Below, piece after piece: positions 1 through 64,000 of a stretch of DNA of 64,000 bases (the first letter of the stretch is position 1; each line of letters starts with the position of its first letter). Source of the DNA: Brevundimonas fluminis (GTDB lineage: Bacteria > Pseudomonadota > Alphaproteobacteria > Caulobacterales > Caulobacteraceae); contig NZ_RQWJ01000004.1 in NCBI RefSeq assembly GCF_003934285.1, positions 62,001-126,000 on the forward strand. The letters run 5' to 3'. Position numbers and translations under genes: made by a program. Below the pieces are notes generated by a model, which was given only the letters and a program-made list of their open reading frames with translations, did no database searches and was not told the origin of the DNA.

Positions 1-486
1 CCTGACGCTGTCGAAAGCCAGCATTCGGTTGATGGAGAAGTGGGTTCCGAACTCGCGAAGGAACTGGACGTAGCCGTAGCCCGACAGCCAGGCGTCGTTG
101 TCCAGCATGATCGCGTCCGTCGGGCCGTCGCCGAAGGTCAGGAACCGGCCGAAAACCTGTTTGATGCCGGCGATGTTCGCCGCGATCGTCTCGTCGGTCA
201 GCTGCGGCCGGCTGGCGTCCTTGCCGGTCGGATCCCCCACGCGCGTGGTGCCGCCGCCCATCAGGACGACGGGCCGATGCCCCGCCTTCTGAAGCCGGCG
301 CAGCAGCATGATCTGGATCAGGCTGCCGACGTGCAGGCTGGGCGCCGTGGCGTCGAAGCCGATGTAGCCCGACACCACCCCCGCGGTCGCCGCCGCGTCC
401 AGCTCCGCCGGATGGGTGATCTGATGAATGTAGCCGCGGTCGCGCAGCGTCTTCAGGAAGTCGGACTGGAAGGCGGTGTCGGTCAT
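1..486 (-). CDS. tyrS: Tyrosyl-tRNA synthetase, N-terminal part (cut by window edge)
   Basis: This class I aminoacyl-tRNA synthetase charges tRNA-Tyr with tyrosine in the cytoplasm. Reading leftwards from the ATG at 486 gives 162 codons with no stop, so the C-terminal part lies outside the window. The translation begins [20 protein letters not shown]. It contains the tyrosine-pocket segment [11 protein letters not shown], a HIGH-type motif HVGSL at about residue 52, the glycine-rich [14 protein letters not shown] region and LDNDAWL, which together are typical of bacterial TyrS. The KMSKS loop and the tRNA-binding S4 domain would follow beyond the edge. It is divergent from the DOMON-like gene at 681. 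The 194 bases between them show nothing I can name. Confidence 0.95.
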
Positions 487-680
487 GTCGGCTCCGTTAG
501 CAGGGAAGCCGGCGGCCGTCTTGAGGGGAGCTGCGCCGGCGGGGTGCGGCGCAGGGGATCGCGGGCCGCTCGATCAGATCGAGGGGCGGCAATAAAGGCC
601 GGTCAGGGGACGCGGGGCGATCATGCCGGCTCCCTCGCACGCGCCGTTGACCCCCGTCAACCAGCCGCTATCGGTGGCGA

Positions 681-1184
681 ATGCAGGTCAGCCTCAGGCC
701 CCATCCGACGTCTCCGCCCAGCCCGATCGCCGCGCTGACGGTCGTGATCGATCACGACGACGCGGCGCTTCGGCTTCGGTTCGTCGTGGAGGGTCGGATC
801 GACGACGTGGCGTGGCCGGAGCCCGCGGATGGACGCGTCGACGAGCTTTGGCGGCGCACCTGCTTCGAGGCCTTCGTCCAGGCCAATGGCGGCTATGTCG
901 AGTTCAACCTGTCCCCCTCCGGCCAGTGGGCGAGCTATCGGTTCGACGCGCCGCGGCAGGGCATGCGAAACGCCGTTGAGACGCCCATGTCGCTCCGGAT
1001 GGACGCCACGTCGGACTCCGTGGCGCTGGCGGCGCGGCTGACGCTGCCGTCCGGCGCCCGACGCCTGGGCCTCTCCGCGGTGATCGAGGCGACCGACGGC
1101 ACGATCTCCTATTGGGCGCTGGCGCATCCGTCGGATAAGCCCGACTTCCATCATCCCGACTCCTTCGTTCTGGAGCTGCCATGA
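681..1184 (+). CDS. DOMON-like domain protein
   Basis: This 167-residue protein resembles the small bacterial DOMON-like family, a beta-sandwich fold related to heme- or sugar-binding DOMON domains. Visible features are alternating beta-type segments, a WRRTCFEAFV segment near residue 57 and a YVEFNLSPSGQWASYRFD segment, both typical of the family. I see no convincing signal peptide, so it is probably cytoplasmic. Its stop overlaps the ATG of the NamZ-like gene by four bases (ATGA), so the two are translationally coupled and may share a role in cell-wall sugar handling; that is inference. No catalytic residues can be assigned. Confidence 0.75.
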   Translation: MQVSLRPHPTSPPSPIAALTVVIDHDDAALRLRFVVEGRIDDVAWPEPADGRVDELWRRTCFEAFVQANGGYVEFNLSPSGQWASYRFDAPRQGMRNAVETPMSLRMDATSDSVALAARLTLPSGARRLGLSAVIEATDGTISYWALAHPSDKPDFHHPDSFVLELP

Positions 1185-2383
1185 AGTTCGGCGTCGACCG
1201 CCTGCTGTCCGATCCCGATCTGCGCCGCGACCTGCGCGGACGCCGCGTCGCGCTGCTGGGTCATCCGGCCTCGGTCACGGCGGGTCTGACCCACAGCCTC
1301 GACGCGCTGGCGGCCTGCCCGGACATCCAGCTGACGGCCGCCTTCGGGCCGCAGCACGGGATGAAGGGCGACCTGCAGGACAACATGATGGAGTCGCCGG
1401 ACGAGACGGATCCGGTGCTCGGCATCCCGGTCTTCAGCCTCTACGGCGAGGTGCGGCGGCCGACGGGGCAGTCGATGGGGACCTTCGACGTGATCCTGAT
1501 CGACATGCAGGACCTCGGCTGTCGCATCTACACCTTCGTGACGACCCTGCTTTACGTGCTGGAGGCGGCGGCCGAGCACGGCAAGTCCGTCTGGGTCCTG
1601 GACCGGCCCAACCCGGCGGGTCGCCCGGTGGAGGGAACGACCCTCCGCCCCGGCTGGGAGAGCTTCGTCGGCGCGGGTCCTATGCCGATGCGCCACGGCA
1701 TGACGCTGGGCGAGATGGGCCGGTGGTTCATCAGGACCTTCAACCTCGAGGTCGACTATCGCGTCATCGAGATGGAGGGCTGGCGGCCCGACGAAGGCCC
1801 CGGATGGGGCTGGCCCCTGAACGAGCGCAGCTGGATCAACCCCAGCCCCAACGCGCCCAACGTCTCGATGGCCCGCGCCTATGCCGGCACGGTGATGCTG
1901 GAGGGCACGACCCTGTCCGAGGGGCGCGGCACGACCCGCCCGCTGGAGCTGTTCGGCGCGCCGGATCTCGACGCCCGCGCCATCATCGCCGAAATGCAGG
2001 CCTTCGCGCCGCAGTGGCTGAACGGGTGCCGCCTGCGCGACGTCTGGTTCCAGCCGACCTTCCACAAGCACGCGGGCCTGTTGTGCAACGGGGTCCAGAT
2101 CCACGTCGACGACCCGAGCTACGACCACGCCGCCTTCCGACCCTGGCGGGTGCAGGCGCTGGCGTTCAAGGCCATCCGCCGACTGCGCCCCGACTACGAC
2201 CTGTGGCGCGACTTTCCGTACGAGTACGTGTTCGACAGGCTGGCCATCGACGTCATCAACGGCGGGCCGCAGTTGCGGGAATGGGTCGACGACGCGGAAG
2301 CGCAGGCCGGCGATCTGGACGCGGTCGCCGAGCCGGACGAGCGGGCGTGGGAGGAAGGGCGCAGGGCGTTCCTGCTTTACTGA
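1181..2383 (+). CDS. DUF1343 / NamZ-like exo-beta-N-acetylmuramidase family protein
   Basis: This 400-residue protein belongs to the DUF1343 family, whose characterised member NamZ removes N-acetylmuramic acid from the non-reducing end of peptidoglycan fragments. Family hallmarks visible here are FGPQHGMKGD near residue 55, a FDVILIDMQDLGCRIYTF stretch, VLDRPNPAGRPVEG and LSEGRGTTRPLELFGAP. The length is normal for the catalytic part of the family. I see no signal peptide at the chosen ATG, which suggests cytoplasmic action on recycled muropeptides, whereas several homologues are exported. The start overlaps the DOMON-like gene by four bases. The peptidoglycan role comes from the family and is not shown by the sequence itself. 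Confidence 0.85.
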   Translation: MKFGVDRLLSDPDLRRDLRGRRVALLGHPASVTAGLTHSLDALAACPDIQLTAAFGPQHGMKGDLQDNMMESPDETDPVLGIPVFSLYGEVRRPTGQSMGTFDVILIDMQDLGCRIYTFVTTLLYVLEAAAEHGKSVWVLDRPNPAGRPVEGTTLRPGWESFVGAGPMPMRHGMTLGEMGRWFIRTFNLEVDYRVIEMEGWRPDEGPGWGWPLNERSWINPSPNAPNVSMARAYAGTVMLEGTTLSEGRGTTRPLELFGAPDLDARAIIAEMQAFAPQWLNGCRLRDVWFQPTFHKHAGLLCNGVQIHVDDPSYDHAAFRPWRVQALAFKAIRRLRPDYDLWRDFPYEYVFDRLAIDVINGGPQLREWVDDAEAQAGDLDAVAEPDERAWEEGRRAFLLY

Positions 2384-2444
2384 AGTCGCTGCACAACCTT
2401 GGACAATCCGGTGGACTTCGACTGCACAAGGTCCAGCGCGGGCG

Positions 2445-3095
2445 TCAGGCCGGGTTCTCTTCCAGCCGCTTGTCCAGATAGGCGCCGACCCGGCGCTCCA
2501 CGGCGTCGACGTGATCCTGCCAGAAGTGGGTCGCGCCCTCTTCCAGCTCATAGTCGATGACGATGCCCTTCTGGGTGCGCAGCTTGTTGACCACGCGCTC
2601 GACCTCGACCGGCGGCACGATGGTGTCGGCCGTGCCGTGCAGGAACAGGCCCGAGGCCGGGCAGGGGGCCAGGAAGCTGAAGTCGTAGATGTTCGAGGGC
2701 GGCGAGACGGAGATGAAGCCGTCCGTCTCGGGCCGGCGCATCAGCAGCTGCATGCCGATGTAGGCCCCGAACTGATAGCCGGCGACCCAGGTCTGCGACG
2801 CCGCCGGATTGTTGGCCTGCAGCCAGTCCAGAGCGGTGGCCGCGTCGGCCAGTTCGCCGATGCCGCTGTCGAACTCGCCCTGCGACTTGCCGACGCCGCG
2901 GCTGTTGTAGCGCAGCGTCGCGAAGCCCCGCTTCTGGAACAGCTGGAACAGCGTCACCGCCACCGGATTGTTCATGTGCCCGCCCGCCTTGGGGTGCGGG
3001 TGCAGGATCAGGGCGATGGGGGCGTTGGGGCGCTTGCCCGGCGAATAGCGACCCTCGATGCGGCCCGAGGCGCCGGGCAGGATGACTTCAGGCAT
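2445..3095 (-). CDS. Alpha/beta-hydrolase fold protein lacking the nucleophile serine
   Basis: This 216-residue protein has a full alpha/beta-hydrolase layout: LHPHPKAGGHMNN near residue 31 (oxyanion region), YNSRGVGKSQGEFD near 63, an acid residue in HGTADTIVPP (D157) and a base in GATHFW (H190). At the nucleophile elbow, where G-x-S-x-G is expected, it reads GYQFG, so residue 108 is glutamine instead of serine. It may therefore be a non-catalytic binder, or a subgroup with a different chemistry. The ATG at 3095 was chosen because the open frame upstream, to 3626, runs through the divergent iscR gene and resembles no family. It is divergent from iscR across a 150-base region. Confidence 0.85.
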   Translation of the reverse strand: MPEVILPGASGRIEGRYSPGKRPNAPIALILHPHPKAGGHMNNPVAVTLFQLFQKRGFATLRYNSRGVGKSQGEFDSGIGELADAATALDWLQANNPAASQTWVAGYQFGAYIGMQLLMRRPETDGFISVSPPSNIYDFSFLAPCPASGLFLHGTADTIVPPVEVERVVNKLRTQKGIVIDYELEEGATHFWQDHVDAVERRVGAYLDKRLEENPA

Positions 3096-3135
3096 CGTTT
3101 TCCGTCTCAATCGTCGTTTCGGCCAGGCGCAATAC

Positions 3136-3165
3136 TTGACCGCGGGGGTAGGACTTTCTAAGTCC
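3136..3165 (+). promoter_or_regulatory. Candidate iscR/suf promoter with an IscR type-1-like operator
   Basis: The perfect inverted repeat GGACTT-tct-AAGTCC at 3151-3165 contains GACT-N5-AGTC, the same half-sites and spacing as the core of the E. coli IscR type-1 consensus. A TTGACC element at 3136-3141 and TCTAAGTC at 3157-3164, which resembles the Caulobacter -10 GCTANAWC, make a plausible promoter whose -10 lies inside the palindrome. That placement would suit autorepression by holo-IscR. The site is about 80 bases before the iscR ATG. The assignment is by motif only. Confidence 0.55.
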
Positions 3166-3245
3166 CCGGCACGGCGCGCGGCCCTCTCAAGGGCGCGGGT
3201 TCTAGCACAGAGCCCCGTGAATGCGCGCGATTTTTGAGGACCCGA

Positions 3246-3725
3246 ATGCGCCTGTCGACCAAGGGACGCTACGCCGTCATGGCGATGGCCGATCTGGCCC
3301 GCAACGGCCGGGCCGAGGCCGGTGACGCGCGCGCCGTGTCGCTGGCCGAGATCGCCGCGCGGCAGGAGATTTCGCTCAGCTATCTGGAGCAGCTGTTCGC
3401 CCGCCTGAGAAAGGCCGGGCTGGTCCTGAGCGTCCGCGGACCCGGCGGCGGCTATCGGCTGGCGCGCACCCCGGCCGAGACGGCCGTGGCCGACATCGTG
3501 CTGGCCGTCGACGAGCCGATCCGTGCCGTCCGGTGCGCCGTTCAGGGCACGCCGCGCGGCTGCATGGCCGGCGGCGAGCGCTGCATCACCCACTGGCTGT
3601 GGGAGGACCTGGGCGCCGAGATCCACGCCTATCTGGCGGCCGTTTCGCTGGAGGACGTGGTGATGAAGCGCACCGGACTGCGCCGTCGTGCCGCGCCCGT
3701 GCTGACTGAAGGAGCGGCGGCGTGA
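3246..3725 (+). CDS. iscR: Rrf2-family Fe-S sensing regulator, IscR-like
   Basis: This 159-residue winged-helix regulator of the Rrf2 family heads the Fe-S assembly operon and probably senses cluster status. The N-terminal [18 protein letters not shown] and the recognition-helix region [19 protein letters not shown] match IscR. Three cysteines (C97, C106, C113) plus H116 in CITH are arranged like the [2Fe-2S] ligands of IscR, but the spacing is C-x8-C-x6-C instead of the E. coli C-x5-C-x5-C. The ATG at 3246 was preferred over a TTG four codons upstream because it gives the canonical N-terminus. Its end overlaps the next gene by four bases (GTGA). A candidate operator lies upstream. Confidence 0.88.
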
Positions 3726-4864
3726 CCGCGAAGAGCCCCGTCTATCTCGACTACAACGCCTCCGGTCTGGTTCGCCCCGAAGTTCAGGAGGTCATGGCCA
3801 AGGCGCTGGCGGACAACGGCAATCCGTCCGCGGTGCACGCCGCCGGACGCCGCGCGCGGGCGCGGATCGAAACCGCGCGGGCGCAGGTCGCCGATCTGGT
3901 CGGGGCCGATCCGACGGCGGTGGTCTTCTCGTCCGGCGGCACGGAATCCAATGCCCAGGCCATCGTCAGCGCCATCGCGGCGGGCTGCGAGCGGCTGATC
4001 GTCGGGGCCACCGAGCACCCCTGCGTGGCCGAGGCGGCGACGGCGTCGGGCAAGCCGGTCAAGATGCTGCCGGTCGATCGCGACGGCGTGGTCGACCTCA
4101 AGAAGCTGCAGCAGCTGCTGGCCCTGCCGGGCAAGGCGGTGGTGGCGATCCACCACGGCAACAACGAGAGCGGCGCGATCCAGCCGATGGCCGAGGCGGC
4201 GAAGCTGGTGCGCGCGGCGGGCGGCTGGCTGCACGTCGACGCCATCCAGTCGGCGGGCAAGATCCCGGTGAACCTGCGCGATCTCGGCGCCGACTCCCTG
4301 ACCCTGTCCGCGCACAAGCTGGGCGGGCCGCAGGGCGTGGGCGCGCTGGTGCTGAAGGACGGCCGCGAGGCCGTGCGCATCCTGCACGGCGCGGGGCAGG
4401 AGCGCGGCCTGCGCGCCGGCACCGAGAACGTGCCGGGCATCGCCGGCTTCGGCACGGCCGCCGATTGCGCCGCGCGCGACCTGCCGCTGGCGGAGGCGCA
4501 CAAGGCGTGGCGCGACGCCGCCGAGGCACGGGTGAAGGCCGCCGGCGCCGTCATCATCGCCGAGGGCGCGCCGCGCCTGCCCAACACCCTGTTCATGGCC
4601 GCGCCCGGATGGGACAGCCCGCAGCAGCTGATCACGCTGGATCTGATGGGCGTCATGGTGTCGGGCGGCAGCGCCTGCTCGTCGGGCAAGATCAAGCCGT
4701 CGCGCGCCATTCTGGCCACCGGCCGCACCTCGCTGGCCACCAACGGCATCCGCATCTCGGGCGGCTGGGGCACGACCGAGGCCGACTGGGTCCGCTTCGC
4801 CGACGCCTGGCTGGAGGCCTGGGCGAAACGTCAGGCCAGGGCCAGACAGGCGGAGGTCGCCTGA
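3722..4864 (+). CDS. Cysteine desulfurase, IscS/NifS-type
   Basis: This 380-residue PLP-dependent class V aminotransferase-fold enzyme converts cysteine to alanine and passes persulfide sulfur to the Fe-S scaffold. The N-terminal [15 protein letters not shown] and the [12 protein letters not shown] phosphate-binding segment are typical. The PLP lysine is in [11 protein letters not shown], and the catalytic cysteine is in the loop GGSACSSGK, which follows the group I (IscS) pattern. The start is GTG at 3722, inside the iscR stop (GTGA). The operon also encodes a SufS-type desulfurase, so two different sulfur donors are co-transcribed. That arrangement is known from other alphaproteobacterial suf operons. 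Confidence 0.92.
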
Positions 4865-6330
4865 TGGCCGCCGTCAAGGAAACCGTCGACGCCGTCGTGG
4901 AGCTGGAACGCTACAAGTACGGCTTCACCTCGGACGTCGACACCGAGTTCGCGCCGAAGGGCCTCAACGCCGACATCGTGCGCTTCATCTCGGAGAAGAA
5001 GGGCGAGCCGCAGTGGATGCTGGAGTGGCGTCTGGCCGCCTATGAGCGCTGGCTCGCGATGGAGGAGCCCACCTGGGCTTCGGTCCGGTACGAACCCGTC
5101 GACTATCAGGACCTCCATTACTACGCCGCGCCGAAGCAGAAGGAGGGGCCGAAGTCGCTCGACGAGGTCGATCCCGAGCTGCTCGAGGTCTATCGCAAGC
5201 TGGGCATCCCGCTGAAGGAGCAGGAGGTGCTGGCGGGCGTGCAGGGCGCGCCGAAGGTGGCGGTGGACGCCGTGTTCGACAGCGTCAGCGTGGTCACCAC
5301 CTTCAAGGCCGAGCTGGCGAAGGCGGGCGTGATTTTCATGCCCATTTCCGAGGCCTTGCGGGAACATCCTGAGCTGGTGCGGCAATATCTCGGCACCGTC
5401 GTGCCGGTCAGCGACAACTATTTCGCGGCCCTGAACAGCGCGGTCTTCAGCGACGGCTCGTTCGTCTATGTCCCGCCGGGCGTGCGCTGCCCGATGGAGC
5501 TGTCGACCTATTTCCGCATCAACGCCAGCCAGACCGGCCAGTTCGAGCGGACGCTGATCATCGCCGACAAGGGCAGCTACGTCTCCTATCTGGAGGGCTG
5601 CACCGCCCCCATGCGCGACGAGAACCAGCTGCACGCCGCGGTGGTCGAGCTGGTCGCGCTGGACGACGCCGAGATCAAATATTCGACCGTCCAGAACTGG
5701 TACCCCGGCGACGCCGAGGGCAGGGGCGGCATCTACAACTTCGTCACCAAGCGCGCCGACTGCCGCGGCGACCGGTCGAAGGTGTCGTGGACGCAGGTGG
5801 AGACCGGCTCGGCCGTCACCTGGAAGTACCCGTCCTGCCTGCTGAAGGGCGAGGAGAGCTCGGGCGAGTTCTATTCCATCGCCATCACCAACGGCCGGCA
5901 GCAGGCGGACACGGGCACCAAGATGGTGCACCTGGGCAAGAACTCGAAGTCGCGGATCATCGCCAAGGCGGTGTCGGCGGGGCGGTCGGATTCGACCTAT
6001 CGCGGCCTGGTCTCGGTGCACCCCAAGGCCACGGGCGTGCGCAACTTCACCCAGTGCGACAGCCTGCTGATCGGCAAGGAGTGCGGCAGCCACACCATCC
6101 CCTACATCGAGGCCCGCAACGGCTCGGCCCAGCTGGAGCATGAGGCGACGACGACGCGCTTGTCGGAGGACCAGCTGTTCTACGCCCAGCAGCGCGGCCT
6201 GTCGGAGGAGGAGGCCGTGGCCTTGCTGGTCAACGGCTTCGTCCGCGACGTGCTGCAGGAGCTGCCGATGGAGTTCGCCGTCGAGGCGCAGAAGCTGGTC
6301 GCGATCAGTCTGGAAGGGAGCGTGGGATGA
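4864..6330 (+). CDS. sufB: Fe-S cluster assembly scaffold subunit SufB
   Basis: SufB (488 residues) is the scaffold core of the cytoplasmic SufBC2D complex, on which nascent Fe-S clusters are built. The beta-helix core is recognisable from [26 protein letters not shown], the [10 protein letters not shown] region and, near the C-terminus, [18 protein letters not shown] followed by [10 protein letters not shown]. The ATG at 4864 overlaps the final base of the desulfurase stop. The longer open frame back to 4465 is a shadow of the desulfurase gene. Its stop overlaps the following lipoprotein gene by four bases, so expression of the two is coupled. Confidence 0.97.
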
Positions 6331-6773
6331 GGCGCGCCGCGCTCTTCGTCATGGCCCTTCTGGCCGCCGGATGCCAAGCACCCGAACCGGACGCTGCGGC
6401 CGAGGCCACCCGCATCGACGCCGCGAACCGCAGCCCGTCGGACGGGATCTGGCGGCTGCAGTCCCTCACCGGCTTCGACTCCGTGCCCGGGCAGATGCTG
6501 TCCATTTCGCGAACGACCTACAGCCTGCGGGGCTGCGGTGAGGCGACGGGCCATCTGCCGACGCGGGAGAACCCGGCCGTGATGAAGACGTCAGGCGCCC
6601 AGCCGACCTGCGACGATCGCGACGTCGCGGTCCAGCGCGCCCTTTTGGCCCTGTTCGCGGCCGAGCCGACCGTCGACCGTCAGGACTGCGGGGCCGACGA
6701 AGACTGCCCCTACAAGATCGTCGTGCGCTCCGAAGGAGCGACGGCGACCTTTCACCCTCAATTCCTGAACTGA
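6327..6773 (+). CDS. Small lipoprotein of unknown function inside the suf operon (possible META-like fold)
   Basis: I do not recognise this 148-residue protein with certainty. It has a lipoprotein signal peptide with the lipobox LLAAGC (cysteine 16), so the mature protein should sit in the cell envelope. The pattern IWRLQSLTG, then LRGCGEATG and a later PTCDD, is loosely like the META/HslJ domain found in envelope stress lipoproteins; I treat that as a weak hint. Two further cysteines lie in DCGADEDC. It overlaps sufB by four bases and ends five bases before sufC, so it is embedded in the Fe-S operon. An exported protein is unexpected between two subunits of a cytoplasmic complex. Confidence 0.8.
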
Positions 6774-6778
6774 CCAGA

Positions 6779-7540
6779 ATGCTCTCCATCTTCAACCTCC
6801 ACGTCACCGTCGGCGACAAGCCGATCCTCAACGGGCTGACGCTCGACGTCCCGGCGGGCGAGGTGCACGCCGTCATGGGGCCGAACGGGGCCGGCAAGTC
6901 GACGCTGGGCTACGCCCTGACCGGACGGCCGGGATATGAGGCGACCGCCGGATCGGCGTCGTGGGACGGCGAGGACCTGCTGGCGCTGGACCCGGCCGAG
7001 CGCGCCGCGAAGGGCGTCTTCCTGTCGTTCCAGTATCCGCTGGAGATCCCCGGCGTGCCGGCCATGACCTTCATCCGCACGGCGCTGAACGCCCAGAAGC
7101 GCGCGCGGGGCGAGGCCGAGGTGTCGGCGCCGGACTTCCTGAAGCTGGTCCGCGCCGCGTCGACCCGCCTGAAGATGAATTTCGACATGCTGAAGCGGCC
7201 CCTGAACGTCGGCTTCTCGGGCGGCGAGAAGAAGCGGATGGAAATCCTGCAGATGGTCCTGCTGGAGCCGTCGCTGCTGATCCTCGACGAGACGGATTCC
7301 GGCCTCGACATCGACGCCCTGCGCATCGTCGCCGACGGCGTGAACGCCCTGCGGTCGCCGGAGCGGTCGATGCTGGTCATCACCCACTACCAGCGCCTGC
7401 TGGACTACATCCGGCCGGACCGGGTGCACGTGCTGGCGGCGGGTCGGATCGTCGCCTCGGGCGGCCCGGAGCTGGCCCTGCAGCTGGAGGCCGAGGGCTA
7501 CGACAAGTACGCGCCAGAAGCGCTTCAGGGGGCGGCGTGA
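6779..7540 (+). CDS. sufC: Fe-S assembly ATPase SufC
   Basis: SufC (253 residues) is the ABC-type ATPase of the SufBCD scaffold; its ATP cycle drives the conformational change needed for cluster assembly. Visible motifs are Walker A GPNGAGKST at about residue 34, the SufC-typical LSFQYPLEIPGV Q-loop region, the signature FSGGEKKRMEILQM, Walker B LLILDETDSGLDID and the switch histidine in VITHYQRLL. The start at 6779 lies five bases after the lipoprotein stop. The final codons overlap the GTG start of sufD by four bases. Confidence 0.97.
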   Translation: MLSIFNLHVTVGDKPILNGLTLDVPAGEVHAVMGPNGAGKSTLGYALTGRPGYEATAGSASWDGEDLLALDPAERAAKGVFLSFQYPLEIPGVPAMTFIRTALNAQKRARGEAEVSAPDFLKLVRAASTRLKMNFDMLKRPLNVGFSGGEKKRMEILQMVLLEPSLLILDETDSGLDIDALRIVADGVNALRSPERSMLVITHYQRLLDYIRPDRVHVLAAGRIVASGGPELALQLEAEGYDKYAPEALQGAA

Positions 7541-8562
7541 CGGCGCAGCGGCTCGATCTTCGCGATCCGTCGTCCTTCCCGTCGCGGCGCGTCGAGGCGT
7601 GGAAGTACACCGACGTGCGCCGTCTGCTGCGGGACACGCCGCCGGCGTCTCCGGAGGCCGAGGTTGCGCCGGGCGGGCCGTTCGCGGCGCTGGGCGGCGA
7701 GGAGTTGGCCTTCGTCAACGGCCGCTGCGAAGGGTTTCCGGGGATCGTCGCCAAGGGCCGGGGTGAGGCGCCGATGCGCCTTCGCTTCGTCTCGACCGCC
7801 GACGGCGCCGGACATCAGCCGGAGGCGGCGATCGAGGTGACGGCCGGGTCCCGGCTGGTCCTGCTGGAGAGCCACGAGGGGCGCGCCGCCGGCTACGTCG
7901 CCAACACGCGGCTCAAGATTTCCGTGGGCGAGGGCGCCTCCCTGACGCGGATCGTGCTGGGCGAGGACGCGGCGGACGCTCTCGCCTTCGTCAGGGCCGA
8001 GGTGACCCTTTCGCCCGGCGCCACGTTCGAGCAGGTCACGGCGACGGACGGCGCCAGGCTCCAGCGCTTCGAGACCCACGTCAGCCACCCGGGCCAGGGC
8101 GCCTCCGTCCGCATGGACGGGCTTTATGCACTGTCCGGCGAGCGGCACGCCGACCTGACCAGCGTGGTCACCCACGCCGGGCTCGACGGCCAGACCAGCC
8201 AGCTGGTCAAGGGCGTCGTGCGCGACACGGCGCGCGGGGTGTTCCAGGGCAAGATCGTGGTGGAGCGCGGCGCCGACGGGACCGACGCCCGCATGGCCCA
8301 CAACGCCCTGATCCTGTCCGAACGCGGCGAGGTCGATGCCAAGCCGGAGCTGATCATCTATGCCGACGACGTGCAGTGCGCGCACGGCAACACCGTCGGC
8401 ACGCTGGACGAGAGCGCCCTGTTCTACATGCAGCAGCGCGGCCTGCCGGCGGAGGAGGCGAGGGCGCTTCTGACCCAGGCGTTTCTGTTCGAGGTCGTCG
8501 ACCGCATCGAGCACGACGGCGCGCGCGAGGGGGTGCGGGAATGGCTGACGGCGCGACTGTGA
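7537..8562 (+). CDS. sufD: Fe-S assembly protein SufD
   Basis: SufD (341 residues) is the partner of SufB in the SufBC2D scaffold and is needed for iron acquisition. The N-terminal PSRRVEAWKYTDVRRLL is typical, and the C-terminal SufBD core shows VDAKPELIIYADDVQCAHG followed by GTLDESALFYMQQRGLP. I chose GTG at 7537 because it gives a GTGA overlap with sufC and begins in front of the conserved N-terminal region. The longer frame upstream runs through sufC. The protein is shorter than E. coli SufD, mainly in its N-terminal part, as is common in alphaproteobacteria. Confidence 0.95.
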   Translation: MTAQRLDLRDPSSFPSRRVEAWKYTDVRRLLRDTPPASPEAEVAPGGPFAALGGEELAFVNGRCEGFPGIVAKGRGEAPMRLRFVSTADGAGHQPEAAIEVTAGSRLVLLESHEGRAAGYVANTRLKISVGEGASLTRIVLGEDAADALAFVRAEVTLSPGATFEQVTATDGARLQRFETHVSHPGQGASVRMDGLYALSGERHADLTSVVTHAGLDGQTSQLVKGVVRDTARGVFQGKIVVERGADGTDARMAHNALILSERGEVDAKPELIIYADDVQCAHGNTVGTLDESALFYMQQRGLPAEEARALLTQAFLFEVVDRIEHDGAREGVREWLTARL

Positions 8563-9779
8563 CCCCCCTCGACGTGGCCTCCGTCCGCGCCCGGTTCCCG
8601 ATCCTGTCGCGGCAGGTGAACGGGCGGCCGCTGGTCTATCTGGACTCCGCCGCCAGCGCGCAGAAGCCGCGCGCGGTGATCGAGGCGATGACGCGGGCGA
8701 TGGAGGGCAGCTACGCCAACGTCCATCGCGGCCTGCACACGCTCGCCAACGAGACCACCGAGGCCTTCGAGGCCGCGCGCGAGAGCGTCGCGCGCTTCGT
8801 GGGGGCCGAGGCGCCCGAGCGCGTGGTCTTCACCAAGGGCGGCACCGAGGCGATCAATCTGGTGGCGGCCGGGCTGGGTCAGAGCCTCCGACCGGGCGAC
8901 GAGATCGTCGTCAGCCAGATGGAGCATCACTCCAACATCGTGCCCTGGCACCTGCTGCGCGAGCGGCACGGGGCGGTGCTGAAATGGATCCCGGTGCTGG
9001 ACGACGGTTCGCTGGACATGGCCGCCTATGCCGACCTGCTGGGGCCGAGGACGCGGATGGTGGCGGTCACCCACATGTCCAACGTGCTGGGCACGGTGAA
9101 CCCGGTGGCCGAGATCACGCGGCTGGCGCACGCGGCGGGGGCCCAGGTGCTGATCGACGGCTGCCAGGGCGCGGTGCACTGCGCGCCGGACGTGGCCGCC
9201 ATCGGCTGCGACTTCTACGTCCTCACCGGGCACAAGCTGTTCGGGCCCACCGGCATCGGCGCCCTGATCGGGACCGAGGGCGCGCTGGAGGCTCTGCCGC
9301 CGTTCCAGGGCGGGGGCGAGATGATCGAGACGGTGGCGATGGACCGCGTCACCTATGCCAAGCCGCCGCACCGGTTCGAGGCGGGCACGCCGCCGATCCT
9401 GGAGGCGATCGGACTGGGCGCGGCGATCGACTGGTACGCCGCCTTCGACCCCGCCGCCGTGCGGGCCCATGAGGCGGCTCTGCTGGAGCGGGTGCGGGAG
9501 CGGCTGTCGGGCGTGAACTGGCTGACCGAGATCGGCACGGCGCCGGGCAAGGGCGCCATCTTCGCCTTCACCGTGGAGGGGGCGCACGCCCACGACGTGG
9601 CCCAGATCATGGACCGCTACGGCGTGGCGATCCGCGCCGGCCTGCACTGCGCCGAGCCGCTGGCGCAGCGTTTCGGCCTGACGTCGAGCGGACGCGCCAG
9701 CTTCGCCCTATATAACACCCTGGAGGAGGCCGACGCCTTCGCCGACGCCCTGATCAAGGCCAGAGACTTCTTCGTATGA
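8541..9779 (+). CDS. sufS: Cysteine desulfurase SufS
   Basis: SufS (412 residues) is a group II cysteine desulfurase that delivers sulfur to SufB, normally stimulated by SufE or SufU; no such partner gene is present in this operon. Hallmarks are VYLDSAASAQKP, the NVHRGLHTLA segment, SQMEHHSN, the PLP lysine in LTGHKLFGPTGIGAL and the catalytic cysteine in AGLHCAEP. The ATG at 8541 overlaps sufD by 22 bases. A GTG at 8559, in a GTGA overlap like those of other junctions here, is an equally possible start and would remove six residues. It overlaps the SufT-like gene by four bases. Confidence 0.95.
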   Translation: MADGATVTPLDVASVRARFPILSRQVNGRPLVYLDSAASAQKPRAVIEAMTRAMEGSYANVHRGLHTLANETTEAFEAARESVARFVGAEAPERVVFTKGGTEAINLVAAGLGQSLRPGDEIVVSQMEHHSNIVPWHLLRERHGAVLKWIPVLDDGSLDMAAYADLLGPRTRMVAVTHMSNVLGTVNPVAEITRLAHAAGAQVLIDGCQGAVHCAPDVAAIGCDFYVLTGHKLFGPTGIGALIGTEGALEALPPFQGGGEMIETVAMDRVTYAKPPHRFEAGTPPILEAIGLGAAIDWYAAFDPAAVRAHEAALLERVRERLSGVNWLTEIGTAPGKGAIFAFTVEGAHAHDVAQIMDRYGVAIRAGLHCAEPLAQRFGLTSSGRASFALYNTLEEADAFADALIKARDFFV

Positions 9780-10162
9780 GCGCGCCCATCTCCGACAACG
9801 CCGACTTCGCCGCCGCCTGGGACGAGCCTCAGGCCAGCGCCCTGTCGCAGGACGAGATCGCGCGCCTGACCGACGACATCGTGGCGGCGCTGAAGACCGT
9901 GTTCGACCCGGAAATCCCGGTCGACGTCTATGAGCTGGGCCTGATCTACAAGGTCGACCTGTCCGACGACCGCGACGTCGACATCGAGATGACGCTGACC
10001 GCCCCCGGCTGTCCCGTCGCCGGCGAGATGCCGGGCTGGATCGAGGACGCCGTGGCCAAGGTCGAGGGCGTGAAATCGGCGAAGGCGAACTTGGTCTTCG
10101 ATCCCCCGTGGGACCCCTCGCGCATGAGCGACGAGGCCAAGCTGCAGCTGAACATGTTCTGA
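9776..10162 (+). CDS. sufT: SUF-associated MIP18/DUF59 family protein (SufT-like)
   Basis: This 128-residue protein carries a DUF59 (MIP18) domain from about residue 30 to 115, with the motif VFDPEIPVDVYELGLIY and the cysteine segment TAPGCPVA. Members of this family help mature Fe-S proteins, either as late-acting factors or carriers. The N-terminal 25 residues are a variable extension. Its start forms an ATGA overlap with sufS, and its stop shares a base with the ATG of the A-type carrier gene, so the three genes are coupled. The gene symbol follows common annotation of DUF59 genes in suf operons. Confidence 0.9.
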   Translation: MSAPISDNADFAAAWDEPQASALSQDEIARLTDDIVAALKTVFDPEIPVDVYELGLIYKVDLSDDRDVDIEMTLTAPGCPVAGEMPGWIEDAVAKVEGVKSAKANLVFDPPWDPSRMSDEAKLQLNMF

Positions 10163-10545
10163 TGAGCGAACCCGTCGTCACCCCCGCCCCGCGCCGCCCG
10201 CGCCCCTCGGTCGTCACCCTGACGCCGGCCGCCGCCGACCGCGTGCGCGCGCTTCTGGCCGCCAATCCCGACAAGGTCGGGCTGAAGATCGGCGTCAAGA
10301 ACGGCGGCTGCGCCGGTCAGGAATACGTCTTCAGCCTGACGGACGTGGTCAGCTCGTTCGACGAGGCGGTCGACTTCGACGGCGCGCGTGTGGTGATTGA
10401 GGGGAAGGCGATCCTGTATCTGATCGGCACCGAGATCGACTGGGAGGTCACGCCGCTGGCCTCGAAATTCGTCTTCCGCAACCCGAACCAGACCGACGCC
10501 TGCGGCTGCGGCGAGAGCGTGACGATCACGCCGGCGACGGGTTGA
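10162..10545 (+). CDS. sufA: A-type Fe-S carrier (HesB/IscA family)
   Basis: This 127-residue A-type carrier protein transfers Fe-S clusters or iron from the scaffold to client enzymes. The three conserved cysteines appear as one in NGGCAGQ and a pair in DACGCGES near the C-terminus. About 20 residues rich in Pro and Arg precede the domain. The ATG at 10162 was chosen because it overlaps the SufT-like stop; the longer frame upstream lies within that gene. This is the last gene of the suf operon, and a gene on the opposite strand begins three bases after its stop. Whether it should be called SufA, IscA or ErpA cannot be settled from sequence alone. Confidence 0.92.
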   Translation: MSEPVVTPAPRRPRPSVVTLTPAAADRVRALLAANPDKVGLKIGVKNGGCAGQEYVFSLTDVVSSFDEAVDFDGARVVIEGKAILYLIGTEIDWEVTPLASKFVFRNPNQTDACGCGESVTITPATG

Positions 10546-10548
10546 GGC

Positions 10549-10884
10549 TCACTCGTCGCTGCTGCGAAACTCGATCGTAAACGTCACTGTCTGATGTGAA
10601 TGGCGGGGATGCGCCTTGAAGTGTGGGGCGGTGCATCGCGCCACTCTCTCAAGTATCGGATGAGACGCCCGGGCTTTACAGGACGTCAGCTCTCCCTCCG
10701 CGCCCGCCTGACATGACAACTCTGCTGTCCCGGCGGCGGGAAGTTCGGTGACTGCCGCACAGTCTGCGAGCTCCTCACTCGACGGCGTTCGAACCCACTC
10801 GATGCGGTTGGGGGGCGACGGCGGAGGTTCTTGGCGGGCCGTAGAGGCGCCGAGCAGGACCAAAACGGCGAGGAGGATATTCAC
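10549..10884 (-). CDS. Small exported protein with a TonB C-terminal-like domain
   Basis: This 111-residue protein has an N-terminal hydrophobic signal (MNILLAVLVLLGAST) followed by a compact domain. The pattern AELSCQAGAEGELTSCKA, then an aromatic/His segment and a terminal TFTIEF strand, resembles the TonB/TolA C-terminal fold seen in small Caulobacterales proteins. There is no TonB-like membrane-spanning linker, so it would be free in the periplasm. It starts with GTG at 10884 and overlaps the acyltransferase gene by four bases. A second protein of the same type is encoded at 39178-39585. The function is unknown. Confidence 0.7.
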   Translation of the reverse strand: MNILLAVLVLLGASTARQEPPPSPPNRIEWVRTPSSEELADCAAVTELPAAGTAELSCQAGAEGELTSCKARASHPILERVARCTAPHFKAHPRHSHQTVTFTIEFRSSDE

Positions 10885-11666
10885 CTCGCTGCTCCTTGAG
10901 CCGCCTTCTTCACCTCATCCGGCGTCGGCACCTGCACCGCTGGTGTGACCGGGCCACCCGTCGCCTCGGCGATCAGTTCTGCCGTGCGGTTCTCGACCGC
11001 CGCCTCAAGTCGCGCCATGAATTCTTCCTTGGGCAGGCCGGTCGGGATCGGCTGCAGAAACTCGATCGTCGCCGTCCCCGGACGCTTCTCGAACGCCTCC
11101 TGCGGCCAGAACAGGCCGAGGTTCGTCGCCAGCGGGACCACCGGCATGTCGAAGTCGCGGTACATGTGCCAGACGCCGGACCGATAGCGGAACTTCTCGC
11201 CGACCTTCGCCAGATTGCCCTCCGGATAGATCAGGATCTTCCGTCCCTCCCGATGGGCGTCGGCGCCGCGCTGCTTCAGCGAGTCGCGCGCTTCGCGGCC
11301 CCCGCAGTTGTCGACGACGATGGCCCCCAGCTTGCGCAGCACCGTGGCCATCAGCGGAAATTTCTCCAGGTGGTCGCCCGTCACGAAGGCCAGGTCGTCG
11401 AACTGGTCATAGACGCAGAATCCGTCCCCCCAGCTCTGGTGTTTGGCCGCGATGATGAAGGCGCCGTCGGGCAGGCGCTCGCGGCCGCGCACGTCCACTT
11501 TGATTGCGGCCAGAACGCGCATCGCCTGAACCATGCGGCGGACGTAGCGGCGGATGATCCAGCCCGTCGCCGCGCGCCCAGGCAGCAGCGCCGCGATCAC
11601 CGCCGCCAATGTGTAGGCGATCGACAGCGACCAGTAGGCGGCGGCGAAGGCGAAGCTGCGGATCAT
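10881..11666 (-). CDS. 1-acyl-sn-glycerol-3-phosphate acyltransferase (PlsC family)
   Basis: This 261-residue membrane-associated acyltransferase probably adds the second acyl chain to lysophosphatidic acid. The catalytic H-x4-D motif is present as HQSWGD at about residue 76, followed by a glycine/arginine-containing region with DSLKQRGADA and the substrate motif YPEGN. Hydrophobic N-terminal segments (about residues 5-30) would anchor it to the inner membrane. It lies between the diguanylate cyclase gene upstream (43-base gap) and the TonB-C-like gene downstream (4-base overlap), all on the minus strand, so the three may be transcribed together. Confidence 0.88.
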   Translation of the reverse strand: MIRSFAFAAAYWSLSIAYTLAAVIAALLPGRAATGWIIRRYVRRMVQAMRVLAAIKVDVRGRERLPDGAFIIAAKHQSWGDGFCVYDQFDDLAFVTGDHLEKFPLMATVLRKLGAIVVDNCGGREARDSLKQRGADAHREGRKILIYPEGNLAKVGEKFRYRSGVWHMYRDFDMPVVPLATNLGLFWPQEAFEKRPGTATIEFLQPIPTGLPKEEFMARLEAAVENRTAELIAEATGGPVTPAVQVPTPDEVKKAAQGAAR

Positions 11667-11709
11667 GCGGCCATCATGAGGGGCGACGTGGCCGGTTCAA
11701 GGCGAAGCT

Positions 11710-12768
11710 TCAGGCGGCGGCCCTCTGCGCGCTCTCGGCGCAGGTGACGCGGTTCCGGCCGCCGTGCTTGGAGGCGTACAGGGCTTCGTCCGCGCGTCCC
11801 AGCAGGGCGGCCGCCGTCTCGCCGCGGGCCAGCCGGGCATGGCCGGCCGAGATGGTGACCGCGCCCAACTCGTCGTCGGTCGACCGACGGCGCAGGCTGC
11901 GCGAGGCGATCTCGGTGCGGACGTCCTCCAGCGCGGCCTCGACGGTGGCTGAGTCCTCGTTGGGGAAGATGACGGCGAACTCCTCGCCGCCGTAGCGGGC
12001 GGCCATGCGCGGCGTGCGCGCCAGCCGGCCCAGCACGCTGGCCACGTAGCGGATGACCTGGTCGCCCGTCTGGTGCCCCCAGGTGTCGTTGAACCGCTTG
12101 AAATGATCGATGTCGACGACGGCCAGCACCAGGTCGCGGCCGTCTCGGTGGGCGGCTTCGACGCAGGCTTCCAGATGCTCGTCGAAGGCCTTGCGGTTCG
12201 CCAGATTGGTCAGGGCGTCCGTCATGGCGTCGCGGCGCACCTGCTCCAGGTGCTCACGCAGCCTGGCGACCTCGCGGGTCGAGGCGTCGAGGCGCTTCTC
12301 GAGGTCGGCGTTCTGCTTCTGCACCTTGCGGGTCGCCGTGGCCAGGCCGTCGACGACGGTGCGCAGGCTCTCGGGCGAAGCGGCGCCTTCCATGTCGGCC
12401 GAGGCGCCGGCCAGCACCTGGCCGTACTCCGACTGGTTCTTGTGCGCCTTGGCGATGGCGGTGGCGACGCTGGTCAGTTCGCGGTCCAGCACCCGGCCGG
12501 CGTCGCGAATTTCTTCCGACAGGCGGCCGCGCGGCAGGTACTCCGCCGCCAGCATGTCGGACACGGCCTCGGTGAAGGGTTCGCCGGCGGCCAGGATGCG
12601 GCGGATCTCCTGACCCAGAGGGCCCTCAGGCTCGCCGAGGTGGTGCAGCCACAGCTCGAAATTGACCGGCGTCGGCCAGACGCCCGCGGCTTCCATCTCG
12701 TCCAGCACGCGCCGCGCGAGGCCATAGGCCTCCGGACCGCGCAGGGTCGTTTCTACGACCTTGGCCAT
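11710..12768 (-). CDS. Diguanylate cyclase with coiled-coil N-terminal region
   Basis: This 352-residue cytoplasmic protein would make cyclic di-GMP from two GTP. Residues from about 170 onward form a GGDEF domain, with DALTNLANRKAFDE, the metal-binding DIDHFKRFNDTWGH and an intact GGEEF. The inhibitory I-site is not intact: four residues R-T-P-R stand where R-x-x-D is expected, so product feedback is probably absent. The N-terminal half is helical, with a predicted coiled coil around residues 130-190 (VQKQNADLEKRLDASTREV), suited to dimerisation. There is no transmembrane segment. It is similar in layout to Caulobacter DgcB, but I do not claim orthology. Confidence 0.92.
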   Translation of the reverse strand: MAKVVETTLRGPEAYGLARRVLDEMEAAGVWPTPVNFELWLHHLGEPEGPLGQEIRRILAAGEPFTEAVSDMLAAEYLPRGRLSEEIRDAGRVLDRELTSVATAIAKAHKNQSEYGQVLAGASADMEGAASPESLRTVVDGLATATRKVQKQNADLEKRLDASTREVARLREHLEQVRRDAMTDALTNLANRKAFDEHLEACVEAAHRDGRDLVLAVVDIDHFKRFNDTWGHQTGDQVIRYVASVLGRLARTPRMAARYGGEEFAVIFPNEDSATVEAALEDVRTEIASRSLRRRSTDDELGAVTISAGHARLARGETAAALLGRADEALYASKHGGRNRVTCAESAQRAAA

Positions 12769-12861
12769 GCGTTCCCCCGCATTCTTGGTTCCCCGAGCCT
12801 AGCCCCCGAAGCGTAACGGCGGGTTAAGCGCGGCTGGAAGATCGCGGATTCGGGAACGGCT

Positions 12862-14379
12862 TCAAGCGCCGATGACGACTGGCCGGCGCAGGAAGGCGGG
12901 GATGTCGGCGTCGCCGAAGGGACGGCCGCGCGGGGCGGGGGCGTCCTCGGTCGCTTCCGACGCCGCACGCGGAGCGCGGTCCCGATCGCGGCCCCGGCCG
13001 CGCCCGCCGCGGTCGCGACGCGGGCGGTCGCCGCGAGGCTCGTCGGCGGCGACTTCAGGCGCCCCGGTCAGGACGGGCGCCTCGACGGCCTCCGCCACGG
13101 CGGAGAGATCCGGAACGGGCGCGGCCTCGGTCGCGGCCTCGGCCTCGACGGCCCGGTCGCCGGTGCGACGGCGGCTGCGCGAGCGGGCGGGGCGGGGAGC
13201 GTCGCCCTCGGCGGCGGCGGGCACTTCTGCTCGCGGGGCGCGTTCGGCCGGGCCGTCCAGCACCAGCTCCTCGGGCGTCATCTTGATCAGCTTCAGGACC
13301 TTGTCCAACGCCTTGTCGTCCGACGGCGTCACGATCATGAAGGTCTGGCCCTTGCGTCCGGCGCGGCCGGTCCGGCCGATCCGGTGCACATAGTCGTCGG
13401 CATGGTGCGCGACGTCGTAGTTGAACACGTGGCTGACGTCCGGAATGTCCAGGCCGCGCGCCGCGACGTCCGACGCCACCAGCAGCTTCAGATCCCCGGC
13501 CCGGAACGCCGCCAGCGTCTTCATGCGCAGGCTCTGGTCCAGGTCGCCGTGGATCGGCGCGGCGTCGAAGCCGTGCTTCTTCAGCGACTTGGCGACGACG
13601 TCGACTTCGGACTTGCGGTTGCAGAACACGATGCCGTTCTTCACGTCGTCGCGCGCCACCAGTTTGCGCAGGGCGTCGCGCTTGGCCTTCGGATCGCTGG
13701 TCCTCAGCCGCACCGTGTACTGGGTGATGGTCTCGGCCGTCATGGCCGGGCGGCTGGCCTCGATCCGCGTCGGATCCTTGAGGAACTGCGTCGTCAGCCG
13801 GGTGATCTCGGGCGGCATGGTGGCCGAGAAGAACAGGGTCTGGCGCCGCGGCGGCGTCAGTTTGAAGATCTTCTCGATGTCCGGGATGAAGCCCATGTCC
13901 AGCATGCGGTCGGCTTCGTCGACGACCATCACCTCGACGCCGGTCAGCAGCATCTTGCCGCGCTCGAACAGGTCGATCAGGCGGCCGGGCGTGGCGATCA
14001 GGACGTCCACGCCCTTGGTCAGGGCGGCGACCTGATCGGCCATGGAGACGCCGCCGATCAGCAGGGCCCAGCTCAGCTTGGTGCCCTTGGCGTATTTGGC
14101 GAAGCTTTCGGCGACCTGGTCGGCCAGTTCGCGGGTCGGGGCCAGAACCAGGGCCCGCGGCATGCGGGCGCGGGCCCGGCCGGTGGCCAGCCGCTCGATC
14201 AGCGGAAGGGTGAAGGCGGCGGTCTTGCCGGTGCCGGTCTGGGCGATGCCCAGCACGTCGCGTCCGGCCAGGGCCACGGGGATGGCCTGTTCCTGGATCG
14301 GCGTGGCGGTGGTGTAGCCCGTCGCGGCGACGGCGCTCAGCGTGGTGGGCGAGAGGCCCAGCTGTGAGAATTCGGTCAT
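12862..14379 (-). CDS. DEAD-box RNA helicase, RhlE-like
   Basis: This 505-residue ATP-dependent RNA helicase would act in mRNA decay or ribosome assembly. All core motifs are visible: Q-motif GYTTATPIQEQAIP, motif I AQTGTGKT, Ia PTRELADQV, motif II DEAD, motif III SAT, and motif VI HRIGRTGRAGRKG. The C-terminal 130 residues are low-complexity, rich in Glu, Ala, Arg, Asp and Gly (for example [18 protein letters not shown]), and would bind RNA or RNase E non-specifically. The final residues PAFLRRPVVIGA form a short conserved-looking tail. A perfect 19-base inverted repeat lies 72 bases upstream of the ATG. Confidence 0.93.
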   Translation of the reverse strand: MTEFSQLGLSPTTLSAVAATGYTTATPIQEQAIPVALAGRDVLGIAQTGTGKTAAFTLPLIERLATGRARARMPRALVLAPTRELADQVAESFAKYAKGTKLSWALLIGGVSMADQVAALTKGVDVLIATPGRLIDLFERGKMLLTGVEVMVVDEADRMLDMGFIPDIEKIFKLTPPRRQTLFFSATMPPEITRLTTQFLKDPTRIEASRPAMTAETITQYTVRLRTSDPKAKRDALRKLVARDDVKNGIVFCNRKSEVDVVAKSLKKHGFDAAPIHGDLDQSLRMKTLAAFRAGDLKLLVASDVAARGLDIPDVSHVFNYDVAHHADDYVHRIGRTGRAGRKGQTFMIVTPSDDKALDKVLKLIKMTPEELVLDGPAERAPRAEVPAAAEGDAPRPARSRSRRRTGDRAVEAEAATEAAPVPDLSAVAEAVEAPVLTGAPEVAADEPRGDRPRRDRGGRGRGRDRDRAPRAASEATEDAPAPRGRPFGDADIPAFLRRPVVIGA

Positions 14380-14450
14380 TCGGTCCTTGCAGGAAAACCG
14401 CCCGGCCCAGTTCCCGGATCAGGGAGGGGCGGGGCGGCGACAGGGTGATG

Positions 14451-14469
14451 GCCCTGAACGTTTCAGGGC
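14451..14469. repeat. Perfect inverted repeat upstream of the rhlE-like gene
   Basis: GCCCTGAA-CGT-TTCAGGGC is a perfect 8-bp inverted repeat with a 3-base centre. It lies between the helicase start (14379, minus strand) and the small exported protein gene (14668, plus strand), a gap of 288 bases that otherwise shows no gene. It could be an operator or a leader hairpin in the helicase mRNA. There is no T-run, so it is not a typical terminator. A further 10-bp palindrome, CCCACGTGGG, lies at 14557-14566. Confidence 0.5.
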
Positions 14470-14667
14470 GTGACGTCTGCGGAACCGCCCCTCATGGGCG
14501 TGCGGGCGGCGCGGATCGCCATCCTGTCCCGAACGTGCCGGCGCATATGGCTTTTCCCCACGTGGGAGTCAAGTATTCGCGGGATCGCGCACCTCGCGCG
14601 AAACCTCTTGCCTTTCGTGAACATTCGGTAAGATTGCCGCCGGGGACGGACTGGTTGGAGGGGTTGA

Positions 14668-15042
14668 ATGCGCGTGAGGGCGTGGCTGTTCGGGTGCGTG
14701 GTTCTGGGATTGGGGGGCGTCGCCGCGCCGGTCGCGGCCCAGTCGGGGATGTCGTCGGCGTTCGGCAACACGATCGTGTCGAACTATCCGGACGGCGGCT
14801 GGGTGAAGCACTGGTTCAACCCCGACGGCGCCTACACCGCCCACTTCAGCGACGGCCGGCGCATCACCGCGCGCTGGCGCGTCGAGGGCCACAACGTTTG
14901 CCTGACCCACATCCGGCCCAGCATGCTGATCCCGCGCTTCTGCAGCCGCATGGTCGAGGCCGAGGTCGGCCAGACCTGGACGGCCCGCGATCCGCTGGGG
15001 CGCCGGGTGCGCAACACCCTGATCGCCGGTCGGAACATCTGA
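14668..15042 (+). CDS. Small exported protein of unknown function
   Basis: I do not recognise this 124-residue protein. It starts MRVRAWLFGCVVLGLGGVAA and has a clear Sec signal peptide with a likely cut after VAAQ, so the mature part should be periplasmic. The mature region is rich in Trp, Gly and Asp, with the repeated short pattern of a beta-sheet protein (DGGWVKHWFNPDGAYTAHFSDG). Two cysteines, in NVCLTHI and RFCSRM, could form a disulfide. The GTTGGAGGGG upstream is a good ribosome site. It converges on the FemAB-like gene, with only four bases between the stops. Confidence 0.75.
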   Translation: MRVRAWLFGCVVLGLGGVAAPVAAQSGMSSAFGNTIVSNYPDGGWVKHWFNPDGAYTAHFSDGRRITARWRVEGHNVCLTHIRPSMLIPRFCSRMVEAEVGQTWTARDPLGRRVRNTLIAGRNI

Positions 15043-15046
15043 CGCC

Positions 15047-16189
15047 TCAGGTCTCGCGATAGGGCGAGCCTTCCCGGCGCAACATCGAAATCTCGGCGTC
15101 CACGGCCGCGCGCTCGCCTTCAAGATGGTCGGCGACGGCGCGCCTCAGGCCGGGGTGCGCGATCCAGTGCGCCGAATGCACCCGCTCGGGCAGATAGCCG
15201 CGCCCCAGCTTGTGCTCGCCCTGCGCGCCCGCCTCGACGCGGGACAGACCCAGCTCCAGCGCCAGCTCGATCGCCCGGTAGTAGCAGAGCTCGAAGTGCA
15301 GGAAGGGTCTTTCGACCAGCGTGCCCCACTGGCGGCCGTAGAGGGCGTCGCGCCCGATGAAGTTCAGGGCGCCCGCGACGGGGGCGCCGTCGTCGAACGC
15401 CAGGATCAGGGCGACGCGGTCGGCCATGGTCTCGCCGATGCGGGCGAAGAAGTCGCGCGTCAGGTAGGGGCGGCCCCACTTTCGCCCGCCGGTATCCATG
15501 TAGAAGGCGAAGAACGCATCCCAATGCGATGATCGAACGGCCTTTCCGGTCAAGACGCGAATGTCGAGACCCCGCTGTGCCTCACGCCGCTCGCGCCGGA
15601 TCGACTTGCGCCGCCCGGAAGAGAGGGCGGCCAGAAACCCCTCGAAGTCCCCATAGCCCCGGTCGCGCCAGACGAACTGCAGGTCCTGACGTTTGAGCAG
15701 GCCGGCGTCGCCCAGCCAGTCCCACTCCGCCGTCGTCGGGAAGTTCACGTGCAGGGAGGAGACGCCCAGCCTCTCCCCCAGTCCGATCGCCGCCTCCAGG
15801 AGACCCGCCCGCACGGCGTCTGCGTCCTCGCCCGGCGCGACGAGCAGACGCGGCCCCGTGACCGGCGTGAAGGGCACGGCCGAGAGCAGCTTGGGATAGT
15901 ACTCCCCGCCCGCCCGCTGGAAGGCGTCGGCCCAGGCGTGGTCGAAGACGTACTCGCCCTGGGAATGCCCCTTCAGCCACAGGGGCAGGGCGCCGATCAG
16001 CCGGCCTTCGTCCTCAAGGGTCAGATGCCGTCCCGCCCAGCCCTGCCGCGGCACGGCGCTGCCCGACGCCTCGCAGGCGTCGAGGAAGTCGAACGAGACG
16101 AACGGATCGCCCGTCGGCGCGGCGAGGGCGTCCCAGGCCTCGCGCCCGATCTCGGCGACGGTCTGATGGACGAGGGCGGTGAGGCTCAC
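15047..16189 (-). CDS. FemAB/GNAT-like acyltransferase (DUF482 / PF04339 family)
   Basis: This 380-residue protein belongs to the FemAB-like DUF482 group, which is annotated as peptidoglycan-biosynthesis-related or GNAT-family proteins with no firmly established reaction. Family features include PFVSFDFLDACEASGSA near residue 29, the region HSQGEYVFDHAWADAF, FPTTAEWDWL, FLAALSSGRRKSIRRERREA and the C-terminal GAQGEHKLGRGYLP. The start is GTG at 16189, chosen because it gives a GTGA overlap with the RidA gene and begins just before the conserved domain. The longer frame above is a shadow of ridA. Translational coupling to RidA suggests joint expression. Confidence 0.85.
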   Translation of the reverse strand: MSLTALVHQTVAEIGREAWDALAAPTGDPFVSFDFLDACEASGSAVPRQGWAGRHLTLEDEGRLIGALPLWLKGHSQGEYVFDHAWADAFQRAGGEYYPKLLSAVPFTPVTGPRLLVAPGEDADAVRAGLLEAAIGLGERLGVSSLHVNFPTTAEWDWLGDAGLLKRQDLQFVWRDRGYGDFEGFLAALSSGRRKSIRRERREAQRGLDIRVLTGKAVRSSHWDAFFAFYMDTGGRKWGRPYLTRDFFARIGETMADRVALILAFDDGAPVAGALNFIGRDALYGRQWGTLVERPFLHFELCYYRAIELALELGLSRVEAGAQGEHKLGRGYLPERVHSAHWIAHPGLRRAVADHLEGERAAVDAEISMLRREGSPYRET

Positions 16190-16644
16190 CGCACCTCGAC
16201 GATCGCGTCGATCTCGACGGCGAAGTTCAGCGGCAGGCGATAGACCCCGACGGCCGAGCGGGCGTGACGCCCCTTGTCGCCGAAAACCTCGACCATCAGG
16301 TCCGAACAGCCGTTGATCACCGCCGGAATGGCCGAGAAGTCCGGGCCCGCCTGGACGAAGCCGCCCAGTTTCACGATGCGCTCGACGCGCTCCAGATCGC
16401 CGTCCAGCGCCGCCGACATCTGGGCCAGCAGGTTGACGCCGCACAGGCGCGCCGCCTCCTTCGCCCGCTCCGGCGTCACGTCCACGCCCACGGTGCCCAG
16501 CACGCCGCCGGCCGCGTCGTTGGACAGCTGGCCCGAGATGTGGACCAGGTTCCCGCTGCGCACCCACGGCACATAGTTGGCCACGGCCTTCGCGGGTTCG
16601 GGCAGGACGATGCCGAGATCGGACAGGCGGGCGGCGACGGACAT
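16186..16644 (-). CDS. RidA-family protein (enamine/imine deaminase-like)
   Basis: This 152-residue protein is of the RidA/YjgF family. Characterised members hydrolyse reactive enamine and imine intermediates formed by PLP enzymes. Typical segments are YVPWVRSGNLVHISGQL near residue 24, ERIVKLGGFVQAGPDF and the C-terminal RSAVGVYRLPLNFAVEIDAI. The arginine normally needed for deamination lies in the RSAVGV segment (position about 130), so it appears to be present. The longer-than-average length and the ARLCGVNLLAQM segment fit the YjgH/YoaB-like branch. The gene overlaps the FemAB-like gene by four bases and is divergent from the unknown gene at 16745. Confidence 0.9.
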   Translation of the reverse strand: MSVAARLSDLGIVLPEPAKAVANYVPWVRSGNLVHISGQLSNDAAGGVLGTVGVDVTPERAKEAARLCGVNLLAQMSAALDGDLERVERIVKLGGFVQAGPDFSAIPAVINGCSDLMVEVFGDKGRHARSAVGVYRLPLNFAVEIDAIVEVR

Positions 16645-16744
16645 GCGGGGCTCCGGAGTTGCTTCGGCCGCTGTTTAGCGAGGCCCGTGCGCCGCGTCAC
16701 GGCCCTTAAGGGAACGCTCACCCGGATGCGGCAGTCTGTCGACC

Positions 16745-17635
16745 ATGGATATGCGACCGAACCCCGTCGAGGCGTCGCTGCGCGCCGTCATCGCCCGGAT
16801 GAGCGACGCCGACCGCGCCCGCGTCGACGCCGCCGTCGAACCCGCAGCCGCCCGCGCCGCCGCCGCGGCCACCCACTGGAATTTCGATCTGCCGGCGCAG
16901 GAGGTCGACGCCGTCTTGGGTCAAGGCGCCACCGACGACGCCCGCCGCGGCCTGATCGCGGCCTGGACGCTGGGCGTCATGGAACGTGCCAGTGCGGCCG
17001 GCATGCCGCCGGCGGTGATGGAGCTGTATCCCTACTGGATCGAGAAGACGGCCGAGTTTCTGGCCGGCGACACGGGCCCCTATGACCGCGACTTCTGGGC
17101 CAAGGACGTGCGCTTCGCCCTGGCCCTGTCGGTGCCGGGGGCAAAGACGCAGATCATCGACCTGTCCTCGCCGATGGGACCCGGCGAGAGCGTCCGCCAC
17201 GCCCTGTCCGGGCGCGGGATCGGCCCGTTGATCAACTACGTCCGCCACGGCGCGAACCGGCCCTGGCTGCAGGTGCACACCGAGAGCCGGCATCTGGAGG
17301 ACTTCACCGAGGAGGGGTGGAACCGCGCCTGGGCCACCGCGGCTGAGATCTGCAAGGTCCGGCCCGAGCTGGCCGGCATGATCGGCTCCAGCTGGTTCTA
17401 CGATCCGCCGCTGGAGACCATCAGCCCGCGTCTGGCCCACCTGCGGCTGAACCCGCTGAAGGGCGGCGCCTGGATGGTTCATCAGGGGCCGGGCGAGATC
17501 CACACCGAACGCGCCGCCGCGAGCCCCGGCAGTCGCCGCGCCCTGATCGAGAGCGGGGAATATCTGCCGCGCAGCTGGCTGGTCGCCTGGCCGCGCAAGG
17601 CGCTGATCGCCTGGGCGAACGCGCGCGGCGCCTAG
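16745..17635 (+). CDS. Conserved-looking protein of unknown function
   Basis: I do not recognise this 296-residue protein. It has no signal peptide or obvious membrane segment, so it is probably cytoplasmic. It begins with an Ala/Arg-rich helix (about residues 5-55). The remainder is globular, with tryptophan-rich, well-structured segments such as HWNFDLPAQEV, MELYPYWIEKTAEFL, HTESRHLEDFTEEGWNRAW and AGMIGSSWFYDPPLETISP. No nucleotide-binding or metal motif is evident. The final GLY-ALA codon region overlaps the 3' end of the deacetylase gene by four bases in convergent orientation. Confidence 0.8.
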   Translation: MDMRPNPVEASLRAVIARMSDADRARVDAAVEPAAARAAAAATHWNFDLPAQEVDAVLGQGATDDARRGLIAAWTLGVMERASAAGMPPAVMELYPYWIEKTAEFLAGDTGPYDRDFWAKDVRFALALSVPGAKTQIIDLSSPMGPGESVRHALSGRGIGPLINYVRHGANRPWLQVHTESRHLEDFTEEGWNRAWATAAEICKVRPELAGMIGSSWFYDPPLETISPRLAHLRLNPLKGGAWMVHQGPGEIHTERAAASPGSRRALIESGEYLPRSWLVAWPRKALIAWANARGA

Positions 17636-18372
17636 GCCGCGAGGCGACGCCATCCCTCGGCCACCGGCACGATCGTCAGCCCGGCCGACTTCGCCGCGAG
17701 GACCAGCCGCTCCAGATCGCGGGCGGTGCAGCCATAGGGCGTCGGCGCGTCCGACACGTCATGGCCGTAGGCGATCAGCCAGCCGTCCCTGGCCGCGGCC
17801 TCGGCGCAGAGGGCGTCGAGGTCGTATCCGGGCAGGCGGCGGCTCTCCAGACCTATGGCCTTCAGGGCGTTGCGATCCTCCGTCCCGGCGTTGACGCCGT
17901 TCCGCACGCCGCGCCCGAGCGCGAACCGCAAATCAATGATCGATTTCGCCCCCAGCGCCACGTCGCCGAAGGGATAGGCGAAGGTTTCCATCACGTGTCC
18001 GTCCAGCCGGTCGGCGACCCACAGGGCATTGCGGGCCAGACTGCGGCCCAGCTCCGCCGGAGAGAGGGTCAGGGTCGAGACGTGCTCATAGGTGTGGCAG
18101 CCCACCTCGTGCCCGGCGAAGAACAGCTCCCGCATGTGGTCTGCTGTGAACTGGGGCAGGCCCAGATTCTCGCCGCGCTCCAGTCCGCCGCAGACGTAGT
18201 AGGTGGCCTTGACCCCGTGCTGGGCCAGCACCGGTCCCGCCTCGGTCCACGCCGTCTCGGGAAAGTCGTCGAAGCTGAGGCTCAGCATGCCGCCGGGCGC
18301 GCGCACGCGCACCGGACGGCGGTCCAGCCACCGTCCGGCCCGGCGGCGCATCTTGTCGACGAAGGCCTGCAT
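17632..18372 (-). CDS. Polysaccharide deacetylase (NodB-type) family protein
   Basis: This 246-residue carbohydrate esterase-4 type protein would remove acetyl groups from N-acetylated sugars. The NodB metal motifs are visible as SFDDF (two Asp, about residues 34-35) and HTYEH (two His, about residues 93-97), and the later FAYPFGD segment matches the substrate groove. The first 25 residues are Arg-rich (MRRRAGRWLDRR) with no clear signal peptide, so its location is uncertain. It is convergent with the unknown gene at 16745 and lies 24 bases beyond the dinB stop on the same strand. Confidence 0.85.
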   Translation of the reverse strand: MQAFVDKMRRRAGRWLDRRPVRVRAPGGMLSLSFDDFPETAWTEAGPVLAQHGVKATYYVCGGLERGENLGLPQFTADHMRELFFAGHEVGCHTYEHVSTLTLSPAELGRSLARNALWVADRLDGHVMETFAYPFGDVALGAKSIIDLRFALGRGVRNGVNAGTEDRNALKAIGLESRRLPGYDLDALCAEAAARDGWLIAYGHDVSDAPTPYGCTARDLERLVLAAKSAGLTIVPVAEGWRRLAA

Positions 18373-18396
18373 CCCGCCGACGCTAGGGCAGGGGGC

Positions 18397-19668
18397 TTAA
18401 GACCGGGTTGAGCGCCCCTTCAGCGCCCGGCCGGCCACCACGGCGCCCGGGCCGAACTTCGCGCGCAGGGCGTCGACGGCCGTCTCGGTCTTCAAGGTGC
18501 GCGCGGCCTCGGTCTCGAACAGGGCGGCCGGAGCGTCGACGGCGTCCTCGACGTCCGCCAGGCCGATGCCGATCAGGCGATACGGAATGCCAAGTTCCGG
18601 CCCCAGCAGCCGCCGTCCCTCGGCGAACAGACCGCGCGCCGTCTGCACCGGCTCGGCGGGCGTGGTGCGCCGCGTGATGATCCGGAAGTCCGTTCGCCGC
18701 AGCTTCAGCACGATCGACCGTCCCGCCACGCCGTCGCGCCGCGCCTTGGACGCCAGCTTCTCGCACAACGGCCACAGCTCGGCCTCCAGCGCCTCGCGGT
18801 CGGTCAGGTCGTGGTTGAAGGTGGTCTCGGCGCTCATGCCCTTGCGGTCGCGCTCCGGGTTCACGGCGCGGGCGTCCTTGCCGTTCGCCAGATCGTGAAG
18901 CCGCAGACCCCATTCGCCATAGCGCTTCGCCAGATCGCGCAGATCCGCCTTCGCCAGGTCGCCGACGGTGCTGAAGCCGTCGCTGCGCAGCGTCTTCGCG
19001 AACACCGGCCCGACCCCCGGCAGGATGGTCACGGGCCGAGGGGCCAGCGTCGCCGCCGCCTCCGTCCCCAGCACGGTGAAGCCGCGCGGCTTGTCCATCT
19101 CCGACGCCACCTTGGCGAGGAAGCGGTTGGGCGCCAGGCCGATGGAGACCGTCAGACCGGTCTCGTCCTCGATCTCCTTCTGCAGCCGCACCAGCTGAAG
19201 GATCGGCGGGCCGCCGTTCAGCCGCTCGGTGCCCTTCAGGTCCATCCACGCCTCGTCCAGGGACAGCGTCTGCACCAGCGGCGTCAGGGCCCGCACCTTG
19301 TCGAAGATGCGTTTGCTCTCGGCGACGTACTTCGTGAAGTCGGGCTTGATCACCACGGCGTCCGGGCACGCCTTCAGCGCCTTGAACATGGGCATGGCGG
19401 AGCCGACGCCGTACAGCCGCGCCACGTAGCAGGCGGTCGAGACCACGCCCCTCACGCCGCCGCCGACGATGACTGGCCTGTCGCGCAGCTCGGGCCTGTC
19501 GCGCTTCTCCACCGAGGCGTAGAAGGCGTCGCAGTCCAGATGGGCGATGGCGTGAGTCGTCAATTCCGGGTGGTCGAGCACCCGCAACGAGCCGCAGTTT
19601 CGGCACGTGCGCCGCGCGGATTCCGCTGTGGCCAGGCAGTCGCGGCAGATGCTTGCGGGGTGGCCCAA
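18397..19668 (-). CDS. dinB: DNA polymerase IV (Y-family) with an N-terminal zinc-ribbon-like extension
   Basis: This 423-residue translesion polymerase works on damaged DNA. The Y-family palm is clear: [16 protein letters not shown] around residues 42-55, [28 protein letters not shown] with the catalytic acidic pair, and the helix-hairpin [12 protein letters not shown]. Before the palm are about 40 extra residues with C8-x2-C11 and C22-x2-C25, the arrangement of a small zinc ribbon. This is longer than E. coli DinB (351 residues), mostly because of this extension. No sliding-clamp-binding peptide was identified with confidence. It is divergent from divK across 118 bases. Confidence 0.92.
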
Positions 19669-19786
19669 GGCTAAGGACTCGGAAAGGTCGCGCTTACCCC
19701 AACTTAAGACCGATGGGTCACGGTTGCATCCGAACTCGGCGGAAATCGCCCGCGACCGTGCGGACGCATGCCGATCTCAGGTGTCG

Positions 19787-20164
19787 ATGACCAAGACCGT
19801 CCTCATCGTCGAGGATAACGAGCTGAACATGAAGCTCTTTCATGATCTGCTCGATTCCCAGGGCTTCCGCACCCTGCAGACGCGCGACGGCCTCTCGGCG
19901 CTGGCGATCGCGCGCGAGCATCGCCCCGACCTGATCCTGATGGACATCCAGCTGCCCGAGATCTCGGGGCTGGAGGTCACCAAGTGGCTGAAGGACGATC
20001 CCGATCTGGCGCACATCCCCGTCATCGCGGTGACGGCCTTCGCCATGAAGGGCGATGAGGAACGCATCCGCCAGGGCGGCTGCGAGGCCTACATCTCCAA
20101 GCCGATCTCGGTCCTGCATTTCCTTGAAGTCGTCCGGCGCCATTTGGGCGTCGTGGCGGCGTGA
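19787..20164 (+). CDS. divK: Cell-cycle response regulator DivK
   Basis: DivK (125 residues) is a single-domain receiver that relays polarity signals from DivJ and PleC to DivL-CckA, and so controls CtrA and cell division in Caulobacterales. The sequence starts [20 protein letters not shown] and keeps D10, the phospho-acceptor D53 in [13 protein letters not shown], the conserved threonine in [14 protein letters not shown] and the lysine in YISKPISV. These segments are almost identical to Caulobacter DivK. ATG 19787 gives the canonical N-terminus; the longer frame back to 19607 is a shadow of dinB. It is followed ten bases later by pleD, as in Caulobacter. Confidence 0.97.
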
Positions 20165-20174
20165 GGCCGCGCCG

Positions 20175-21539
20175 ATGACCGCCCGGATCCTCGTCGTCGA
20201 CGACGTCGAACCCAACGTCCGCCTGCTCGAGGCCAAGCTGACGCTGGAATACTATGAGGTCCTGACCGCCACCGACGGTCCGACGGCGCTGGAGGTCGCG
20301 TCGCGGGAAAGACCGGACCTGATCCTGCTGGACGTCATGATGCCCGGCATGGACGGGTTCGAGACCTGCCGGCGGCTGAAAGCCATTCCGGAGCTGCGCC
20401 ATGTGCCTGTGGTGCTGGTGACCGCCCTTGACGGACGCGAGGACCGGATCCGAGGACTGGAGGCGGGGGCCGACGACTTCGTCACCAAGCCGATCGACGA
20501 TCTGGTGCTGATGGCGCGGGTCCGCTCGCTGACGCGGCTGAAGGCCATCGTCGACGAACTGCACGATCGCGAGGAGAGCAGCCGCCGTCTGGGCGTCGAC
20601 GCCGACGCCGCCGGGCGCCTGCGCGCGACGGGCGGCCGGGTGCTGATCGTCGACCACTCCGAGCGTCAGGCCGCAAAGATGCTGGAGCGCCTGTCGGAAG
20701 AGCACCGTCCGGCCATCGAGTCGGATCCCGCCGTCGCGCTGGAGGCGGCGAAGGGCGGGCTGGACCTGATGATCGTGAACCTGCAGGCCGCCGAGTTCGA
20801 CGGCCTGCGCCTGATCGCTCAGGCCCGCTCGACCGAGGCCGCGCGCCGCACGCCCGTCCTGGCGGTGGTCGACCCGATCGATCGTCCGCGCATGGTCAAG
20901 GCGCTGGAGCTGGGCGCCAACGACATTCTGATGCGCCCGGTGGACGTCGAGGAGCTGCAGGCCCGCGCCCGCACCCTGATCCGCCGCAAGCGCTATGCCG
21001 ACTTCCTCCGCCAGAAGCTGGACTACAGCCTGGAAATGGCGGTCACCGACGCCCTGACCGGCCTGCACAACCGGCGCTACATGGCGGGCCAGCTGCAGGC
21101 GCTGGTGGGCCGCGCGGCGCAGGGCGGCGAGACCGTGTCGATCCTCGTCCTCGACATCGACCACTTCAAGGCCGTCAACGACGGCTTCGGCCACGACGCC
21201 GGCGACGAGGTGCTGCGCGAGTTCGCCGTGCGCGTCGCCACCAACGTCCGCGCCGTTGACCTGCCATGTCGCATGGGCGGGGAGGAATTCGTGGTCGTCA
21301 TGCCCGGCGCGCCGATCGAGGCCGCCGTCCGCGTCGCCGACCGCATCCGCCGCGACGTGGCCGAGGTCCCCTTCCGCGTGCTGGACGGCGAGGCCGCGCT
21401 GGACGTCACCGTCTCCATCGGCGTGGCGACGGTCGCGGGCCCCGACGACACCCCCGAGGCCCTGCTCAAGCGTGCCGACGACGGGGTGTACGAAGCCAAG
21501 GCGCGCGGCCGCGATCAGGTGGTGGCGCGGGCGGCCTGA
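20175..21539 (+). CDS. pleD: Response regulator diguanylate cyclase PleD
   Basis: PleD (454 residues, the same length as the Caulobacter protein) makes cyclic di-GMP at the stalked pole on phosphorylation by DivJ. Domains: REC1 (about 1-140) with acceptor D53 in LLDVMMPGMDG; a second receiver-like adaptor (about 150-285); and a GGDEF domain (about 286-454). GGEEF is at 368-372. The inhibitory I-site R359-A-V-D362 is intact. The adaptor receiver shows VLIVDHSERQ, with H161 where Caulobacter has Asp, and N202 at the acceptor position, so it cannot be phosphorylated. ATG 20175 lies ten bases after divK. Confidence 0.97.
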   Translation: MTARILVVDDVEPNVRLLEAKLTLEYYEVLTATDGPTALEVASRERPDLILLDVMMPGMDGFETCRRLKAIPELRHVPVVLVTALDGREDRIRGLEAGADDFVTKPIDDLVLMARVRSLTRLKAIVDELHDREESSRRLGVDADAAGRLRATGGRVLIVDHSERQAAKMLERLSEEHRPAIESDPAVALEAAKGGLDLMIVNLQAAEFDGLRLIAQARSTEAARRTPVLAVVDPIDRPRMVKALELGANDILMRPVDVEELQARARTLIRRKRYADFLRQKLDYSLEMAVTDALTGLHNRRYMAGQLQALVGRAAQGGETVSILVLDIDHFKAVNDGFGHDAGDEVLREFAVRVATNVRAVDLPCRMGGEEFVVVMPGAPIEAAVRVADRIRRDVAEVPFRVLDGEAALDVTVSIGVATVAGPDDTPEALLKRADDGVYEAKARGRDQVVARAA

Positions 21540-21564
21540 CCGCCCGGACGAGCGGACGAGCGGA

Positions 21565-21858
21565 CTAGCGCCCGCCTCTCATGGACTTGTCGATCGCCTG
21601 GCTTCGGGCGGCGCCGTCGCCCTGCACGTTGCGGTCCGCGCGATCGAAGATGCCGCCGGGGTTCCGGCTCCGGCACTGATAGTCCTGCTGGACGTCGCCC
21701 GTTTGCAGGCCCGTCGCGACGACCCTGCCGCGCGTCGAGCCGTCGCAGATCAAGGCGATCTGGTCCGCCGTCAGGTCGCTGGCGTCGGTCAGGGGGGCGC
21801 AGGCGCCGAGGGCGAGCAGGGCGGCGGCGGTGAGGGCGGCGGCGGGCAGGATGCGCAT
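21565..21858 (-). CDS. Small putative lipoprotein
   Basis: I do not recognise this 97-residue protein. It has a lipoprotein signal peptide, MRILPAAALTAAALLALGAC, with the lipobox LGAC at residue 20, so it should be anchored in the envelope. The mature part is short and polar, with two further cysteines (IALICDG and DYQCRSR) and the phrase NPGGIFDRADRN. I chose ATG 21858 because it places the signal peptide at the N-terminus; the longer frame adds 13 unrelated residues. It converges on pleD, with 25 bases between the stops. Confidence 0.7.
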   Translation of the reverse strand: MRILPAAALTAAALLALGACAPLTDASDLTADQIALICDGSTRGRVVATGLQTGDVQQDYQCRSRNPGGIFDRADRNVQGDGAARSQAIDKSMRGGR

Positions 21859-22007
21859 GGGATCACTCACTCCGGTTGCTGAAATCGTCGATTGCACCTC
21901 GAAGTGGAGGTTGAAGGTGGCGGCGCGTCAAGCCTCATGGTCTGAAGTCAGCGTCTTGCGGTCCGATCTGATCCAGCGTTCGATCGCCCGGCCGCGTGGG
22001 AGGCGAC

Positions 22008-22394
22008 ATGGCGAAAGATCGCAAAGGCTCAGGCGCGGCCGGCTATTTCGTGGTCATCCTGCTCCTGATCGTGGGGCTGGCCGTCGGCTGGTTCTCGATC
22101 TTCGGCGGTCCTTATCAGAAGGCGGTCCCGGAACGGTTCCATGCGGGCCGGTGGCAGGCCGCCGATGCGGGCGGCAACAGGCGCTGCGCCATGCTGTGGG
22201 ACCTCACCGAACGGGTGGGCATCGTCGGGAAGACGCGTGCGGAACTCGAACGGATGCTTGGCCCGGCTGAGGATGAGGACGACGATCCGACCGTAAGCCA
22301 CTGGCACCTGTGCCCGAGCTTCATGGACATCTACATCCTGGAAGTCGGTTGGCGGGGAGATCGGGCGGTGTCGGCGCGGGTGCGTGACACTTAG
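22008..22394 (+). CDS. Single-pass membrane protein of unknown function
   Basis: This 128-residue protein has a short polar start (MAKDRKGSGAAG) and one hydrophobic helix at about residues 13-33 (YFVVILLLIVGLAVGWFSIF). The soluble part contains two cysteines (RRCAMLW and LCPSF) and an ERVGIVGKTRAELERMLG segment. The latter pattern, GKTRAELERMLGPA followed by a strand pair, resembles small outer-membrane assembly-like folds, but I cannot name a family. ATG 22008 is preceded by GTGGGAGGCGAC, a good ribosome site, so it is favoured over the GTG at 21996 that overlaps that site. Confidence 0.65.
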   Translation: MAKDRKGSGAAGYFVVILLLIVGLAVGWFSIFGGPYQKAVPERFHAGRWQAADAGGNRRCAMLWDLTERVGIVGKTRAELERMLGPAEDEDDDPTVSHWHLCPSFMDIYILEVGWRGDRAVSARVRDT

Positions 22395-22413
22395 AGCGGC
22401 CATCGAGCGGCAA

Positions 22414-22448
22414 CAAAAAACGCCCGGCCATCGCTGACCGGGCGTTCG
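22414..22448 (-). terminator. Rho-independent terminator after rpmG
   Basis: The arms CGCCCGG (22421-22427) and CCGGGCG (22438-22444), extended by two A-T pairs, form a stem with a ten-base loop. On the minus strand it is followed by a TTTTTTG tract (complement of 22414-22420). It sits about 25 bases past the rpmG stop, the expected place for a terminator of a strongly expressed ribosomal gene. The plus-strand gene at 22008 ends about 20 bases before it. Confidence 0.85.
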
Positions 22449-22470
22449 AAAACCAGCGAGGCGTTTCGCC

Positions 22471-22638
22471 TTACTTGATCTTGCCTTCCTTGAATTCGAC
22501 GTGCTTGCGCACGACGGGGTCGTACTTCTTCACGACCATCTTCTCGGTCATGGTGCGGGCGTTCTTCTTGGTGACGTAGAAGAAGCCGGTGTCGGCGGTC
22601 GAGTTCAGGCGGATCTTGATCGAGGCGGGCTTGGCCAT
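22471..22638 (-). CDS. rpmG: 50S ribosomal protein L33
   Basis: The 55-residue translation [20 protein letters not shown], then [20 protein letters not shown] and [15 protein letters not shown], is bacterial ribosomal protein L33. This copy has no zinc-binding cysteines, the C-minus form typical of alphaproteobacteria. It starts with ATG at 22638, and AGGTAATTCCCG lies directly upstream on the minus strand as a ribosome site. A Rho-independent terminator follows the stop. It stands alone on this strand, between two small envelope-protein genes. Confidence 0.97.
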
Positions 22639-22746
22639 CGGGAATTACCTTTGCGACGGCGAAAGCCGCTGGAAACGAGAGGCGCGGAACATACTCAGGC
22701 GCGTCGGGAAGTCAACGCCGGGGCGCGGCCGTGCTAGCGTGAGCGC

Positions 22747-23313
22747 ATGAAAGCCCTGATCGCCCTCATCCCCGCCGCCCTCCTGGCCCTGTCCGCCTGC
22801 GCCAGCGCGCCCGTTCAGACGCCGCAGGACGCCTTCTTCGCCCGTCTGACCGAGCTGTGCGGCCGGACCTTCCACGGCCGCGTCGCCGCCGACGACACCA
22901 ACGACCCGAACTTCGCCGGCAAGGCGCTGGTCATGCACGTGCGCGACTGTTCGGCCACCGAGATCCGCATTCCCTTCCACGTCGGCGAGGATCATTCCCG
23001 CACCTGGGTGATCACCCGGACCGGCGCGGGCCTCCGCCTGAAGCACGACCACCGCCACGCCGACGGCACGCCCGACGTCCTGACCTGGTACGGCGGCGAC
23101 ACGGCGACGCCGGGCACGGCGGAGCGTCAGGAATTCCCCGTCGACGCCGAATCGATCGCCCTGTTCACGCGGGAGGGGCGGACCGTGTCGAACACCAACG
23201 TCTGGGCGATCGAGATCCGGCCGGGCAGCGAATACGTCTACGAACTGGCCCGTCCCGGCGGCCGCCTGTTCCGCGTCGCCTTCGACCTCAGTCGACCGGT
23301 CGCCAACCCCTGA
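22747..23313 (+). CDS. Putative lipoprotein of unknown function
   Basis: I do not recognise this 188-residue protein. It has a lipoprotein signal MKALIALIPAALLALSAC with cysteine at residue 18, so it is probably anchored in the outer or inner membrane. The mature part shows a compact beta-rich pattern, with the cysteines of LTELCGRTFHGRV and HVRDCSATEIRIPF and the histidine-rich segment LKHDHRHADGTPD. The C-terminal SEYVYELARPGGRLFRVAFD looks like a closing strand pair. Its 3' end overlaps the DUF5990 gene on the opposite strand by 26 bases, so the two transcripts would be antisense there. Confidence 0.75.
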   Translation: MKALIALIPAALLALSACASAPVQTPQDAFFARLTELCGRTFHGRVAADDTNDPNFAGKALVMHVRDCSATEIRIPFHVGEDHSRTWVITRTGAGLRLKHDHRHADGTPDVLTWYGGDTATPGTAERQEFPVDAESIALFTREGRTVSNTNVWAIEIRPGSEYVYELARPGGRLFRVAFDLSRPVANP

Positions 23314-23695
23314 TCGGGCGCACGGTGGCGCAGGCGGGCGTGCCGTCCCGGCCCCGGCCGGGAAGTCCGACCTCCAGCACCGCGCCCGCGCGCGCCTGAT
23401 CCAGCAGGGTCGGCGGAATGTCGTGGACGTCGATCTTGGCCCGGCGGCTCAGCGGCGTGGCGTGGTCCCCCGCCGACTGGCCGATCCGGATGTAGACGAA
23501 CCGCCGCGCCTTGCCCTCGCGCCGCACGAACGGACCGGTCAACCGCCCGTCGTCGTGAAGGGTGATCGGGACGTCGAAGCTGAGCGGGCCGTCCCCGGCG
23601 GTCACCGGCTCGAACGGCATGTCGTCCTTCTGCAGGCTGTAGCGCACGCCCGGGACGGGATCGTCGATGGTCAGCCTGACCCGGATCTCCGTCAC
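23288..23695 (-). CDS. DUF5990 family protein
   Basis: This 135-residue protein matches the DUF5990 family, whose function is unknown. Family-typical segments are DPVPGVRYSLQKD, a FDVPITL strand, TGPFVRREGKARRFVYIRIG, the GQSAGDHATPLSRRAKI region and the C-terminal GRGRDGTPACATVRP followed by GW. It has no signal peptide. The start is GTG at 23695, in a GTGA overlap with the hydroxylase-sulfotransferase gene; the longer frame upstream lies inside that gene. The tight coupling suggests it works with the fusion protein, though nothing in the sequence says how. Confidence 0.85.
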   Translation of the reverse strand: MTEIRVRLTIDDPVPGVRYSLQKDDMPFEPVTAGDGPLSFDVPITLHDDGRLTGPFVRREGKARRFVYIRIGQSAGDHATPLSRRAKIDVHDIPPTLLDQARAGAVLEVGLPGRGRDGTPACATVRPIRGWRPVD

Positions 23696-25545
23696 CGGAA
23701 GGCCCGCAGCCTCTCGCGCACGGCCTCCAGGCCCGGCAGGACGCGGCCGATCTCGTCGGCGTTCTTCTTCCACTTGTCGGGCCGCGGCGGCTCAAGCGTA
23801 TGACGCGAGTCGGGCAGGGGGCCGCCGGTCCGCTCCGTCAGCGCCGCATCGATTTCGATGCCGGCGAAAGCCGCGATCCCGGCGATCACCTTGCCCGGAG
23901 CGGCGACGAAATCGGCATAGCGCACCACGTGCCGCCGCCCGGCCGGCAGGGCTTCCAGATCGTCCATGATGGTCGTGTTGGTGACCGCCCACTGATGCGC
24001 GGCGATCTCCTCGACCGGTTTGCCCTTCAGGCCCTGCCAGCCCTGCGGCAGCAGCAGCGACCACGGCCCGTCCCAGCCCTGCAGCTGCGGATAGGTGACC
24101 CAGCCGCCCGAGCGCCAGGCGTCGATGATGCTCGAGACGTTCTCCTCGGGCTCACGCCACAGGAAGACGTAGAGGGCGTCCGGAAACACCTTGTCGAAGA
24201 AGGGGATGCGCAGGGCGTTCTTGGGCGTTTTTTCCAGGAACCGCACCGACGGCCGGTTGGCGAAAGGCGCGCCCGCGCCGTCCACCAGCTTCTCGGCCAC
24301 GCGCGCGTGCATGGCCAAGCCGATCTGCGGATCGAACTGCGCCGCCGTCAGCCGGTTGGAGTCGACGCCCGGCGCGCCGGGACGCAGCCGGGGAAAGCCC
24401 TCGGCCAGCCAGTGCGCCTCGCCGCCCACGGTGTGCAGCTGCGGCGTCACCGCCAGCGTCTCGAAAAGGGCGGTCGATCCCGACCGCGGCGCCGCCACGA
24501 TGATGATCGGCCGGTCATAGGTCGGCACGGTGCGCACCGACGGCCCCGGCCCGGCCGCGCCCGCCGGGGTCTGTCCCGGCACGGCCGCCGCCGCCTGTCC
24601 CCGCGCCCCGTCGTTGACGGCGTAGGCGGCCACCCGCGCGCCGGCGACGCGCAGCACCGGCATGTCGTTGGGCCCGACGCGAAGATCCTCGCCAAGGCCC
24701 CGCACCTGCTGCAGGAAGGCGTCGATGCGCTTGCGGTAGTGGGGGACCCCCCGGTCCTCGTCGGCGAACAGGGACCAGAGCTGGCGCCAGTCCTGACGGA
24801 AGCCCCAGCAGGCCCGCTCCAGCGCCCGCACCTCCGCCTCGCCGGCTGCCCCGCCCTTCACCGAGACCGTCTCGGAGACCAGGTCAGACAGCAGCTGGTC
24901 GATCTCGGACGGCGGCATGACGCGGTGGACGTTGAAGCGCTCGAAGGCCAGCGGCGCCTTCTCGCCCGGCCGATACGGCACCAGCCGCGCCCCGAGGGGG
25001 CCGTCGGCCGCCGCGTCCGCCATGTCCCAGAACCGGGCGTTGCCGGTGGTGTCCGCCACCAGATGGATGCGCTCGACGTCCGAGCCGTTGACGACGCGGT
25101 GCGTGCGCCAGTTGTCGAAGATCCACGACTCCCCCGCGGCCATGTTCACCACCTGGTCGTCGCAATGGAATTTCACGTCCGGCGTGGTGACGATGGGGAT
25201 GTGCATCCGCACCCGGTGGAACCAGTGATAGTTCACGTCCGTATGCGTCGGCACCTCGGACCCCGGGCCCAGCTTCATCAGGCGCGACCGGCTCCACACC
25301 ACGCCGAAGTGGCTGAGCACCTGCTGCAGATAGGGCGCGGCCAGCAGGTGCGGCGTCGGCGCCATGGCCCCGGCGACGTCGTCGTTCTCGGTCCCGCCGA
25401 CGGTGATCAGGCGCAGGGCGCTGTTGCCGGGAATGTTGTTCGGGTGCGGCGCCCAGGCCTCGGCCGGGAAGGCCAGCACCTCGGCCCTCAGCCGCTCCAC
25501 GTCGAAGGTGAAGGGCAGTTTGATGAAGGGAGCCTTGAGCTTCAT
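23692..25545 (-). CDS. Aspartyl/asparaginyl beta-hydroxylase-like and sulfotransferase fusion
   Basis: This 617-residue protein joins two enzyme domains. Residues about 1-185 are a cupin-type aspartyl/asparaginyl beta-hydroxylase-like domain: HTDVNYHW gives an H101-x-D103 iron motif, with a distal H149 or H161 and a 2-oxoglutarate-binding arginine nearby. Residues about 345-610 are a sulfotransferase, with the PAPS 5'-phosphosulfate loop APRSGSTALFETL (353-358), the conserved FLEKTPKNALRIPFF segment and LPDSRHTLEPPRPDKWKKNA near the end. An Ala/Gly/Pro-rich linker (about 310-340) separates them. It would both hydroxylate and sulfate or bind a substrate I cannot name. It is coupled to a DUF5990 gene. 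Confidence 0.88.
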   Translation of the reverse strand: MKLKAPFIKLPFTFDVERLRAEVLAFPAEAWAPHPNNIPGNSALRLITVGGTENDDVAGAMAPTPHLLAAPYLQQVLSHFGVVWSRSRLMKLGPGSEVPTHTDVNYHWFHRVRMHIPIVTTPDVKFHCDDQVVNMAAGESWIFDNWRTHRVVNGSDVERIHLVADTTGNARFWDMADAAADGPLGARLVPYRPGEKAPLAFERFNVHRVMPPSEIDQLLSDLVSETVSVKGGAAGEAEVRALERACWGFRQDWRQLWSLFADEDRGVPHYRKRIDAFLQQVRGLGEDLRVGPNDMPVLRVAGARVAAYAVNDGARGQAAAAVPGQTPAGAAGPGPSVRTVPTYDRPIIIVAAPRSGSTALFETLAVTPQLHTVGGEAHWLAEGFPRLRPGAPGVDSNRLTAAQFDPQIGLAMHARVAEKLVDGAGAPFANRPSVRFLEKTPKNALRIPFFDKVFPDALYVFLWREPEENVSSIIDAWRSGGWVTYPQLQGWDGPWSLLLPQGWQGLKGKPVEEIAAHQWAVTNTTIMDDLEALPAGRRHVVRYADFVAAPGKVIAGIAAFAGIEIDAALTERTGGPLPDSRHTLEPPRPDKWKKNADEIGRVLPGLEAVRERLRAFR

Positions 25546-25576
25546 TCCGAACGGATACCGGCCGGGGCGGGCAGGG

Positions 25577-26272
25577 TCAAAGACGTTCGATCCGGTGCTG
25601 TCCCCGCACCTGCCTGACGAACGGCAGACCCTCGGCGCGGTCGTCCAGCGCGGCGTTCAGCACGAAGCGCGTGATCGCCGCCAGATCGCGCGACAGGGCG
25701 TCGTCCGCTTTCAGCCAGGCGACGTCCTCCAGCTCGTCCGCCGCAGGGCGCGGGCGATCGTCCATCAGCGCCGAAGCGTCGGCACGGAAGAACCGGGCGT
25801 CGAAGCGACGGCTGCGTCCCGGCGGGGTGATGGCCCGGGCGACGTAGCTCATGGCCGCGAGGTCGGGCAGGGCGCCGCCGGCCCGGAACTCCCGCCAGGG
25901 GCCGGCGACGCCGGCTGGCGGCGCGGGCCGGGCCAGCCTCAGTCCCGTCTCCTCGAAGGTCTCGCGCACGGCGGCCAGCATCAGGGCCCGCGCCCGGTAC
26001 GCGCCGACCTCCGTCTCCAGCCGCGCCCGCGTCTCGCCGGTCGGATCGGACGCCGACGCGGCGCGTCCGTCGGCCCGGTCCACCCGCCCGCCGGGGAACA
26101 CCCATTTGCCGGCCATGAAGACGTGGCCGGCCGCGCGGCGACCCATAAGCACCTCGGCCCGGACGCCGGTGCCACGCGTCAGGATCAGCGTCGCCGCGTC
26201 TCGCGGCCGCATCCGTCCGCCCGTCCGTGGCGCGTCTCTCAGATCCTGATCGGCGTCGAAGGGCTGCGTCAC
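25577..26272 (-). CDS. NUDIX hydrolase, NUDT19/CoA-pyrophosphatase-like layout
   Basis: This 231-residue NUDIX enzyme would hydrolyse a nucleoside diphosphate linked to another group. The NUDIX box is split: FPGGRVDRAD is followed by an insertion of about 40 residues, before AAVRETFEETGLRL supplies the R-E-x-x-E-E catalytic part. That spacing is known from NUDT19-like proteins. The substrate cannot be told from sequence. The start is GTG at 26272, in a GTGA overlap with the RNase R stop; an internal ATG (MRPRDAATLIL, 20 codons on) is an alternative that also keeps the whole domain. Confidence 0.85.
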   Translation of the reverse strand: MTQPFDADQDLRDAPRTGGRMRPRDAATLILTRGTGVRAEVLMGRRAAGHVFMAGKWVFPGGRVDRADGRAASASDPTGETRARLETEVGAYRARALMLAAVRETFEETGLRLARPAPPAGVAGPWREFRAGGALPDLAAMSYVARAITPPGRSRRFDARFFRADASALMDDRPRPAADELEDVAWLKADDALSRDLAAITRFVLNAALDDRAEGLPFVRQVRGQHRIERL

Positions 26273-28587
26273 CGCCGCTTGCCCTTGCGAACCCCCTTCA
26301 GCCCGCCTGACGGCCTGCCGCCCGCGCGCGGTTTGGGTCCGCCCGGCCGTCCCTTGCCGCGCGTCGGCGGGCCGTCCCCGCCCCGGCCCCTCATGCCCAG
26401 TCGCGGAGCGGGCGCATTGGGATCGCGGGGGTCGGGGTCGGACAGCATCTCGAACAGCAGCCCGCCCGTCACCGGCGTGGCCTCCACCAGCCTGACCTCG
26501 ACCGGCTTGCCCAGCGTCCAGCGCACCCCGGTCCGGCCGCCGACCAGGGCATGGGTTCGGTCGTCGTGGGTGAAGTACTCCCCGCCCAGCGACGACACGG
26601 GCACCAGTCCGTCGGCGCCCGTCTCCTCCAGGCGCACGAACAGGCCGAAGCGCGTCACCCCGGTGATCCGCCCACGGAACATCGAGCCGACCCGATCCTG
26701 CAGGAAGGCGGCGACGTAGCGGTCCATGGCGTCGCGCTCGGCCGCCATCGAGCGGCGCTCGGTCGTGGTCACCTGCTCGGCGATCGACGCCAGCTCGGCG
26801 ATCTCGCGGTCCGTCAGCCCGTCCTTGCCGAAGCCCAGCGCGCGGATCAGTCCCCGATGCACGATCAGGTCGGAGTAGCGCCGGATCGGCGAGGTGAAGT
26901 GGGCGTAGCGATCGAGGTTCAGACCGAAATGGCCCACGTTCTCGGGCGAATAGATCGCCTGCATCTGGGTGCGCAGCACCACCTCGTTGACGACCTCCGC
27001 ATGCGGCCCCTCGCGCGTCTGGTCCAGCAGCTTGTTGAACCGTCTGGTCGTCGCCGGCTCGCCCTTGGTCCAGGGGATGCCCAGGGTCTGCAGGAAGTCG
27101 GCCAGGTTGAACAGCTTCTCCTGGCTGGGCGCGTCGTGGACGCGATAGATCAGCGGCGTCTTCTTCTGCTCCAGCGTCTCGGCGGCGCAGACGTTGGCCT
27201 GCACCATCATCTCCTCGATCAGCCGGTGCGCCTCCAGCGACACCCGCGCCTCGATGGAGGCGATGCCGCCGTCGGGGGCCATGCGGATGCGCCGCTCCTG
27301 ACTCTCGATCTGCAGCGGGCTGCGCTTCAGCCGGCCCCTCAGCATGCAGCGATAGGCGTTCCACAGCGGGTAGAGGATCGCCTCCATGATCGGGCCGGTC
27401 GCGTCGTCCGTCTGCCCGTCGATGGCCGCCTGCGCCTGCTCGTAAGACAGCTTGGCGTGCGATCTCATCAGTCCGCGGACGAAGCGATGGCCGGTCTTCC
27501 GGCCGTTTTCGTCGAAGACCATGCGCACCGCCATGCAGGCGCGGTTCTCGCCGGCCTTGAGGCTGCACAGGCCGTTCGACAGCACCTCCGGGAGCATCGG
27601 CTCGACGCGGTCCGGGAAATAGGTCGAATTGCCCTTGTCGCGCGCCTCCCGGTCCAGCGCCGAGCCGGGCCGGACGTAGGCGGCGACGTCGGCGATGGCG
27701 ACCCAGACGACCCAGCCGTTGGGATTCTTCGGATCCTCGTCGCGGTGAGCGTAGACGGCGTCGTCATGGTCGCGGGCGTCCACCGGATCAATGGTGATCA
27801 GAGGCAGCTCGCGCAGGTCCTCGCGGCCCTTCAGGGAGGGCAGCTCCTGATCTTCCGCCTCGCGCTCGACCGCTTCGGAGAAGCCCATCGGCACGTTGTG
27901 GGCGGCGATGGCGATGAGGCTGGCGGCGCGGGGATCGTCCTCGCGGCCGATGGTCTCCAGCACCTTGCCGCGCTTCGGGCCATAGCGGTGCTCGCCCTTC
28001 TCGATGGCGGCCACGACCAGATCGCCGTCCTTCAGCCCCTCGGCCAGCAGGGGCGGGATGAGCAGGACGTCCTTCGACCGCCGGTCCACCGGCTCGACCC
28101 GCACCTCGCGGTTCGACTTGCGGACCACGCCCAAGACCTTGTTGGCTCCGGAGTCCAGGCGCTTGATCAGCCGCGCCTCCCAGCCGTCCTCCGCCCTTGA
28201 GAACCGGACCAGCAGCCGGTCGCCCATGCCGGGCGCCGGGCCGGTCTTGCCCGTCCTGTCGGGCATCAGGAGCGCGCGCGGCGCGTCGTCGGACGCGTCG
28301 ACCAGCCGTACGTAGAACTCGCCGTCCACGTCGCGCTCGACCACGTCGGCGACGCCCACGGGGGGCAGGTCGCCGGCGGGCGAGAATCCCTTGCGGCCGC
28401 GCTTGCCCAGCGCACCTTCGGCCTCCAGCTCGCGGATCATCTCGCGCAGGGCCCGCCGTTCGCCGCCCTTCAGGCCGAAATGCTTCGCGATGTCCGTCCT
28501 CTCGGCCGACCCCGCCTCGCGCAGGAAGGCCAGCAGCGTCTCCTTGTCCGGCAGTCCGGCGGCGGGGCGTTTCGGGGGTTTGCTCAT
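26269..28587 (-). CDS. rnr: Ribonuclease R
   Basis: RNase R (772 residues) degrades structured RNA from the 3' end and takes part in rRNA quality control. Layout: an N-terminal winged-helix domain (about 12-75), cold-shock domains (about 85-230), and the RNB catalytic domain (about 260-590). The metal-binding acids are in DPVDARDHDDAVYAH, and the RNB signature is FTSPIRRYSDLIVHRGLI. An S1 domain follows (about 640-725), then a Lys/Arg/Gly-rich tail. The length is within the normal range of RNase R. It is coupled to the NUDIX gene downstream. Confidence 0.95.
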   Translation of the reverse strand: MSKPPKRPAAGLPDKETLLAFLREAGSAERTDIAKHFGLKGGERRALREMIRELEAEGALGKRGRKGFSPAGDLPPVGVADVVERDVDGEFYVRLVDASDDAPRALLMPDRTGKTGPAPGMGDRLLVRFSRAEDGWEARLIKRLDSGANKVLGVVRKSNREVRVEPVDRRSKDVLLIPPLLAEGLKDGDLVVAAIEKGEHRYGPKRGKVLETIGREDDPRAASLIAIAAHNVPMGFSEAVEREAEDQELPSLKGREDLRELPLITIDPVDARDHDDAVYAHRDEDPKNPNGWVVWVAIADVAAYVRPGSALDREARDKGNSTYFPDRVEPMLPEVLSNGLCSLKAGENRACMAVRMVFDENGRKTGHRFVRGLMRSHAKLSYEQAQAAIDGQTDDATGPIMEAILYPLWNAYRCMLRGRLKRSPLQIESQERRIRMAPDGGIASIEARVSLEAHRLIEEMMVQANVCAAETLEQKKTPLIYRVHDAPSQEKLFNLADFLQTLGIPWTKGEPATTRRFNKLLDQTREGPHAEVVNEVVLRTQMQAIYSPENVGHFGLNLDRYAHFTSPIRRYSDLIVHRGLIRALGFGKDGLTDREIAELASIAEQVTTTERRSMAAERDAMDRYVAAFLQDRVGSMFRGRITGVTRFGLFVRLEETGADGLVPVSSLGGEYFTHDDRTHALVGGRTGVRWTLGKPVEVRLVEATPVTGGLLFEMLSDPDPRDPNAPAPRLGMRGRGGDGPPTRGKGRPGGPKPRAGGRPSGGLKGVRKGKRR

Positions 28588-28691
28588 CGTCCCGACATAA
28601 CGCGCTTCGGCCGTCCGCGTCGTCAGCTTTGATCGGATTGTGGCGAAGGGCCGACTTGGCCATCCTGCTCCGACGTCATCCGGAGCCCGTC

Positions 28692-29042
28692 ATGTCCTTA
28701 GTCGCCCTCGCCCTGACCGCCGCCCTGCTGGCGCCGCAGGATCCCGTGACGCACGAGCAGGCCGTGACCTGCACGGGCGTCTTCCTGTTCGCCAACATCC
28801 TGATGACCCAGGCGGCCGAGGCGGATCCCACCCCCGAGAACCAGGAGACCGCCGCCGCCGCCGGGCGCCTGATGAAGGCCGCCGACGACGATCGGCTGGC
28901 CGCCGCGCGCCGCGAGGGAATCGCGGTCGACGCCAGCGGACAGGCTCTGAACGTCTGGCTGGAGGCCAGCCTGCCCGACTCCGAGGCCGTCGTGGGTCGC
29001 GAGCTCGATCCCTGCCTGCAGCGCTACATGAGCGCCATCTGA
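28692..29042 (+). CDS. Small exported protein of unknown function
   Basis: I do not recognise this 116-residue protein. It has a short hydrophobic N-terminus (MSLVALALTAALLAPQDP) that fits a Sec signal peptide. The mature part is mainly helical and polar, with a pair of cysteines, one in VTCTGVFLF and one in LDPCLQRYM near the C-terminus, that could form a disulfide. ATG 28692 places the signal peptide at the N-terminus; the longer frame upstream is a shadow of rnr. It is preceded by CCGGAGCCC and followed by 75 bases before the cystathionine beta-synthase gene. Confidence 0.7.
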   Translation: MSLVALALTAALLAPQDPVTHEQAVTCTGVFLFANILMTQAAEADPTPENQETAAAAGRLMKAADDDRLAAARREGIAVDASGQALNVWLEASLPDSEAVVGRELDPCLQRYMSAI

Positions 29043-29117
29043 CCCGCCCGGCGGCTTGACCCCGGGACGGCGCGCGCCCAGCCTCGCGCGCGTTCGTCAA
29101 CCGGAGTCGCCCGTCCC

Positions 29118-30518
29118 ATGCCCACCGCCGCCCCGACCGTCAGCGCGCCGTCCGGCTCGCTGCTCGACCTCATCGGCGCCACGCCCATGGTCGAGGCGAC
29201 GCGGCTGGACACGGGCAAATGCCGCCTGTTCCTGAAGCTGGAATCCCAGAACCCGGGCGGCTCGATCAAGGACCGCATCGCCCTGTCGATGATCGCCGCG
29301 GCCGAGCGCGAAGGCTTCCTGAAGCCCGGCGGCACGATTGTCGAGGCGACCGCCGGCAACACCGGCCTGGCGCTTGCGCTGGTGGGGCAGGCCAAGGGCT
29401 ACAAGGTCCTGCTGGTCATCCCCGACAAGATGTCGAAGGAGAAGATCCAGCACCTGCGCGCCATGGGCGCCGACGTGCGGCTGACCCGCTCGGACGTGCC
29501 GCACGGGCACCCGGAATACTACACCGACATGGCCGAACGGCTGGCCCAGCAGATTCCCGGCGGCTTCTACGTCAACCAGTTCGCCAACGACGCCAACTCC
29601 GCCGCCCATTTCGAGACCACGGGCCCCGAGATCTGGGCCCAGACGGGCGGTGACGTCGGCGCGCTGGTGGCCGGCATCGGCTCCGGCGGCACCATCACCG
29701 GCATCGCCCGCTATCTGAAGTCGGTGGGCTCGGACGCGGAGATCATCCTCGCCGACCCCGTCGGCTCAACCCTGGCCGGGATCGTCAACGAGGGGGTGCC
29801 CGGGCCTGAGGGCAGCTACACGGTCGAGGGCATCGGCCAGAACTTCGTCCCCGACACGGCGGACGTCACCCTGATCGACAAGGCCTATTCCATCCCGGAC
29901 GCCGAGGCGATCGCCACCGTGCGCGAACTGCTGCTGAAGGAAGGCATCCTGGCGGGCTCGTCGTCGGGCACGCTGATCGCCGCGGCCCTGCGCTGGTGCC
30001 GCGAACAGACCGAGCCGAAGACGTGCGTCACCTTCGTCTGCGATACCGGCGCCAAATACCTTTCCAAGGTCTACAACGACGCCTGGCTGGCCGATCAGGG
30101 GCTGACCGACCGGCCGATCCACGGCGACCTCAGCGACCTGATCACCCGGCGGCCGGAGGAGGGCGGAGTGGTCGTGGTCGGTCCCGACGACACGCTGGAC
30201 ACCGCGTTCAAGCGCATGCGCGGCTCGGACGTGTCGCAGCTGCCCGTGCTTCAGGACGGACGGCTGGTCGGCATCCTGGACGAGAGCGACATCGTCCACG
30301 TGCTCGACACGGACGAGATCACGCGCAAGGAGCGTTTCGCCAAGCCCGTCTCCTCGGCCATGACCCGAGATCTGGACACGGTTCAGGTCAATGAGCCGCT
30401 GGACGCCCTGATCCCCCTGTTCGATCGGGACCGCGTGGCCATCGTGCTGGATGGCGAGCGGTTCGTCGGCCTGATCACCCGCACGGATCTCATCAACCAC
30501 CTCAGCCTGAACCGATGA
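29118..30518 (+). CDS. Cystathionine beta-synthase type PLP enzyme with two C-terminal CBS domains
   Basis: This 466-residue enzyme has a PLP fold type II catalytic domain (about 12-330) and a CBS-pair regulatory module (about 340-466). It would condense serine or O-acetylserine with homocysteine or sulfide. The PLP lysine is in NPGGSIKDRIAL, the phosphate loop is GIGSGGTITG and the substrate loop EATAGNTG is intact. The CBS pair shows VSQLPVLQDGRLVGILDESD and IVLDGERFVGLITRTD. No heme-binding N-terminal extension is present, so it is the bacterial, heme-free form. Its partner enzyme, at 34563, is separated from it by five hydrolase genes. Confidence 0.92.
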   Translation: MPTAAPTVSAPSGSLLDLIGATPMVEATRLDTGKCRLFLKLESQNPGGSIKDRIALSMIAAAEREGFLKPGGTIVEATAGNTGLALALVGQAKGYKVLLVIPDKMSKEKIQHLRAMGADVRLTRSDVPHGHPEYYTDMAERLAQQIPGGFYVNQFANDANSAAHFETTGPEIWAQTGGDVGALVAGIGSGGTITGIARYLKSVGSDAEIILADPVGSTLAGIVNEGVPGPEGSYTVEGIGQNFVPDTADVTLIDKAYSIPDAEAIATVRELLLKEGILAGSSSGTLIAAALRWCREQTEPKTCVTFVCDTGAKYLSKVYNDAWLADQGLTDRPIHGDLSDLITRRPEEGGVVVVGPDDTLDTAFKRMRGSDVSQLPVLQDGRLVGILDESDIVHVLDTDEITRKERFAKPVSSAMTRDLDTVQVNEPLDALIPLFDRDRVAIVLDGERFVGLITRTDLINHLSLNR

Positions 30519-30526
30519 GCCGGAAC

Positions 30527-30659
30527 CCGTCGCCATTCGTGGCGACCTTGCGGCGAACCGGCTGGACTGGGGCGAAATTGCGGTGAAGCCTGTCCCCCTC
30601 TCCTGAACGGTGGGGCAGGCCGACATGACGACTTCCCGTTTCCTCGCATTCTTCGCCGC
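30527..30659 (+). repeat. Leader plus signal-peptide repeat, copy A
   Basis: This 133-base unit is repeated at 31440-31572 with 12 mismatches and no gaps. It starts with the hairpin GTCGCCA-TTCG-TGGCGAC (30529-30546), and runs through the ribosome site and ATG of hydrolase 1 to about codon 11. The upstream part sits directly after the cystathionine beta-synthase stop. It appears to be a duplicated promoter or leader cassette. The mature coding sequences after it are far less alike. Confidence 0.85.
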
Positions 30660-31431
30660 GACCGCGGCTCTGCACCTGGCGGCCCCCGCGCACGCCCAGT
30701 CGATCCCGCCGACGCGGACGACCCCGGTCGGTATGCCCGGCTGCGGTCAGGACGTGCCTCTGGCCGCCACGCGCGCGAGCATCACCTTCGCCAGCGGCGG
30801 CAAGGACATTCCGGCGATCCTGTACGAGCCGCAGGGCGTGCCGCACGCCTCGACGGCGGTGGTCATCCTTCATGGCCGCGACGTCGCGGGCGAGATGATC
30901 TATCTGGACGATCACGCCCTCCAGTTGGCGTCCCGGGGCGTCTCGGTGCTGCTGCCCTTCTATCTGGCGGCCGACGATGGACGGGACCCCGAGCCGGCTC
31001 GAGCCCGGGCGGCGCATCGGACGTGGCGACGGGTGGCGCTGGACGCCGCCGAGGCTCTGGCGGCGGAGCGGGGCGTGTCCCAGCGTCAGGTGCATCTTTG
31101 GGGACACACGCGAGGGGGCGGCGTCGCGGTCGCCGCGGCGCTGGAACGGGGCAGCCCGGTCGGCGGGGCGATCGCCGTCCAGATCGGCGGCAGGCCGCAG
31201 GATTCCGCTGAAGGTCTGGGCCGCCCCTTCCTTCTGATCTACGCGCCTGACGCCCTGTTTCCGGCCGCGCAGGGGCGGGCCATGGCCGATGCGATCCGTG
31301 AGGACGGGGGCGTGGTCGAGGAAATCCGCATTGGAGTTCCGTGGGAAAGCTGGGCCGGGGCGGAATGGTGCGCGGTCTTCGACCATTCGCGTGCCCATTT
31401 CGACAGATCGCGCCTCTCGGCCGGCGACTGA
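30625..31431 (+). CDS. Exported alpha/beta-hydrolase paralogue 1, catalytic residues lost
   Basis: This 268-residue protein is the first of five tandem paralogues of the dienelactone-hydrolase-like group. It has a Sec signal peptide (MTTSRFLAFFAATAALHLAA, ending AHAQ). The catalytic residues of its neighbours are missing. The elbow reads GHTRGG, with T162 in place of serine, the acid region reads LIYAPDALFP, and the base region VPWESWAG has no histidine. It does keep the family tail W-C-x-x-F and exactly two cysteines (C40, C249), aligned with those of copies 2 and 3. ATG 30625 is chosen over GTG 30610 because the GTG lies in the ribosome-site region. It is probably a pseudoenzyme. Confidence 0.85.
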   Translation: MTTSRFLAFFAATAALHLAAPAHAQSIPPTRTTPVGMPGCGQDVPLAATRASITFASGGKDIPAILYEPQGVPHASTAVVILHGRDVAGEMIYLDDHALQLASRGVSVLLPFYLAADDGRDPEPARARAAHRTWRRVALDAAEALAAERGVSQRQVHLWGHTRGGGVAVAAALERGSPVGGAIAVQIGGRPQDSAEGLGRPFLLIYAPDALFPAAQGRAMADAIREDGGVVEEIRIGVPWESWAGAEWCAVFDHSRAHFDRSRLSAGD

Positions 31432-31439
31432 CACGACCG

Positions 31440-31572
31440 CCGTCGCCATTCGTGGCGACTTTGCGGCGAACTTGCTGGACTAGGGCGAAATTGTGGTGAA
31501 GCCTGTCGGCCTTTCGTGAATGGTGGGGCAGGCCGACATGACGACTTCCCGTTTTCTCGCATCCTTCGCCGC
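31440..31572 (+). repeat. Leader plus signal-peptide repeat, copy B
   Basis: This is the second copy of the 133-base unit described at 30527. The hairpin GTCGCCA-TTCG-TGGCGAC is fully conserved at 31442-31459, and the ATG of hydrolase 2 is at the same offset (98 bases). It lies nine bases after the stop of hydrolase 1, so the hairpin may act as a processing or attenuation element between the two genes. No T-run follows it. Confidence 0.85.
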
Positions 31573-32329
31573 TGCGGCGGCGCTCTTCGGCGCCGGCGCG
31601 GCCTTGGCCCAGGCGCCCGCGTCCATGGCCGGTTGCGCCGACGACGTCCGGCACAATGCGACCCGCGACTCCATCACCTACCAGTATCGGGGCAAGGCCA
31701 TCCCGGCCCTCTTCTACAAGCCGCGTCCTGGGACGGAGAACGGCGTCGGCATCGTGCTGCTGCACGGCTTCATGGGTCTGGGCGGGCACGGACCGCTGTT
31801 CGACCCCCACGCCATCCAGCTGGCCTCGCGCGGCTACACCGTTCTGATGCCCAGCTACTTCGACGCCCGACCCTGGCGACAGCGGTTCAACGGGGACGAC
31901 ATGAAGGAGTGGTCCCAGGCCTCGGGCGAGGCCGTCCGCTTCCTGGCGTCGCAGCCCGGCGTCGATCCGCAGAAGGTCGTCCTGTGGGGGTATTCGCTGG
32001 GCGGCTACCTGGCCACCGACGGCTCGCTGACCGACTACGGCGCGGCGGCGGGGGCCATCGGGGTTTCGGCGGGAACGGACATCTTCGAGCACGCCTCCCG
32101 CGGCTCGCGGCCGATCCCGATCCTGCTGATGCACGGGCGATCGGACCGGTCGGTCAGCGTCCGCTCCATGGAGGCGCTGGGCAGGAATCTCTCGGTGCGC
32201 GGGGCGACGGTGGAGACCGAGCTTCTGGACCGCCAGCAGCATGAGCTGGACGCCCCGACCTGGTGCCACGTCTTCGGGCGCACGCGGCGGTTCCTGGAAA
32301 CCCACTTCCTACCGGCGCCGTCGGCCTGA
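31538..32329 (+). CDS. Exported alpha/beta-hydrolase paralogue 2 (dienelactone-hydrolase-like)
   Basis: This 263-residue protein starts MTTSRFLASFAAAAALFGAG, with a Sec signal ending near ALAQA. It keeps a full catalytic triad: S153 in GYSLGG, D203 in HGRSDRSVS and H235 in RQQHELD, followed by the family tail W-C-H-V-F. The oxyanion region is LLHGFMGLGG. It has only two cysteines, C33 at the start of the mature chain and C243 in the tail, which could join the two ends. The substrate is unknown; the fold family hydrolyses small esters and lactones. It lies seven bases before the start of paralogue 3. Confidence 0.9.
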   Translation: MTTSRFLASFAAAAALFGAGAALAQAPASMAGCADDVRHNATRDSITYQYRGKAIPALFYKPRPGTENGVGIVLLHGFMGLGGHGPLFDPHAIQLASRGYTVLMPSYFDARPWRQRFNGDDMKEWSQASGEAVRFLASQPGVDPQKVVLWGYSLGGYLATDGSLTDYGAAAGAIGVSAGTDIFEHASRGSRPIPILLMHGRSDRSVSVRSMEALGRNLSVRGATVETELLDRQQHELDAPTWCHVFGRTRRFLETHFLPAPSA

Positions 32330-32336
32330 CCGCGCC

Positions 32337-33095
32337 ATGAAGGCCCGGCTGGTCGCCCTGGCTCTGCTGACGACCGCCGTGGGGACCGCGCCCGCCGTCG
32401 CCCAGGTCGACTCCTGCCCCGGCGACATGGCCGGTCCCGCGACGCGGGCGACGGTCGAGTACGTCAGCGGCGGGCGCGCGATCCGGGCCCTGCACTATGT
32501 CCCCGGCCGGCCGAACGGCCGGGCGCTGGTCCTGCTGCACGGCGCGGGCGGACTGCGTCAGGACGCGCCGGTGTTCGATCCGCATCTCCTGCAGCTGGCG
32601 GCGCGAGGCTGGCACGTGCTGGCTCCGGCCTATTACGACGCGCTGGACCCGCCCGAACGCCGGACCAGCCGCGATCTGCGGGTCTGGCGGCGCGTGGCGC
32701 ACGACGGCGCCGGCTGGCTGCGGCGGCGGCCGGGCATGGAGGCGGGCCGGGTCGCGGTCATGGGCTACTCCCTCGGGGGTTTTCTGGCGGTCGAGGCGGC
32801 GATGGAGGAGCCGGTCTGGTCGGCCGGGATCGCCGTGGCGGCGGGCCTGGACGTGGGCGAGCCCCTGCGCGACCGGCGCGGGACGCCGCTGCTTCTCATT
32901 CACGCCGAGCGGGATCCCGTGATCTCGCCGGTGTCGACGCGGCAGTGGGCGGGCGGGCTGGAGCGGCGGGGCGCCGCCGTGCGGGTGCACGAACTGGTCT
33001 GGTCGGGCCATTTCTTTGACAGGGCGACGTGGTGCGGCATCTTCTCGGAGACGACCGCTTTTCTGGACGCCGCCATGCCGGACGCCGCGCCATGA
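32337..33095 (+). CDS. Exported alpha/beta-hydrolase paralogue 3 (dienelactone-hydrolase-like)
   Basis: This 252-residue protein starts MKARLVALALLTTAVGTAPA, with a Sec signal ending near VAQ. The triad is S145 in GYSLGG, D193 in HAERDPVIS and H225 in WSGHFF, with the tail W-C-G-I-F. The oxyanion region is LLHGAGGLRQD. Its only two cysteines, C27 and C233, match those of copies 1 and 2. ATG 32337 was chosen because it begins with the signal peptide; the longer frame upstream is a shadow of paralogue 2. It overlaps paralogue 4 by four bases. Confidence 0.88.
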   Translation: MKARLVALALLTTAVGTAPAVAQVDSCPGDMAGPATRATVEYVSGGRAIRALHYVPGRPNGRALVLLHGAGGLRQDAPVFDPHLLQLAARGWHVLAPAYYDALDPPERRTSRDLRVWRRVAHDGAGWLRRRPGMEAGRVAVMGYSLGGFLAVEAAMEEPVWSAGIAVAAGLDVGEPLRDRRGTPLLLIHAERDPVISPVSTRQWAGGLERRGAAVRVHELVWSGHFFDRATWCGIFSETTAFLDAAMPDAAP

Positions 33096-33826
33096 TGCCG
33101 AACCGCCGTGAGGTGCTTGCGGGCCTGCCGCTGGCCGCCGCACTGCCGGGGACCGCTTCCGCCCGCGCGCAGGAGATGGCGCCCGGCGTGGCGCTGACCG
33201 CCTTCGTCAGCGCGGGCCAGGAGGTGGCGGCCGTCCTCTTCACCCCGACCCGGCCCGGCGGGGCCATGCGCGGGGCGGGCGTGATCCTGCTGAACGGCGG
33301 CGGCGGCACGAACAACGACCTGCCGCGCTTCTGGCGCGACGCCGTGCGCATGACCGAGCGCGGCTACGTCGTCGTCATGCCCAACTATCTGGGCGCGACG
33401 CCCGAGCCGAGCCCGCGAAACCGGGCGCGATGGGCCGAACTGGTCGCCGACTGCGCCGACTGGCTGGCCGCCGCGCACGGCGTCGGCGCGGGCAGGGTGG
33501 CCCTGATGGGGTTCTCCCGGGGGGGCTGGCTGGCGACGGAGACCGCCCTGACCCGACCCGGCTTCCGCTGCGCCGTGGGCATCGCCTCGGGCGGGGACCT
33601 GCCGGTCGAGGCGATCACGCACCGGCCGCCGGTGCTGCTGATCTACGCCGACGCCGATCCCGTCGTGCCGCCCGCCTCGACCCGGGCCTGGCAGCGCCGG
33701 ATGCGCGACGCGGGCGTCCGCGTCGAGACCCACGTGCTGGACTCCGGCAACCATGTGTTCGAGCCTTCGGAGTGGAGCGAGATCTTCGGGCGCGCGGAAC
33801 GCTTCGCCCGGCCACACCTCGCCTGA
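33092..33826 (+). CDS. Exported alpha/beta-hydrolase paralogue 4 with twin-arginine-like signal
   Basis: This 244-residue protein starts MMPNRREVLAGLPLAAALPG. It has an RR pair followed by a weakly hydrophobic stretch and a likely cut after ARAQ, which resembles a Tat signal. The triad is S142 in GFSRGG, D189 in YADADPVVP and H221 in SGNHVF, with the tail W-S-E-I-F. Here serine replaces the tail cysteine of copies 1-3, and there is no N-terminal mature cysteine. Cysteines at 121 and 160 are elsewhere in the fold. The oxyanion region is LLNGGGGTNND. It overlaps paralogue 3 by four bases (ATGA). Confidence 0.88.
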   Translation: MMPNRREVLAGLPLAAALPGTASARAQEMAPGVALTAFVSAGQEVAAVLFTPTRPGGAMRGAGVILLNGGGGTNNDLPRFWRDAVRMTERGYVVVMPNYLGATPEPSPRNRARWAELVADCADWLAAAHGVGAGRVALMGFSRGGWLATETALTRPGFRCAVGIASGGDLPVEAITHRPPVLLIYADADPVVPPASTRAWQRRMRDAGVRVETHVLDSGNHVFEPSEWSEIFGRAERFARPHLA

Positions 33827-33837
33827 AGGAGGCCCCG

Positions 33838-34566
33838 ATGAGACGACGCGCCGTGCTGGGCGGGCTGGTCGCGCTGGGCGCGGCGCCGGCGGCGGCGCAG
33901 GAGCCGCTGCTGACCTATGCGGGGATGACCTTCCGCAGCCACGGCAAGGACATCCGCGCCATCCACTATCGCCCGCTGGGCGCCGAGCGGAAGTCGGCCA
34001 TCGTCATGATGCACGGCTCGGGCGGCCGCATCCGCAACGACGGGCCATGGCACGATCTGGCCATGCAGTTCGCGGGCGACGGCTACGAGGTCCTGACGCC
34101 GCTCTACACCGACGCCTGGCCGGATGACGGGATACGCCCGCCGGCCATGATGGAGGCGTGGCGCGACGTCGGCGAGCACGCGGTCGACTGGTTCATCGCC
34201 CGCGGGATCGACCGGCGGCGCACGGCCATGTTCGGCTATTCGCTGGGGTCCTACGTCGCCGTCGACGGGGCGCTGGGCAACAGCCGCGCGGCGGCCGCGA
34301 TAGGGCTGGCGGGCGGCGTCGACGTCTATACGCCGCGGGCCCCGCGTCGGCGGATTCCGGTGCTGATGATCCGTGCCCAGAACGACACCCATGTCCTGCC
34401 GCGCAACACCGACGCGTGGATCGACTTCCTCCGCGATCGCGACGTCCCGGTGCGCGAACACACGATCGTGGGGGCGGGTCACCTGTTCCGGCCGCAGGAA
34501 TGGGTGGAAATCTTCCAGGTCTCGGCCCAGTTCTACGCCTCGAACGTCGGCCGGGAGATTCGATGA
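33838..34566 (+). CDS. Exported alpha/beta-hydrolase paralogue 5 with twin-arginine-like signal
   Basis: This 242-residue protein starts MRRRAVLGGLVALGAAPAAA, an Arg-rich Tat-like signal with a likely cut after AAAQ. The triad is S135 in GYSLGS, D183 in RAQNDTHVL and H215 in GAGHLF, with the tail W-V-E-I-F. It contains no cysteine at all. The ribosome site AAGGAGG at 33826-33832 is the strongest in the array. Its stop overlaps the ATG of the gamma-synthase/lyase gene by four bases, so it is translationally coupled to a sulfur amino acid enzyme. Confidence 0.9.
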   Translation: MRRRAVLGGLVALGAAPAAAQEPLLTYAGMTFRSHGKDIRAIHYRPLGAERKSAIVMMHGSGGRIRNDGPWHDLAMQFAGDGYEVLTPLYTDAWPDDGIRPPAMMEAWRDVGEHAVDWFIARGIDRRRTAMFGYSLGSYVAVDGALGNSRAAAAIGLAGGVDVYTPRAPRRRIPVLMIRAQNDTHVLPRNTDAWIDFLRDRDVPVREHTIVGAGHLFRPQEWVEIFQVSAQFYASNVGREIR

Positions 34567-35723
34567 CCATCCGCAACCGTCAGGGCTTTTCGACCCGCGC
34601 CATCCACGCGGGTCAGAGGCCCGACCCAACGACCGGCGCGGTCATGACGCCGATCTACGCGACCTCGACCTACGCCCAGGAAAGTCCGGGCGTGAACAAG
34701 GGCTATGAGTACGCGCGCGGCAAGAACCCGACGCGCGAGGCGTTCGAGGCCTGTCTGGCTGACCTGGAGGGGGGCACGCACGCCTTCGGCTTCGCCTCCG
34801 GGATGGCGGCGACCTCCACGGCGCTGGAGTTGCTGGACGCCGGCTCGCACATCGTCACCGGCGACGACCTGTACGGCGGCTCCTGGCGGCTGTTCGAACG
34901 GGTGCGGCGGCGCTCGGCGGGGCTGGACTTCGCCTACGTCGACTTCAGCGACCTGTCGGCCGTCGAAGCCGCCATCACGCCGAAGACGAGGATGATCTGG
35001 GCCGAGACGCCGACCAATCCGCTGATGAAGCTGGCGGACATTCAGGGCCTGTCGAGGATCGCCAGGGCCCACGGCCTGATCCTGGTGGTCGACAACACAT
35101 TCGCCACGCCGTGGAGCCAGCAGCCGTTGTCGCTGGGCGCCGACGTGGTCATGCACTCGGCGACCAAATACCTGAACGGCCACTCCGACGTCATCGGCGG
35201 GGCCCTGGTGACGGCGAACGCCGAACTCGCGACGCAGCTCAAGTTCCTGCAGAATTCCGTCGGCGGCGTGATGGGGCCGTTCGACGCCTTCCTTGCCAAC
35301 CGTGGTCTGAAGACCCTGGGCGTGCGGATGAAGGCGCACAACGAGAACGCCCTGGCCGTCGCCCGCTGGCTGGAAGACCGCAAGGGCGTGGCCCGGGTCG
35401 TCTATCCGGGTCTGATCTCCCACCCCCAGCACGATCTGGCGGCGCGGCAGATGAACGGCCGCTTCGGCGGCATGGTCACGGCGATCATCGACGGCGACCT
35501 GGCCCGCACGCGTCAGGTGCTGGAGCGGGTGCAGGTCTTCACCCTGGCGGAATCGCTGGGCGGCGTCGAAAGCCTGGTCAACCACCCCGCCATCATGACC
35601 CACGCCAGCGTGCCGAAGGAGCTGCGCGAGGCCGGCGGCGTCACCGAAAATCTGATCCGCCTGTCGGTCGGCGTGGAGGACGTCGAGGACCTGATCGCCG
35701 ATCTGGACCAGGCGCTGGGCTGA
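34563..35723 (+). CDS. Trans-sulfuration PLP enzyme (cystathionine gamma-synthase / gamma-lyase family)
   Basis: This 386-residue Cys/Met-metabolism PLP-dependent enzyme makes or cleaves cystathionine. The N-terminal [19 protein letters not shown], the [10 protein letters not shown] region, the PLP lysine in [15 protein letters not shown] and the C-terminal [19 protein letters not shown] are diagnostic of the family, but synthase and lyase cannot be separated by eye. Together with the cystathionine beta-synthase at 29118 it would complete a reverse transsulfuration route from homocysteine to cysteine. ATG 34563 overlaps the hydrolase 5 stop; the longer frame upstream lies within that gene. 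Confidence 0.93.
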
Positions 35724-35727
35724 GGCG

Positions 35728-35979
35728 TCAGCCCGGCAAAGCGGTCTGATGCCCGGTCGCCGGCAGTTCCTTCTTCTTGCGCACCGGCGCCTTGCGCACG
35801 ACCGGCACGGGGGGCAGTGCGGCCCGACGCGCGCGCTCTTCGTCGATCACGGGAAGAAGCTCCGCCGCCGCGGTCATCTGGGTTCCCGTTCCGTGCGCGA
35901 TCAGTCGTTCGGCGTTGGCGCGCAGGATCTTCAGGTCGTCGTCGTTCATCAGAGGAACGCGTTCGCTCAGCGGGGTCAT
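35728..35979 (-). CDS. Small protein of unknown function
   Basis: I do not recognise this 83-residue protein. It begins [20 protein letters not shown]. It has a helical, charged first half and a basic, proline-rich second half ([21 protein letters not shown]). It has no signal peptide or membrane segment. ATG 35979 is supported by AACAGGAGCTGCCC directly upstream on the minus strand, a good ribosome site. It is convergent with the gamma-synthase/lyase gene, four bases away, and follows the IF-1-like gene on the same strand after a 25-base gap. Confidence 0.6.
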
Positions 35980-36004
35980 GGGCAGCTCCTGTTAGGTGGC
36001 GGCC

Positions 36005-36247
36005 TCAGGGCCGGCGTCCGGAAAGACGCCAGCCCTTCAGCTGATTGAAGGCGATCTCGATGGTCACCCGGTCCCCGACCAGCGACGGCGCCTCGGCCTT
36101 CCCGCGGGCGGGCAGGGCCGTGACGACGTGGCCGTTGGTCAGGCGGACCCGGCGCAGTCCCAGAGGCAGAAGTCCCACGACGTCGCCTTCGAAGGCGATG
36201 GGCCGCGGGGCGCCGGCCGGAGAGGGACGGCCCGGATCGACGGGCAA
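36005..36247 (-). CDS. IF-1-like OB-fold (S1-type) protein
   Basis: This 80-residue protein resembles translation initiation factor IF-1. It has the five-strand OB pattern: FEGDVVGLLPLGLRRVRLTNGH (strands 1-3), VVTALPARGK, then SLVGDRVTIEIAFNQLKGWR (strands 4-5). IF-1 itself is about 72 residues and much more conserved, so this is a divergent paralogue and may act as an RNA chaperone. The start is TTG at 36247, which is uncertain; an internal start near FEGD is possible. It lies only six bases after the cold-shock gene, so both are probably co-expressed on cold or growth arrest. Confidence 0.65.
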   Translation of the reverse strand: MPVDPGRPSPAGAPRPIAFEGDVVGLLPLGLRRVRLTNGHVVTALPARGKAEAPSLVGDRVTIEIAFNQLKGWRLSGRRP

Positions 36248-36253
36248 GACGGC

Positions 36254-36466
36254 CTACTCGGCCGCCTTCAGACGTCCCGCCGATTCCTTGCCGGAACGGG
36301 CGTCGCGCTCGACTTCGTACGAGATCTTCTGGTTCTCGTTCAGGCTGCCCAGGTCGGAAACCTCGACCGCCGAGGCGTGGACGAACACGTCCTTGCCGCC
36401 GTCGTCAGGCTGGATGAAGCCGTAGCCCTTGGTGGAGTTGTACCATTTCACAGTGCCGGTCGCCAT
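36254..36466 (-). CDS. Cold-shock domain protein (CspA family)
   Basis: This 70-residue protein is a single cold-shock domain that binds single-stranded RNA or DNA. The RNP1 motif [10 protein letters not shown] and RNP2 motif [10 protein letters not shown] are both intact, and the chain begins [10 protein letters not shown]. The GGAGGTC ribosome site is just upstream of ATG 36466 on the minus strand. A 224-base gap upstream (36467-36690) holds its leader and the terminator of the fasciclin gene. Such long leaders often contain thermosensing structure, but I see no specific motif here. Confidence 0.95.
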
Positions 36467-36654
36467 ATCATGACCTCCGATAAGGCATTGGCCACGAAGA
36501 GGATTCTCCGGTGGCCTGTCGGGTCTGGGATGGGATCGGCGTAACCTCGGTGCGCGATGCAAAGGGGCAGCAGCGTTTCGCAAACGAGATGTCGACGAAG
36601 GATCAATTGGGCGCTTTGAAGCCTCAAGGCAAGGCCGGGCGTCGGATAAAGACC

Positions 36655-36682
36655 GTCGGGCGGCCGTGGCCGGCCGCCCGAC
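36655..36682 (-). terminator. Terminator hairpin after the fasciclin gene
   Basis: The arms GTCGGGCGGCC (36655-36665) and GGCCGCCCGAC (36672-36682) form a perfect 11-bp stem, extended by one more pair, with a small loop. It starts eight bases past the fasciclin stop on the minus strand and is followed there by GGTCTTTATCC, a weak T-tract. It is therefore a likely but not strong intrinsic terminator. Confidence 0.7.
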
Positions 36683-36690
36683 CCTTCGCC

Positions 36691-37245
36691 TCAGTTCGGC
36701 ATCAGCACGCCGTCGACGACGTGCACCACGCCGTTGTCGGCCGTCAGGTCGGTCGCCGTGACGCGGATCTGGGCGCCGGTCCCGTCGGTCAGCACCACGC
36801 CGCCGCCCACGACGCGGGCCGTCAGGGCGGCGCCCTGCACGGTCGTGACCGTCGCCTGGCCGCCGCCGTCCTGGATCAGCTTGATCAGATCGGCCGCCAG
36901 AACCTTGCCCGGCACCACGTGATAGGTCAGCACGCCCGTCAGCAGGGCGCGGTTCTCCGGGCGCAGGGCGGCCTGCAGCGTCTCCGCCGGCACCCTGGCG
37001 AAGGCCGCGTTGGTCGGCGCGAAGACGGTGAACGGGCCCGGACCCGACAGGGTCTCGACCAGACCGGCGGCCTGCACGGCCGACACCAGAGTGGTGTGGT
37101 CCGGCGAGCCGACGGCCACGTCCACGACCGTCTTCGCCTGGGCGGGCTGGACGATCGGATCGGCGAAGTCACGGGCGACGGTCGGGGTCACGCCGGCCAC
37201 GGCCAGGGCGGCGGCGACGCTCAGCATCATCGGGGTCTTCTTCAT
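36691..37245 (-). CDS. Secreted fasciclin (FAS1)-domain protein
   Basis: This 184-residue protein has a Sec signal peptide ([20 protein letters not shown]). One FAS1 domain spans residues 40 to 182. The FAS1 H1 motif is visible as [16 protein letters not shown] and the YH motif as [20 protein letters not shown]. The chain ends [14 protein letters not shown], the usual H2 motif. FAS1 domains mediate adhesion between cells or to matrix. The protein has no anchor, so it should be released into the periplasm or medium. It is followed by a hairpin terminator and stands alone between the cold-shock gene and the porin gene. Confidence 0.93.
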
Positions 37246-37363
37246 GGGGAGGCCTCTTGTTTCCTGAGACGGGTCATCGTCGACCCGTTCCGGATACGGC
37301 GCCGCCGGTCCTCCGGCCGCACCCAGCGACGCCCCGCCGCAGGCGTCGCACCCCCGTGCGCTC

Positions 37364-38095
37364 TCAGAAATAGGTGGCGAGGCCCACCACGAACTTGCCG
37401 TCGTAGATGTCCGTGCCGACCACGGCCGGACCGTCCGCGTCGGTGTCGTGCCAGCGGGCGTCCAGCTCCAGCCGATCGGTGAGCTGCCACGTCGCGCCGA
37501 CGTCCCATCCGACGTAGTCGACGCCGACTTCCTGCTCGCGCTGGCCGACGCCCGCAGACCAGCTCAGGGTCGGCGACTGGTCCCAGCTGGCGCGCGCCTC
37601 GTACCAGGTCCAGGCCTCGGTCGAGCCGATGCCGTCCGGCGTGTGCTGAAGGCGCAGCTTGCCCTCGACGGGACCGATGGAGCGGATCAGGTCGGCGGTG
37701 AACTCCCACGCGCCGGCGTCGTCGGTCAGGTCGGCGTCGACCAGCCACTTGTGCTCGGCGGAAAGGTCCAGATCGAAGCCCATGACCTGCGGACGCCAGC
37801 CGGCGACCAGCGAAACCTCGAGCTCCGAACCGTTCGACTTCACCGTCTCGGCGGCCGGGCCGAAATAGAAGGCGCCGTCCGCGCTGCTGTATTCCGCCAG
37901 CGCCCAGACCGAGGCGTCGCCGCCCGACTTGGACACGTTCTTCGACCGGTTGTCGGAGTCGACCCCGGCGCCGAAGCTCCAGCTGCCGCGGGGCGCCTGC
38001 ACGACCTGATCGGTCATCGGGTCGGCTTCCTGGGCGAGCGCGGGAAGCGCGGACGTCGAGGCGAGCAGGGCGAGGGCGAGCGGGCGCAGGGTCAT
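37364..38095 (-). CDS. TorF-family putative outer-membrane porin
   Basis: This 243-residue protein has a Sec signal (MTLRPLALALLASTSALPAL) and a beta-barrel-like mature chain with alternating aromatic and polar residues. It ends in phenylalanine (VGLATYF), the usual outer-membrane insertion signal. The segments FGAGVDSDNRSKNVSKSGG and VDYVGWDVGATW match the TorF/Gcw_chp group of putative porins. Its transport substrate is not known. It lies on the minus strand with 118 bases before the fasciclin gene and 69 bases after the monooxygenase gene. Confidence 0.8.
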   Translation of the reverse strand: MTLRPLALALLASTSALPALAQEADPMTDQVVQAPRGSWSFGAGVDSDNRSKNVSKSGGDASVWALAEYSSADGAFYFGPAAETVKSNGSELEVSLVAGWRPQVMGFDLDLSAEHKWLVDADLTDDAGAWEFTADLIRSIGPVEGKLRLQHTPDGIGSTEAWTWYEARASWDQSPTLSWSAGVGQREQEVGVDYVGWDVGATWQLTDRLELDARWHDTDADGPAVVGTDIYDGKFVVGLATYF

Positions 38096-38164
38096 GACGG
38101 TCCGTGGGCGGAGGAAAGGCGCGGCTCTCCTAGCCCACGTCGGCGGCGAAATGAAGTCTCCGGC

Positions 38165-39100
38165 TCAGCCGGCGCGCCACGGCTCCTCGGCGAAGCCGGC
38201 GACGGCCTGTCGATACTCCGTCTGCAGACGGGCGACCAGATCGGCGGTCGGGATCACGTCATGGATGGCGCCCGAGCCGTGACCGGCCGACCAGACGGTC
38301 TTCCAGGCCCTGGCCTCCTCGCCCATGTCCAGTTTGTGCTCGGGCAGGGATTTGGGATCGATGCCGTTGGCGACCAGGGACTTCGTCAGGAAATTGGCCG
38401 GGATGCCCGACACCGCCGGCGTGTAGGTCACGTCGGTCGCGCCCGCGTCGACGATCATCTGCTTGTATTCGCTCTGCGCCGCGCTCTCGGTCGTGGCGAT
38501 GAAGCGCGTGCCCATGTAGGCGAAGTCCGCGCCCAGCGCGCGCGTCGCGGCCACGTCCCGTCCGGTCGAGATGCAGCCCGACAGGATGATCGTGCCGGAG
38601 AAGAAGCTGCGCACCTCCTCCACCAGGGCGAAGGGATGAATGACGCCCGCGTGCCCGCCCGCGCCGCCGGCGACCAGGATCAGGCCGTCGACGCCGGCTT
38701 CCGCCGCCTTCCGCGCATGGCGGATGTTGGCGATGTCATGGAACACGACCCCGCCGTAGCCGTGCACCGCGTCGACCACGTCGCGCACGGCGCCCAGGCT
38801 GGTGATGATCAGCGGCACCTTCTCCTCGACCGACACCATCATGTCGGCCATCAGGCGCGGATTGGTCGGGTGCACGATGTGGTTGACGCCGAAGGCGGCC
38901 GCGCCCGGCTTCCGCCGCGCCTTGATCTCGAGCAGCCACTCCCGATAGCCCTCGGTCGTGCGCTGGTTCAACGAGGGGAAGGTGCCGATCACCCCCGCGT
39001 TGCAGCACTCCACCACCAGGTCCGGCCCGCTGACGAGAAACATCGGCGCCGCGATCACCGGCAGCGTCAGCCCGGACTTCAGGCTCTCAGGAATGGCCAT
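38165..39100 (-). CDS. Nitronate monooxygenase family flavoprotein
   Basis: This 311-residue FMN-dependent TIM-barrel enzyme oxidises nitronates, such as propionate-3-nitronate, and detoxifies nitro compounds. Family features are the N-terminal LPVIAAPMFLVSGPDLV, the HDIANIRHARKAAEAGVDG segment with the catalytic-region histidine, the glycine-rich FMN-binding VAGGAGGHAG and ILSGCISTGRDVAA, and the YMGTRFIATTES stretch. There is no signal peptide. It is a stand-alone gene here; no nitro-compound pathway gene is adjacent, except a nitroreductase 2.5 kb away on the same strand. Confidence 0.92.
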   Translation of the reverse strand: MAIPESLKSGLTLPVIAAPMFLVSGPDLVVECCNAGVIGTFPSLNQRTTEGYREWLLEIKARRKPGAAAFGVNHIVHPTNPRLMADMMVSVEEKVPLIITSLGAVRDVVDAVHGYGGVVFHDIANIRHARKAAEAGVDGLILVAGGAGGHAGVIHPFALVEEVRSFFSGTIILSGCISTGRDVAATRALGADFAYMGTRFIATTESAAQSEYKQMIVDAGATDVTYTPAVSGIPANFLTKSLVANGIDPKSLPEHKLDMGEEARAWKTVWSAGHGSGAIHDVIPTADLVARLQTEYRQAVAGFAEEPWRAG

Positions 39101-39177
39101 GGACGTTCACCCCGTTGCGTTTCGCTACGGATAGGACGGCGCCGCTGCGGAAGGCAAATGGCGGCGTGCGCTGTAGG

Positions 39178-39585
39178 TCATCGCGCCACAGGGAAGTTGA
39201 TTGTGAAGCGTACGATCGGGCGCTTGCCGTCGGTGGTCGCCGCGAAAGAGCCCACAAGTCTGCCGCGCTGCGCGATCGTCGCCGCTGACCGTCCTACGCC
39301 GTAACCGCGCGGAGACTGTGCCTCAGCGCGGCACTGCGTCAGCGAGCCATCGGCCTGCACAGCGCACGCCAGACGCGCCGATCCCGGCCAGCCTGATGAC
39401 AGAAACTCGCGGGTGAAATCCGATGTCCTCGGTGTAGGGCGCACCTCCCAGTGTCGCGGGAGTTCATCGATCAGCGCTCCGCTGTCGTCATAGAGCATCG
39501 GTTGGCCGCCCGCTTCTTGGGCCTCAACCGTCCCACCTGCGGAAATCATGGCAAGGAGCGCCAGACCTTGGACTTTCCACCGCAT
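39178..39585 (-). CDS. Small exported protein with a TonB C-terminal-like domain (second copy)
   Basis: This 135-residue protein has a Sec signal ([20 protein letters not shown], likely cut after VEAQ) and a C-terminal domain of the TonB/TolA type. The pattern [30 protein letters not shown] followed by [10 protein letters not shown] is typical, with two cysteines at the same relative place as in the protein at 10549. No anchor or Pro-rich linker is present, so it is probably a free periplasmic protein. It is divergent from queF, 40 bases away. The function is unknown. Confidence 0.75.
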
Positions 39586-39625
39586 GACCGTATCTCCGCT
39601 GCGAACCGCGAAAGCCTACACCACC

Positions 39626-40087
39626 ATGACCACCGACGTCTCCGGCCTCTCCCAGCTGGGCGCGCGCACGCCCATCCCCGCTTCGCCCGAACAGGCGGCC
39701 TTGGAGCGGGTGCCCAATCCGCATCCGGACGCCCTGTATCTGGCCCGCTTCACGGCGCCGGAGTTCACCAGCCTGTGCCCCGTCACCGGCCAGCCGGACT
39801 TCGCCCACCTCGTCATCGACTACGCGCCCAAGGACTGGCTGGTGGAGTCGAAGTCGCTGAAGCTCTACCTGACCAGCTTCCGCAACCACGGCGCCTTCCA
39901 CGAGGACTGCACCGTCTCCATCGGCCTGCGCCTGAACGCCCTGCTCCAGCCGCGCTGGCTGCGCATCGGCGGATACTGGTATCCGCGCGGCGGCATCCCC
40001 ATCGACGTCTTCTGGCAGTCGGGCCTCCCGCCCGAGGGCCTGTGGCTCCCCGACCCCGGCGTGCCGACCTACCGCGGGCGGGGGTAG
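39626..40087 (+). CDS. queF: NADPH-dependent 7-cyano-7-deazaguanine reductase
   Basis: QueF (153 residues, short unimodular form) reduces preQ0 to preQ1 in queuosine biosynthesis, for modification of certain tRNAs. The catalytic C51 lies in [12 protein letters not shown] with D58 eight residues on, and the family signature ESKSLKLYL (from E74) binds NADPH and substrate. FHEDCTV follows as in other QueF proteins. ATG 39626 was chosen over an in-frame ATG at 39548 because the added residues are unlike any QueF. No other queuosine gene is nearby. Confidence 0.94.
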
Positions 40088-40155
40088 GGGCGCTTTTCGC
40101 CGTTTCCTCATGCTCGGCTCATGAGTTGATCCGTTCCGCCTGCTGAGCTCGGCGC

Positions 40156-41010
40156 ATGACCGACGCGCGCCCGCTCCCGCTCGAATCCCTCGGCCGTCGC
40201 TGGCTGACCGAGGCGCAGGCGTGGGCCGACCGGAGGCCATGGCGCGCCGCCGCCTTCGAGTTTCTCTGGTTCGGTCTCAAGCAGGGCTGGGCCTGCCTGT
40301 TCGGCGGACTGCTGCTGGCGCTGATCCTCGCGACGCACCTCCTGTGGCCCGCCGACGCGGCGATCGCCCGCTATGATTTTCTCGTGCTCGGCGCCCTGAC
40401 CATCCAGGCCGCCATGCTGGCCTTCAGGCTGGAGACCTGGGCCGAGGCGCGCGTGATCTTCCTGTTCCACCTCGCCGGAACGGTGATGGAACTGTTCAAG
40501 ACGGCGCAGGGCAGCTGGATCTACCCGGAGCCAAGCCTGTTGCGCATCGGCGACGTGCCCCTGTTCTCGGGCTTCATGTACGCGGCGGTGGGCAGCTACA
40601 TCGCTCGGGTGCAGCGCATCTTCCACATCCGGGTGCGGCGCTTTCCGCCGCTGTGGAGCTTGTGGCTGCTGGCGGCGGCGATCTACGTCAACTTCTTCGC
40701 CCACCACTGGCTGCCCGACGTGCGGCTCGCCCTGTTCGCTGCCAGCGCCGTGATGTTCGCGCCGGGCAGCTTCAGCTTCGTCGCCGACCGCATGCGCCGG
40801 CGCCTGCCGCTGCTGCTCGGCTGGCTGCTGGTCGCCCTGTTCATCTGGTTCGCCGAGAACCTCGGCACCTTCGCCCGCGCCTGGACCTATCCCGATCAGG
40901 ACGGCGTCTGGCGCATGGTGTCTCTGCAGAAGCTGGGCAGCTGGTACCTGCTCATGCTGGTCAGCGTGGCGCTGGTGGCGTTCGTCCGCCCGCCCGAGCG
41001 GGAGGCCTAG
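40156..41010 (+). CDS. DUF817 family integral membrane protein
   Basis: This 284-residue membrane protein belongs to the DUF817 family, whose function is unknown. It shows about seven to eight hydrophobic helices, starting at FEFLWFGLKQGWACLFGGLL, and the family segments LFHLAGTVMELFKTAQGSWIYPE, FSGFMYAAVGSYIAR and YVNFFAHHWLPD. The histidines and Glu within membrane segments (VMELFKT, FFAHHW) could bind a metal or cofactor; that is a guess. It stands alone; its 3' end overlaps the convergent nitroreductase gene by four bases. Confidence 0.88.
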   Translation: MTDARPLPLESLGRRWLTEAQAWADRRPWRAAAFEFLWFGLKQGWACLFGGLLLALILATHLLWPADAAIARYDFLVLGALTIQAAMLAFRLETWAEARVIFLFHLAGTVMELFKTAQGSWIYPEPSLLRIGDVPLFSGFMYAAVGSYIARVQRIFHIRVRRFPPLWSLWLLAAAIYVNFFAHHWLPDVRLALFAASAVMFAPGSFSFVADRMRRRLPLLLGWLLVALFIWFAENLGTFARAWTYPDQDGVWRMVSLQKLGSWYLLMLVSVALVAFVRPPEREA

Positions 41011-41591
41011 GGCAGGCGCTCCACCTTGTCGGCCATGTCCGGCCTCGGCCGTTCCAGCAGCGGCTCGGCCGCCGTGCCCATGTGGATGAAGCCCGCGACC
41101 GTCTCGCCCTCGGCGACGCCCATCAGCGCGCGGGCGCGACGATCGTAGGCGTACCAGTCGGTGATCCAGCTGGCCGCATAGCCGTGCGCGTTCGCCGCGT
41201 GCGCCAGGTTCATGCAGACCGCGCCCGCCGACAGCTGCTGCTCCCACAGGGGCGCCTTCGGGCTCTCGACCGGCGCCGAGATCACCATCGCCGTCACCGG
41301 CGGCGACGCCAGCTTGCGCAACGCCGCGCGGTCCCTGTCCGAGGCCGCCATCGCTTCCAGTCGTGCGACCCAGCGCGACCGCGTTTCCGGGCCGATCACC
41401 ACGACGCGCCACGGGAACAGCTTGCCATGGTCCGGCGACCGCAGGCCGATCTCCAGAATGGTCTCCAGCTCCGTCGCGGACGGCCCCGGCCCGGCCAGGC
41501 CCTGCGCGGGCGCGGAGCGACGGTCGCGCAGGCGCTCGATCAGGGCGTCGTCGCGGGTCGGGTGGGGCAGGGGGGTCCCGAGGTCTGTCAT
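41007..41591 (-). CDS. Nitroreductase family flavoprotein (YdjA-like)
   Basis: This 194-residue FMN-dependent oxidoreductase is of the small nitroreductase type. Visible family segments are RRSAPAQGLAGPGPSATELE near the N-terminus, RSPDHGKLFPWRVVVIG, QQLSAGAVCMNLAHAANAHGYAASWITDW and GFIHMGTAAEPLLERPRP. The short length and the SPDHGKLFPWR pattern point to the YdjA branch. ATG 41591 was preferred to a GTG three codons upstream, because the typical family start follows it. The gene converges on the DUF817 gene and is divergent from the NUDIX gene, 45 bases away. Confidence 0.88.
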   Translation of the reverse strand: MTDLGTPLPHPTRDDALIERLRDRRSAPAQGLAGPGPSATELETILEIGLRSPDHGKLFPWRVVVIGPETRSRWVARLEAMAASDRDRAALRKLASPPVTAMVISAPVESPKAPLWEQQLSAGAVCMNLAHAANAHGYAASWITDWYAYDRRARALMGVAEGETVAGFIHMGTAAEPLLERPRPDMADKVERLP

Positions 41592-41636
41592 GCGCCTCAC
41601 CTAGTCGCCGGGCGCGCGATCCGCCATACCGGCCCC

Positions 41637-42281
41637 ATGAGCGGCCGCGAAGACGACGTGCGACCCGATCCCCTTTGGGACGACGGCTCCGGTCGGCCGC
41701 CCGCGTGGCAGGACCACGGCGAGCGCCTGCTCTTCGAGAACCCGTGGATGCGGCTGACCGAGCACAGGGCGACGGCGCCGACGGGCGCGCCCGCCGATTA
41801 CGTCGTCATGCGTCCCGCCTCGCTGGCCGTCGGCGTGCTGCCGCTGCATGGCGACGGCACGGTGACCCTCGTCGGCCAGCACCGTTTCGTCCTGATGAAC
41901 TGGTCGTGGGAGATGCCGGAGGGCGGCGCCCGTCCGGACGAGGATCCGCAGGCCGCCGCCGCCCGCGAGCTGGCCGAGGAGGCGGGGCTCGCCGCACGGT
42001 CGTGGCGCGAGGTTCTGCGCATGGACATGTCCAACAGCGTCACCGACGAGCGGGCGGTCGCCTTCCTGGCCTGGGACCTGGACCCGGCGCCGACCGCGCC
42101 GGACCCGACGGAGGCCTTCCGGGTCGCGCGCGTGCCGTTCCTCGACCTGATCGACGCCGTCGGCATGGGAGCGGTGCGCGACGCCTTCACGGTGGCGACG
42201 GCCCTGCGGGCCCACCATATGGCCGTCACCTCGCAATTGCCCGGCTGGCTGTCGCACGTCATGCTGGGCCGACCGCGATGA
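41637..42281 (+). CDS. NUDIX hydrolase, ADP-ribose-pyrophosphatase-like
   Basis: This 214-residue NUDIX protein contains an exact NUDIX box: GGARPDEDPQAAAARELAEEAG matches G-x5-E-x7-R-E-x-x-E-E-x-G, at about residues 95-116. The preceding strands (VGVLPLHGDGTVTLVGQHRF) and the MPEG segment fit ADP-ribose pyrophosphatases of the ADPRase group. ATG 41637 marks the start; the longer frame upstream runs through the DUF817 gene. Its stop overlaps the ATG of cysE by four bases, so the two are translationally coupled. A link between NADPH or ADP-ribose recycling and cysteine synthesis is possible but unproven. Confidence 0.88.
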   Translation: MSGREDDVRPDPLWDDGSGRPPAWQDHGERLLFENPWMRLTEHRATAPTGAPADYVVMRPASLAVGVLPLHGDGTVTLVGQHRFVLMNWSWEMPEGGARPDEDPQAAAARELAEEAGLAARSWREVLRMDMSNSVTDERAVAFLAWDLDPAPTAPDPTEAFRVARVPFLDLIDAVGMGAVRDAFTVATALRAHHMAVTSQLPGWLSHVMLGRPR

Positions 42282-43120
42282 GCGTCAGGGAGGACGTCAT
42301 GGCCAAGCTGGAAGTCGTCCCCGCCGCTCCCGGAGTGTGGGCCCGGTTGCGCGACGCCGCGTCCGAGGCGGCCCGGCGGGAACCCGGGCTCGCGTCCCAG
42401 ATGAACGCCGTCGTCCTGTCGCACGAGGATCTGGCGGGCGCGCTGAGCTTCCAGGTGGCGCGCAAGCTGGGCGATCAGGAACTTAACGCCATGACGGTGC
42501 GCGAGGTCTGTCTCGCCGCCTACGCCGACCGCCCCGATCTGGTCGACGCCGCCGAGGCCGACCTGCTGGCGGTGGAGGAGCGCGATCCCGCCATCCGTTC
42601 GCTGCTGCAGCCGTTCCTGTACTTCAAGGGCTATCAGGCTCTGCAGGCCTGGCGCGTGGCCAACTGGCTGTGGAGCCAGGACCGCACGACGCTGGCCTTC
42701 CACATCCAGAGCCGCATGTCCGAGCTGTTCCAGGTCGACGTTCATCCGGCCGCGCGGATGGGCCGGGGCATCTTCATCGACCACGGCACCGGCGTGGTGA
42801 TCGGCGAGACCGCCGTGGTCGGGGACGACGTCTCCATGCTGCACGCCGTGACGCTGGGCGGCACCGGCGCCCAGCGCGGCGACCGCCATCCCAAGATCGG
42901 CAAGGGGGTTCTGCTGGGCGCGGGGGCCAAGGTGCTGGGAAACATCACCGTCGGCGACTACGCCAAAGTCGCCTCGGGCTCGGTGGTTCTGAAGCCGGTG
43001 CCCGCTGGCTGCACGGTCGCCGGCGTCCCCGCGCGGCTGGTCAACTGCCCGACCGAGGCCGCCCCCGCGCGCACCATGGACCACACGCTGGCGGACGTCG
43101 TCTACGACTTCGTGATCTGA
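42278..43120 (+). CDS. cysE: Serine O-acetyltransferase
   Basis: CysE (280 residues) makes O-acetylserine from serine and acetyl-CoA, the first step of cysteine synthesis. The N-terminal helical part contains the AYADRPDLVDAAEADLLAVEERDPA segment, and the C-terminal left-handed beta helix is built of hexapeptide repeats (for example GIFIDHGTGVVIGETAVVG and HPKIGKGVLLGAGAKVLGN). The catalytic histidine region is FIDHGTG. The C-terminal extension after VAGVPARLV has NCPTEAAPARTMDHTLADV, so inhibition through cysteine binding may differ from E. coli. The start is in an ATGA overlap with the NUDIX gene. Confidence 0.94.
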   Translation: MSVREDVMAKLEVVPAAPGVWARLRDAASEAARREPGLASQMNAVVLSHEDLAGALSFQVARKLGDQELNAMTVREVCLAAYADRPDLVDAAEADLLAVEERDPAIRSLLQPFLYFKGYQALQAWRVANWLWSQDRTTLAFHIQSRMSELFQVDVHPAARMGRGIFIDHGTGVVIGETAVVGDDVSMLHAVTLGGTGAQRGDRHPKIGKGVLLGAGAKVLGNITVGDYAKVASGSVVLKPVPAGCTVAGVPARLVNCPTEAAPARTMDHTLADVVYDFVI

Positions 43121-43198
43121 CGGGGTTTCGCCGCCCGACGCCTTTCTCTAGGGTCCGCGGCCAATCGCACCCCTGATTTCCGAAGAAGGCGACCGCCC

Positions 43199-43408
43199 GT
43201 GAAAGACACCGACATCAAGCGTCTGGAAACGCACCTGAAGCGCACGTTCAACCACGGCGGGATCCAGGTCCGCGCGCGCAAGCAGGCGGATTCGGCCGAG
43301 GTCTACGTCGACGACGAATTCGTCGGCGTCGTCTTCGAGGACGAGGACGGCGACGGCTCCTTCATGTTCGAGATGGCGATCCTCGGCGAGGACCTGCCCA
43401 ACCCCTGA
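43199..43408 (+). CDS. DUF3126 family protein
   Basis: This 69-residue protein matches the DUF3126 family, which is widespread in alphaproteobacteria and functionally uncharacterised. Typical features are RLETHLKRTFNHGGIQVRARK, then AEVYVDDEFVGVVFEDEDGDGSFMFEMAIL, a compact alpha-beta pattern with an acidic loop. There is no signal peptide. The start is GTG at 43199, with CGAAGAAGGCGACC upstream providing a purine-rich ribosome site. It lies 78 bases after cysE and is followed by the convergent receiver gene. Confidence 0.82.
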   Translation: MKDTDIKRLETHLKRTFNHGGIQVRARKQADSAEVYVDDEFVGVVFEDEDGDGSFMFEMAILGEDLPNP

Positions 43409-43416
43409 GCGCGGAG

Positions 43417-43788
43417 TCAGGCGTTCGCGACGCCCAGCGCCTTCATCAGGGCGTCGCGGATCACCGCCTCGGTGAAGGGCTTCTGCACGGTCGGCCGTCC
43501 GCGCCAGTGCTCGGGCAGACCGCCCTCGCCATAGCCTGTGGAGAAGACCAGCGGCACGCCTTTCGCCTCCAGCGCCTCGGCCACCGGAAACACCTGGGTT
43601 CCGGCGACGTTGACGTCCAGCAGGGCGACGTCGACGCCATCCTCCTTGGCCAGCCGCAGCCCCTCGTCCACCGAGGAGGCGGGGCCCACGGCCACGCAGC
43701 CGAGGTCTTCCAGCATCGTTTCCAGCAGCATGGCCACGAGGGATTCGTCCTCGACGATCAGCACGCGCCGTCCCGTCAACGCCGTCAT
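43417..43788 (-). CDS. Single-domain response regulator (CheY-like), paired with the HWE kinase
   Basis: This 123-residue receiver domain has the usual acidic pair (EDE, residues 13-15), acceptor D58 in VALLDVNVAGTQ, and lysine K103-region motif QKPF. The conserved threonine/serine position reads FSTGYG. There is no output domain. The start overlaps the last bases of the kinase gene (ATGA, one shared base plus stop), so the pair is translationally coupled. It probably passes phosphate from the HWE kinase to a partner elsewhere, or acts as a phosphate sink; the sequence cannot decide. Confidence 0.92.
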   Translation of the reverse strand: MTALTGRRVLIVEDESLVAMLLETMLEDLGCVAVGPASSVDEGLRLAKEDGVDVALLDVNVAGTQVFPVAEALEAKGVPLVFSTGYGEGGLPEHWRGRPTVQKPFTEAVIRDALMKALGVANA

Positions 43789-45299
43789 CAGTTCCGCCCC
43801 GAGTTCACTGGAAAGATCATGACCGCGGTCAGACCTTCCTCGCCATAGTCCATGGTGATGTTCCCGCCCAGATCGTGACGCACGGAGCGCTCGATCAGGC
43901 GGCTGCCGAAGCCCCGGCGTTCCGGAGGAGACGCCGGCGGCCCGCCTCCCTCGCGCCAGACGACGCGCATCCGTCCGTCCTCGTCCAGACTCCAGTCGAC
44001 CGTGACCCGCCCGTCGGGCGCCGAAAGGGCGCCGTACTTGGCGGCGTTGGTCGCCAGTTCGTGGAACACCATGCCGAGCGAAAGGGCCGCCGACGGCTTC
44101 AGCGCGACGTGCGGACCGTTCAGCAGCACGCGCGTCCGGCCGTGCGCCTCGGTCTCGTGCTCGAGCACCTCATGCAGGTCGGCCCCTTCCCAATGGCTCC
44201 GGGTCAGGAGGTCGTGCGTGTGCGACAAGGCCAGCAGGCGCGCCTGGAAGCTTTCGGCGAACCGTTCCGGCTGGGCGTGCGATCGCGCCGTCTGCATGGC
44301 GATGGACTGCACCGTGGCGAGAGTGTTCTTCACCCGGTGGTTCAGCTCGTCGATCATCAGCCGTTGCCGTCTGTCCGCAAGCACGGCGTCGGTCACGTCG
44401 TGGCCCTGGACGAACACGCCGGCGACGGAGCCGTCCATGTCCCGAAGAGGCTGGTAGATGAAGTCCAGATAGACCGTCTCCAGCCCGCCCGACCGCGAAC
44501 GGGCCAGCTGCACCGGCACGGCGCGGCCCTGAAAGGGTTCGCCGCTTCCCCTGACCTCGTCGAGCAGGTTCAGGAAGCCCTGGTCGGGGATCTCCGGCAA
44601 GGCCACACGCAGCGGCTTGCCGTCCAGATCGTCGCGGCCGACCAGATCGGCATAGGCGCGGTTGTGCATCTGGAACACGTGGTCGGGGCCGGTCAGCACG
44701 GCGATGAAGCCCGGCGCCTGCAGGAAGATGTCCAGCAGGCGGTTCCGCTCGCTCTGCAGGCGGCGGTTGTCCTCCTGCACGTGTTCCGCCCGGGCCAGGA
44801 TGTTGCCGCTCAGCAGCTCGCCGACGCTGGCTTGGTCCTCGGCGCCGGCCACCCGGCGACGGAGGCGCTCCACCTCGGTGACGTCTTGCGTGTGCTGCAG
44901 GATGTAGACGACCTCGCCGGCCTGATTGCGCACCGGCGCGTGGGTGGCGCTCCACCAGCGGTCCTCGATGCGCCGGGTCCCGTCGGCGTCGACGAGCTCG
45001 ATCGGATAGTGGATCAGGGCCAGGTGATCGCGTTCGCCCGTCTCGATCACCCGCTGCAGCGATTCCCGCAGCCGCTCGGCGTTGGCCCGCGCCGCGTCGT
45101 CCTCGCCGCCGCCGTCGTAGACCTCGAAGATGGCCTTGCCGATCAGGTCCTCGCGCCGGCGCCCCAGCACGTCCAGATAGGCCTGGTTCATGCCTGCGTA
45201 GCGCAACTCGGGCGTGAGCAGCATGTAAGGGTTGGGCGAGGCGTCGAACGCCAGCGCGATGTCGCGCGCAAGCTCGCCGTTCAGCTCCAGATGCCTCAA
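43788..45299 (-). CDS. PAS-PAS HWE-family sensor histidine kinase
   Basis: This 503-residue soluble kinase has two PAS domains, about residues 12-145 and 190-310, joined by a coiled coil (about 145-190), and an HWE-type kinase domain from about 311. The phospho-acceptor is H321 in ELNHRVKNTLATVQ. The N-box is FHELATNAAKYGA, and WREGGGPP carries the W-x-E signature. There is no membrane segment, so the signal is cytoplasmic; the PAS pockets have no light-sensing cysteine motif I can see. HWE kinases often feed the general stress response. It is coupled to a single-domain receiver. Confidence 0.93.
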   Translation of the reverse strand: MRHLELNGELARDIALAFDASPNPYMLLTPELRYAGMNQAYLDVLGRRREDLIGKAIFEVYDGGGEDDAARANAERLRESLQRVIETGERDHLALIHYPIELVDADGTRRIEDRWWSATHAPVRNQAGEVVYILQHTQDVTEVERLRRRVAGAEDQASVGELLSGNILARAEHVQEDNRRLQSERNRLLDIFLQAPGFIAVLTGPDHVFQMHNRAYADLVGRDDLDGKPLRVALPEIPDQGFLNLLDEVRGSGEPFQGRAVPVQLARSRSGGLETVYLDFIYQPLRDMDGSVAGVFVQGHDVTDAVLADRRQRLMIDELNHRVKNTLATVQSIAMQTARSHAQPERFAESFQARLLALSHTHDLLTRSHWEGADLHEVLEHETEAHGRTRVLLNGPHVALKPSAALSLGMVFHELATNAAKYGALSAPDGRVTVDWSLDEDGRMRVVWREGGGPPASPPERRGFGSRLIERSVRHDLGGNITMDYGEEGLTAVMIFPVNSGRN

Positions 45300-45409
45300 G
45301 ATGCCCCCCGCATGCGGGCCTTCAAACGCCGTGATTTGATCCGGGTTCCGCAGGTGATGAAACTATTTCTGCATTGTCCGGGGCCGGCGCGCGTCGCAAG
45401 CATGCGCGG

Positions 45410-46930
45410 ATGTCCCTCCTCGCCGTGATGACCGCCGCCATGCTCGTGCTCGCCCCGCAGGATCCCGACCGTCCGGTGGCGGCCACGGGTTCGGGTCCCA
45501 TCGCCGGCGTGAGAGCGGACGGCGTGTCCAGCTTCAAGGGTCTGCCCTACGCCGCGCCCCCGGTCGGGCCTCTGCGCTGGACGCCCCCGCGGCCGCCGGA
45601 AGCCTGGACCACGCCCCGCGACGCGGCCGACTACGGCGCGATCTGCGTGCAGCCCCCCGCCAACGGCGATCCGGGCGTCGGCCCGCTGCCGATGAGCGAG
45701 GACTGCCTGACGTTGAACGTCTGGTCGCCGGACGGCGCGCGCGACCTGCCCGTCATGGTCTGGATTCACGGCGGCGGCTACAACAACGGATCCGGCACGG
45801 CGGCGCTGTACGACGGATCGGCGCTGGCCCGGCGCGGCGTCGTGGTGGTGACGATCAACTACCGGCTCGGCCGCCTCGGCTTCTTCGACCATCCGGCCCT
45901 CGCCGCCGACCGCGCGGCCGACCAGCCCGCCGGGAACTACGGCGTCATGGATCAGATCGCGGCGCTGGAGTGGGTGCGCGACAACGTCGCGAACTTCGGG
46001 GGCGATCCGGCGAACGTGACCATCTTCGGCGAGTCCGCGGGCGGCGTCGCAGTGACCCAGTTGATGATCGCGCCGGGCGCGCGCGGCCTGTTCCACAGGG
46101 CGGCGGTGCAGTCCGGCCTGGGACGCCAGGTCTCCGCCGAACTTGCTCTGGATCGCCCGGGCCGCCCCTCGGCCCGGTCTCTGGGCCGGACCTGGGCCCG
46201 GGGCGCCGGCCTGCCCGCCGACGCCGACGCCGCAGCTCTGCGCGCCGTGCCGGCGGAGAAGCTGCTCGCGCCCATGCCGGCCTTCTATTCCGACAACCTG
46301 ATCGTCGACGGCCGCGTTCTGACCGAGGACGTGATGGAGGCCTTTGAGGCGGGGCGGCAGGCCCCCGTGCCGCTGCTGCTCGGAACCAACAGCGCCGAGT
46401 TCTGGTGGATCCGCCCGACCGACGCGGGCGCCTACGGCCGGGCCGACGACGCGATGACGGAGGCGGAGCACGACGCCCTGCTGGAGGCCTATGGCGGGGC
46501 CGAGGGGTACGATCAGCACGTCGTCAGCGACCTCATCTTCAACGAGCCCGTGCGGCTCCTGGCGCGGCTTCATTCCCGCGCGGGTCATCCGACGTGGCTC
46601 TACAGGTTCGACGTCGTGCCCGATTCGAATCCCGAGCCCAGCGGCGGCGCGACCCACGCCTCGGAGCGGCCCTACGTCTTCGAGACCCTGCACACCGTCG
46701 GGCGCCCGCTGGGAGACCGCGACCGCCGCGCCTCGGCCGACATGGCCGCGTACTGGACCGCCTTCGCCCGCGCCGGAGATCCGAACGGGGCAGGACGGCC
46801 GGCGTGGCCCGACTTCCGGGAGCAGGCGGATTTCCTTCTGGAATTCACCAACCAGGGCCCGGTCGCCCGGCCGATGCCCAACGCGCCGCGACTGGACCTG
46901 ATCGAGGCCTTCTACGCCCGCAGCCGATGA
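45410..46930 (+). CDS. Type-B carboxylesterase (para-nitrobenzyl-esterase-like)
   Basis: This 506-residue serine esterase is of the carboxylesterase type-B family. The elbow FGESAGGVA holds the nucleophile, and the oxyanion segment is VWIHGGGYNNGS. The acid is within LLLGTNSAEF-type sequence, and the base histidine is probably in GGATHASERPYVF. ATG 45410 gives an N-terminal hydrophobic stretch (MSLLAVMTAAMLVLAPQDP) that looks like a signal peptide; a longer frame from a TTG at 45374 is less likely. The gene is divergent from the HWE kinase gene. It may cleave esters in the periplasm, possibly sugar esters given the following locus. Confidence 0.9.
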   Translation: MSLLAVMTAAMLVLAPQDPDRPVAATGSGPIAGVRADGVSSFKGLPYAAPPVGPLRWTPPRPPEAWTTPRDAADYGAICVQPPANGDPGVGPLPMSEDCLTLNVWSPDGARDLPVMVWIHGGGYNNGSGTAALYDGSALARRGVVVVTINYRLGRLGFFDHPALAADRAADQPAGNYGVMDQIAALEWVRDNVANFGGDPANVTIFGESAGGVAVTQLMIAPGARGLFHRAAVQSGLGRQVSAELALDRPGRPSARSLGRTWARGAGLPADADAAALRAVPAEKLLAPMPAFYSDNLIVDGRVLTEDVMEAFEAGRQAPVPLLLGTNSAEFWWIRPTDAGAYGRADDAMTEAEHDALLEAYGGAEGYDQHVVSDLIFNEPVRLLARLHSRAGHPTWLYRFDVVPDSNPEPSGGATHASERPYVFETLHTVGRPLGDRDRRASADMAAYWTAFARAGDPNGAGRPAWPDFREQADFLLEFTNQGPVARPMPNAPRLDLIEAFYARSR

Positions 46931-47022
46931 CCCGCCTCGGGCGTCGCCGGCTGTGACGCCATGGGCACAGACCGCGCTGTGACCAAACTGCGGCCCTTGC
47001 GGGGCGCATTGAGGGTGTGTCA

Positions 47023-47036
47023 TGTAACCGTTTACA
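47023..47036. promoter_or_regulatory. LacI-type operator upstream of lacI and the TonB-receptor gene
   Basis: TGTAACCGTTTACA is a near-perfect 14-bp palindrome with a central CG, typical of LacI/GalR-family sites. One pair (positions 6 and 9) breaks symmetry. It lies 109 bases before the lacI-type start at 47145. The same 13-base core TGTAACCGTTTAC recurs, reversed, at 60174-60187 in front of the ABC ATPase gene, including the asymmetric base. The regulator at 47145 is the natural candidate binder. Confidence 0.75.
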
Positions 47037-47144
47037 CATTCGGCGCGGACGGACCTCGACAAGGGGCCGGCACCGCGCGGAGGCAGGGAGCGGAAACGTC
47101 TTGGGCATCGTCCCGTCACATCAGCGCGCGTCCGGAGCGGCGGC

Positions 47145-48206
47145 TTGAAGCCGGCCAACATCCGCGACGTCGCCCGGCGCGCCGAGGTCTCGGTGGCGTC
47201 GGTGTCGCGCGTGCTGAACGGCGCGGGCCCGGTCACCGACGCGACGCGCAAGAAGGTGATGGAGGCCGTCGAGGCCCTGCAGTACGTGCCGCACTCCGGC
47301 GCCCGCAGCCTGTCGACCAGCCGCAGCCACACCGTCGGCGTCATCCTGCCGGACCTGTACGGCGAGTTCTTCTCGGAACTGATCCGCGGCGTCGACCTGG
47401 CGGCGCGCGAGCGTGGGTACCACCTGATCGTCTCCAGCTCTCACGACGAGGCGGAGGCCGCGGCCGCCGCCGTCCGGTCCATGCGGGGCCGGGTCGACGG
47501 CCTGATCCTGATGTCGCCCCATGCCGAGGTCGGCCAGGCGACCGCGGCGGTGACGGGGGGCCTGCCGGTGGTGCGCCTGAACGACGGCGCCGCCGGGGCC
47601 GACGGGCCGTCGATCGTCGTCGACAACCGCGGGGGCTCCGTCGCCGCCGTGGAGCACCTGATCTCTCTGGGCCGGACCCGCATCGCTCACGTCGCCGGCC
47701 CGACCGACAACCTCGAGGCCGAGGCGCGCCTGTCCGGCTATCTGGAAGCCATGGCCGGCGCCGGCCTCGACGCCCGGGTGATCGAGGGCGACTTCGACAT
47801 GGCGTCGGGACGCCGCGCCGGGCTGGATCTGGCACGGGGCGACGGCGTGGACGCGGTATTCGCCGGCAACGACATGATGGCGCTGGGCGTCATGCTGGCC
47901 CTTCAGGACGCGGGCCTGCGCTGCCCCGAGGACGTCGCCGTCGTCGGCTTCGACGACGTGCCGCTGGCCTCGCTGGTGCGGCCGGCCCTGACCACGCTTC
48001 GCATCGACATCGCCGAGATCGGCCGCAGCGCGCTGACGCGCCTGCTCGCCCAGATCGACGGCCAACCGGACGCCGGACGCCAGATCGTCCGGCCCGAACT
48101 CGTGATCCGCGGCTCCACCTCGGGCCCGGACGCGAAAACACGCGCGGCGAACGAGCGGACGCCGGTCGCGCATCATTCCGCTCAGGGGGACCATCAGGAT
48201 GTCTAG
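47145..48206 (+). CDS. LacI-family transcriptional regulator of the glycan locus
   Basis: This 353-residue repressor has an N-terminal LacI helix-turn-helix (about residues 5-25, IRDVARRAEVSVASVSRVLN) followed by a periplasmic-binding-fold effector domain (about 60-330) with VGVILPDLYGEFF and the AGNDMMALG segment. It starts with TTG at 47145, which fits the family N-terminus NIRDVA. Its last eight codons overlap the first codons of the TonB receptor gene, so the two are tightly coupled and likely autoregulated. The effector is presumably a sugar taken up by this locus. The tail after residue 330 is short and charged. Confidence 0.92.
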   Translation: MKPANIRDVARRAEVSVASVSRVLNGAGPVTDATRKKVMEAVEALQYVPHSGARSLSTSRSHTVGVILPDLYGEFFSELIRGVDLAARERGYHLIVSSSHDEAEAAAAAVRSMRGRVDGLILMSPHAEVGQATAAVTGGLPVVRLNDGAAGADGPSIVVDNRGGSVAAVEHLISLGRTRIAHVAGPTDNLEAEARLSGYLEAMAGAGLDARVIEGDFDMASGRRAGLDLARGDGVDAVFAGNDMMALGVMLALQDAGLRCPEDVAVVGFDDVPLASLVRPALTTLRIDIAEIGRSALTRLLAQIDGQPDAGRQIVRPELVIRGSTSGPDAKTRAANERTPVAHHSAQGDHQDV

Positions 48207-51200
48207 GATGAACAAGCGCTATCTCGGGGCGGCTTCCGCCCTCGCCGTCGCCGTCTCGCTCGGCATGGCCGGCACGGCCGCCGCCCAGGTGTCCAGCGCC
48301 ACGCTGCGCGGCACCGTCACCGACGAGGGTCAGGCCGAGACCGGCGGAACCGTCACGGCCCGCGACGTGGCCACCGGCTTCACCTCCCGGGGACGCATCG
48401 CGGCCGACGGCGGCTACGTGATCCCCGGCCTGCGTCCCGGCACCTATGAGATCACGGCGACCTCGGCGGACGGCGAGACGACGACCGACGTCGTCACCCT
48501 GGCCCTCGGTCAGGTCGGCACCCTCGATCTGGACGTCGGCGGGGCCGGCGCGGGCGTGGGCGTCGAGGGCGCGACCCAGGTCGACGACATCGTCGTGGTC
48601 GGTCGCCGCCTGTTCGAGGTCCGCACGCCGGAAGTGGCGACCAACGTCAGCCAGGCGCAGATCAACAACCTGCCCCAGATCAACCGCAACTTCCTGAACT
48701 TCGCCGCCCTGGCCCCGGGCCTGCGCCTGTCGCAGAACCCTGAAGAGCGCACGATCTCCGCCGGCGGGGCCCCGGCCCAGCAGATCAACGTCTTCATCGA
48801 CGGCCAGAACCAGAAGTCGACCATCATCGACGGCGGTGTGGCCGGTCAGGACGACAGCCGCGGCAACCCGTTCCCGCAGGCGGGCGTGCAGGAGTTCCGG
48901 GTCATCACCCAGAACTTCAAGGCCGAGTACGAACAGGCCGGCTCGGCCATCATCACGGCCGTGACCCGCTCGGGCACGAACGAGTTTTCGGGCGACGTCT
49001 TCGTCACCTACCAGGACGAGAGCTGGATCGCCCAGGACACTTTCGCCGAACAGCGCGGCGATCCCAAGGCTCCGCTGGAGAACATCCAGTACGGCTTCTC
49101 GGTCGGCGGCCCGATCATCGAGGACACGCTGCACTACTTCCTCGCCTATGAGCGCAAGGACGAGACCCGGTCCAGCACCGTCTTCTCCAACGACGCGACC
49201 TATGGAGCCCTGTTCGCCAGCGACTTCGGCACCTTCGCCTCGCCGTTCGAGCAGGACCTGCTGTTCGGCAAGCTGTCCTGGCAGGTGAATCCCGACCATC
49301 GCGTCGAACTGAGCGGCACCTTCCGCGACGAAAACGACATCCGCGACTTCGGCGGCACCACGTCCTACGACCGCGCCCAGCAGGTCAACACGGACGTCCG
49401 TTCGGTGGTGTTGAAGCACCAGTGGAGCGGCGACGGCTTCTTCAACGAAGCCACGGTCGACTACTTCCAGTACGTCTACAACCCGACCGCCTTGAACTTC
49501 AGCGAGTACGGCCGCGAGTACATCGTTTTCCGTGACGACAACGCCGCGCCGGGCTTCCAGTACAACGCCTTCAACCGCGACCGCACGGTGTTCAACACCG
49601 GCGGCCGGTCGGACAACCAGTACATCGAGCAGGAAAACCTGACGTTCAAGAACGACCTGACGTTCACGGACATCGAGTGGATGGGATCCCACACGATCAA
49701 GCTGGGCGCCAAGTACTCGATGCAGACGATGTACGTGAACAAGCAGTTCGGCCGGAATCCGCAGTTCCGCTACGACGTGGAGGCCCGCCCGGAGATCAAC
49801 GGCAGCCGCGACATCCCCGTCTCCGTCTTCCTCGGGTCGGGCGTGCCGGCCGCGGACGTCGAGAACAACGTCATCGGCCTGTACATCCAGGACGACTGGC
49901 AGATCACGCCTCAGCTGGAAATCAACCTCGGCCTGCGCTGGGACTATGAGGACAACGCGGTCAACAACGACTACGTGACGCCGACCAACATCCGGAACAT
50001 GCTGAACGCCATCCAGGCGCTGCCGGGCTACGACTTCCCGTCGTACTTCAATCCGGCGGACTACATTTCGGACGGAAACCGCGACGCCTTCGCCGACGCC
50101 TGGCAGCCGCGCGTCGGCTTCAGCTACGACGTCTTCGACGACGAAAGCACCGTCATCTTCGGCGGCGCGGGCCGGTACTACGACCGCATCGGCTTCAACT
50201 TCGCCTTCGATGAGCGCTTCAAGCCGCTGCAGTTCAACAAGGAGATCTTCTTCTCCGTGGCGGGCGGCCCGCGTGGCGGCGTCGACACCGTGGCCTGGGA
50301 TCCGGCCTATCTGACCGCCGCCGGTCTCGATCCCCTGCTGGCCGCGGCGCCGGGCGCGGGCGAGGTCTTCCTCGTCAACAACAACGCCCCGATCCCCTAC
50401 ACCGACCAGTACAACCTCGGCGTCCGCCAGAAGTTCGGCGACTGGCAGGCCGAGGTCATCCTGGCGGCCGGCCGCACCAAGGACGAGTTCGCCTGGTACA
50501 TCGCCAACGCGGGATCGGAGACGGGCAACCGCTTCGGCGGCCCGACCCCGTGCTCGGTCGGCTACTGCGAGTTCCGCAACCTGATCTTCTTCTCGGCCCA
50601 CGGGCGCGAGCGGGAGTATGAGGCGGTCTACGTCAAGCTGGACAAGCCCTACAACGCCCAGGACGGCTGGGGCTTCAACCTGTCCTACACCTTCATGGAC
50701 GCCCAGCAGAACGGCAGCCGCGACAACGGCATGGCGGGCTTCGACTTCGACTACAACTCGCCGGAGCAGACGCCGTGGTATCCCTCGTCCTTCGACGAGC
50801 GCCACCGCGTCGTCGCCTCGGGCATGGTCGACCTGCCGTACGATTTCCGCCTGTCGGGCATCCTGACCCTGGGTTCGGGCACCCCCTTCACCCAGTTCGT
50901 CTGCCCGACCGCCGTGCGGCCCGACCCGTCCAACCCGGACATCTGCTGGAACGCCGGTCGTCCCGAGAAGTACAGCTTCATCATCCCGAACGCCTGGGCC
51001 TTCCGCCAGCTGGACCTGCGTCTGACCAAGACCTTCGAGCTGTGGGACGGTCAGGCGGTGGAGGCCACCTTCGACGCCATCAACGTGCTCGACACGAAGA
51101 ACTACAACGGCTTCGAACAGTGCCTGTGCTCGGCGGACTACGGCGACCCCCGGTCGCAGGCGTTCCCGACCCGCAGCTTCCAGGTCGGTCTGCGCTACCG

Positions 51201-51207
51201 CTGGTAA
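48199..51207 (+). CDS. TonB-dependent outer-membrane receptor with carboxypeptidase-like N-terminal domain
   Basis: This 1002-residue outer-membrane receptor imports a large solute using TonB energy. The signal peptide is MSRMNKRYLGAASALAVAVS, cut near AAAQ. A carboxypeptidase-regulatory-like beta domain (about 35-115) comes first, then a plug (about 125-260) starting VDDIVVVGRRLFEV, then the barrel. The chain ends FQVGLRYRW, with terminal tryptophan. Oar-type receptors have this layout. The ATG at 48199 overlaps lacI; ATG 48208 (MNKRYLG) is an alternative. A strong terminator follows, before the glycosidase gene. The ligand is presumably the glycan of this locus. Confidence 0.93.
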   Translation: MSRMNKRYLGAASALAVAVSLGMAGTAAAQVSSATLRGTVTDEGQAETGGTVTARDVATGFTSRGRIAADGGYVIPGLRPGTYEITATSADGETTTDVVTLALGQVGTLDLDVGGAGAGVGVEGATQVDDIVVVGRRLFEVRTPEVATNVSQAQINNLPQINRNFLNFAALAPGLRLSQNPEERTISAGGAPAQQINVFIDGQNQKSTIIDGGVAGQDDSRGNPFPQAGVQEFRVITQNFKAEYEQAGSAIITAVTRSGTNEFSGDVFVTYQDESWIAQDTFAEQRGDPKAPLENIQYGFSVGGPIIEDTLHYFLAYERKDETRSSTVFSNDATYGALFASDFGTFASPFEQDLLFGKLSWQVNPDHRVELSGTFRDENDIRDFGGTTSYDRAQQVNTDVRSVVLKHQWSGDGFFNEATVDYFQYVYNPTALNFSEYGREYIVFRDDNAAPGFQYNAFNRDRTVFNTGGRSDNQYIEQENLTFKNDLTFTDIEWMGSHTIKLGAKYSMQTMYVNKQFGRNPQFRYDVEARPEINGSRDIPVSVFLGSGVPAADVENNVIGLYIQDDWQITPQLEINLGLRWDYEDNAVNNDYVTPTNIRNMLNAIQALPGYDFPSYFNPADYISDGNRDAFADAWQPRVGFSYDVFDDESTVIFGGAGRYYDRIGFNFAFDERFKPLQFNKEIFFSVAGGPRGGVDTVAWDPAYLTAAGLDPLLAAAPGAGEVFLVNNNAPIPYTDQYNLGVRQKFGDWQAEVILAAGRTKDEFAWYIANAGSETGNRFGGPTPCSVGYCEFRNLIFFSAHGREREYEAVYVKLDKPYNAQDGWGFNLSYTFMDAQQNGSRDNGMAGFDFDYNSPEQTPWYPSSFDERHRVVASGMVDLPYDFRLSGILTLGSGTPFTQFVCPTAVRPDPSNPDICWNAGRPEKYSFIIPNAWAFRQLDLRLTKTFELWDGQAVEATFDAINVLDTKNYNGFEQCLCSADYGDPRSQAFPTRSFQVGLRYRW

Positions 51208-51225
51208 GCGTCTCCTGAGCCTGCC

Positions 51226-51270
51226 GGGCCGCCGCGACGCCCCAATCGTCGCGGCGGCCCATTTTCTTTT
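51226..51270 (+). terminator. Strong Rho-independent terminator after the TonB receptor
   Basis: The arms GGGCCGCCGCGACG (51226-51239) and CGTCGCGGCGGCCC (51247-51260) make a perfect 14-bp stem with a CCCCAAT loop, followed by ATTTTCTTTT. It begins 19 bases after the receptor stop and ends 33 bases before the next ATG. It should stop or weaken transcription into the glycosidase/ABC operon, giving the receptor more mRNA than the downstream genes. Confidence 0.9.
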
Positions 51271-51303
51271 GAGTTTTCGTCAGTCGCGTAAGAGGATTTG
51301 CCC

Positions 51304-52731
51304 ATGGACCGTCGCCAGCTTCTCCTGTCCGTGGGTTCCGCCGCCGCCCTCGCGGGCTCAGGGTGTTCGACCCTGTCGCTGCCGGGCATGGCCGCCGGCG
51401 TGGATCCCGAGCTGACCGACCTCCAGTTCCGCACCTTCCGCTGGTTCGCCGAGACCCAGAACCGGCAGAACGGCCTGACCCCGGACCGCTGGCCCACGCC
51501 GTCGTTCGCCTCGGTCGCCGCCGTCGGCTTCGCCCTGACCTGCTGGCCCATCGGCGTCGAGCGCGGCTGGATGAGCCGGGAAGAGGCGCGCGACCGCACC
51601 CTCGCCACCATCCGCTTCTTCCACGACGCGCCGCAGGGCCCCGCCGCGACCGGCATGACCGGCCACAAGGGCTTCTTCTACCACTTCCTCGACATGAAGA
51701 CCGGCCACCGCTTCGGCACGACCGAGCTGTCGACGGTCGACACCACCCTGCTGCTGGGCGGCATGCTGTACGCCAAGCAGTGGTTCGACGCCGACCACCC
51801 CGAAGAAGCCGAGATCCGCACCAAGGTGCAGGCCATCTACGACCGCGTCGAATGGGACTGGGCCGAGGTCCGGCCGCGCCGCATCACCATGGGCTGGCAC
51901 CCGGAGACCGGCTTCATCCCCGCCGACTGGCACGTCTACAACGAAGGCATGCTGGTCCTGCTGCTGGCCATCGGCAGCGACGCTCATCCGGTGTCGGCCG
52001 ACGTCTGGACCGAGTGGTGCAGCGTCTACGAGCGCAGCTTCCATGCGGAGTGGGGTCCGAAGCACCTGCATTTCGGCCCGATGTTCGGCCACCAGTACAG
52101 CCACATGTACGTCGACTTCCGCGGCATCCACGACGCGTGGATGCGCGGGGTCCAGGCCGAGATTCCGGGTTTCGACTACTTCCAGAACAGCGTCCGCGCC
52201 GTCGCGGCGCAGAAGGGCTATGCGGTCCGCAACCCGAAGGGTTGGGTCGGCTACGACGACCAGGTCTGGGGCATCACCGCCTGCGACGGCCCCGGCGACT
52301 TCAAACAGGTGATCGACGGCCGCGAGCGCGAGTTCCACTCCTATTCGGCGCGCGGTCCCGGCGAGCGCGACGACGGCACCCTGGCTCCCACCGCGGCGCT
52401 GGGCAGCTATCCCTTCGCCCCGGCCGAGGTGACCGCCTGCTTCAAGGCCCTGAAGTCCCGCTACGGCGCCGGCATCTGGACGCAGTACGGCTTCCTCGAC
52501 AGCTTCAATCCGACGCTCACTCACCGCGACGGCCCGCTGCTGCACGGCTCGATCGTGCCGGGCGTGGGCTGGGTCGACGGCGACTATCTGGGCATCGATC
52601 AGGGTCCCATCGTCATCCAGATCGAGAACGGCCGCTCCGACGCCGTCTGGAAGCGCATGCGGTCCGAGCCCAACCTGATCCGCGGTCTGAAGCGCGCCGG
52701 GTTCACCGGCGGCTGGCTGGACCGCGCATGA
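51304..52731 (+). CDS. Glucoamylase-type (GH144-like) glycoside hydrolase lipoprotein
   Basis: This 475-residue protein belongs to the glucoamylase (PF10091) family, whose CAZy family GH144 contains endo-beta-1,2-glucanases. Typical segments are DLQFRTFRWFAETQN at about residue 38, a GHKGFFYHFLDMKTG region, TTELSTVDTTLLLGGML, and the C-terminal LDSFNPT and YLGIDQGPIVIQIEN. The N-terminus has two arginines and a lipobox (MDRRQLLLSVGSAAALAGSG then C), so it is probably a Tat-exported lipoprotein. ATG 51304 is favoured over a TTG two codons upstream. It overlaps the binding-protein gene by four bases. Confidence 0.88.
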   Translation: MDRRQLLLSVGSAAALAGSGCSTLSLPGMAAGVDPELTDLQFRTFRWFAETQNRQNGLTPDRWPTPSFASVAAVGFALTCWPIGVERGWMSREEARDRTLATIRFFHDAPQGPAATGMTGHKGFFYHFLDMKTGHRFGTTELSTVDTTLLLGGMLYAKQWFDADHPEEAEIRTKVQAIYDRVEWDWAEVRPRRITMGWHPETGFIPADWHVYNEGMLVLLLAIGSDAHPVSADVWTEWCSVYERSFHAEWGPKHLHFGPMFGHQYSHMYVDFRGIHDAWMRGVQAEIPGFDYFQNSVRAVAAQKGYAVRNPKGWVGYDDQVWGITACDGPGDFKQVIDGREREFHSYSARGPGERDDGTLAPTAALGSYPFAPAEVTACFKALKSRYGAGIWTQYGFLDSFNPTLTHRDGPLLHGSIVPGVGWVDGDYLGIDQGPIVIQIENGRSDAVWKRMRSEPNLIRGLKRAGFTGGWLDRA

Positions 52732-53993
52732 GCCTGATCCGGCCCGACCGTCGCGCCGCGCTGGGCCTCGTCGCCGGCGCCGCCGCGGGTCTGGCCGGCT
52801 GCGGCCGAAGCGGGCAGGGCACGCGCCTGACCTTCTGGGCCATGGGCAATGAGGCGACCAACGTCCCGAAGATCCTGCCGCGCTTCGAGGCGCAGAATCC
52901 CGGCATGACCGTCGACGTCCAGGCCCTGCCGTGGACCGCCGCGCATCAGAAGCTGCTGACCGCCTACGCGGGCTCCTCGCTGCCGGACCTCAGCCAGGTC
53001 GGCAACACCTGGGTGTCCGAGATGTCGGCCATCGGCGCCATCAGCGAGCTTCCGGCTTCCGCCTCCGACCTGCTGACGGATCAGTTCCCCGCGGTGCTGG
53101 ACACCAACCGGGTGAACGGCCGCCTCGTCGGCGTGCCCTGGTACGTCGACACCCGTCTGCTGTTCGTGCGCACCGACCTGCTGGCCCAGGCCGGCTACGA
53201 CGCCGTGCCCACGACCTGGGCCGACTGGAAGGCCTCGATGCACGCGGTCAAGCGGCTCGTGGGTCCGGACCGCTACGCGATCCTGTTGCCGCTCAACGAG
53301 TTCGAGCAGCTTCTGACCTTGGGACTTCAGGGCGAAGAGCCCCTGCTGCGCGACGACGACACGCGCGGCAATTTCTCCAGCCCGTCGTTCGTCGCGGCGC
53401 TCGCCTTCTACAAGAGCCTGTTCGACGAGGGCCTCGCCCCCGTCGCCTCCTCGACCCAGATCTCCAACGTCTGGACCGAGTTCGACCGCGGCTGGTTCAG
53501 CTTCCACTTCTCCGGCCCGTGGACGATCGGCGAGTTCCGCGACCGCCTGTCGCCCACCACCCGATGGAACACCGCCGGCGTGCCCGGCCCGCGCGGCCCC
53601 GGCGCCTCGGCCCCCGGCGGCTCGTCTCTGGTCGTCTACCGCTCGTCGCCCAATCAGGAGGCGGCGTGGAAGCTGGTGCGCTTCCTCATGGATCCGGCGG
53701 TCCAGGTGGAATTCAACCGCATCACCGGCGACCTGCCCAGCCGGCCCAGCGCCTGGGCCGATCCCGCCGTCGTCGCCGATCCCGCCATAACGGCCTTCAA
53801 GGGCCAGCTCGAGCGCGCGAAGCCCGTGCCCAAGGCGCCGGAGTGGGAACGGATCGTCACCGAGATGCAGATCGTGGCCGAGCGCATGGTCCGCGGCGAG
53901 TTCACGCCCGAGGCCGCTGGCGCCGAGATCGACCGCCGCGCCGACCGCCTGCTGGCCAAGCGGCGCTGGATGAAGGAGCAGGGCAGGGCATGA
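52728..53993 (+). CDS. ABC sugar-binding lipoprotein (extracellular solute-binding protein family 1)
   Basis: This 421-residue protein binds a sugar for the ABC importer at 53990-55752. The N-terminus MSLIRPDRRAALGLVAGAAA followed by GLAGC is a twin-arginine-like signal with lipobox, so it is tethered in the periplasm. The sugar-binding fold type 1 is seen in TFWAMGNEATNVPKILPRFEA, WYVDTRLLFVRTDLL, FHFSGPWTIGEF and FNRITGDLPSR. It does not resemble the phosphate-glycerol binding UgpB subtype closely. ATG 52728 overlaps the glycosidase stop by four bases; the longer frame upstream is a shadow. Confidence 0.92.
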   Translation: MSLIRPDRRAALGLVAGAAAGLAGCGRSGQGTRLTFWAMGNEATNVPKILPRFEAQNPGMTVDVQALPWTAAHQKLLTAYAGSSLPDLSQVGNTWVSEMSAIGAISELPASASDLLTDQFPAVLDTNRVNGRLVGVPWYVDTRLLFVRTDLLAQAGYDAVPTTWADWKASMHAVKRLVGPDRYAILLPLNEFEQLLTLGLQGEEPLLRDDDTRGNFSSPSFVAALAFYKSLFDEGLAPVASSTQISNVWTEFDRGWFSFHFSGPWTIGEFRDRLSPTTRWNTAGVPGPRGPGASAPGGSSLVVYRSSPNQEAAWKLVRFLMDPAVQVEFNRITGDLPSRPSAWADPAVVADPAITAFKGQLERAKPVPKAPEWERIVTEMQIVAERMVRGEFTPEAAGAEIDRRADRLLAKRRWMKEQGRA

Positions 53994-54928
53994 CCGCCGT
54001 CGAGGCCACCATCGCCGCCGAGCCGCGTCGCCCTGCCGCGAACCCGCGCACCCGCTCGCGTGCGGCCTGGGGCTTCGTCGCCCCGGCGCTGATCGCCATC
54101 GCCGTCTTCTTCGCCGTGCCGGTCTTCGCGGCCCTGCTGCTCAGCCTGACCGACTTCGACATCTACGCCCTGGCCGACCTGCGCAACCTGCGCTTCGTCG
54201 GGCTGGACAACTACGTGAACCTGTTCAGCAATCCGCTGTTCTGGGGGGCCATGAAGAACACGGGCCTGTTCGCCCTGATCGGCGTGCCGGCCTCGATCGC
54301 CGCCTCGCTGGCCGCCGCCCTGCTGCTCAACGCCCGCATCATCAAATGGCGGCCGGTCTGGCGCGTCGCCTTCTTCGCGCCCTTCGTCACCACCCTGGTC
54401 GCCACGGCGGTGCTGTGGAACTACCTGCTGCACACCCGCTACGGCCTGATCAACTGGGCCCTGACCGGCGTGGGCCTGCCCGCCGTCGACTGGCTGGGCA
54501 GCCCCGCGACCTCCATCCCGGCCATCCTGATCTTCGTCGTCTGGAAGACCTTCGGCTACAACATGCTGATCTTTCTGGCCGTCCTTCAGACCGTGCCGGA
54601 CGAGCTGCACGAGGCCGCGCGCATCGACGGGGCCCGGGCCTGGACGCGCTTCCGGCACGTCACCCTGCCGGCCATCGCCCCGACCCTGCTGCTCGTCTCG
54701 ATCATCTCGGTGGCCAGCTTCTTCCAGCTGTTCGCCGAACCCTACGTCATGACCCAGGGCGGCCCGGCCCAGTCGACCGTGACGGTGCTCTACTTCATGT
54801 ACGAAGAGGGCTTCAAATGGTGGAACCTGGGGTCCGCCTCGGCGGTCGCCTTCATCCTCTTTCTCTGCATCCTCGCCGTCACCCTGGTCCAGCTGGCCGT
54901 CGCCCGCCGTCTGGGGGCCTACGAATGA
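53990..54928 (+). CDS. ABC sugar permease, MalF/UgpA-type
   Basis: This 312-residue inner-membrane permease has a cytoplasmic N-terminal segment of about 25 residues (MTAVEATIAAEPRRPAANPR) and six predicted helices. The EAA loop that contacts the ATPase is EAARIDGARAWTRFRHVTLPAI. The first helix and loop contain FDIYALADLRNLRFVGLDNY, typical of carbohydrate ABC permeases of the binding-protein-dependent family. ATG 53990 overlaps the binding-protein stop by four bases, and its stop overlaps the next permease by four bases, so all are coupled. Confidence 0.94.
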   Translation: MTAVEATIAAEPRRPAANPRTRSRAAWGFVAPALIAIAVFFAVPVFAALLLSLTDFDIYALADLRNLRFVGLDNYVNLFSNPLFWGAMKNTGLFALIGVPASIAASLAAALLLNARIIKWRPVWRVAFFAPFVTTLVATAVLWNYLLHTRYGLINWALTGVGLPAVDWLGSPATSIPAILIFVVWKTFGYNMLIFLAVLQTVPDELHEAARIDGARAWTRFRHVTLPAIAPTLLLVSIISVASFFQLFAEPYVMTQGGPAQSTVTVLYFMYEEGFKWWNLGSASAVAFILFLCILAVTLVQLAVARRLGAYE

Positions 54929-55752
54929 GCCGGCGCTTCGACCTTAAGGCGGTGCTCGCCAACCTGGCCGTCGTCCTGCTGGTCGTCGTCGTCCTGTTCC
55001 CGCTGGTCTGGATGGTCTCCGTCAGCTTCATGAGCCAGGGCGAGGCCGCCACCTTCCCGCCGCCGCTCTGGCCGTCGAAGCCGACGCTGGAGCACTATCG
55101 CGACCTGTTCGTGACCCAGGGCATGGGCCGCTACATGCTCAACAGCCTGATCCTCGCCACCCTGGCGACGATCCTGGCCCTGCTGTTCACCGTCCCCGCC
55201 GGCTACGCCTTCGCCAAGCTGCGCTTCGCCGGCCGCGATCGCCTGTTCCAGCTGCTGGTCGCCGCGCTCGTGGTGCCCGCCCAGATCGGCACCCTGCCGC
55301 TCTTCCTGATGTTGAAGTCCATGGGGCTGGTGAACACCTATGCGGGGGCCCTGGTGCCCTGGCTGGCTTCGATATTCGGCCTGTTTCTGGTGCGTCAGTA
55401 CGCCCTCAGCATTCCGGACGAGATGCTGGAGGCCGCGCGGGTCGACGGCGCGACCGAGGGCCAGATCTTCCGCCGCGTGGTGCTGCCGACGCTGCAGCCC
55501 ATCGTCGTGACCCTCGCCCTGTTCGTCTTCCTTGGCAGCTGGAACGACTTCCTGTGGCCGCTGATCGTCCTGACGGACCAGTCGAACTACACCCTGCCGG
55601 TGGCCCTGGCGGCCATGTCGCGAGAGCACGTGCAGGACGCCGAGATGATGATGGCCGGCGCCGTCCTCACCGTCGCCCCGGTGCTGATCCTCTTCCTCGC
55701 CCTGCAACGCTACTACATCCGCGGCATGCTCGCGGGCAGCGTGAAGGGGTAG
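54925..55752 (+). CDS. ABC sugar permease, MalG/UgpE-type
   Basis: This 275-residue partner permease has six predicted helices beginning LANLAVVLLVVVVLFPLVWM. The EAA loop is EAARVDGATEGQIFRRVVLPTL. The ending YYIRGMLAGSVKG is the common tail of MalG-like permeases. It starts in an ATGA overlap with the first permease gene. No ATPase gene follows on this strand; the only candidate ATPase for the system is the gene at 59051-60136, on the opposite strand and separated by a glycosidase gene. Confidence 0.95.
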   Translation: MSRRFDLKAVLANLAVVLLVVVVLFPLVWMVSVSFMSQGEAATFPPPLWPSKPTLEHYRDLFVTQGMGRYMLNSLILATLATILALLFTVPAGYAFAKLRFAGRDRLFQLLVAALVVPAQIGTLPLFLMLKSMGLVNTYAGALVPWLASIFGLFLVRQYALSIPDEMLEAARVDGATEGQIFRRVVLPTLQPIVVTLALFVFLGSWNDFLWPLIVLTDQSNYTLPVALAAMSREHVQDAEMMMAGAVLTVAPVLILFLALQRYYIRGMLAGSVKG

Positions 55753-55760
55753 GTCACCAG

Positions 55761-55781
55761 TCCTCCTCCGACGGGGGAGGA
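55761..55781. repeat. CT/GA-rich inverted repeat between permease and glycosidase genes
   Basis: TCCTCCTCC-gac-GGGGGAGGA forms a nine-pair stem with one G-T wobble and a three-base loop. It lies between the permease stop and the start of the 1071-residue gene. No T-run follows, so it is not a classical terminator; it may cause partial termination or mRNA end protection, or be a dispersed palindromic repeat like the one at 59019-59044, on the other side of the same gene. Confidence 0.6.
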
Positions 55782-55798
55782 TTGCGCGGAGTAAGCTG

Positions 55799-58700
55799 AT
55801 GCGTTCTGTCCTCGTCCTGTTGGCCTCGATCCTGATCGCGGGTTCCGCCCACGCCCAGGACCCCCGCGTCCTCGACGCCTTCGAGGACCTGTCGCCGTGG
55901 ACGGCCGACGCCTCCACCGACGTCTCCTCCGCCGTCGCCCCCGTGGACGGGCGCGAGGGGCGGGCCATGCGGCTCAGCTACGACTTCAACGGCCGCTCGG
56001 GCTACGCCTTCGCCGCCCGCGCCATCGACCTGGACGTGCCGGAGAATTTCGAGATCAGCTTCTGGGCCCGCGGCGACATGCGGCCCAACACGCTGGAGAT
56101 CAAATTCGTCGACGCCACGGGCCGCAACGTCCACTGGCGCCGCATCGAGAACTTCCAGGCGCCGTCCGAATGGACCCGCTTCACCATCAAGAAGCGCCAG
56201 ATCACCTGGGCCTGGGGCCCCGATCCCGACCGCACCTTCCGCGGCGCCGAACGCATCGAGTTCGTGGTCACGGCGGGGCAGGGCGGCGCGGGCACGCTGG
56301 AGGTCGATCAGCTCGAGATCCGCGAGCTGCCGCCCGAGCCGGGCGTCCCCCCGCGTCCGGAAGCCGAGGCGACCAGCGTCGACGGCCTGAACGTCGCCGC
56401 CCGCGCCGTCGACGACGACCCGGGGACCTTCTGGCGGTCGCAGCCGGGCGCGTCCCAGTCCCTGACGCTGGACCTCGGCTATGAGCGCGAGTTCGGCGGA
56501 CTGACCCTGCGATGGGCCGATCGTCACGCCGCCTCCGGCTATGTGGTGCACGCCTCCTCCGACGGCCGCGAATGGCGCGAGCTGACCCGCGTGACGGACG
56601 GCGACGGCGGAGCCGACTGGCTGCGCACGCCCGAGGCCTCGGCCCGCTGGCTGCGGATCGACATGCGGACCCCGCTCGACCAGTCGGGCGTCGTCGGCCA
56701 GGCCGGCGCCGGCCAGCGGCTCGGTCAGGCGGCGACGAACGCCTATGCCCTGACCTCGGTCGAGATCGAACCCCTGTCGTTCGGCGAGACGCCGACGAAG
56801 TTCGTCATGGCGGTGGCGGAGGAGAACCTGCGCGGCCTGTACCCCCGCGGCTTCGTCGGCGAGCAGCCCTACTGGACCCTGGTCGGCGTGGACGGCGGCG
56901 GCGAGAGCGGTCTGATGTCCGAGGACGGCGCCATCGAGCTGCGCCGCGCCGGTCCGTCCATCGAGCCCTTCGTCGTCGACAACGGCCGCCTGATCACCTG
57001 GGCCGACGTCGGCATCACCCAGTCCCTGCGCGACGGCGACCTGCCCATTCCGACGGTGACCTGGGCGTCCGACGACTGGACCCTGGCGATCACCAGCTTC
57101 GCCGAAGGCACGCCCGAGGCCGCAGGACTGTGGGGCCGCTACGACCTCACCAACACCTCGCCCCGGCCTCGCGCCCTGACGCTGGCGCTGGCCGCGCGTC
57201 CGTATCAGGTGAACGGCCCGATCCAGTTCCTCGCCATCCCCGGCGGGGTCGGCCCGATCGAGCAGTTCGACTGGAACGGCGCGACGCTCGTGCTCAACGA
57301 CGCCGTCCGCGTCTCGGCCCTCGTCATCCCGGACGCGGTGTCCGCCTCGACCTTTCAGGCCGGCGCCGATCCGCAGGCCCTGATCGCCGACGCCTCCGCC
57401 CGCCGCGCGCCCGCGCAACGGATCGTGGAATCCGACGCCTCGGGTCTGATGGCCGGCGCGCTTCTGTACGACGTCACCCTGCAGCCCGGCGAGACGCGCA
57501 CCTTCGGCTTTCTCGCCCGGCTCGCCGGCCCGACTCCGGACCTCCAGCCGACGGCCTCGGTGGAGGCGGTTCTTGACAGGGCCGAGGACGCCGTCGCCGC
57601 AGAATGGCGCGGCAAGATGGACCGCTTCGACCTGATCCTGCCGCCCCAGGCCCAGCGGATCGAGGACGTGGCCAAATCCTCGCTGGCCCACATGCTGATG
57701 TCGCGTCAGGGGCCGATCATCCAGCCGGGCACGCGCAGCTACAACCGCTCGTGGATCCGCGACGGCGCCATGATGGCCGAGGGGCTGAACCGCCTCGGCC
57801 ACGCCGACGTCTCGGCCGCCTATCTGGACTGGTACGCCCCCTACGTCTTCGAGGACGGCAAGGTGCCGTGCTGCGTCGACGCCCGCGGCTCCGACCCGGT
57901 GCCCGAGAACGACAGCCACGGCGAGTTCATCTTCCTGGCCGCCGAGAACTATCGCCACACCCGCGACCGCGCTGCGCTGGAGCGTGTCTGGCCGCAGGTG
58001 CAGAAGGCCATCGCCTACATGGACGGCCTGCGCGCCACCACGCGCACGGCGGAGTTCCGGACGTCCGAGACCGCCCACCTGTTCGGCCTGCTGCCGCCGA
58101 CCATCAGCCACGAGGGCTATTCCGACAATCCGGCCTACAGCTACTGGGACGACTTCTGGGGCCTGATCGGCTACCGCGACGCCGCCTTCATCGCCGACGT
58201 GCTGGGCGACGCCGACGCGGCGGCCCGCATCCGCGCGGCGGGGACGGAGTTCCAAACCGACGTCATGGCCTCCATCACGGCGACCGCCGCCTTCCACGAC
58301 ATCGACTGGATCGCCGGCGCCGCAGACCGGGGCGACTTCGACGCCACCTCGACCACCATCGGCCTGTCGCCCGGCGGCTTCATCGACGAGCTGCCCCAGA
58401 CCCTCCTGACCAATACCTTCGACAAATGGTGGGACAACTTCACGGCGCGTCAGGAGAACCGCATGACGTGGCGCGACTACACCCCCTACGAACTGCGCAA
58501 CGTCGGGGCCCTGATTCGTCTCGGTCGCCGCGACGCGGCCCTGCGCGCGCTCGACTTCTACTTCGCCGACATGCGCCCCGTCGCCTGGAACGGCTGGGCC
58601 GAGGTCGTCGGCCATCATGAGCGCGAGCCGCGCTTCATCGGCGACATGCCGCACGCCTGGATCAGCTCGGACTACATCCGCTCGGCCATCGACCTGCTGG

Positions 58701-59014
58701 TCTATGAGCGCGTCGACGACGGCGTTCTGGTGCTGGCCGCCGGCCTGCCGTACGACTGGATGACATCCGACACCGGCGTCGGCGTGCGCGACCTGCGCAC
58801 CGCCCACGGCCTGCTCAGCTGGCGCCTGAAGCGCGACGGCGCCGCCTGGACGCTGTCCTTCACCGGCGCCGCCTCACCGTCCGGCGGCTTCGAGCTCCAC
58901 TGGCCCGAGGAGCACCCCGTCCCCGCCCGCGTCCGCATCGACGGCCGCGCGGCGGAATGGGATGGGCAGGTGCTGAGAATTCCGGCGAACGCGCGGCGCG
59001 TGGAGATGCGGTAG
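55799..59014 (+). CDS. Large exported protein with discoidin (F5/8 C) and six-hairpin glycosidase regions
   Basis: This 1071-residue protein has a Sec signal (MRSVLVLLASILIAGSAHAQ). Residues about 22-180 are a carbohydrate-binding-like beta sandwich (YAFAARAIDLDVPENFEISFW). Residues about 190-325 resemble a discoidin/F5-8 C domain (DDDPGTFWRSQPGASQSLTLDLG). A further beta region precedes an all-helical C-terminal part (about 600-960). SYNRSWIRDGAMMAEGLNRLG near residue 645 and HEGYSDNPAYSYWDDFWG near 770 are typical of (alpha/alpha)6 glycosidases, with acidic residues in the latter as catalytic candidates. The exact GH family is not recognised. It would trim the imported or surface glycan. 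Confidence 0.85.
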   Translation: MRSVLVLLASILIAGSAHAQDPRVLDAFEDLSPWTADASTDVSSAVAPVDGREGRAMRLSYDFNGRSGYAFAARAIDLDVPENFEISFWARGDMRPNTLEIKFVDATGRNVHWRRIENFQAPSEWTRFTIKKRQITWAWGPDPDRTFRGAERIEFVVTAGQGGAGTLEVDQLEIRELPPEPGVPPRPEAEATSVDGLNVAARAVDDDPGTFWRSQPGASQSLTLDLGYEREFGGLTLRWADRHAASGYVVHASSDGREWRELTRVTDGDGGADWLRTPEASARWLRIDMRTPLDQSGVVGQAGAGQRLGQAATNAYALTSVEIEPLSFGETPTKFVMAVAEENLRGLYPRGFVGEQPYWTLVGVDGGGESGLMSEDGAIELRRAGPSIEPFVVDNGRLITWADVGITQSLRDGDLPIPTVTWASDDWTLAITSFAEGTPEAAGLWGRYDLTNTSPRPRALTLALAARPYQVNGPIQFLAIPGGVGPIEQFDWNGATLVLNDAVRVSALVIPDAVSASTFQAGADPQALIADASARRAPAQRIVESDASGLMAGALLYDVTLQPGETRTFGFLARLAGPTPDLQPTASVEAVLDRAEDAVAAEWRGKMDRFDLILPPQAQRIEDVAKSSLAHMLMSRQGPIIQPGTRSYNRSWIRDGAMMAEGLNRLGHADVSAAYLDWYAPYVFEDGKVPCCVDARGSDPVPENDSHGEFIFLAAENYRHTRDRAALERVWPQVQKAIAYMDGLRATTRTAEFRTSETAHLFGLLPPTISHEGYSDNPAYSYWDDFWGLIGYRDAAFIADVLGDADAAARIRAAGTEFQTDVMASITATAAFHDIDWIAGAADRGDFDATSTTIGLSPGGFIDELPQTLLTNTFDKWWDNFTARQENRMTWRDYTPYELRNVGALIRLGRRDAALRALDFYFADMRPVAWNGWAEVVGHHEREPRFIGDMPHAWISSDYIRSAIDLLVYERVDDGVLVLAAGLPYDWMTSDTGVGVRDLRTAHGLLSWRLKRDGAAWTLSFTGAASPSGGFELHWPEEHPVPARVRIDGRAAEWDGQVLRIPANARRVEMR

Positions 59015-59018
59015 CGTC

Positions 59019-59044
59019 TTTCCCTCCCCTGAAGGGGAGGGAAA
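59019..59044. terminator. Palindromic terminator between convergent genes
   Basis: TTTCCCTCCCC-TGAA-GGGGAGGGAAA is a perfect 11-bp stem with a four-base loop. It is located between the stops of the glycosidase gene (59014) and the convergent ABC ATPase gene (59051). With A/T ends on both arms it can serve both strands. It also resembles dispersed CT/GA palindromes found in related genomes. Confidence 0.75.
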
Positions 59045-59050
59045 CGGGCA

Positions 59051-60136
59051 CTATGCCCGCTCGAAGGCCCGCCCTTCCGCGTCGAACAGTTGCACCTTCT
59101 CCGCCGGCGCCTTCAGCGTCAGGCTCTGACCCTGAGACGGCCGCTCGGCCCCGTCCAGTTGCGCCGTCAGCGTCTCGCCGTCGCCGCCGTCCAGATAGGC
59201 GTAGGTGGCGTGGCCCAGGGTCTCGACGAAGGTGGTCTTCGCGGTCAGCGCGCCGCCGGGCCCCCGGGTCGACAGGTGCTCGGGGCGCACGCCCAGGGTG
59301 ACCCGGTCGCCGGCCTTGGCGCCGTTGGCCTTCACCGCCGCCGGCATGACCGCCCCCGACGCCGTCCGCACCGTCACCTGTCCGCCCCCGGCCTCGACCA
59401 CCTCGGCCGGTATCAGGTTCATCTTCGGACTGCCGATGAACTCGGCGACGAAGCGGTTGGCCGGGCGCTCGTACAGCTCCATCGGCGCGCCGACCTGTTC
59501 GATCCTGCCGCCGTTCAGCACGACGATCCGGTCGGCCAGGGTCATGGCCTCCACCTGATCGTGGGTGACGTAGATCATCGTCGTCCCCAGCCGCTGGTGC
59601 AGCGACGCGAACTCATACCGCATCCGCACGCGCAGGGCCGCGTCCAGGTTCGACAGCGGCTCGTCGAACAGGAACACGTCCGGCTCGCGGACGATGGCCC
59701 GGCCGATGGCGACGCGCTGGCGCTGCCCGCCCGACAGGGCCTTGGGCTTGCGGTCCAGATAGTCGGTGATGTTCAACACCTCGGCGGCCGCGTCGACGCG
59801 GCGCCTGACCTCGCCCTTGTCCATCTTCGCCAGCGACAGGGCGAAGCCCATGTTCTCGCGCACCGTCATGTGCGGATAGAGGGCATAGGACTGGAACACC
59901 ATGGCGATGCCGCGGTCCGACGGCGACAGGCCGGTCACGTCGCGCCCGCCGATGTCGATCGACCCGCCGTCCAGCGCCTCCAGCCCGGCGATGGTGCGCA
60001 GCAGGGTGGACTTGCCGCAGCCCGACGGTCCGACGAACACCACGAACTCGCCGTCGGCGATCTCAAGGTCGATGCCCTTCAGCACCTCGACGGCGCCGAA
60101 GCTCTTCCTCACGCCGCTCAGCCGAACGTCCGCCAT
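59051..60136 (-). CDS. ugpC: ABC transporter ATPase, UgpC/MsmK/MalK family
   Basis: This 361-residue ATPase powers carbohydrate ABC importers. Walker A is GPSGCGKST (about 37), the Q-loop is [11 protein letters not shown], the signature is [14 protein letters not shown], Walker B is [13 protein letters not shown], and the H-loop is VTHDQ. The C-terminal OB-type TOBE region (about 240-361) is the usual MalK regulatory domain. The gene name reflects the family label, not a glycerol-3-phosphate role. It is the only ATPase near the permeases at 53990-55752 and lies behind an operator matching the one at lacI, so it probably serves them, perhaps with other importers. Confidence 0.93.
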
Positions 60137-60173
60137 CCGTCTCCACCCACGCCGGTTTCTTGTTTGGCGTCAG

Positions 60174-60187
60174 CGTAAACGGTTACA
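60174..60187. promoter_or_regulatory. Second LacI-type operator, upstream of the ABC ATPase
   Basis: CGTAAACGGTTACA, read on the minus strand as TGTAACCGTTTACG, differs from the operator at 47023 only in its last base. It lies 38 bases upstream of the ATPase ATG (60136), in the 66-base gap after the helicase gene. It would put the ATPase under the same repressor as the rest of the glycan locus. Confidence 0.75.
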
Positions 60188-60202
60188 GGCGAAGGGCAAT
60201 CC

Positions 60203-62116
60203 TCACGCCCGCTTCGGCCTGCCCTTGAACGCCTTCCCGCCGGTCTTGGCCCGGAACGGCTTGGCGCCCGGCTTGCCGGCCCAAGGCTTCTTCTCGCCGC
60301 GCGGCTTCTCGACCCAGGGCTTCTTGCCGGCGGGCGTCGGGTCGTCCTTGGTCCGCTTGATCCACCTGGGCTTGTCGCCGTCCGCAGGCGCGATCGCCGC
60401 CTCCGCCGTCCGTTCCGGACGCGGCGTCCATGGCTTCTTCGGCCCGTCGAAGTCGCGGCGCGGCTTGGCGAAGGCCTTGGGCCGCGCGGTCTTCTCGCCC
60501 GGCGCGGGGGCCACCGCGTCGCTGATCGACACGTCCTCGTCGGCGGCCCTGGCGATGGCCGCGCGGAACTTCGCCTCGGCCTCCTGCGTGATCTCGAACT
60601 TGGTCTCGCGGTCGAAGATCTTGATCGAGCCGACGTCGCGTTTGGTCACGTGTCCCAGGCGGCAGATCAGCGGCAGCAGCCATTTCGGATCGGCGTTCTT
60701 CTCGCGGCCCACGTTGATGCGGAACCAGCTCATGTCGCCGCCCTGGGCGAAGTCGACCGGCTCGCGCTCGCGCCGCCCGCGCTCGCCTTCCATGGTCCGC
60801 GCCATGCGCGCGTCGTCCTGCACGTCCTCCGGCGGGGGCAGCTTCTCGCGGTACAGCCGGATCAGGGCGGCCGCCACCTGCTCGGGGCTCGACCGCTCCA
60901 GCAGCTTGCGGCCCATCTCCAGCGAGTCCTCGTCCGCCGGCGCCGTCAGCACCGGATCGGTCAGCATCCGCTCCTGATCCTTGGCCCGGATCTCGTCGGC
61001 CGACGGCGGGCCCGACCATTCCGCCTCGATGTTGGCCGAGCGCAGCATCAGCTCGACCTTGCGGCGGCGCGTGTGGCTGACCATCAGCACCGAGGTGCCC
61101 TTCTTGCCCGCGCGGCCGGTCCGGCCGGAACGGTGCAGCAGGGTGGCCTTGTTCACCGGGATCTCGGCGTGGATCACCAGCCCCAGGTCCGGCAGGTCCA
61201 GCCCGCGCGCCGCCACGTCGGTGGCCACGCACACTCGCGCGTGGCCGTCGCGCAGCGCCTGCAAGGCTTCCGACCGCAGCGACTGCGTCAGCTCGCCCGA
61301 CAGGCCCACGACCTGAAAGCCGCGCTCCCGCAGGCTCGCCGTCAGGTGCTTCACCCGCTCGCGCGTGTTGGCGAACACCAGGGCGCCCGGGCTCTCGAAC
61401 CAGCGCAGCACGTTGACCACGCCGTGCTCGATCTCATGCGGCGCGACGCGGATGGCCTTGTAGGCGATGTCGCCGTGGGCGACCGTCTTCGACGTCGTGT
61501 CGATGCGGATCGCGTCGCGTTGATAGGTCCTGGCCAACTGCGCGATCTCGCGCGCGATCGTGGCCGAGAACAGCAGCGTCCGCCGCTCCGCCGGCGCCTG
61601 GTCCAGGATGAAGGTCAGGTCCTCGCTGAACCCCATGTCCAGCATCTCGTCGGCCTCGTCCAGCACCACGGCCTTCAGCCGCGACAGGTCCAGCCCGCCG
61701 CGCTCGACGTGATCCTTCAGACGCCCCGGCGTGCCCACGACGATGGCCGCGCCGCGCTCCAGCACGCGCCGCTCCGCCCGCGGGTCCATGCCGCCGACGC
61801 AGGTGGCGATCCGCGCCCCGGCCTTGGCGTACAGCCACTCCAGCTCCTTCGACACCTGCAGCGCCAGTTCCCGCGTCGGGGCGATGATCAGGGCCTCGGG
61901 CGCCGCGTTGTCGGCGAACCGCTCGGCCTCGCCCAGCAGGGTGGGGGCCAGCGCCAACCCGAAAGCGACGGTCTTGCCCGACCCCGTCTGCGCCGAGACC
62001 AGCAGGTCGCGGCCTTCCTCGGCCTCCAGCACGGCGGACTGGACGGCCGTCGGCTCGTCATAGCCGCGTTCGGACAGGGCGCGGTCGAGCGCGGGATGGC
62101 TGGTGGGGAAGGGCAT
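60203..62116 (-). CDS. DEAD-box RNA helicase with DbpA-type RNA-binding domain
   Basis: This 637-residue helicase has the core motifs GYDEPTAVQ (Q-motif), SAQTGSGKT, PTRELALQ, DEAD, SAT and HRSGRTGRAG. A DbpA/CsdA-type RNA-binding domain (about 455-530; FRINVGREKNADPKWLLPLICRLG) follows, then a Lys/Pro/Gly-rich tail with repeated KPW motifs (KKPWVEKPRG). It would act on structured RNA, probably in ribosome assembly or cold adaptation. ATG 62116 (MPFPTSHPALDRAL) was chosen; an extra seven residues from an upstream start at 62137 are possible. The tail is longer and more repetitive than in E. coli DbpA. Confidence 0.92.
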   Translation of the reverse strand: MPFPTSHPALDRALSERGYDEPTAVQSAVLEAEEGRDLLVSAQTGSGKTVAFGLALAPTLLGEAERFADNAAPEALIIAPTRELALQVSKELEWLYAKAGARIATCVGGMDPRAERRVLERGAAIVVGTPGRLKDHVERGGLDLSRLKAVVLDEADEMLDMGFSEDLTFILDQAPAERRTLLFSATIAREIAQLARTYQRDAIRIDTTSKTVAHGDIAYKAIRVAPHEIEHGVVNVLRWFESPGALVFANTRERVKHLTASLRERGFQVVGLSGELTQSLRSEALQALRDGHARVCVATDVAARGLDLPDLGLVIHAEIPVNKATLLHRSGRTGRAGKKGTSVLMVSHTRRRKVELMLRSANIEAEWSGPPSADEIRAKDQERMLTDPVLTAPADEDSLEMGRKLLERSSPEQVAAALIRLYREKLPPPEDVQDDARMARTMEGERGRREREPVDFAQGGDMSWFRINVGREKNADPKWLLPLICRLGHVTKRDVGSIKIFDRETKFEITQEAEAKFRAAIARAADEDVSISDAVAPAPGEKTARPKAFAKPRRDFDGPKKPWTPRPERTAEAAIAPADGDKPRWIKRTKDDPTPAGKKPWVEKPRGEKKPWAGKPGAKPFRAKTGGKAFKGRPKRA

Positions 62117-62204
62117 GGTCAAGCGGTCCAGAAGCACGAGCGGCGCGCGAACGGTCGGCGCGAAATCGGCGGACGGCGGCCAGTATTGGGAGATAACGGC
62201 GAAA

Positions 62205-62279
62205 TGGTGGATGCGACAGGGATTGAACCTGTGACCCCCTCGGTGTGAACGAGGTGCTCTCCCGCTGAGCTACGCATCC
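62205..62279 (-). tRNA. tRNA-Val (anticodon CAC)
   Basis: Read on the minus strand, the sequence folds into a complete cloverleaf. The acceptor is GGATGCG/CGCATCC and the D arm is GCTC-AGCGGGA-GAGC. The anticodon arm is CCTCG-TTCACAC-CGAGG, with anticodon CAC, so it reads GTG valine codons. The variable loop is GGGTC and the T arm is ACAGG-TTCAATC-CCTGT. The terminal CCA is encoded (bases 62205-62207). It lies between the gph gene and the helicase gene. Confidence 0.97.
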
Positions 62280-62287
62280 GGGCCGTT

Positions 62288-63010
62288 TCAGGAGGCGGGG
62301 ACATAGCCCGGTGAAATCGGGGAAGCAAGTCTCGCCGCCACGATCCCGTCCACCGCCGCCTCCAGCACGTCGAAGCCGTCGATCAGCGCATCTCCGCCCA
62401 GATCCGCCGCGGGGATTTCGGTGTAGCCGAAGGTGGTCACGATCACCGGCACGCCCGTCGCCCGCGCCGCCGACACGTCGGTGATCGAATCGCCGACCAT
62501 GACCGCGCGGCCCGGATCGCCCCCTGCCTTCAGCACCGTCTCGCGGATGTGCGCGGGGTCCGGCTTCCGCGCCGACACCGCGTCCGCCCCGCAGATCGCC
62601 GCGAACCGGTCCGTCAGCCCCAGCCGCTCGAACAGCGCCAGCGACAGGTGCGTCGGCTTGTTCGTCGCCACGCACAGGATCGCGCCGCGGGTCGCCAGCC
62701 GGTCCAGCGCCGCCTCCACCCCCGGATAGACGTGGCTGTGGTCGCAGATGCGCGCCAGATAGTCCTCGAGAAACGCCGCCAGCAGCGCCGGCTGCTCCGC
62801 CTCGTCCCAGTTCGCGCCTGCCTCCCGGAACCCGTCCTTCAGCAGGGCTGTGGCCCCGTGCCCCACCAGATGCCGCGCCGCTTCCACCGGCCGGGGCGGC
62901 AGGCCGCGCAGGGCCAGAAGCCGGTTCAGCGTCCCGATCAGGTCGGGCGCCGTCTCGACCAGCGTCCCGTCCAGGTCGAAGGCGATGGTCCAGCCGCTCA
63001 GGTCTTTCAT
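62288..63010 (-). CDS. gph: Phosphoglycolate phosphatase (HAD superfamily)
   Basis: This 240-residue HAD hydrolase removes phosphate from 2-phosphoglycolate, a product of DNA-repair and oxygenase reactions. The HAD motifs are intact: [10 protein letters not shown] (motif I, nucleophile D12 region), ATNKPT (motif II), KPDP (motif III) and GDSITDV (motif IV). The cap domain (about 20-90) contains [13 protein letters not shown] and is of the small helical type used by Gph. The C-terminal tail (about 15 residues) is variable. The gene is divergent from glmU, 65 bases away. Other phosphatase substrates are possible. Confidence 0.88.
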
Positions 63011-63075
63011 GCGCCCGGTTCTATTTGAGTCCGCGCCGCCGTAAAACGCGGCAAGTCGCCGAATCCGGAGCCCGC

Positions 63076-64000
63076 ATGACCCGTCGCGCCGCCATCATCC
63101 TCGCCGCCGGCCAGGGCACCCGGATGAAGTCCGGCCTGCCCAAGGTGCTGCACCCCGTCGGCGGCCGCGCCATGCTGGACCACGCCATCGACGCCGCCGA
63201 GGGTCTGGGCTGCGAGCGCGTGATCGTCGTCGTCGGCGATCACAGTCCGGAGGTCCGCGCCCACGTCGAGAGGCGCCTCGGAACCGCGTCCGTCGCCGTC
63301 CAGGATCCGCCGCTCGGCACCGGCCACGCCGTGCTGGCCGCGCGCGAGCTGATGGCCGACTTCGACGGTCAGGTGGTCGTCACCTACGGCGACGTGCCCC
63401 TGCTGAAGGCCTCGGACATCGAGCCCGTCTTCGGCGACGCCCTGACCGTGGTGGGTTTCGAGGCCCGGGACGCCACCGGCTACGGCCGCCTGTTGATCGA
63501 CGCCGACGGCGGGCTTGAGGCGATCGTCGAGCACAAGGAGGCCTCGCCCGACCAGCTGAAGGTCACCGCCTGCAACTCCGGCGTCATGGCCGCGCCCTCG
63601 CGCCTGCTCTTCGAACTGCTGGCCGAGGTCCGCAACGACAACGCTAGGGGCGAATACTATCTGACCGACGTCGTGGCCCTGGCCCGCGAGCGCGGCGAAC
63701 CCACCCGCGCCGTCTTCGCGCCCGAAGACGCCGTCATGGGCGTCAACGCCCAGGGCGAACTGGCCCGGGCCGAGGCCCTGTTCCAGAAGGTCCGTCGCGA
63801 CGACCTGCTGGCGTCGGGCGTCCGCATGCCCGCCCCCGACACCGTCTTCGTCAGCTGGGACACCTCGGTCGAGCCCGGCGCGGTGATCGAACCCTACGTC
63901 GTCTTCGGCCCGGGCGCCGTGGTGCGGGCCGGGGCGAAGATCAGGGCCTTCAGCCACGTCGAGGGCGCCGAGGTGGGCCCGGGCGCCGAGGCCGGCCCCT
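63076..64000 (+). CDS. glmU: Bifunctional GlmU, N-terminal part (cut by window edge)
   Basis: GlmU makes UDP-N-acetylglucosamine for cell wall and lipid A; it has a uridyltransferase N-terminal domain and an acetyltransferase beta-helix C-terminal domain. The N-terminal motif [22 protein letters not shown] is exact, with the later [11 protein letters not shown] and VTYGDVPLL segments and [12 protein letters not shown]. After a linker, hexapeptide repeats begin ([20 protein letters not shown]), and the chain runs off the edge at residue 308. ATG 63076 follows a GGAG ribosome site. It is divergent from gph. Confidence 0.96.

Follow-up and report, generated by a model that had tools for sequence, protein, structure and literature searches.

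Does the position of a gene array between two genes of a sulfur pathway reveal what the array does? The question is raised by a stretch of DNA from Brevundimonas fluminis (the window, 64,000 nucleotides), in which five tandem genes for exported alpha/beta-hydrolases, h1 to h5, are flanked by two genes for PLP enzymes, one of cystathionine beta-synthase type (CBS) and one of cystathionine gamma-synthase/lyase type (CGS/CGL, or CGL for short), all on the plus strand. A sequence-only reading of the locus had proposed that the array could be a periplasmic module that frees a precursor, namely an ester or thioester containing sulfur or an amino acid. One part of that proposal stands, as the hydrolases do form an exported set tied to the CBS-CGL interval; the sulfur substrate, the other part, is unsupported. 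The locus comprises the following features.

29118..30518, plus strand: CBS-type PLP gene, with a PALP domain and two matches to the CBS domain; bounds the slot on the left
30519..30624, plus strand: h1 leader, repeated before h2 from 30527 on; has GTCGCCA-TTCG-TGGCGAC
30625..31431, plus strand: h1, S type; Sec-like signal and Cys pair kept, catalytic Ser changed to Thr, catalytic His lost
31432..31537, plus strand: h2 leader, 98 nt at 90% identity to the h1 leader
31538..32329, plus strand: h2, S type, class SA; Ser-Asp-His triad intact, Cys pair
32337..33095, plus strand: h3, S type, class SB; triad intact, Cys pair
33092..33826, plus strand: h4, T type, class TA; RRxxL signal, no Cys pair, triad intact
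33838..34566, plus strand: h5, T type, class TB; RRxxL signal, no Cys pair, triad intact
34563..35723, plus strand: CGS/CGL-type PLP gene; bounds the slot on the right

The five paralogous genes are consecutive from 30625 to 34566, as the earlier reading had placed them, and its description of their products also held. All five N-termini have a signal peptide ending in A-x-A before a Q (judged by eye), and all five proteins carry the tail W-x-x-[IV]-F (WCAVF, WCHVF, WCGIF, WSEIF, and WVEIF in h1 to h5, respectively). The ATGA that it had seen joining the last hydrolase to the PLP gene is the overlap of h5 and the CGL start at 34563-34566, and another ATGA overlap joins h3 and h4 (33092-33095). 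The type names of the flanking genes are fair, judged by model scores. The CBS-type gene scored 390 bits against a cystathionine beta-synthase model (cut-off 510) and 368 bits against a cysteine synthase A model (cut-off 387), and the CGS/CGL-type gene cleared the cystathionine gamma-synthase model by 7 bits (520 vs. 513).

What kind of hydrolases are these? Four of them matched the Pfam family DLH (PF01738) above its gathering cut-off of 21 bits, with 42.0 bits for h2, 39.5 for h3, 40.7 for h4, and 35.1 for h5. The remaining protein, h1, matched no Pfam family and aligns with h2-h5 over its length at 31-37% identity. Among array members scanned across genomes, 57 of 58 matched PF01738 and 50 of 58 matched PF00326. 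The catalytic triad of serine alpha/beta-hydrolases, Ser-Asp-His, occupies the canonical positions in h2-h5; the triad columns of h1 read T-D-E, with a nucleophile motif (GHTRG) that contains no Ser and with no catalytic His. Of 86 array members, 77 keep the full triad (T 46/46, S 31/40); across all 86, the nucleophile column holds Ser in 84, Thr and Trp in one each, and Cys in none. Predicted structures are hydrolase folds (pLDDT 91.2 for h2 and 86.1 for h1), and Foldseek returned generic hydrolase matches with query TM-scores of about 0.5-0.67. These fold matches are loose because their rmsd is 3.7-7.8 Å. The sole NCBIfam match of h1, to chloramphenicol hydrolase (E 0.00068, 18.6 vs. 500 bits), is no evidence of function. 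In sum, the family and fold searches of the array proteins pointed to no thioester, sulfur-ester, or other specific substrate.

The array proteins resemble the DLH family in the Pfam match of most members and in having just one alpha/beta-hydrolase core; the predicted secondary structure of an array protein shows no visible lid insert. Classical dienelactone hydrolases have a Cys-Asp-His triad with Cys as the nucleophile. The array differs from them in its Ser nucleophile, in the export of its proteins, and in the lack of a Pfam match for h1. A second likeness is to the catalytic domain of S9 peptidases and acylaminoacyl peptidase, which shares PF00326 and supplied the top Foldseek matches of h2 (5l8s and DPP4 structures). 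Unlike S9 peptidases, the array proteins have no second domain and stand alone at about 240-300 aa. The hydrolases would most plausibly combine a DLH/S9-like alpha/beta-hydrolase fold with an esterase-type Ser-Asp-His triad.

The array copies are paralogues of long standing and follow two designs. The S design (h1-h3) has a Sec-like signal and a conserved Cys pair, and the T design (h4 and h5) has an RRxxL signal without the Cys pair. Twin-arginine motifs precede the hydrophobic stretch in h4 (NRREVLAG) and h5 (RRRAVLGG). RRxxL was found in 46 of 46 T members, although as a loose pattern it also fits 7 of 39 S members. The Cys pair is present as both or neither in all 85 readable members, and each of the 39 members that have the first Cys and can be read at the second position has both. 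In h2, the two residues are Cys33 and Cys243. It appears that S members are exported by Sec, with a probable disulfide from a Cys near the mature N-terminus to the Cys in the W-C-x-x-F tail, while T members, having no Cys pair, are probably exported folded via Tat. Organophosphate hydrolase, to which the T design may be compared, differs from the array as a metal enzyme of a different fold. The likeness lies in a hydrolase that faces the periplasm and is targeted by Tat once folded, and in a TonB link: in sphingomonads, organophosphate hydrolase (phosphotriesterase) is pre-folded, Tat-targeted, and associated with the TonB complex (PMC7142613).

How closely are the hydrolases tied to the interval? 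The per-genome copy count that had been suggested was run in 131 Brevundimonas genomes; in 121 of them the two PLP genes share a contig and a strand. These 121 intervals hold 0 to 5 hydrolases: none in 80, and one, two, three, four, and five in 17, 13, 9, 1, and 1, with the window's five copies as the maximum. Brevundimonas basaltis, for example, carries three. In 70 of the 80 empty intervals, the two PLP matches lie 4-25 bp apart. Of 96 strong hydrolase matches in the 131 genomes, 79 are in intact CBS-CGL intervals and 13 are in genomes where a contig end or an absent match interrupts the interval (one of these, on contig C4 of G087, belongs only presumably). Only four are clearly elsewhere. 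In other words, within the Brevundimonas genomes searched, array-type genes are found almost only in the CBS-CGL slot, which bears out the earlier claim of a positional tie. The outcome named beforehand as refuting the link, with most relatives carrying the genes away from any transsulfuration gene, was not observed. The locus provides a natural series within one genus, in which copy number runs from 0 to 5, both export designs occur, and dead and live paralogues share one site; export choice, disulfide use, and the loss of catalysis can be compared in it directly.

The orthologue of h2 in the nearest relative, G017, is 86-87% identical. Outside Brevundimonas, no close h2 homologue was found among 249 genomes of the family; 14 other-genus genomes of the family gave weak partial h2 matches (E 1e-10 to 1e-13) within frames of 614-769 aa. 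In a class-level search that scored up to six candidates in each genome, matches at E 1e-30 or better came from 8 of the 385 genomes that lie outside the genus, and neither CBS nor CGL was present in any of the eight loci (about 5 kb on each side). A search of open-access literature found no paper on cystathionine transsulfuration in Brevundimonas, none on toxin-antitoxin insertion between CBS and CGL, and nothing on Caulobacter parDE with cystathionine genes. Likewise, no title on a CBS-CGL array locus was found there under periplasmic dienelactone hydrolases with TonB receptors, Brevundimonas Tat hydrolases, or Brevundimonas dienelactone hydrolase.

Other cargo also occupies the slot. A DUF4160-DUF2442 (DhiTA-like) pair was found in 9 of the 80 hydrolase-free intervals of Brevundimonas (one pair domain-scanned), and ParD-ParE-like pairs occupy the slot in a single further genus of the family, where five genomes have them (three scanned). 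The predicted system dhiTA of Dickeya dadantii has the domain pair DUF4160/DUF2442 (PMC8198452). These toxin-antitoxin pairs have the CBS-CGL position in common with the array, but their proteins are unrelated to it. The slot is not unique because nearby intervals vary as well: the median was exceeded by more than 400 bp in 36 of 77 CBS-CGL intervals, and in 18 of 70, 13 of 45, 10 of 21, and 5 of 11 of the other nearby ones.

The four outlying hydrolase copies, which represent two independent loci, all adjoin a same-strand TonB-dependent receptor (the nearest flanking ORFs were annotated in part). The genomes with these copies have 27-35 receptor plug matches each, so that, with about 3,000 genes assumed, chance adjacency to a receptor would apply to about 2% of genes. 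The window's own contig (C5) gave no receptor plug match; the TonB receptor link is therefore one by family and not by the window locus. A methionine sulfoxide reductase gene (MsrA) also lies near one outlying copy (L225).

What, then, does the array do? With moderate confidence, it can be read as a cassette of periplasmic serine hydrolases, prone to turnover and nearly confined to the genus, in a permissive slot of the CBS-CGL operon, with S members using Sec and a probable disulfide and T members probably using Tat. For the active members, the most likely substrates would be small esters or lactones that come from outside the cell and cross the outer membrane. The PLP genes would mainly supply a place and co-transcription, and a substrate shared with transsulfuration is unneeded to explain the data. 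Since unrelated genes, toxin-antitoxin pairs among them, enter the slot as well, the sulfur link is probably no more than one of position. Against this reading, the shared direction of the genes and their short or overlapping junctions could have been selected because the hydrolases work with CGL. The locus anatomy, the copy counts, the two designs, the triad losses, the selection on a triad-less lineage, the other cargo, and the receptors beside the outlying copies are read from sequence; the in vivo export route, the disulfide, the substrate class, co-transcription, and what the triad-less members do are inferred.

The alternative that the linkage is functional, with exported hydrolases releasing an ester or thioester that contains sulfur or an amino acid and supplies the CBS/CGL pathway, is unlikely. 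It would account for the near-confinement of the family to the interval, the ATGA overlap of h5 with CGL, the short or overlapping junctions in most of the filled intervals listed, the gene order (S before T in 15 of 17 mixed arrays), and the MsrA gene near one outlying copy. However, the PLP pair is near-universal in the genus and has no hydrolases in 80 of 121 genomes, unrelated cargo occupies the same slot, outlying copies adjoin TonB receptors, and the searches gave no thioester hint. A metabolic operon position can mislead about function, and guilt by association needs to be checked against alternative cargo, since this sulfur-gene interval takes toxin-antitoxin pairs and hydrolases alike.

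Could the array instead be genomic flotsam, near-neutral genes that accumulate and decay at a variable site with little use to the cell? Hydrolase presence or absence changes 16 times on the CBS+CGL tree (12 changes forced by well-supported branches), h1 is degenerate, and a TAG lies within the middle hydrolase gene of the relative G010. Mean protein distances within the hydrolase classes are 2.4-6 times those of CBS or CGL, and the variability of nearby intervals also fits such decay. This explanation is nonetheless improbable: hydrolase distances track those of CBS and CGL (r 0.41-0.81), omega is low, most triads are intact, and the correlation of Cys pair and signal is strict. A swap of empty and filled alleles by flank recombination found no support in nine close pairs (seven empty vs. 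hydrolases, two empty vs. other cargo), where identity, followed in steps of 200 nt, did not shift consistently at the junction; it fell to 84% in the last CBS step of the pair L138/L137, and several profiles were uneven or gapped further out. Most doubtful is detoxification or signal quenching, in which the array hydrolyses competitors' toxic esters or lactones and its presence follows ecological conflict; frequent turnover and a slot shared with toxin-antitoxin pairs do resemble accessory conflict genes, but nothing of a resistance type was noticed among the genes next to the array.

The hydrolase set includes members without a triad. A triad-less S lineage, SA-psi, is present in seven relatives, with D to T and H to R or P replacements. 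Its pairwise omega is 0.03-0.18, compared with 0.06-0.15 for active orthologues. Judged by these values, SA-psi has lost its triad yet is kept by purifying selection, presumably for binding or scaffolding. From its aligned residues, h1 lost its catalytic residues separately from this lineage, and no clear orthologue of h1 was found among the relatives' array members. In the tree it falls with class SC, at the end of a very long branch, and this placement is unsure. Between h1 and h2, dN is 0.72 and dS 1.14. For the mature part, the origin of h1 as a recent tandem duplicate of h2 is disfavored, despite the repeat of leader and signal peptide: constraining h1 to the h2 group costs 29.5 log-likelihood units (AU p 0.039, with an h2 group named after a tree had been seen). 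Constraining h1 with twelve SC members costs 17.1 units and was not rejected (p 0.143). In the slot of G014, a triad-less member is the sole hydrolase left, perhaps likewise in G133 of the same lineage, whose contig is cut. A broader proposal, possible rather than probable, is that one locus unites Sec/disulfide and Tat/no-cysteine designs of one periplasmic hydrolase with selected dead members, that the lone dead member works by itself as a binding protein or sensor for the hydrolases' ligand, and that the CBS-CGL gap of a housekeeping operon serves, in two genera or more, as a cargo slot in which toxin-antitoxin pairs and enzyme cassettes take turns.

As for regulatory sequence, the RNA fold of the h1 and h2 leaders was no better than that of shuffles (z -1.0 for both), an Rfam search of 29000-36000 gave no match, and no sigma-70 promoter consensus was found in 30400-34700 (0.2 expected). 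The leader and signal peptide regions of h1 and h2 (30527-30702 and 31440-31615) form an 82% direct repeat, and the 109-nt h1 leader has exactly two genome matches, the h1 and h2 leader copies. Tentatively, its core may resemble the 3' end of the CBS gene of relatives. Ten of 11 leaders matched a CBS 3' profile at the same part (low scores, -0.6 to 11.6 bits; no match in G113), and those of G073 and G048 alone scored above controls, which reached 2.8 in 1100 shuffles and 9.3 in 959 other pieces of the window. The leaders are also related to one another. When leaders were compared pairwise with the CBS 3' end, 2 of 10 reached the lowest possible p, 0.002.

The interval between the CBS-type and CGS/CGL-type PLP genes (CBS and CGL hereafter) holds five hydrolase genes, h1 to h5 in order:

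29118-30518: CBS-type gene
between the CBS-type and CGS/CGL-type genes, + strand: h1-h5, five co-directional genes of 242-268 codons
34563-35723: CGS/CGL-type gene

All five carry a signal peptide, as judged by eye, and a W-x-x-[IV]-F tail, and ATGA overlaps join h3 to h4 and h5 to CGL. Pfam DLH was matched above cut-off by h2-h5, and the Pfam scan of h1 matched no family. Nevertheless, h1 aligns over its full length with the other four (31-37% identity); its third-position GC is 0.83, compared to 0.90-0.94 in h2-h5. The predicted structure of h2 is confident (pLDDT 91.2) and reads as a single alpha/beta-hydrolase core, and that of h1 (pLDDT 86.1) retains the hydrolase fold.

The recurrence of the array was surveyed in 131 genomes of the genus Brevundimonas by searching for CBS, CGL, and a profile built from the five hydrolases of the window, and comparing positions. 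CBS and CGL occurred on one contig and strand in 121 genomes, whose intervals contained no hydrolase in 80, one in 17, two in 13, three in 9, four in 1, and five in 1, the window. Seven further genomes had a broken interval or lacked a match to one gene, and three had neither gene at the cut-off. Strong hydrolase matches (E 8.4e-26 or better, the next being 1e-16 and weaker) numbered 96 among the matches listed: 79 sat inside intact intervals, 13 belonged to the seven genomes with a broken or incomplete interval, and 4 lay elsewhere. The sequence-only reading was right that five hydrolases split this PLP gene pair; such arrays are real and recurrent at the interval across the genus. A single-sequence search with h2 (E 1e-10) of 249 genomes of the family, covering 22 genera, found no close match outside the genus, and weak partial matches within long frames occurred in 14 genomes of other genera. 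In the class (385 genomes), 8 genomes outside the genus matched at 1e-30 or better, none of them near CBS or CGL.

The most interesting facts about the family are a strict split into two designs and a conserved loss of catalysis. The analysis of array members took in 89 proteins. They come from 46 genomes out of the 47 that have a strong match in or beside the interval; the one omitted, G127, is a contig-end fragment. Contig ends cut three members (G087_2, G089_3, and G109_2), and the fragments G087:C4 and G109:C134 were not used. A conserved Cys pair, with one residue in the vicinity of the mature N-terminus and the other in W-C-x-x-F, was complete in 39 and wholly absent in 46 of the 85 members in which both sites were readable. 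All 46 pair-less members carried an RRxxL-like signal, a loose pattern that also fits 7 of the 39 with the pair. Judged from these motifs, the split is strict: pair-less members are putatively Tat-like (T) and pair-bearing members Sec-like (S). In an unrooted tree, S and T fell on opposite sides of one branch (support 93); according to a tree with few S members, S may lie between the two T classes. S was upstream of T in 15 of 17 mixed arrays and downstream in two (G100 and G130). The tree of 86 rows contained the classes SA (including h2), SB (h3), SC, TA (h4), and TB (h5), plus smaller S groups, and h1 grouped with SC (support 97) on a branch of length 1.55. By this predicted classification, the window's five genes represent T by two classes and S by two or three. 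In the tree, h2, h4, and h5 have orthologues in G017, the closest relative.

Of 86 members, 77 retained the full Ser-Asp-His triad, among them every T member (46). The nine exceptions were h1, with Thr in place of Ser and without the His, one member in G089 (Ser to Trp), and a seven-member SA clade that replaced Asp with Thr and His with Arg or Pro but retained the GFSLGG elbow. Pairwise omega in this clade (0.03-0.18) resembled that of active orthologues (0.06-0.15), indicating a conserved pseudoenzyme. G014 has a triad-less SA member as the only one of the family found in its slot. In G133, which is close to G014 (dN 0.005), the triad-less member was alone on a contig ending just upstream. 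Such a stand-alone member would speak against a role requiring an active neighbour, in one lineage. Separately, the second hydrolase of G010 (L111) has a TAG stop just before the W-C of the conserved tail, which is either a truncated gene or an error of metagenome assembly.

What does the interval hold when the hydrolases are absent? The matched ends were 4-25 bp apart in 70 of the 80 hydrolase-free intervals and 676-1099 bp apart in 10. Nine of the long ones (L071-L079, Brevundimonas) contained two small genes; the pair scanned in one genome was DUF4160 and DUF2442, the two domains that pair in dhiTA, a predicted toxin-antitoxin system of Dickeya dadantii (PMC8198452). The tenth (G074, L080) contained a 357-codon ORF with a CGL-like start and a CBS-like end, probably a scar left when both PLP genes were duplicated in tandem. 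In a family sample of 119 genomes, 34 out-of-genus genomes matched CBS and CGL alike at E 1e-140 or better; the rest had no match at this strict threshold and are uninformative. In 31 of the 34, the two genes shared a contig and strand and were separated by 23-692 bp. Five of the eight intervals of 455-692 bp, all in genus g31 (L235, L237, L238, L239, and L240), held ParD- and ParE-like ORFs, Pfam-confirmed in the three scanned; the second gene of L239 is disturbed. The other three, from three genera, held ORFs with no Pfam match, and the ten out-of-genus intervals fetched had no match to the hydrolases or the DUF pair. The DUF-pair and ParDE-like contents indicate that, in two genera or more, the CBS-CGL gap accepts unrelated cargo. 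The control was a count, in named genomes, of intervals exceeding the median by more than 400 bp: 36/77 for CBS-CGL and 18/70, 13/45, 0/45, 1/72, 10/21, 5/11, 0/13, and 0/1 for neighbouring intervals. CBS-CGL was the most variable among intervals with 45 or more genomes; some small-sample neighbours were equally variable, which points to some plasticity of the stretch as a whole. One might combine these elements into a two-design locus with selected dead members, acting as a binding protein or sensor when alone, and a gap serving as a cargo slot in at least two genera. We consider the full combination rather unlikely, the more so because the stand-alone dead member is sure in one genome and ParDE cargo was seen in one genus.

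The CBS+CGL tree had 76 rows, 29 with arrays; array presence changed 16 times on it, and well-supported branches forced 12 of these changes; shuffled presence/absence gave a mean of 23.5, and 0 of 500 shuffles were as low as 16. In four classes, hydrolase distances were correlated with the CBS or CGL distances (r 0.41-0.81, Mantel p 0.0005-0.02). The correlations argue that the hydrolases were inherited mainly vertically, with frequent loss or gain, rather than moving freely. Mean hydrolase distances were 2.4-6x those of CBS or CGL, and flank identity in nine close pairs showed no consistent shift at the junction.

Structure matches were generic (acylaminoacyl peptidases, DPP4 catalytic domains, esterases, and a PETase) and named no substrate. 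The copies lying away from CBS-CGL have receptor neighbours: orthologues in G012, G077, and G106 (n=3) each adjoin a TonB-dependent receptor of 1167 aa on the same strand, and an independent copy in G106 adjoins one of 1110 aa, also on the same strand. Receptors were assigned by scanning L222, L224, and L225 and by a plug search for L223. L225 additionally has a methionine sulfoxide reductase gene (7512-8162) ~500 bp from its hydrolase. Genomes with outlying copies had 27-35 TonB plug matches; given an assumed ~3,000 genes, chance would seldom produce two independent adjacencies (a rough estimate of ~0.02 squared). The adjacency, the sole clue to function, suggests that these hydrolases may act on something imported across the outer membrane. 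The plug search of the window's own 625-kb contig (G000:C5) gave no match; its genome has 20. The earlier proposal that the array releases a sulfur- or amino-acid-containing ester or thioester precursor gained no support, as regards sulfur, from what else the slot carries, from an array that many genomes lack, or from the neighbours of outlying copies; it is unlikely rather than refuted.

The origin of h1 appears composite. On mature parts, its placement within the h2 group was rejected (p 0.039); placement with twelve SC members was not rejected (p 0.143), although h1 did not fall there freely either. The leader and signal peptide of h1 and h2 form an 82% direct repeat (30527-30702 and 31440-31615), compared to 37% identity between the proteins, and the leader repeat occurs at only two sites in the genome, before h1 and before h2. 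The leader/signal stretch therefore stems from a copying or conversion event younger than the divergence of the mature parts, and h1/h2 would be a mosaic produced by gene conversion or copying. The leader core also looks like the 3' end of CBS, in matching register, in the window (30519-30624) and in the first-gene leaders of L110, L116-L120, L123, and L125, a likeness that is weak against controls; the core may be a remnant of an earlier copy of CBS.
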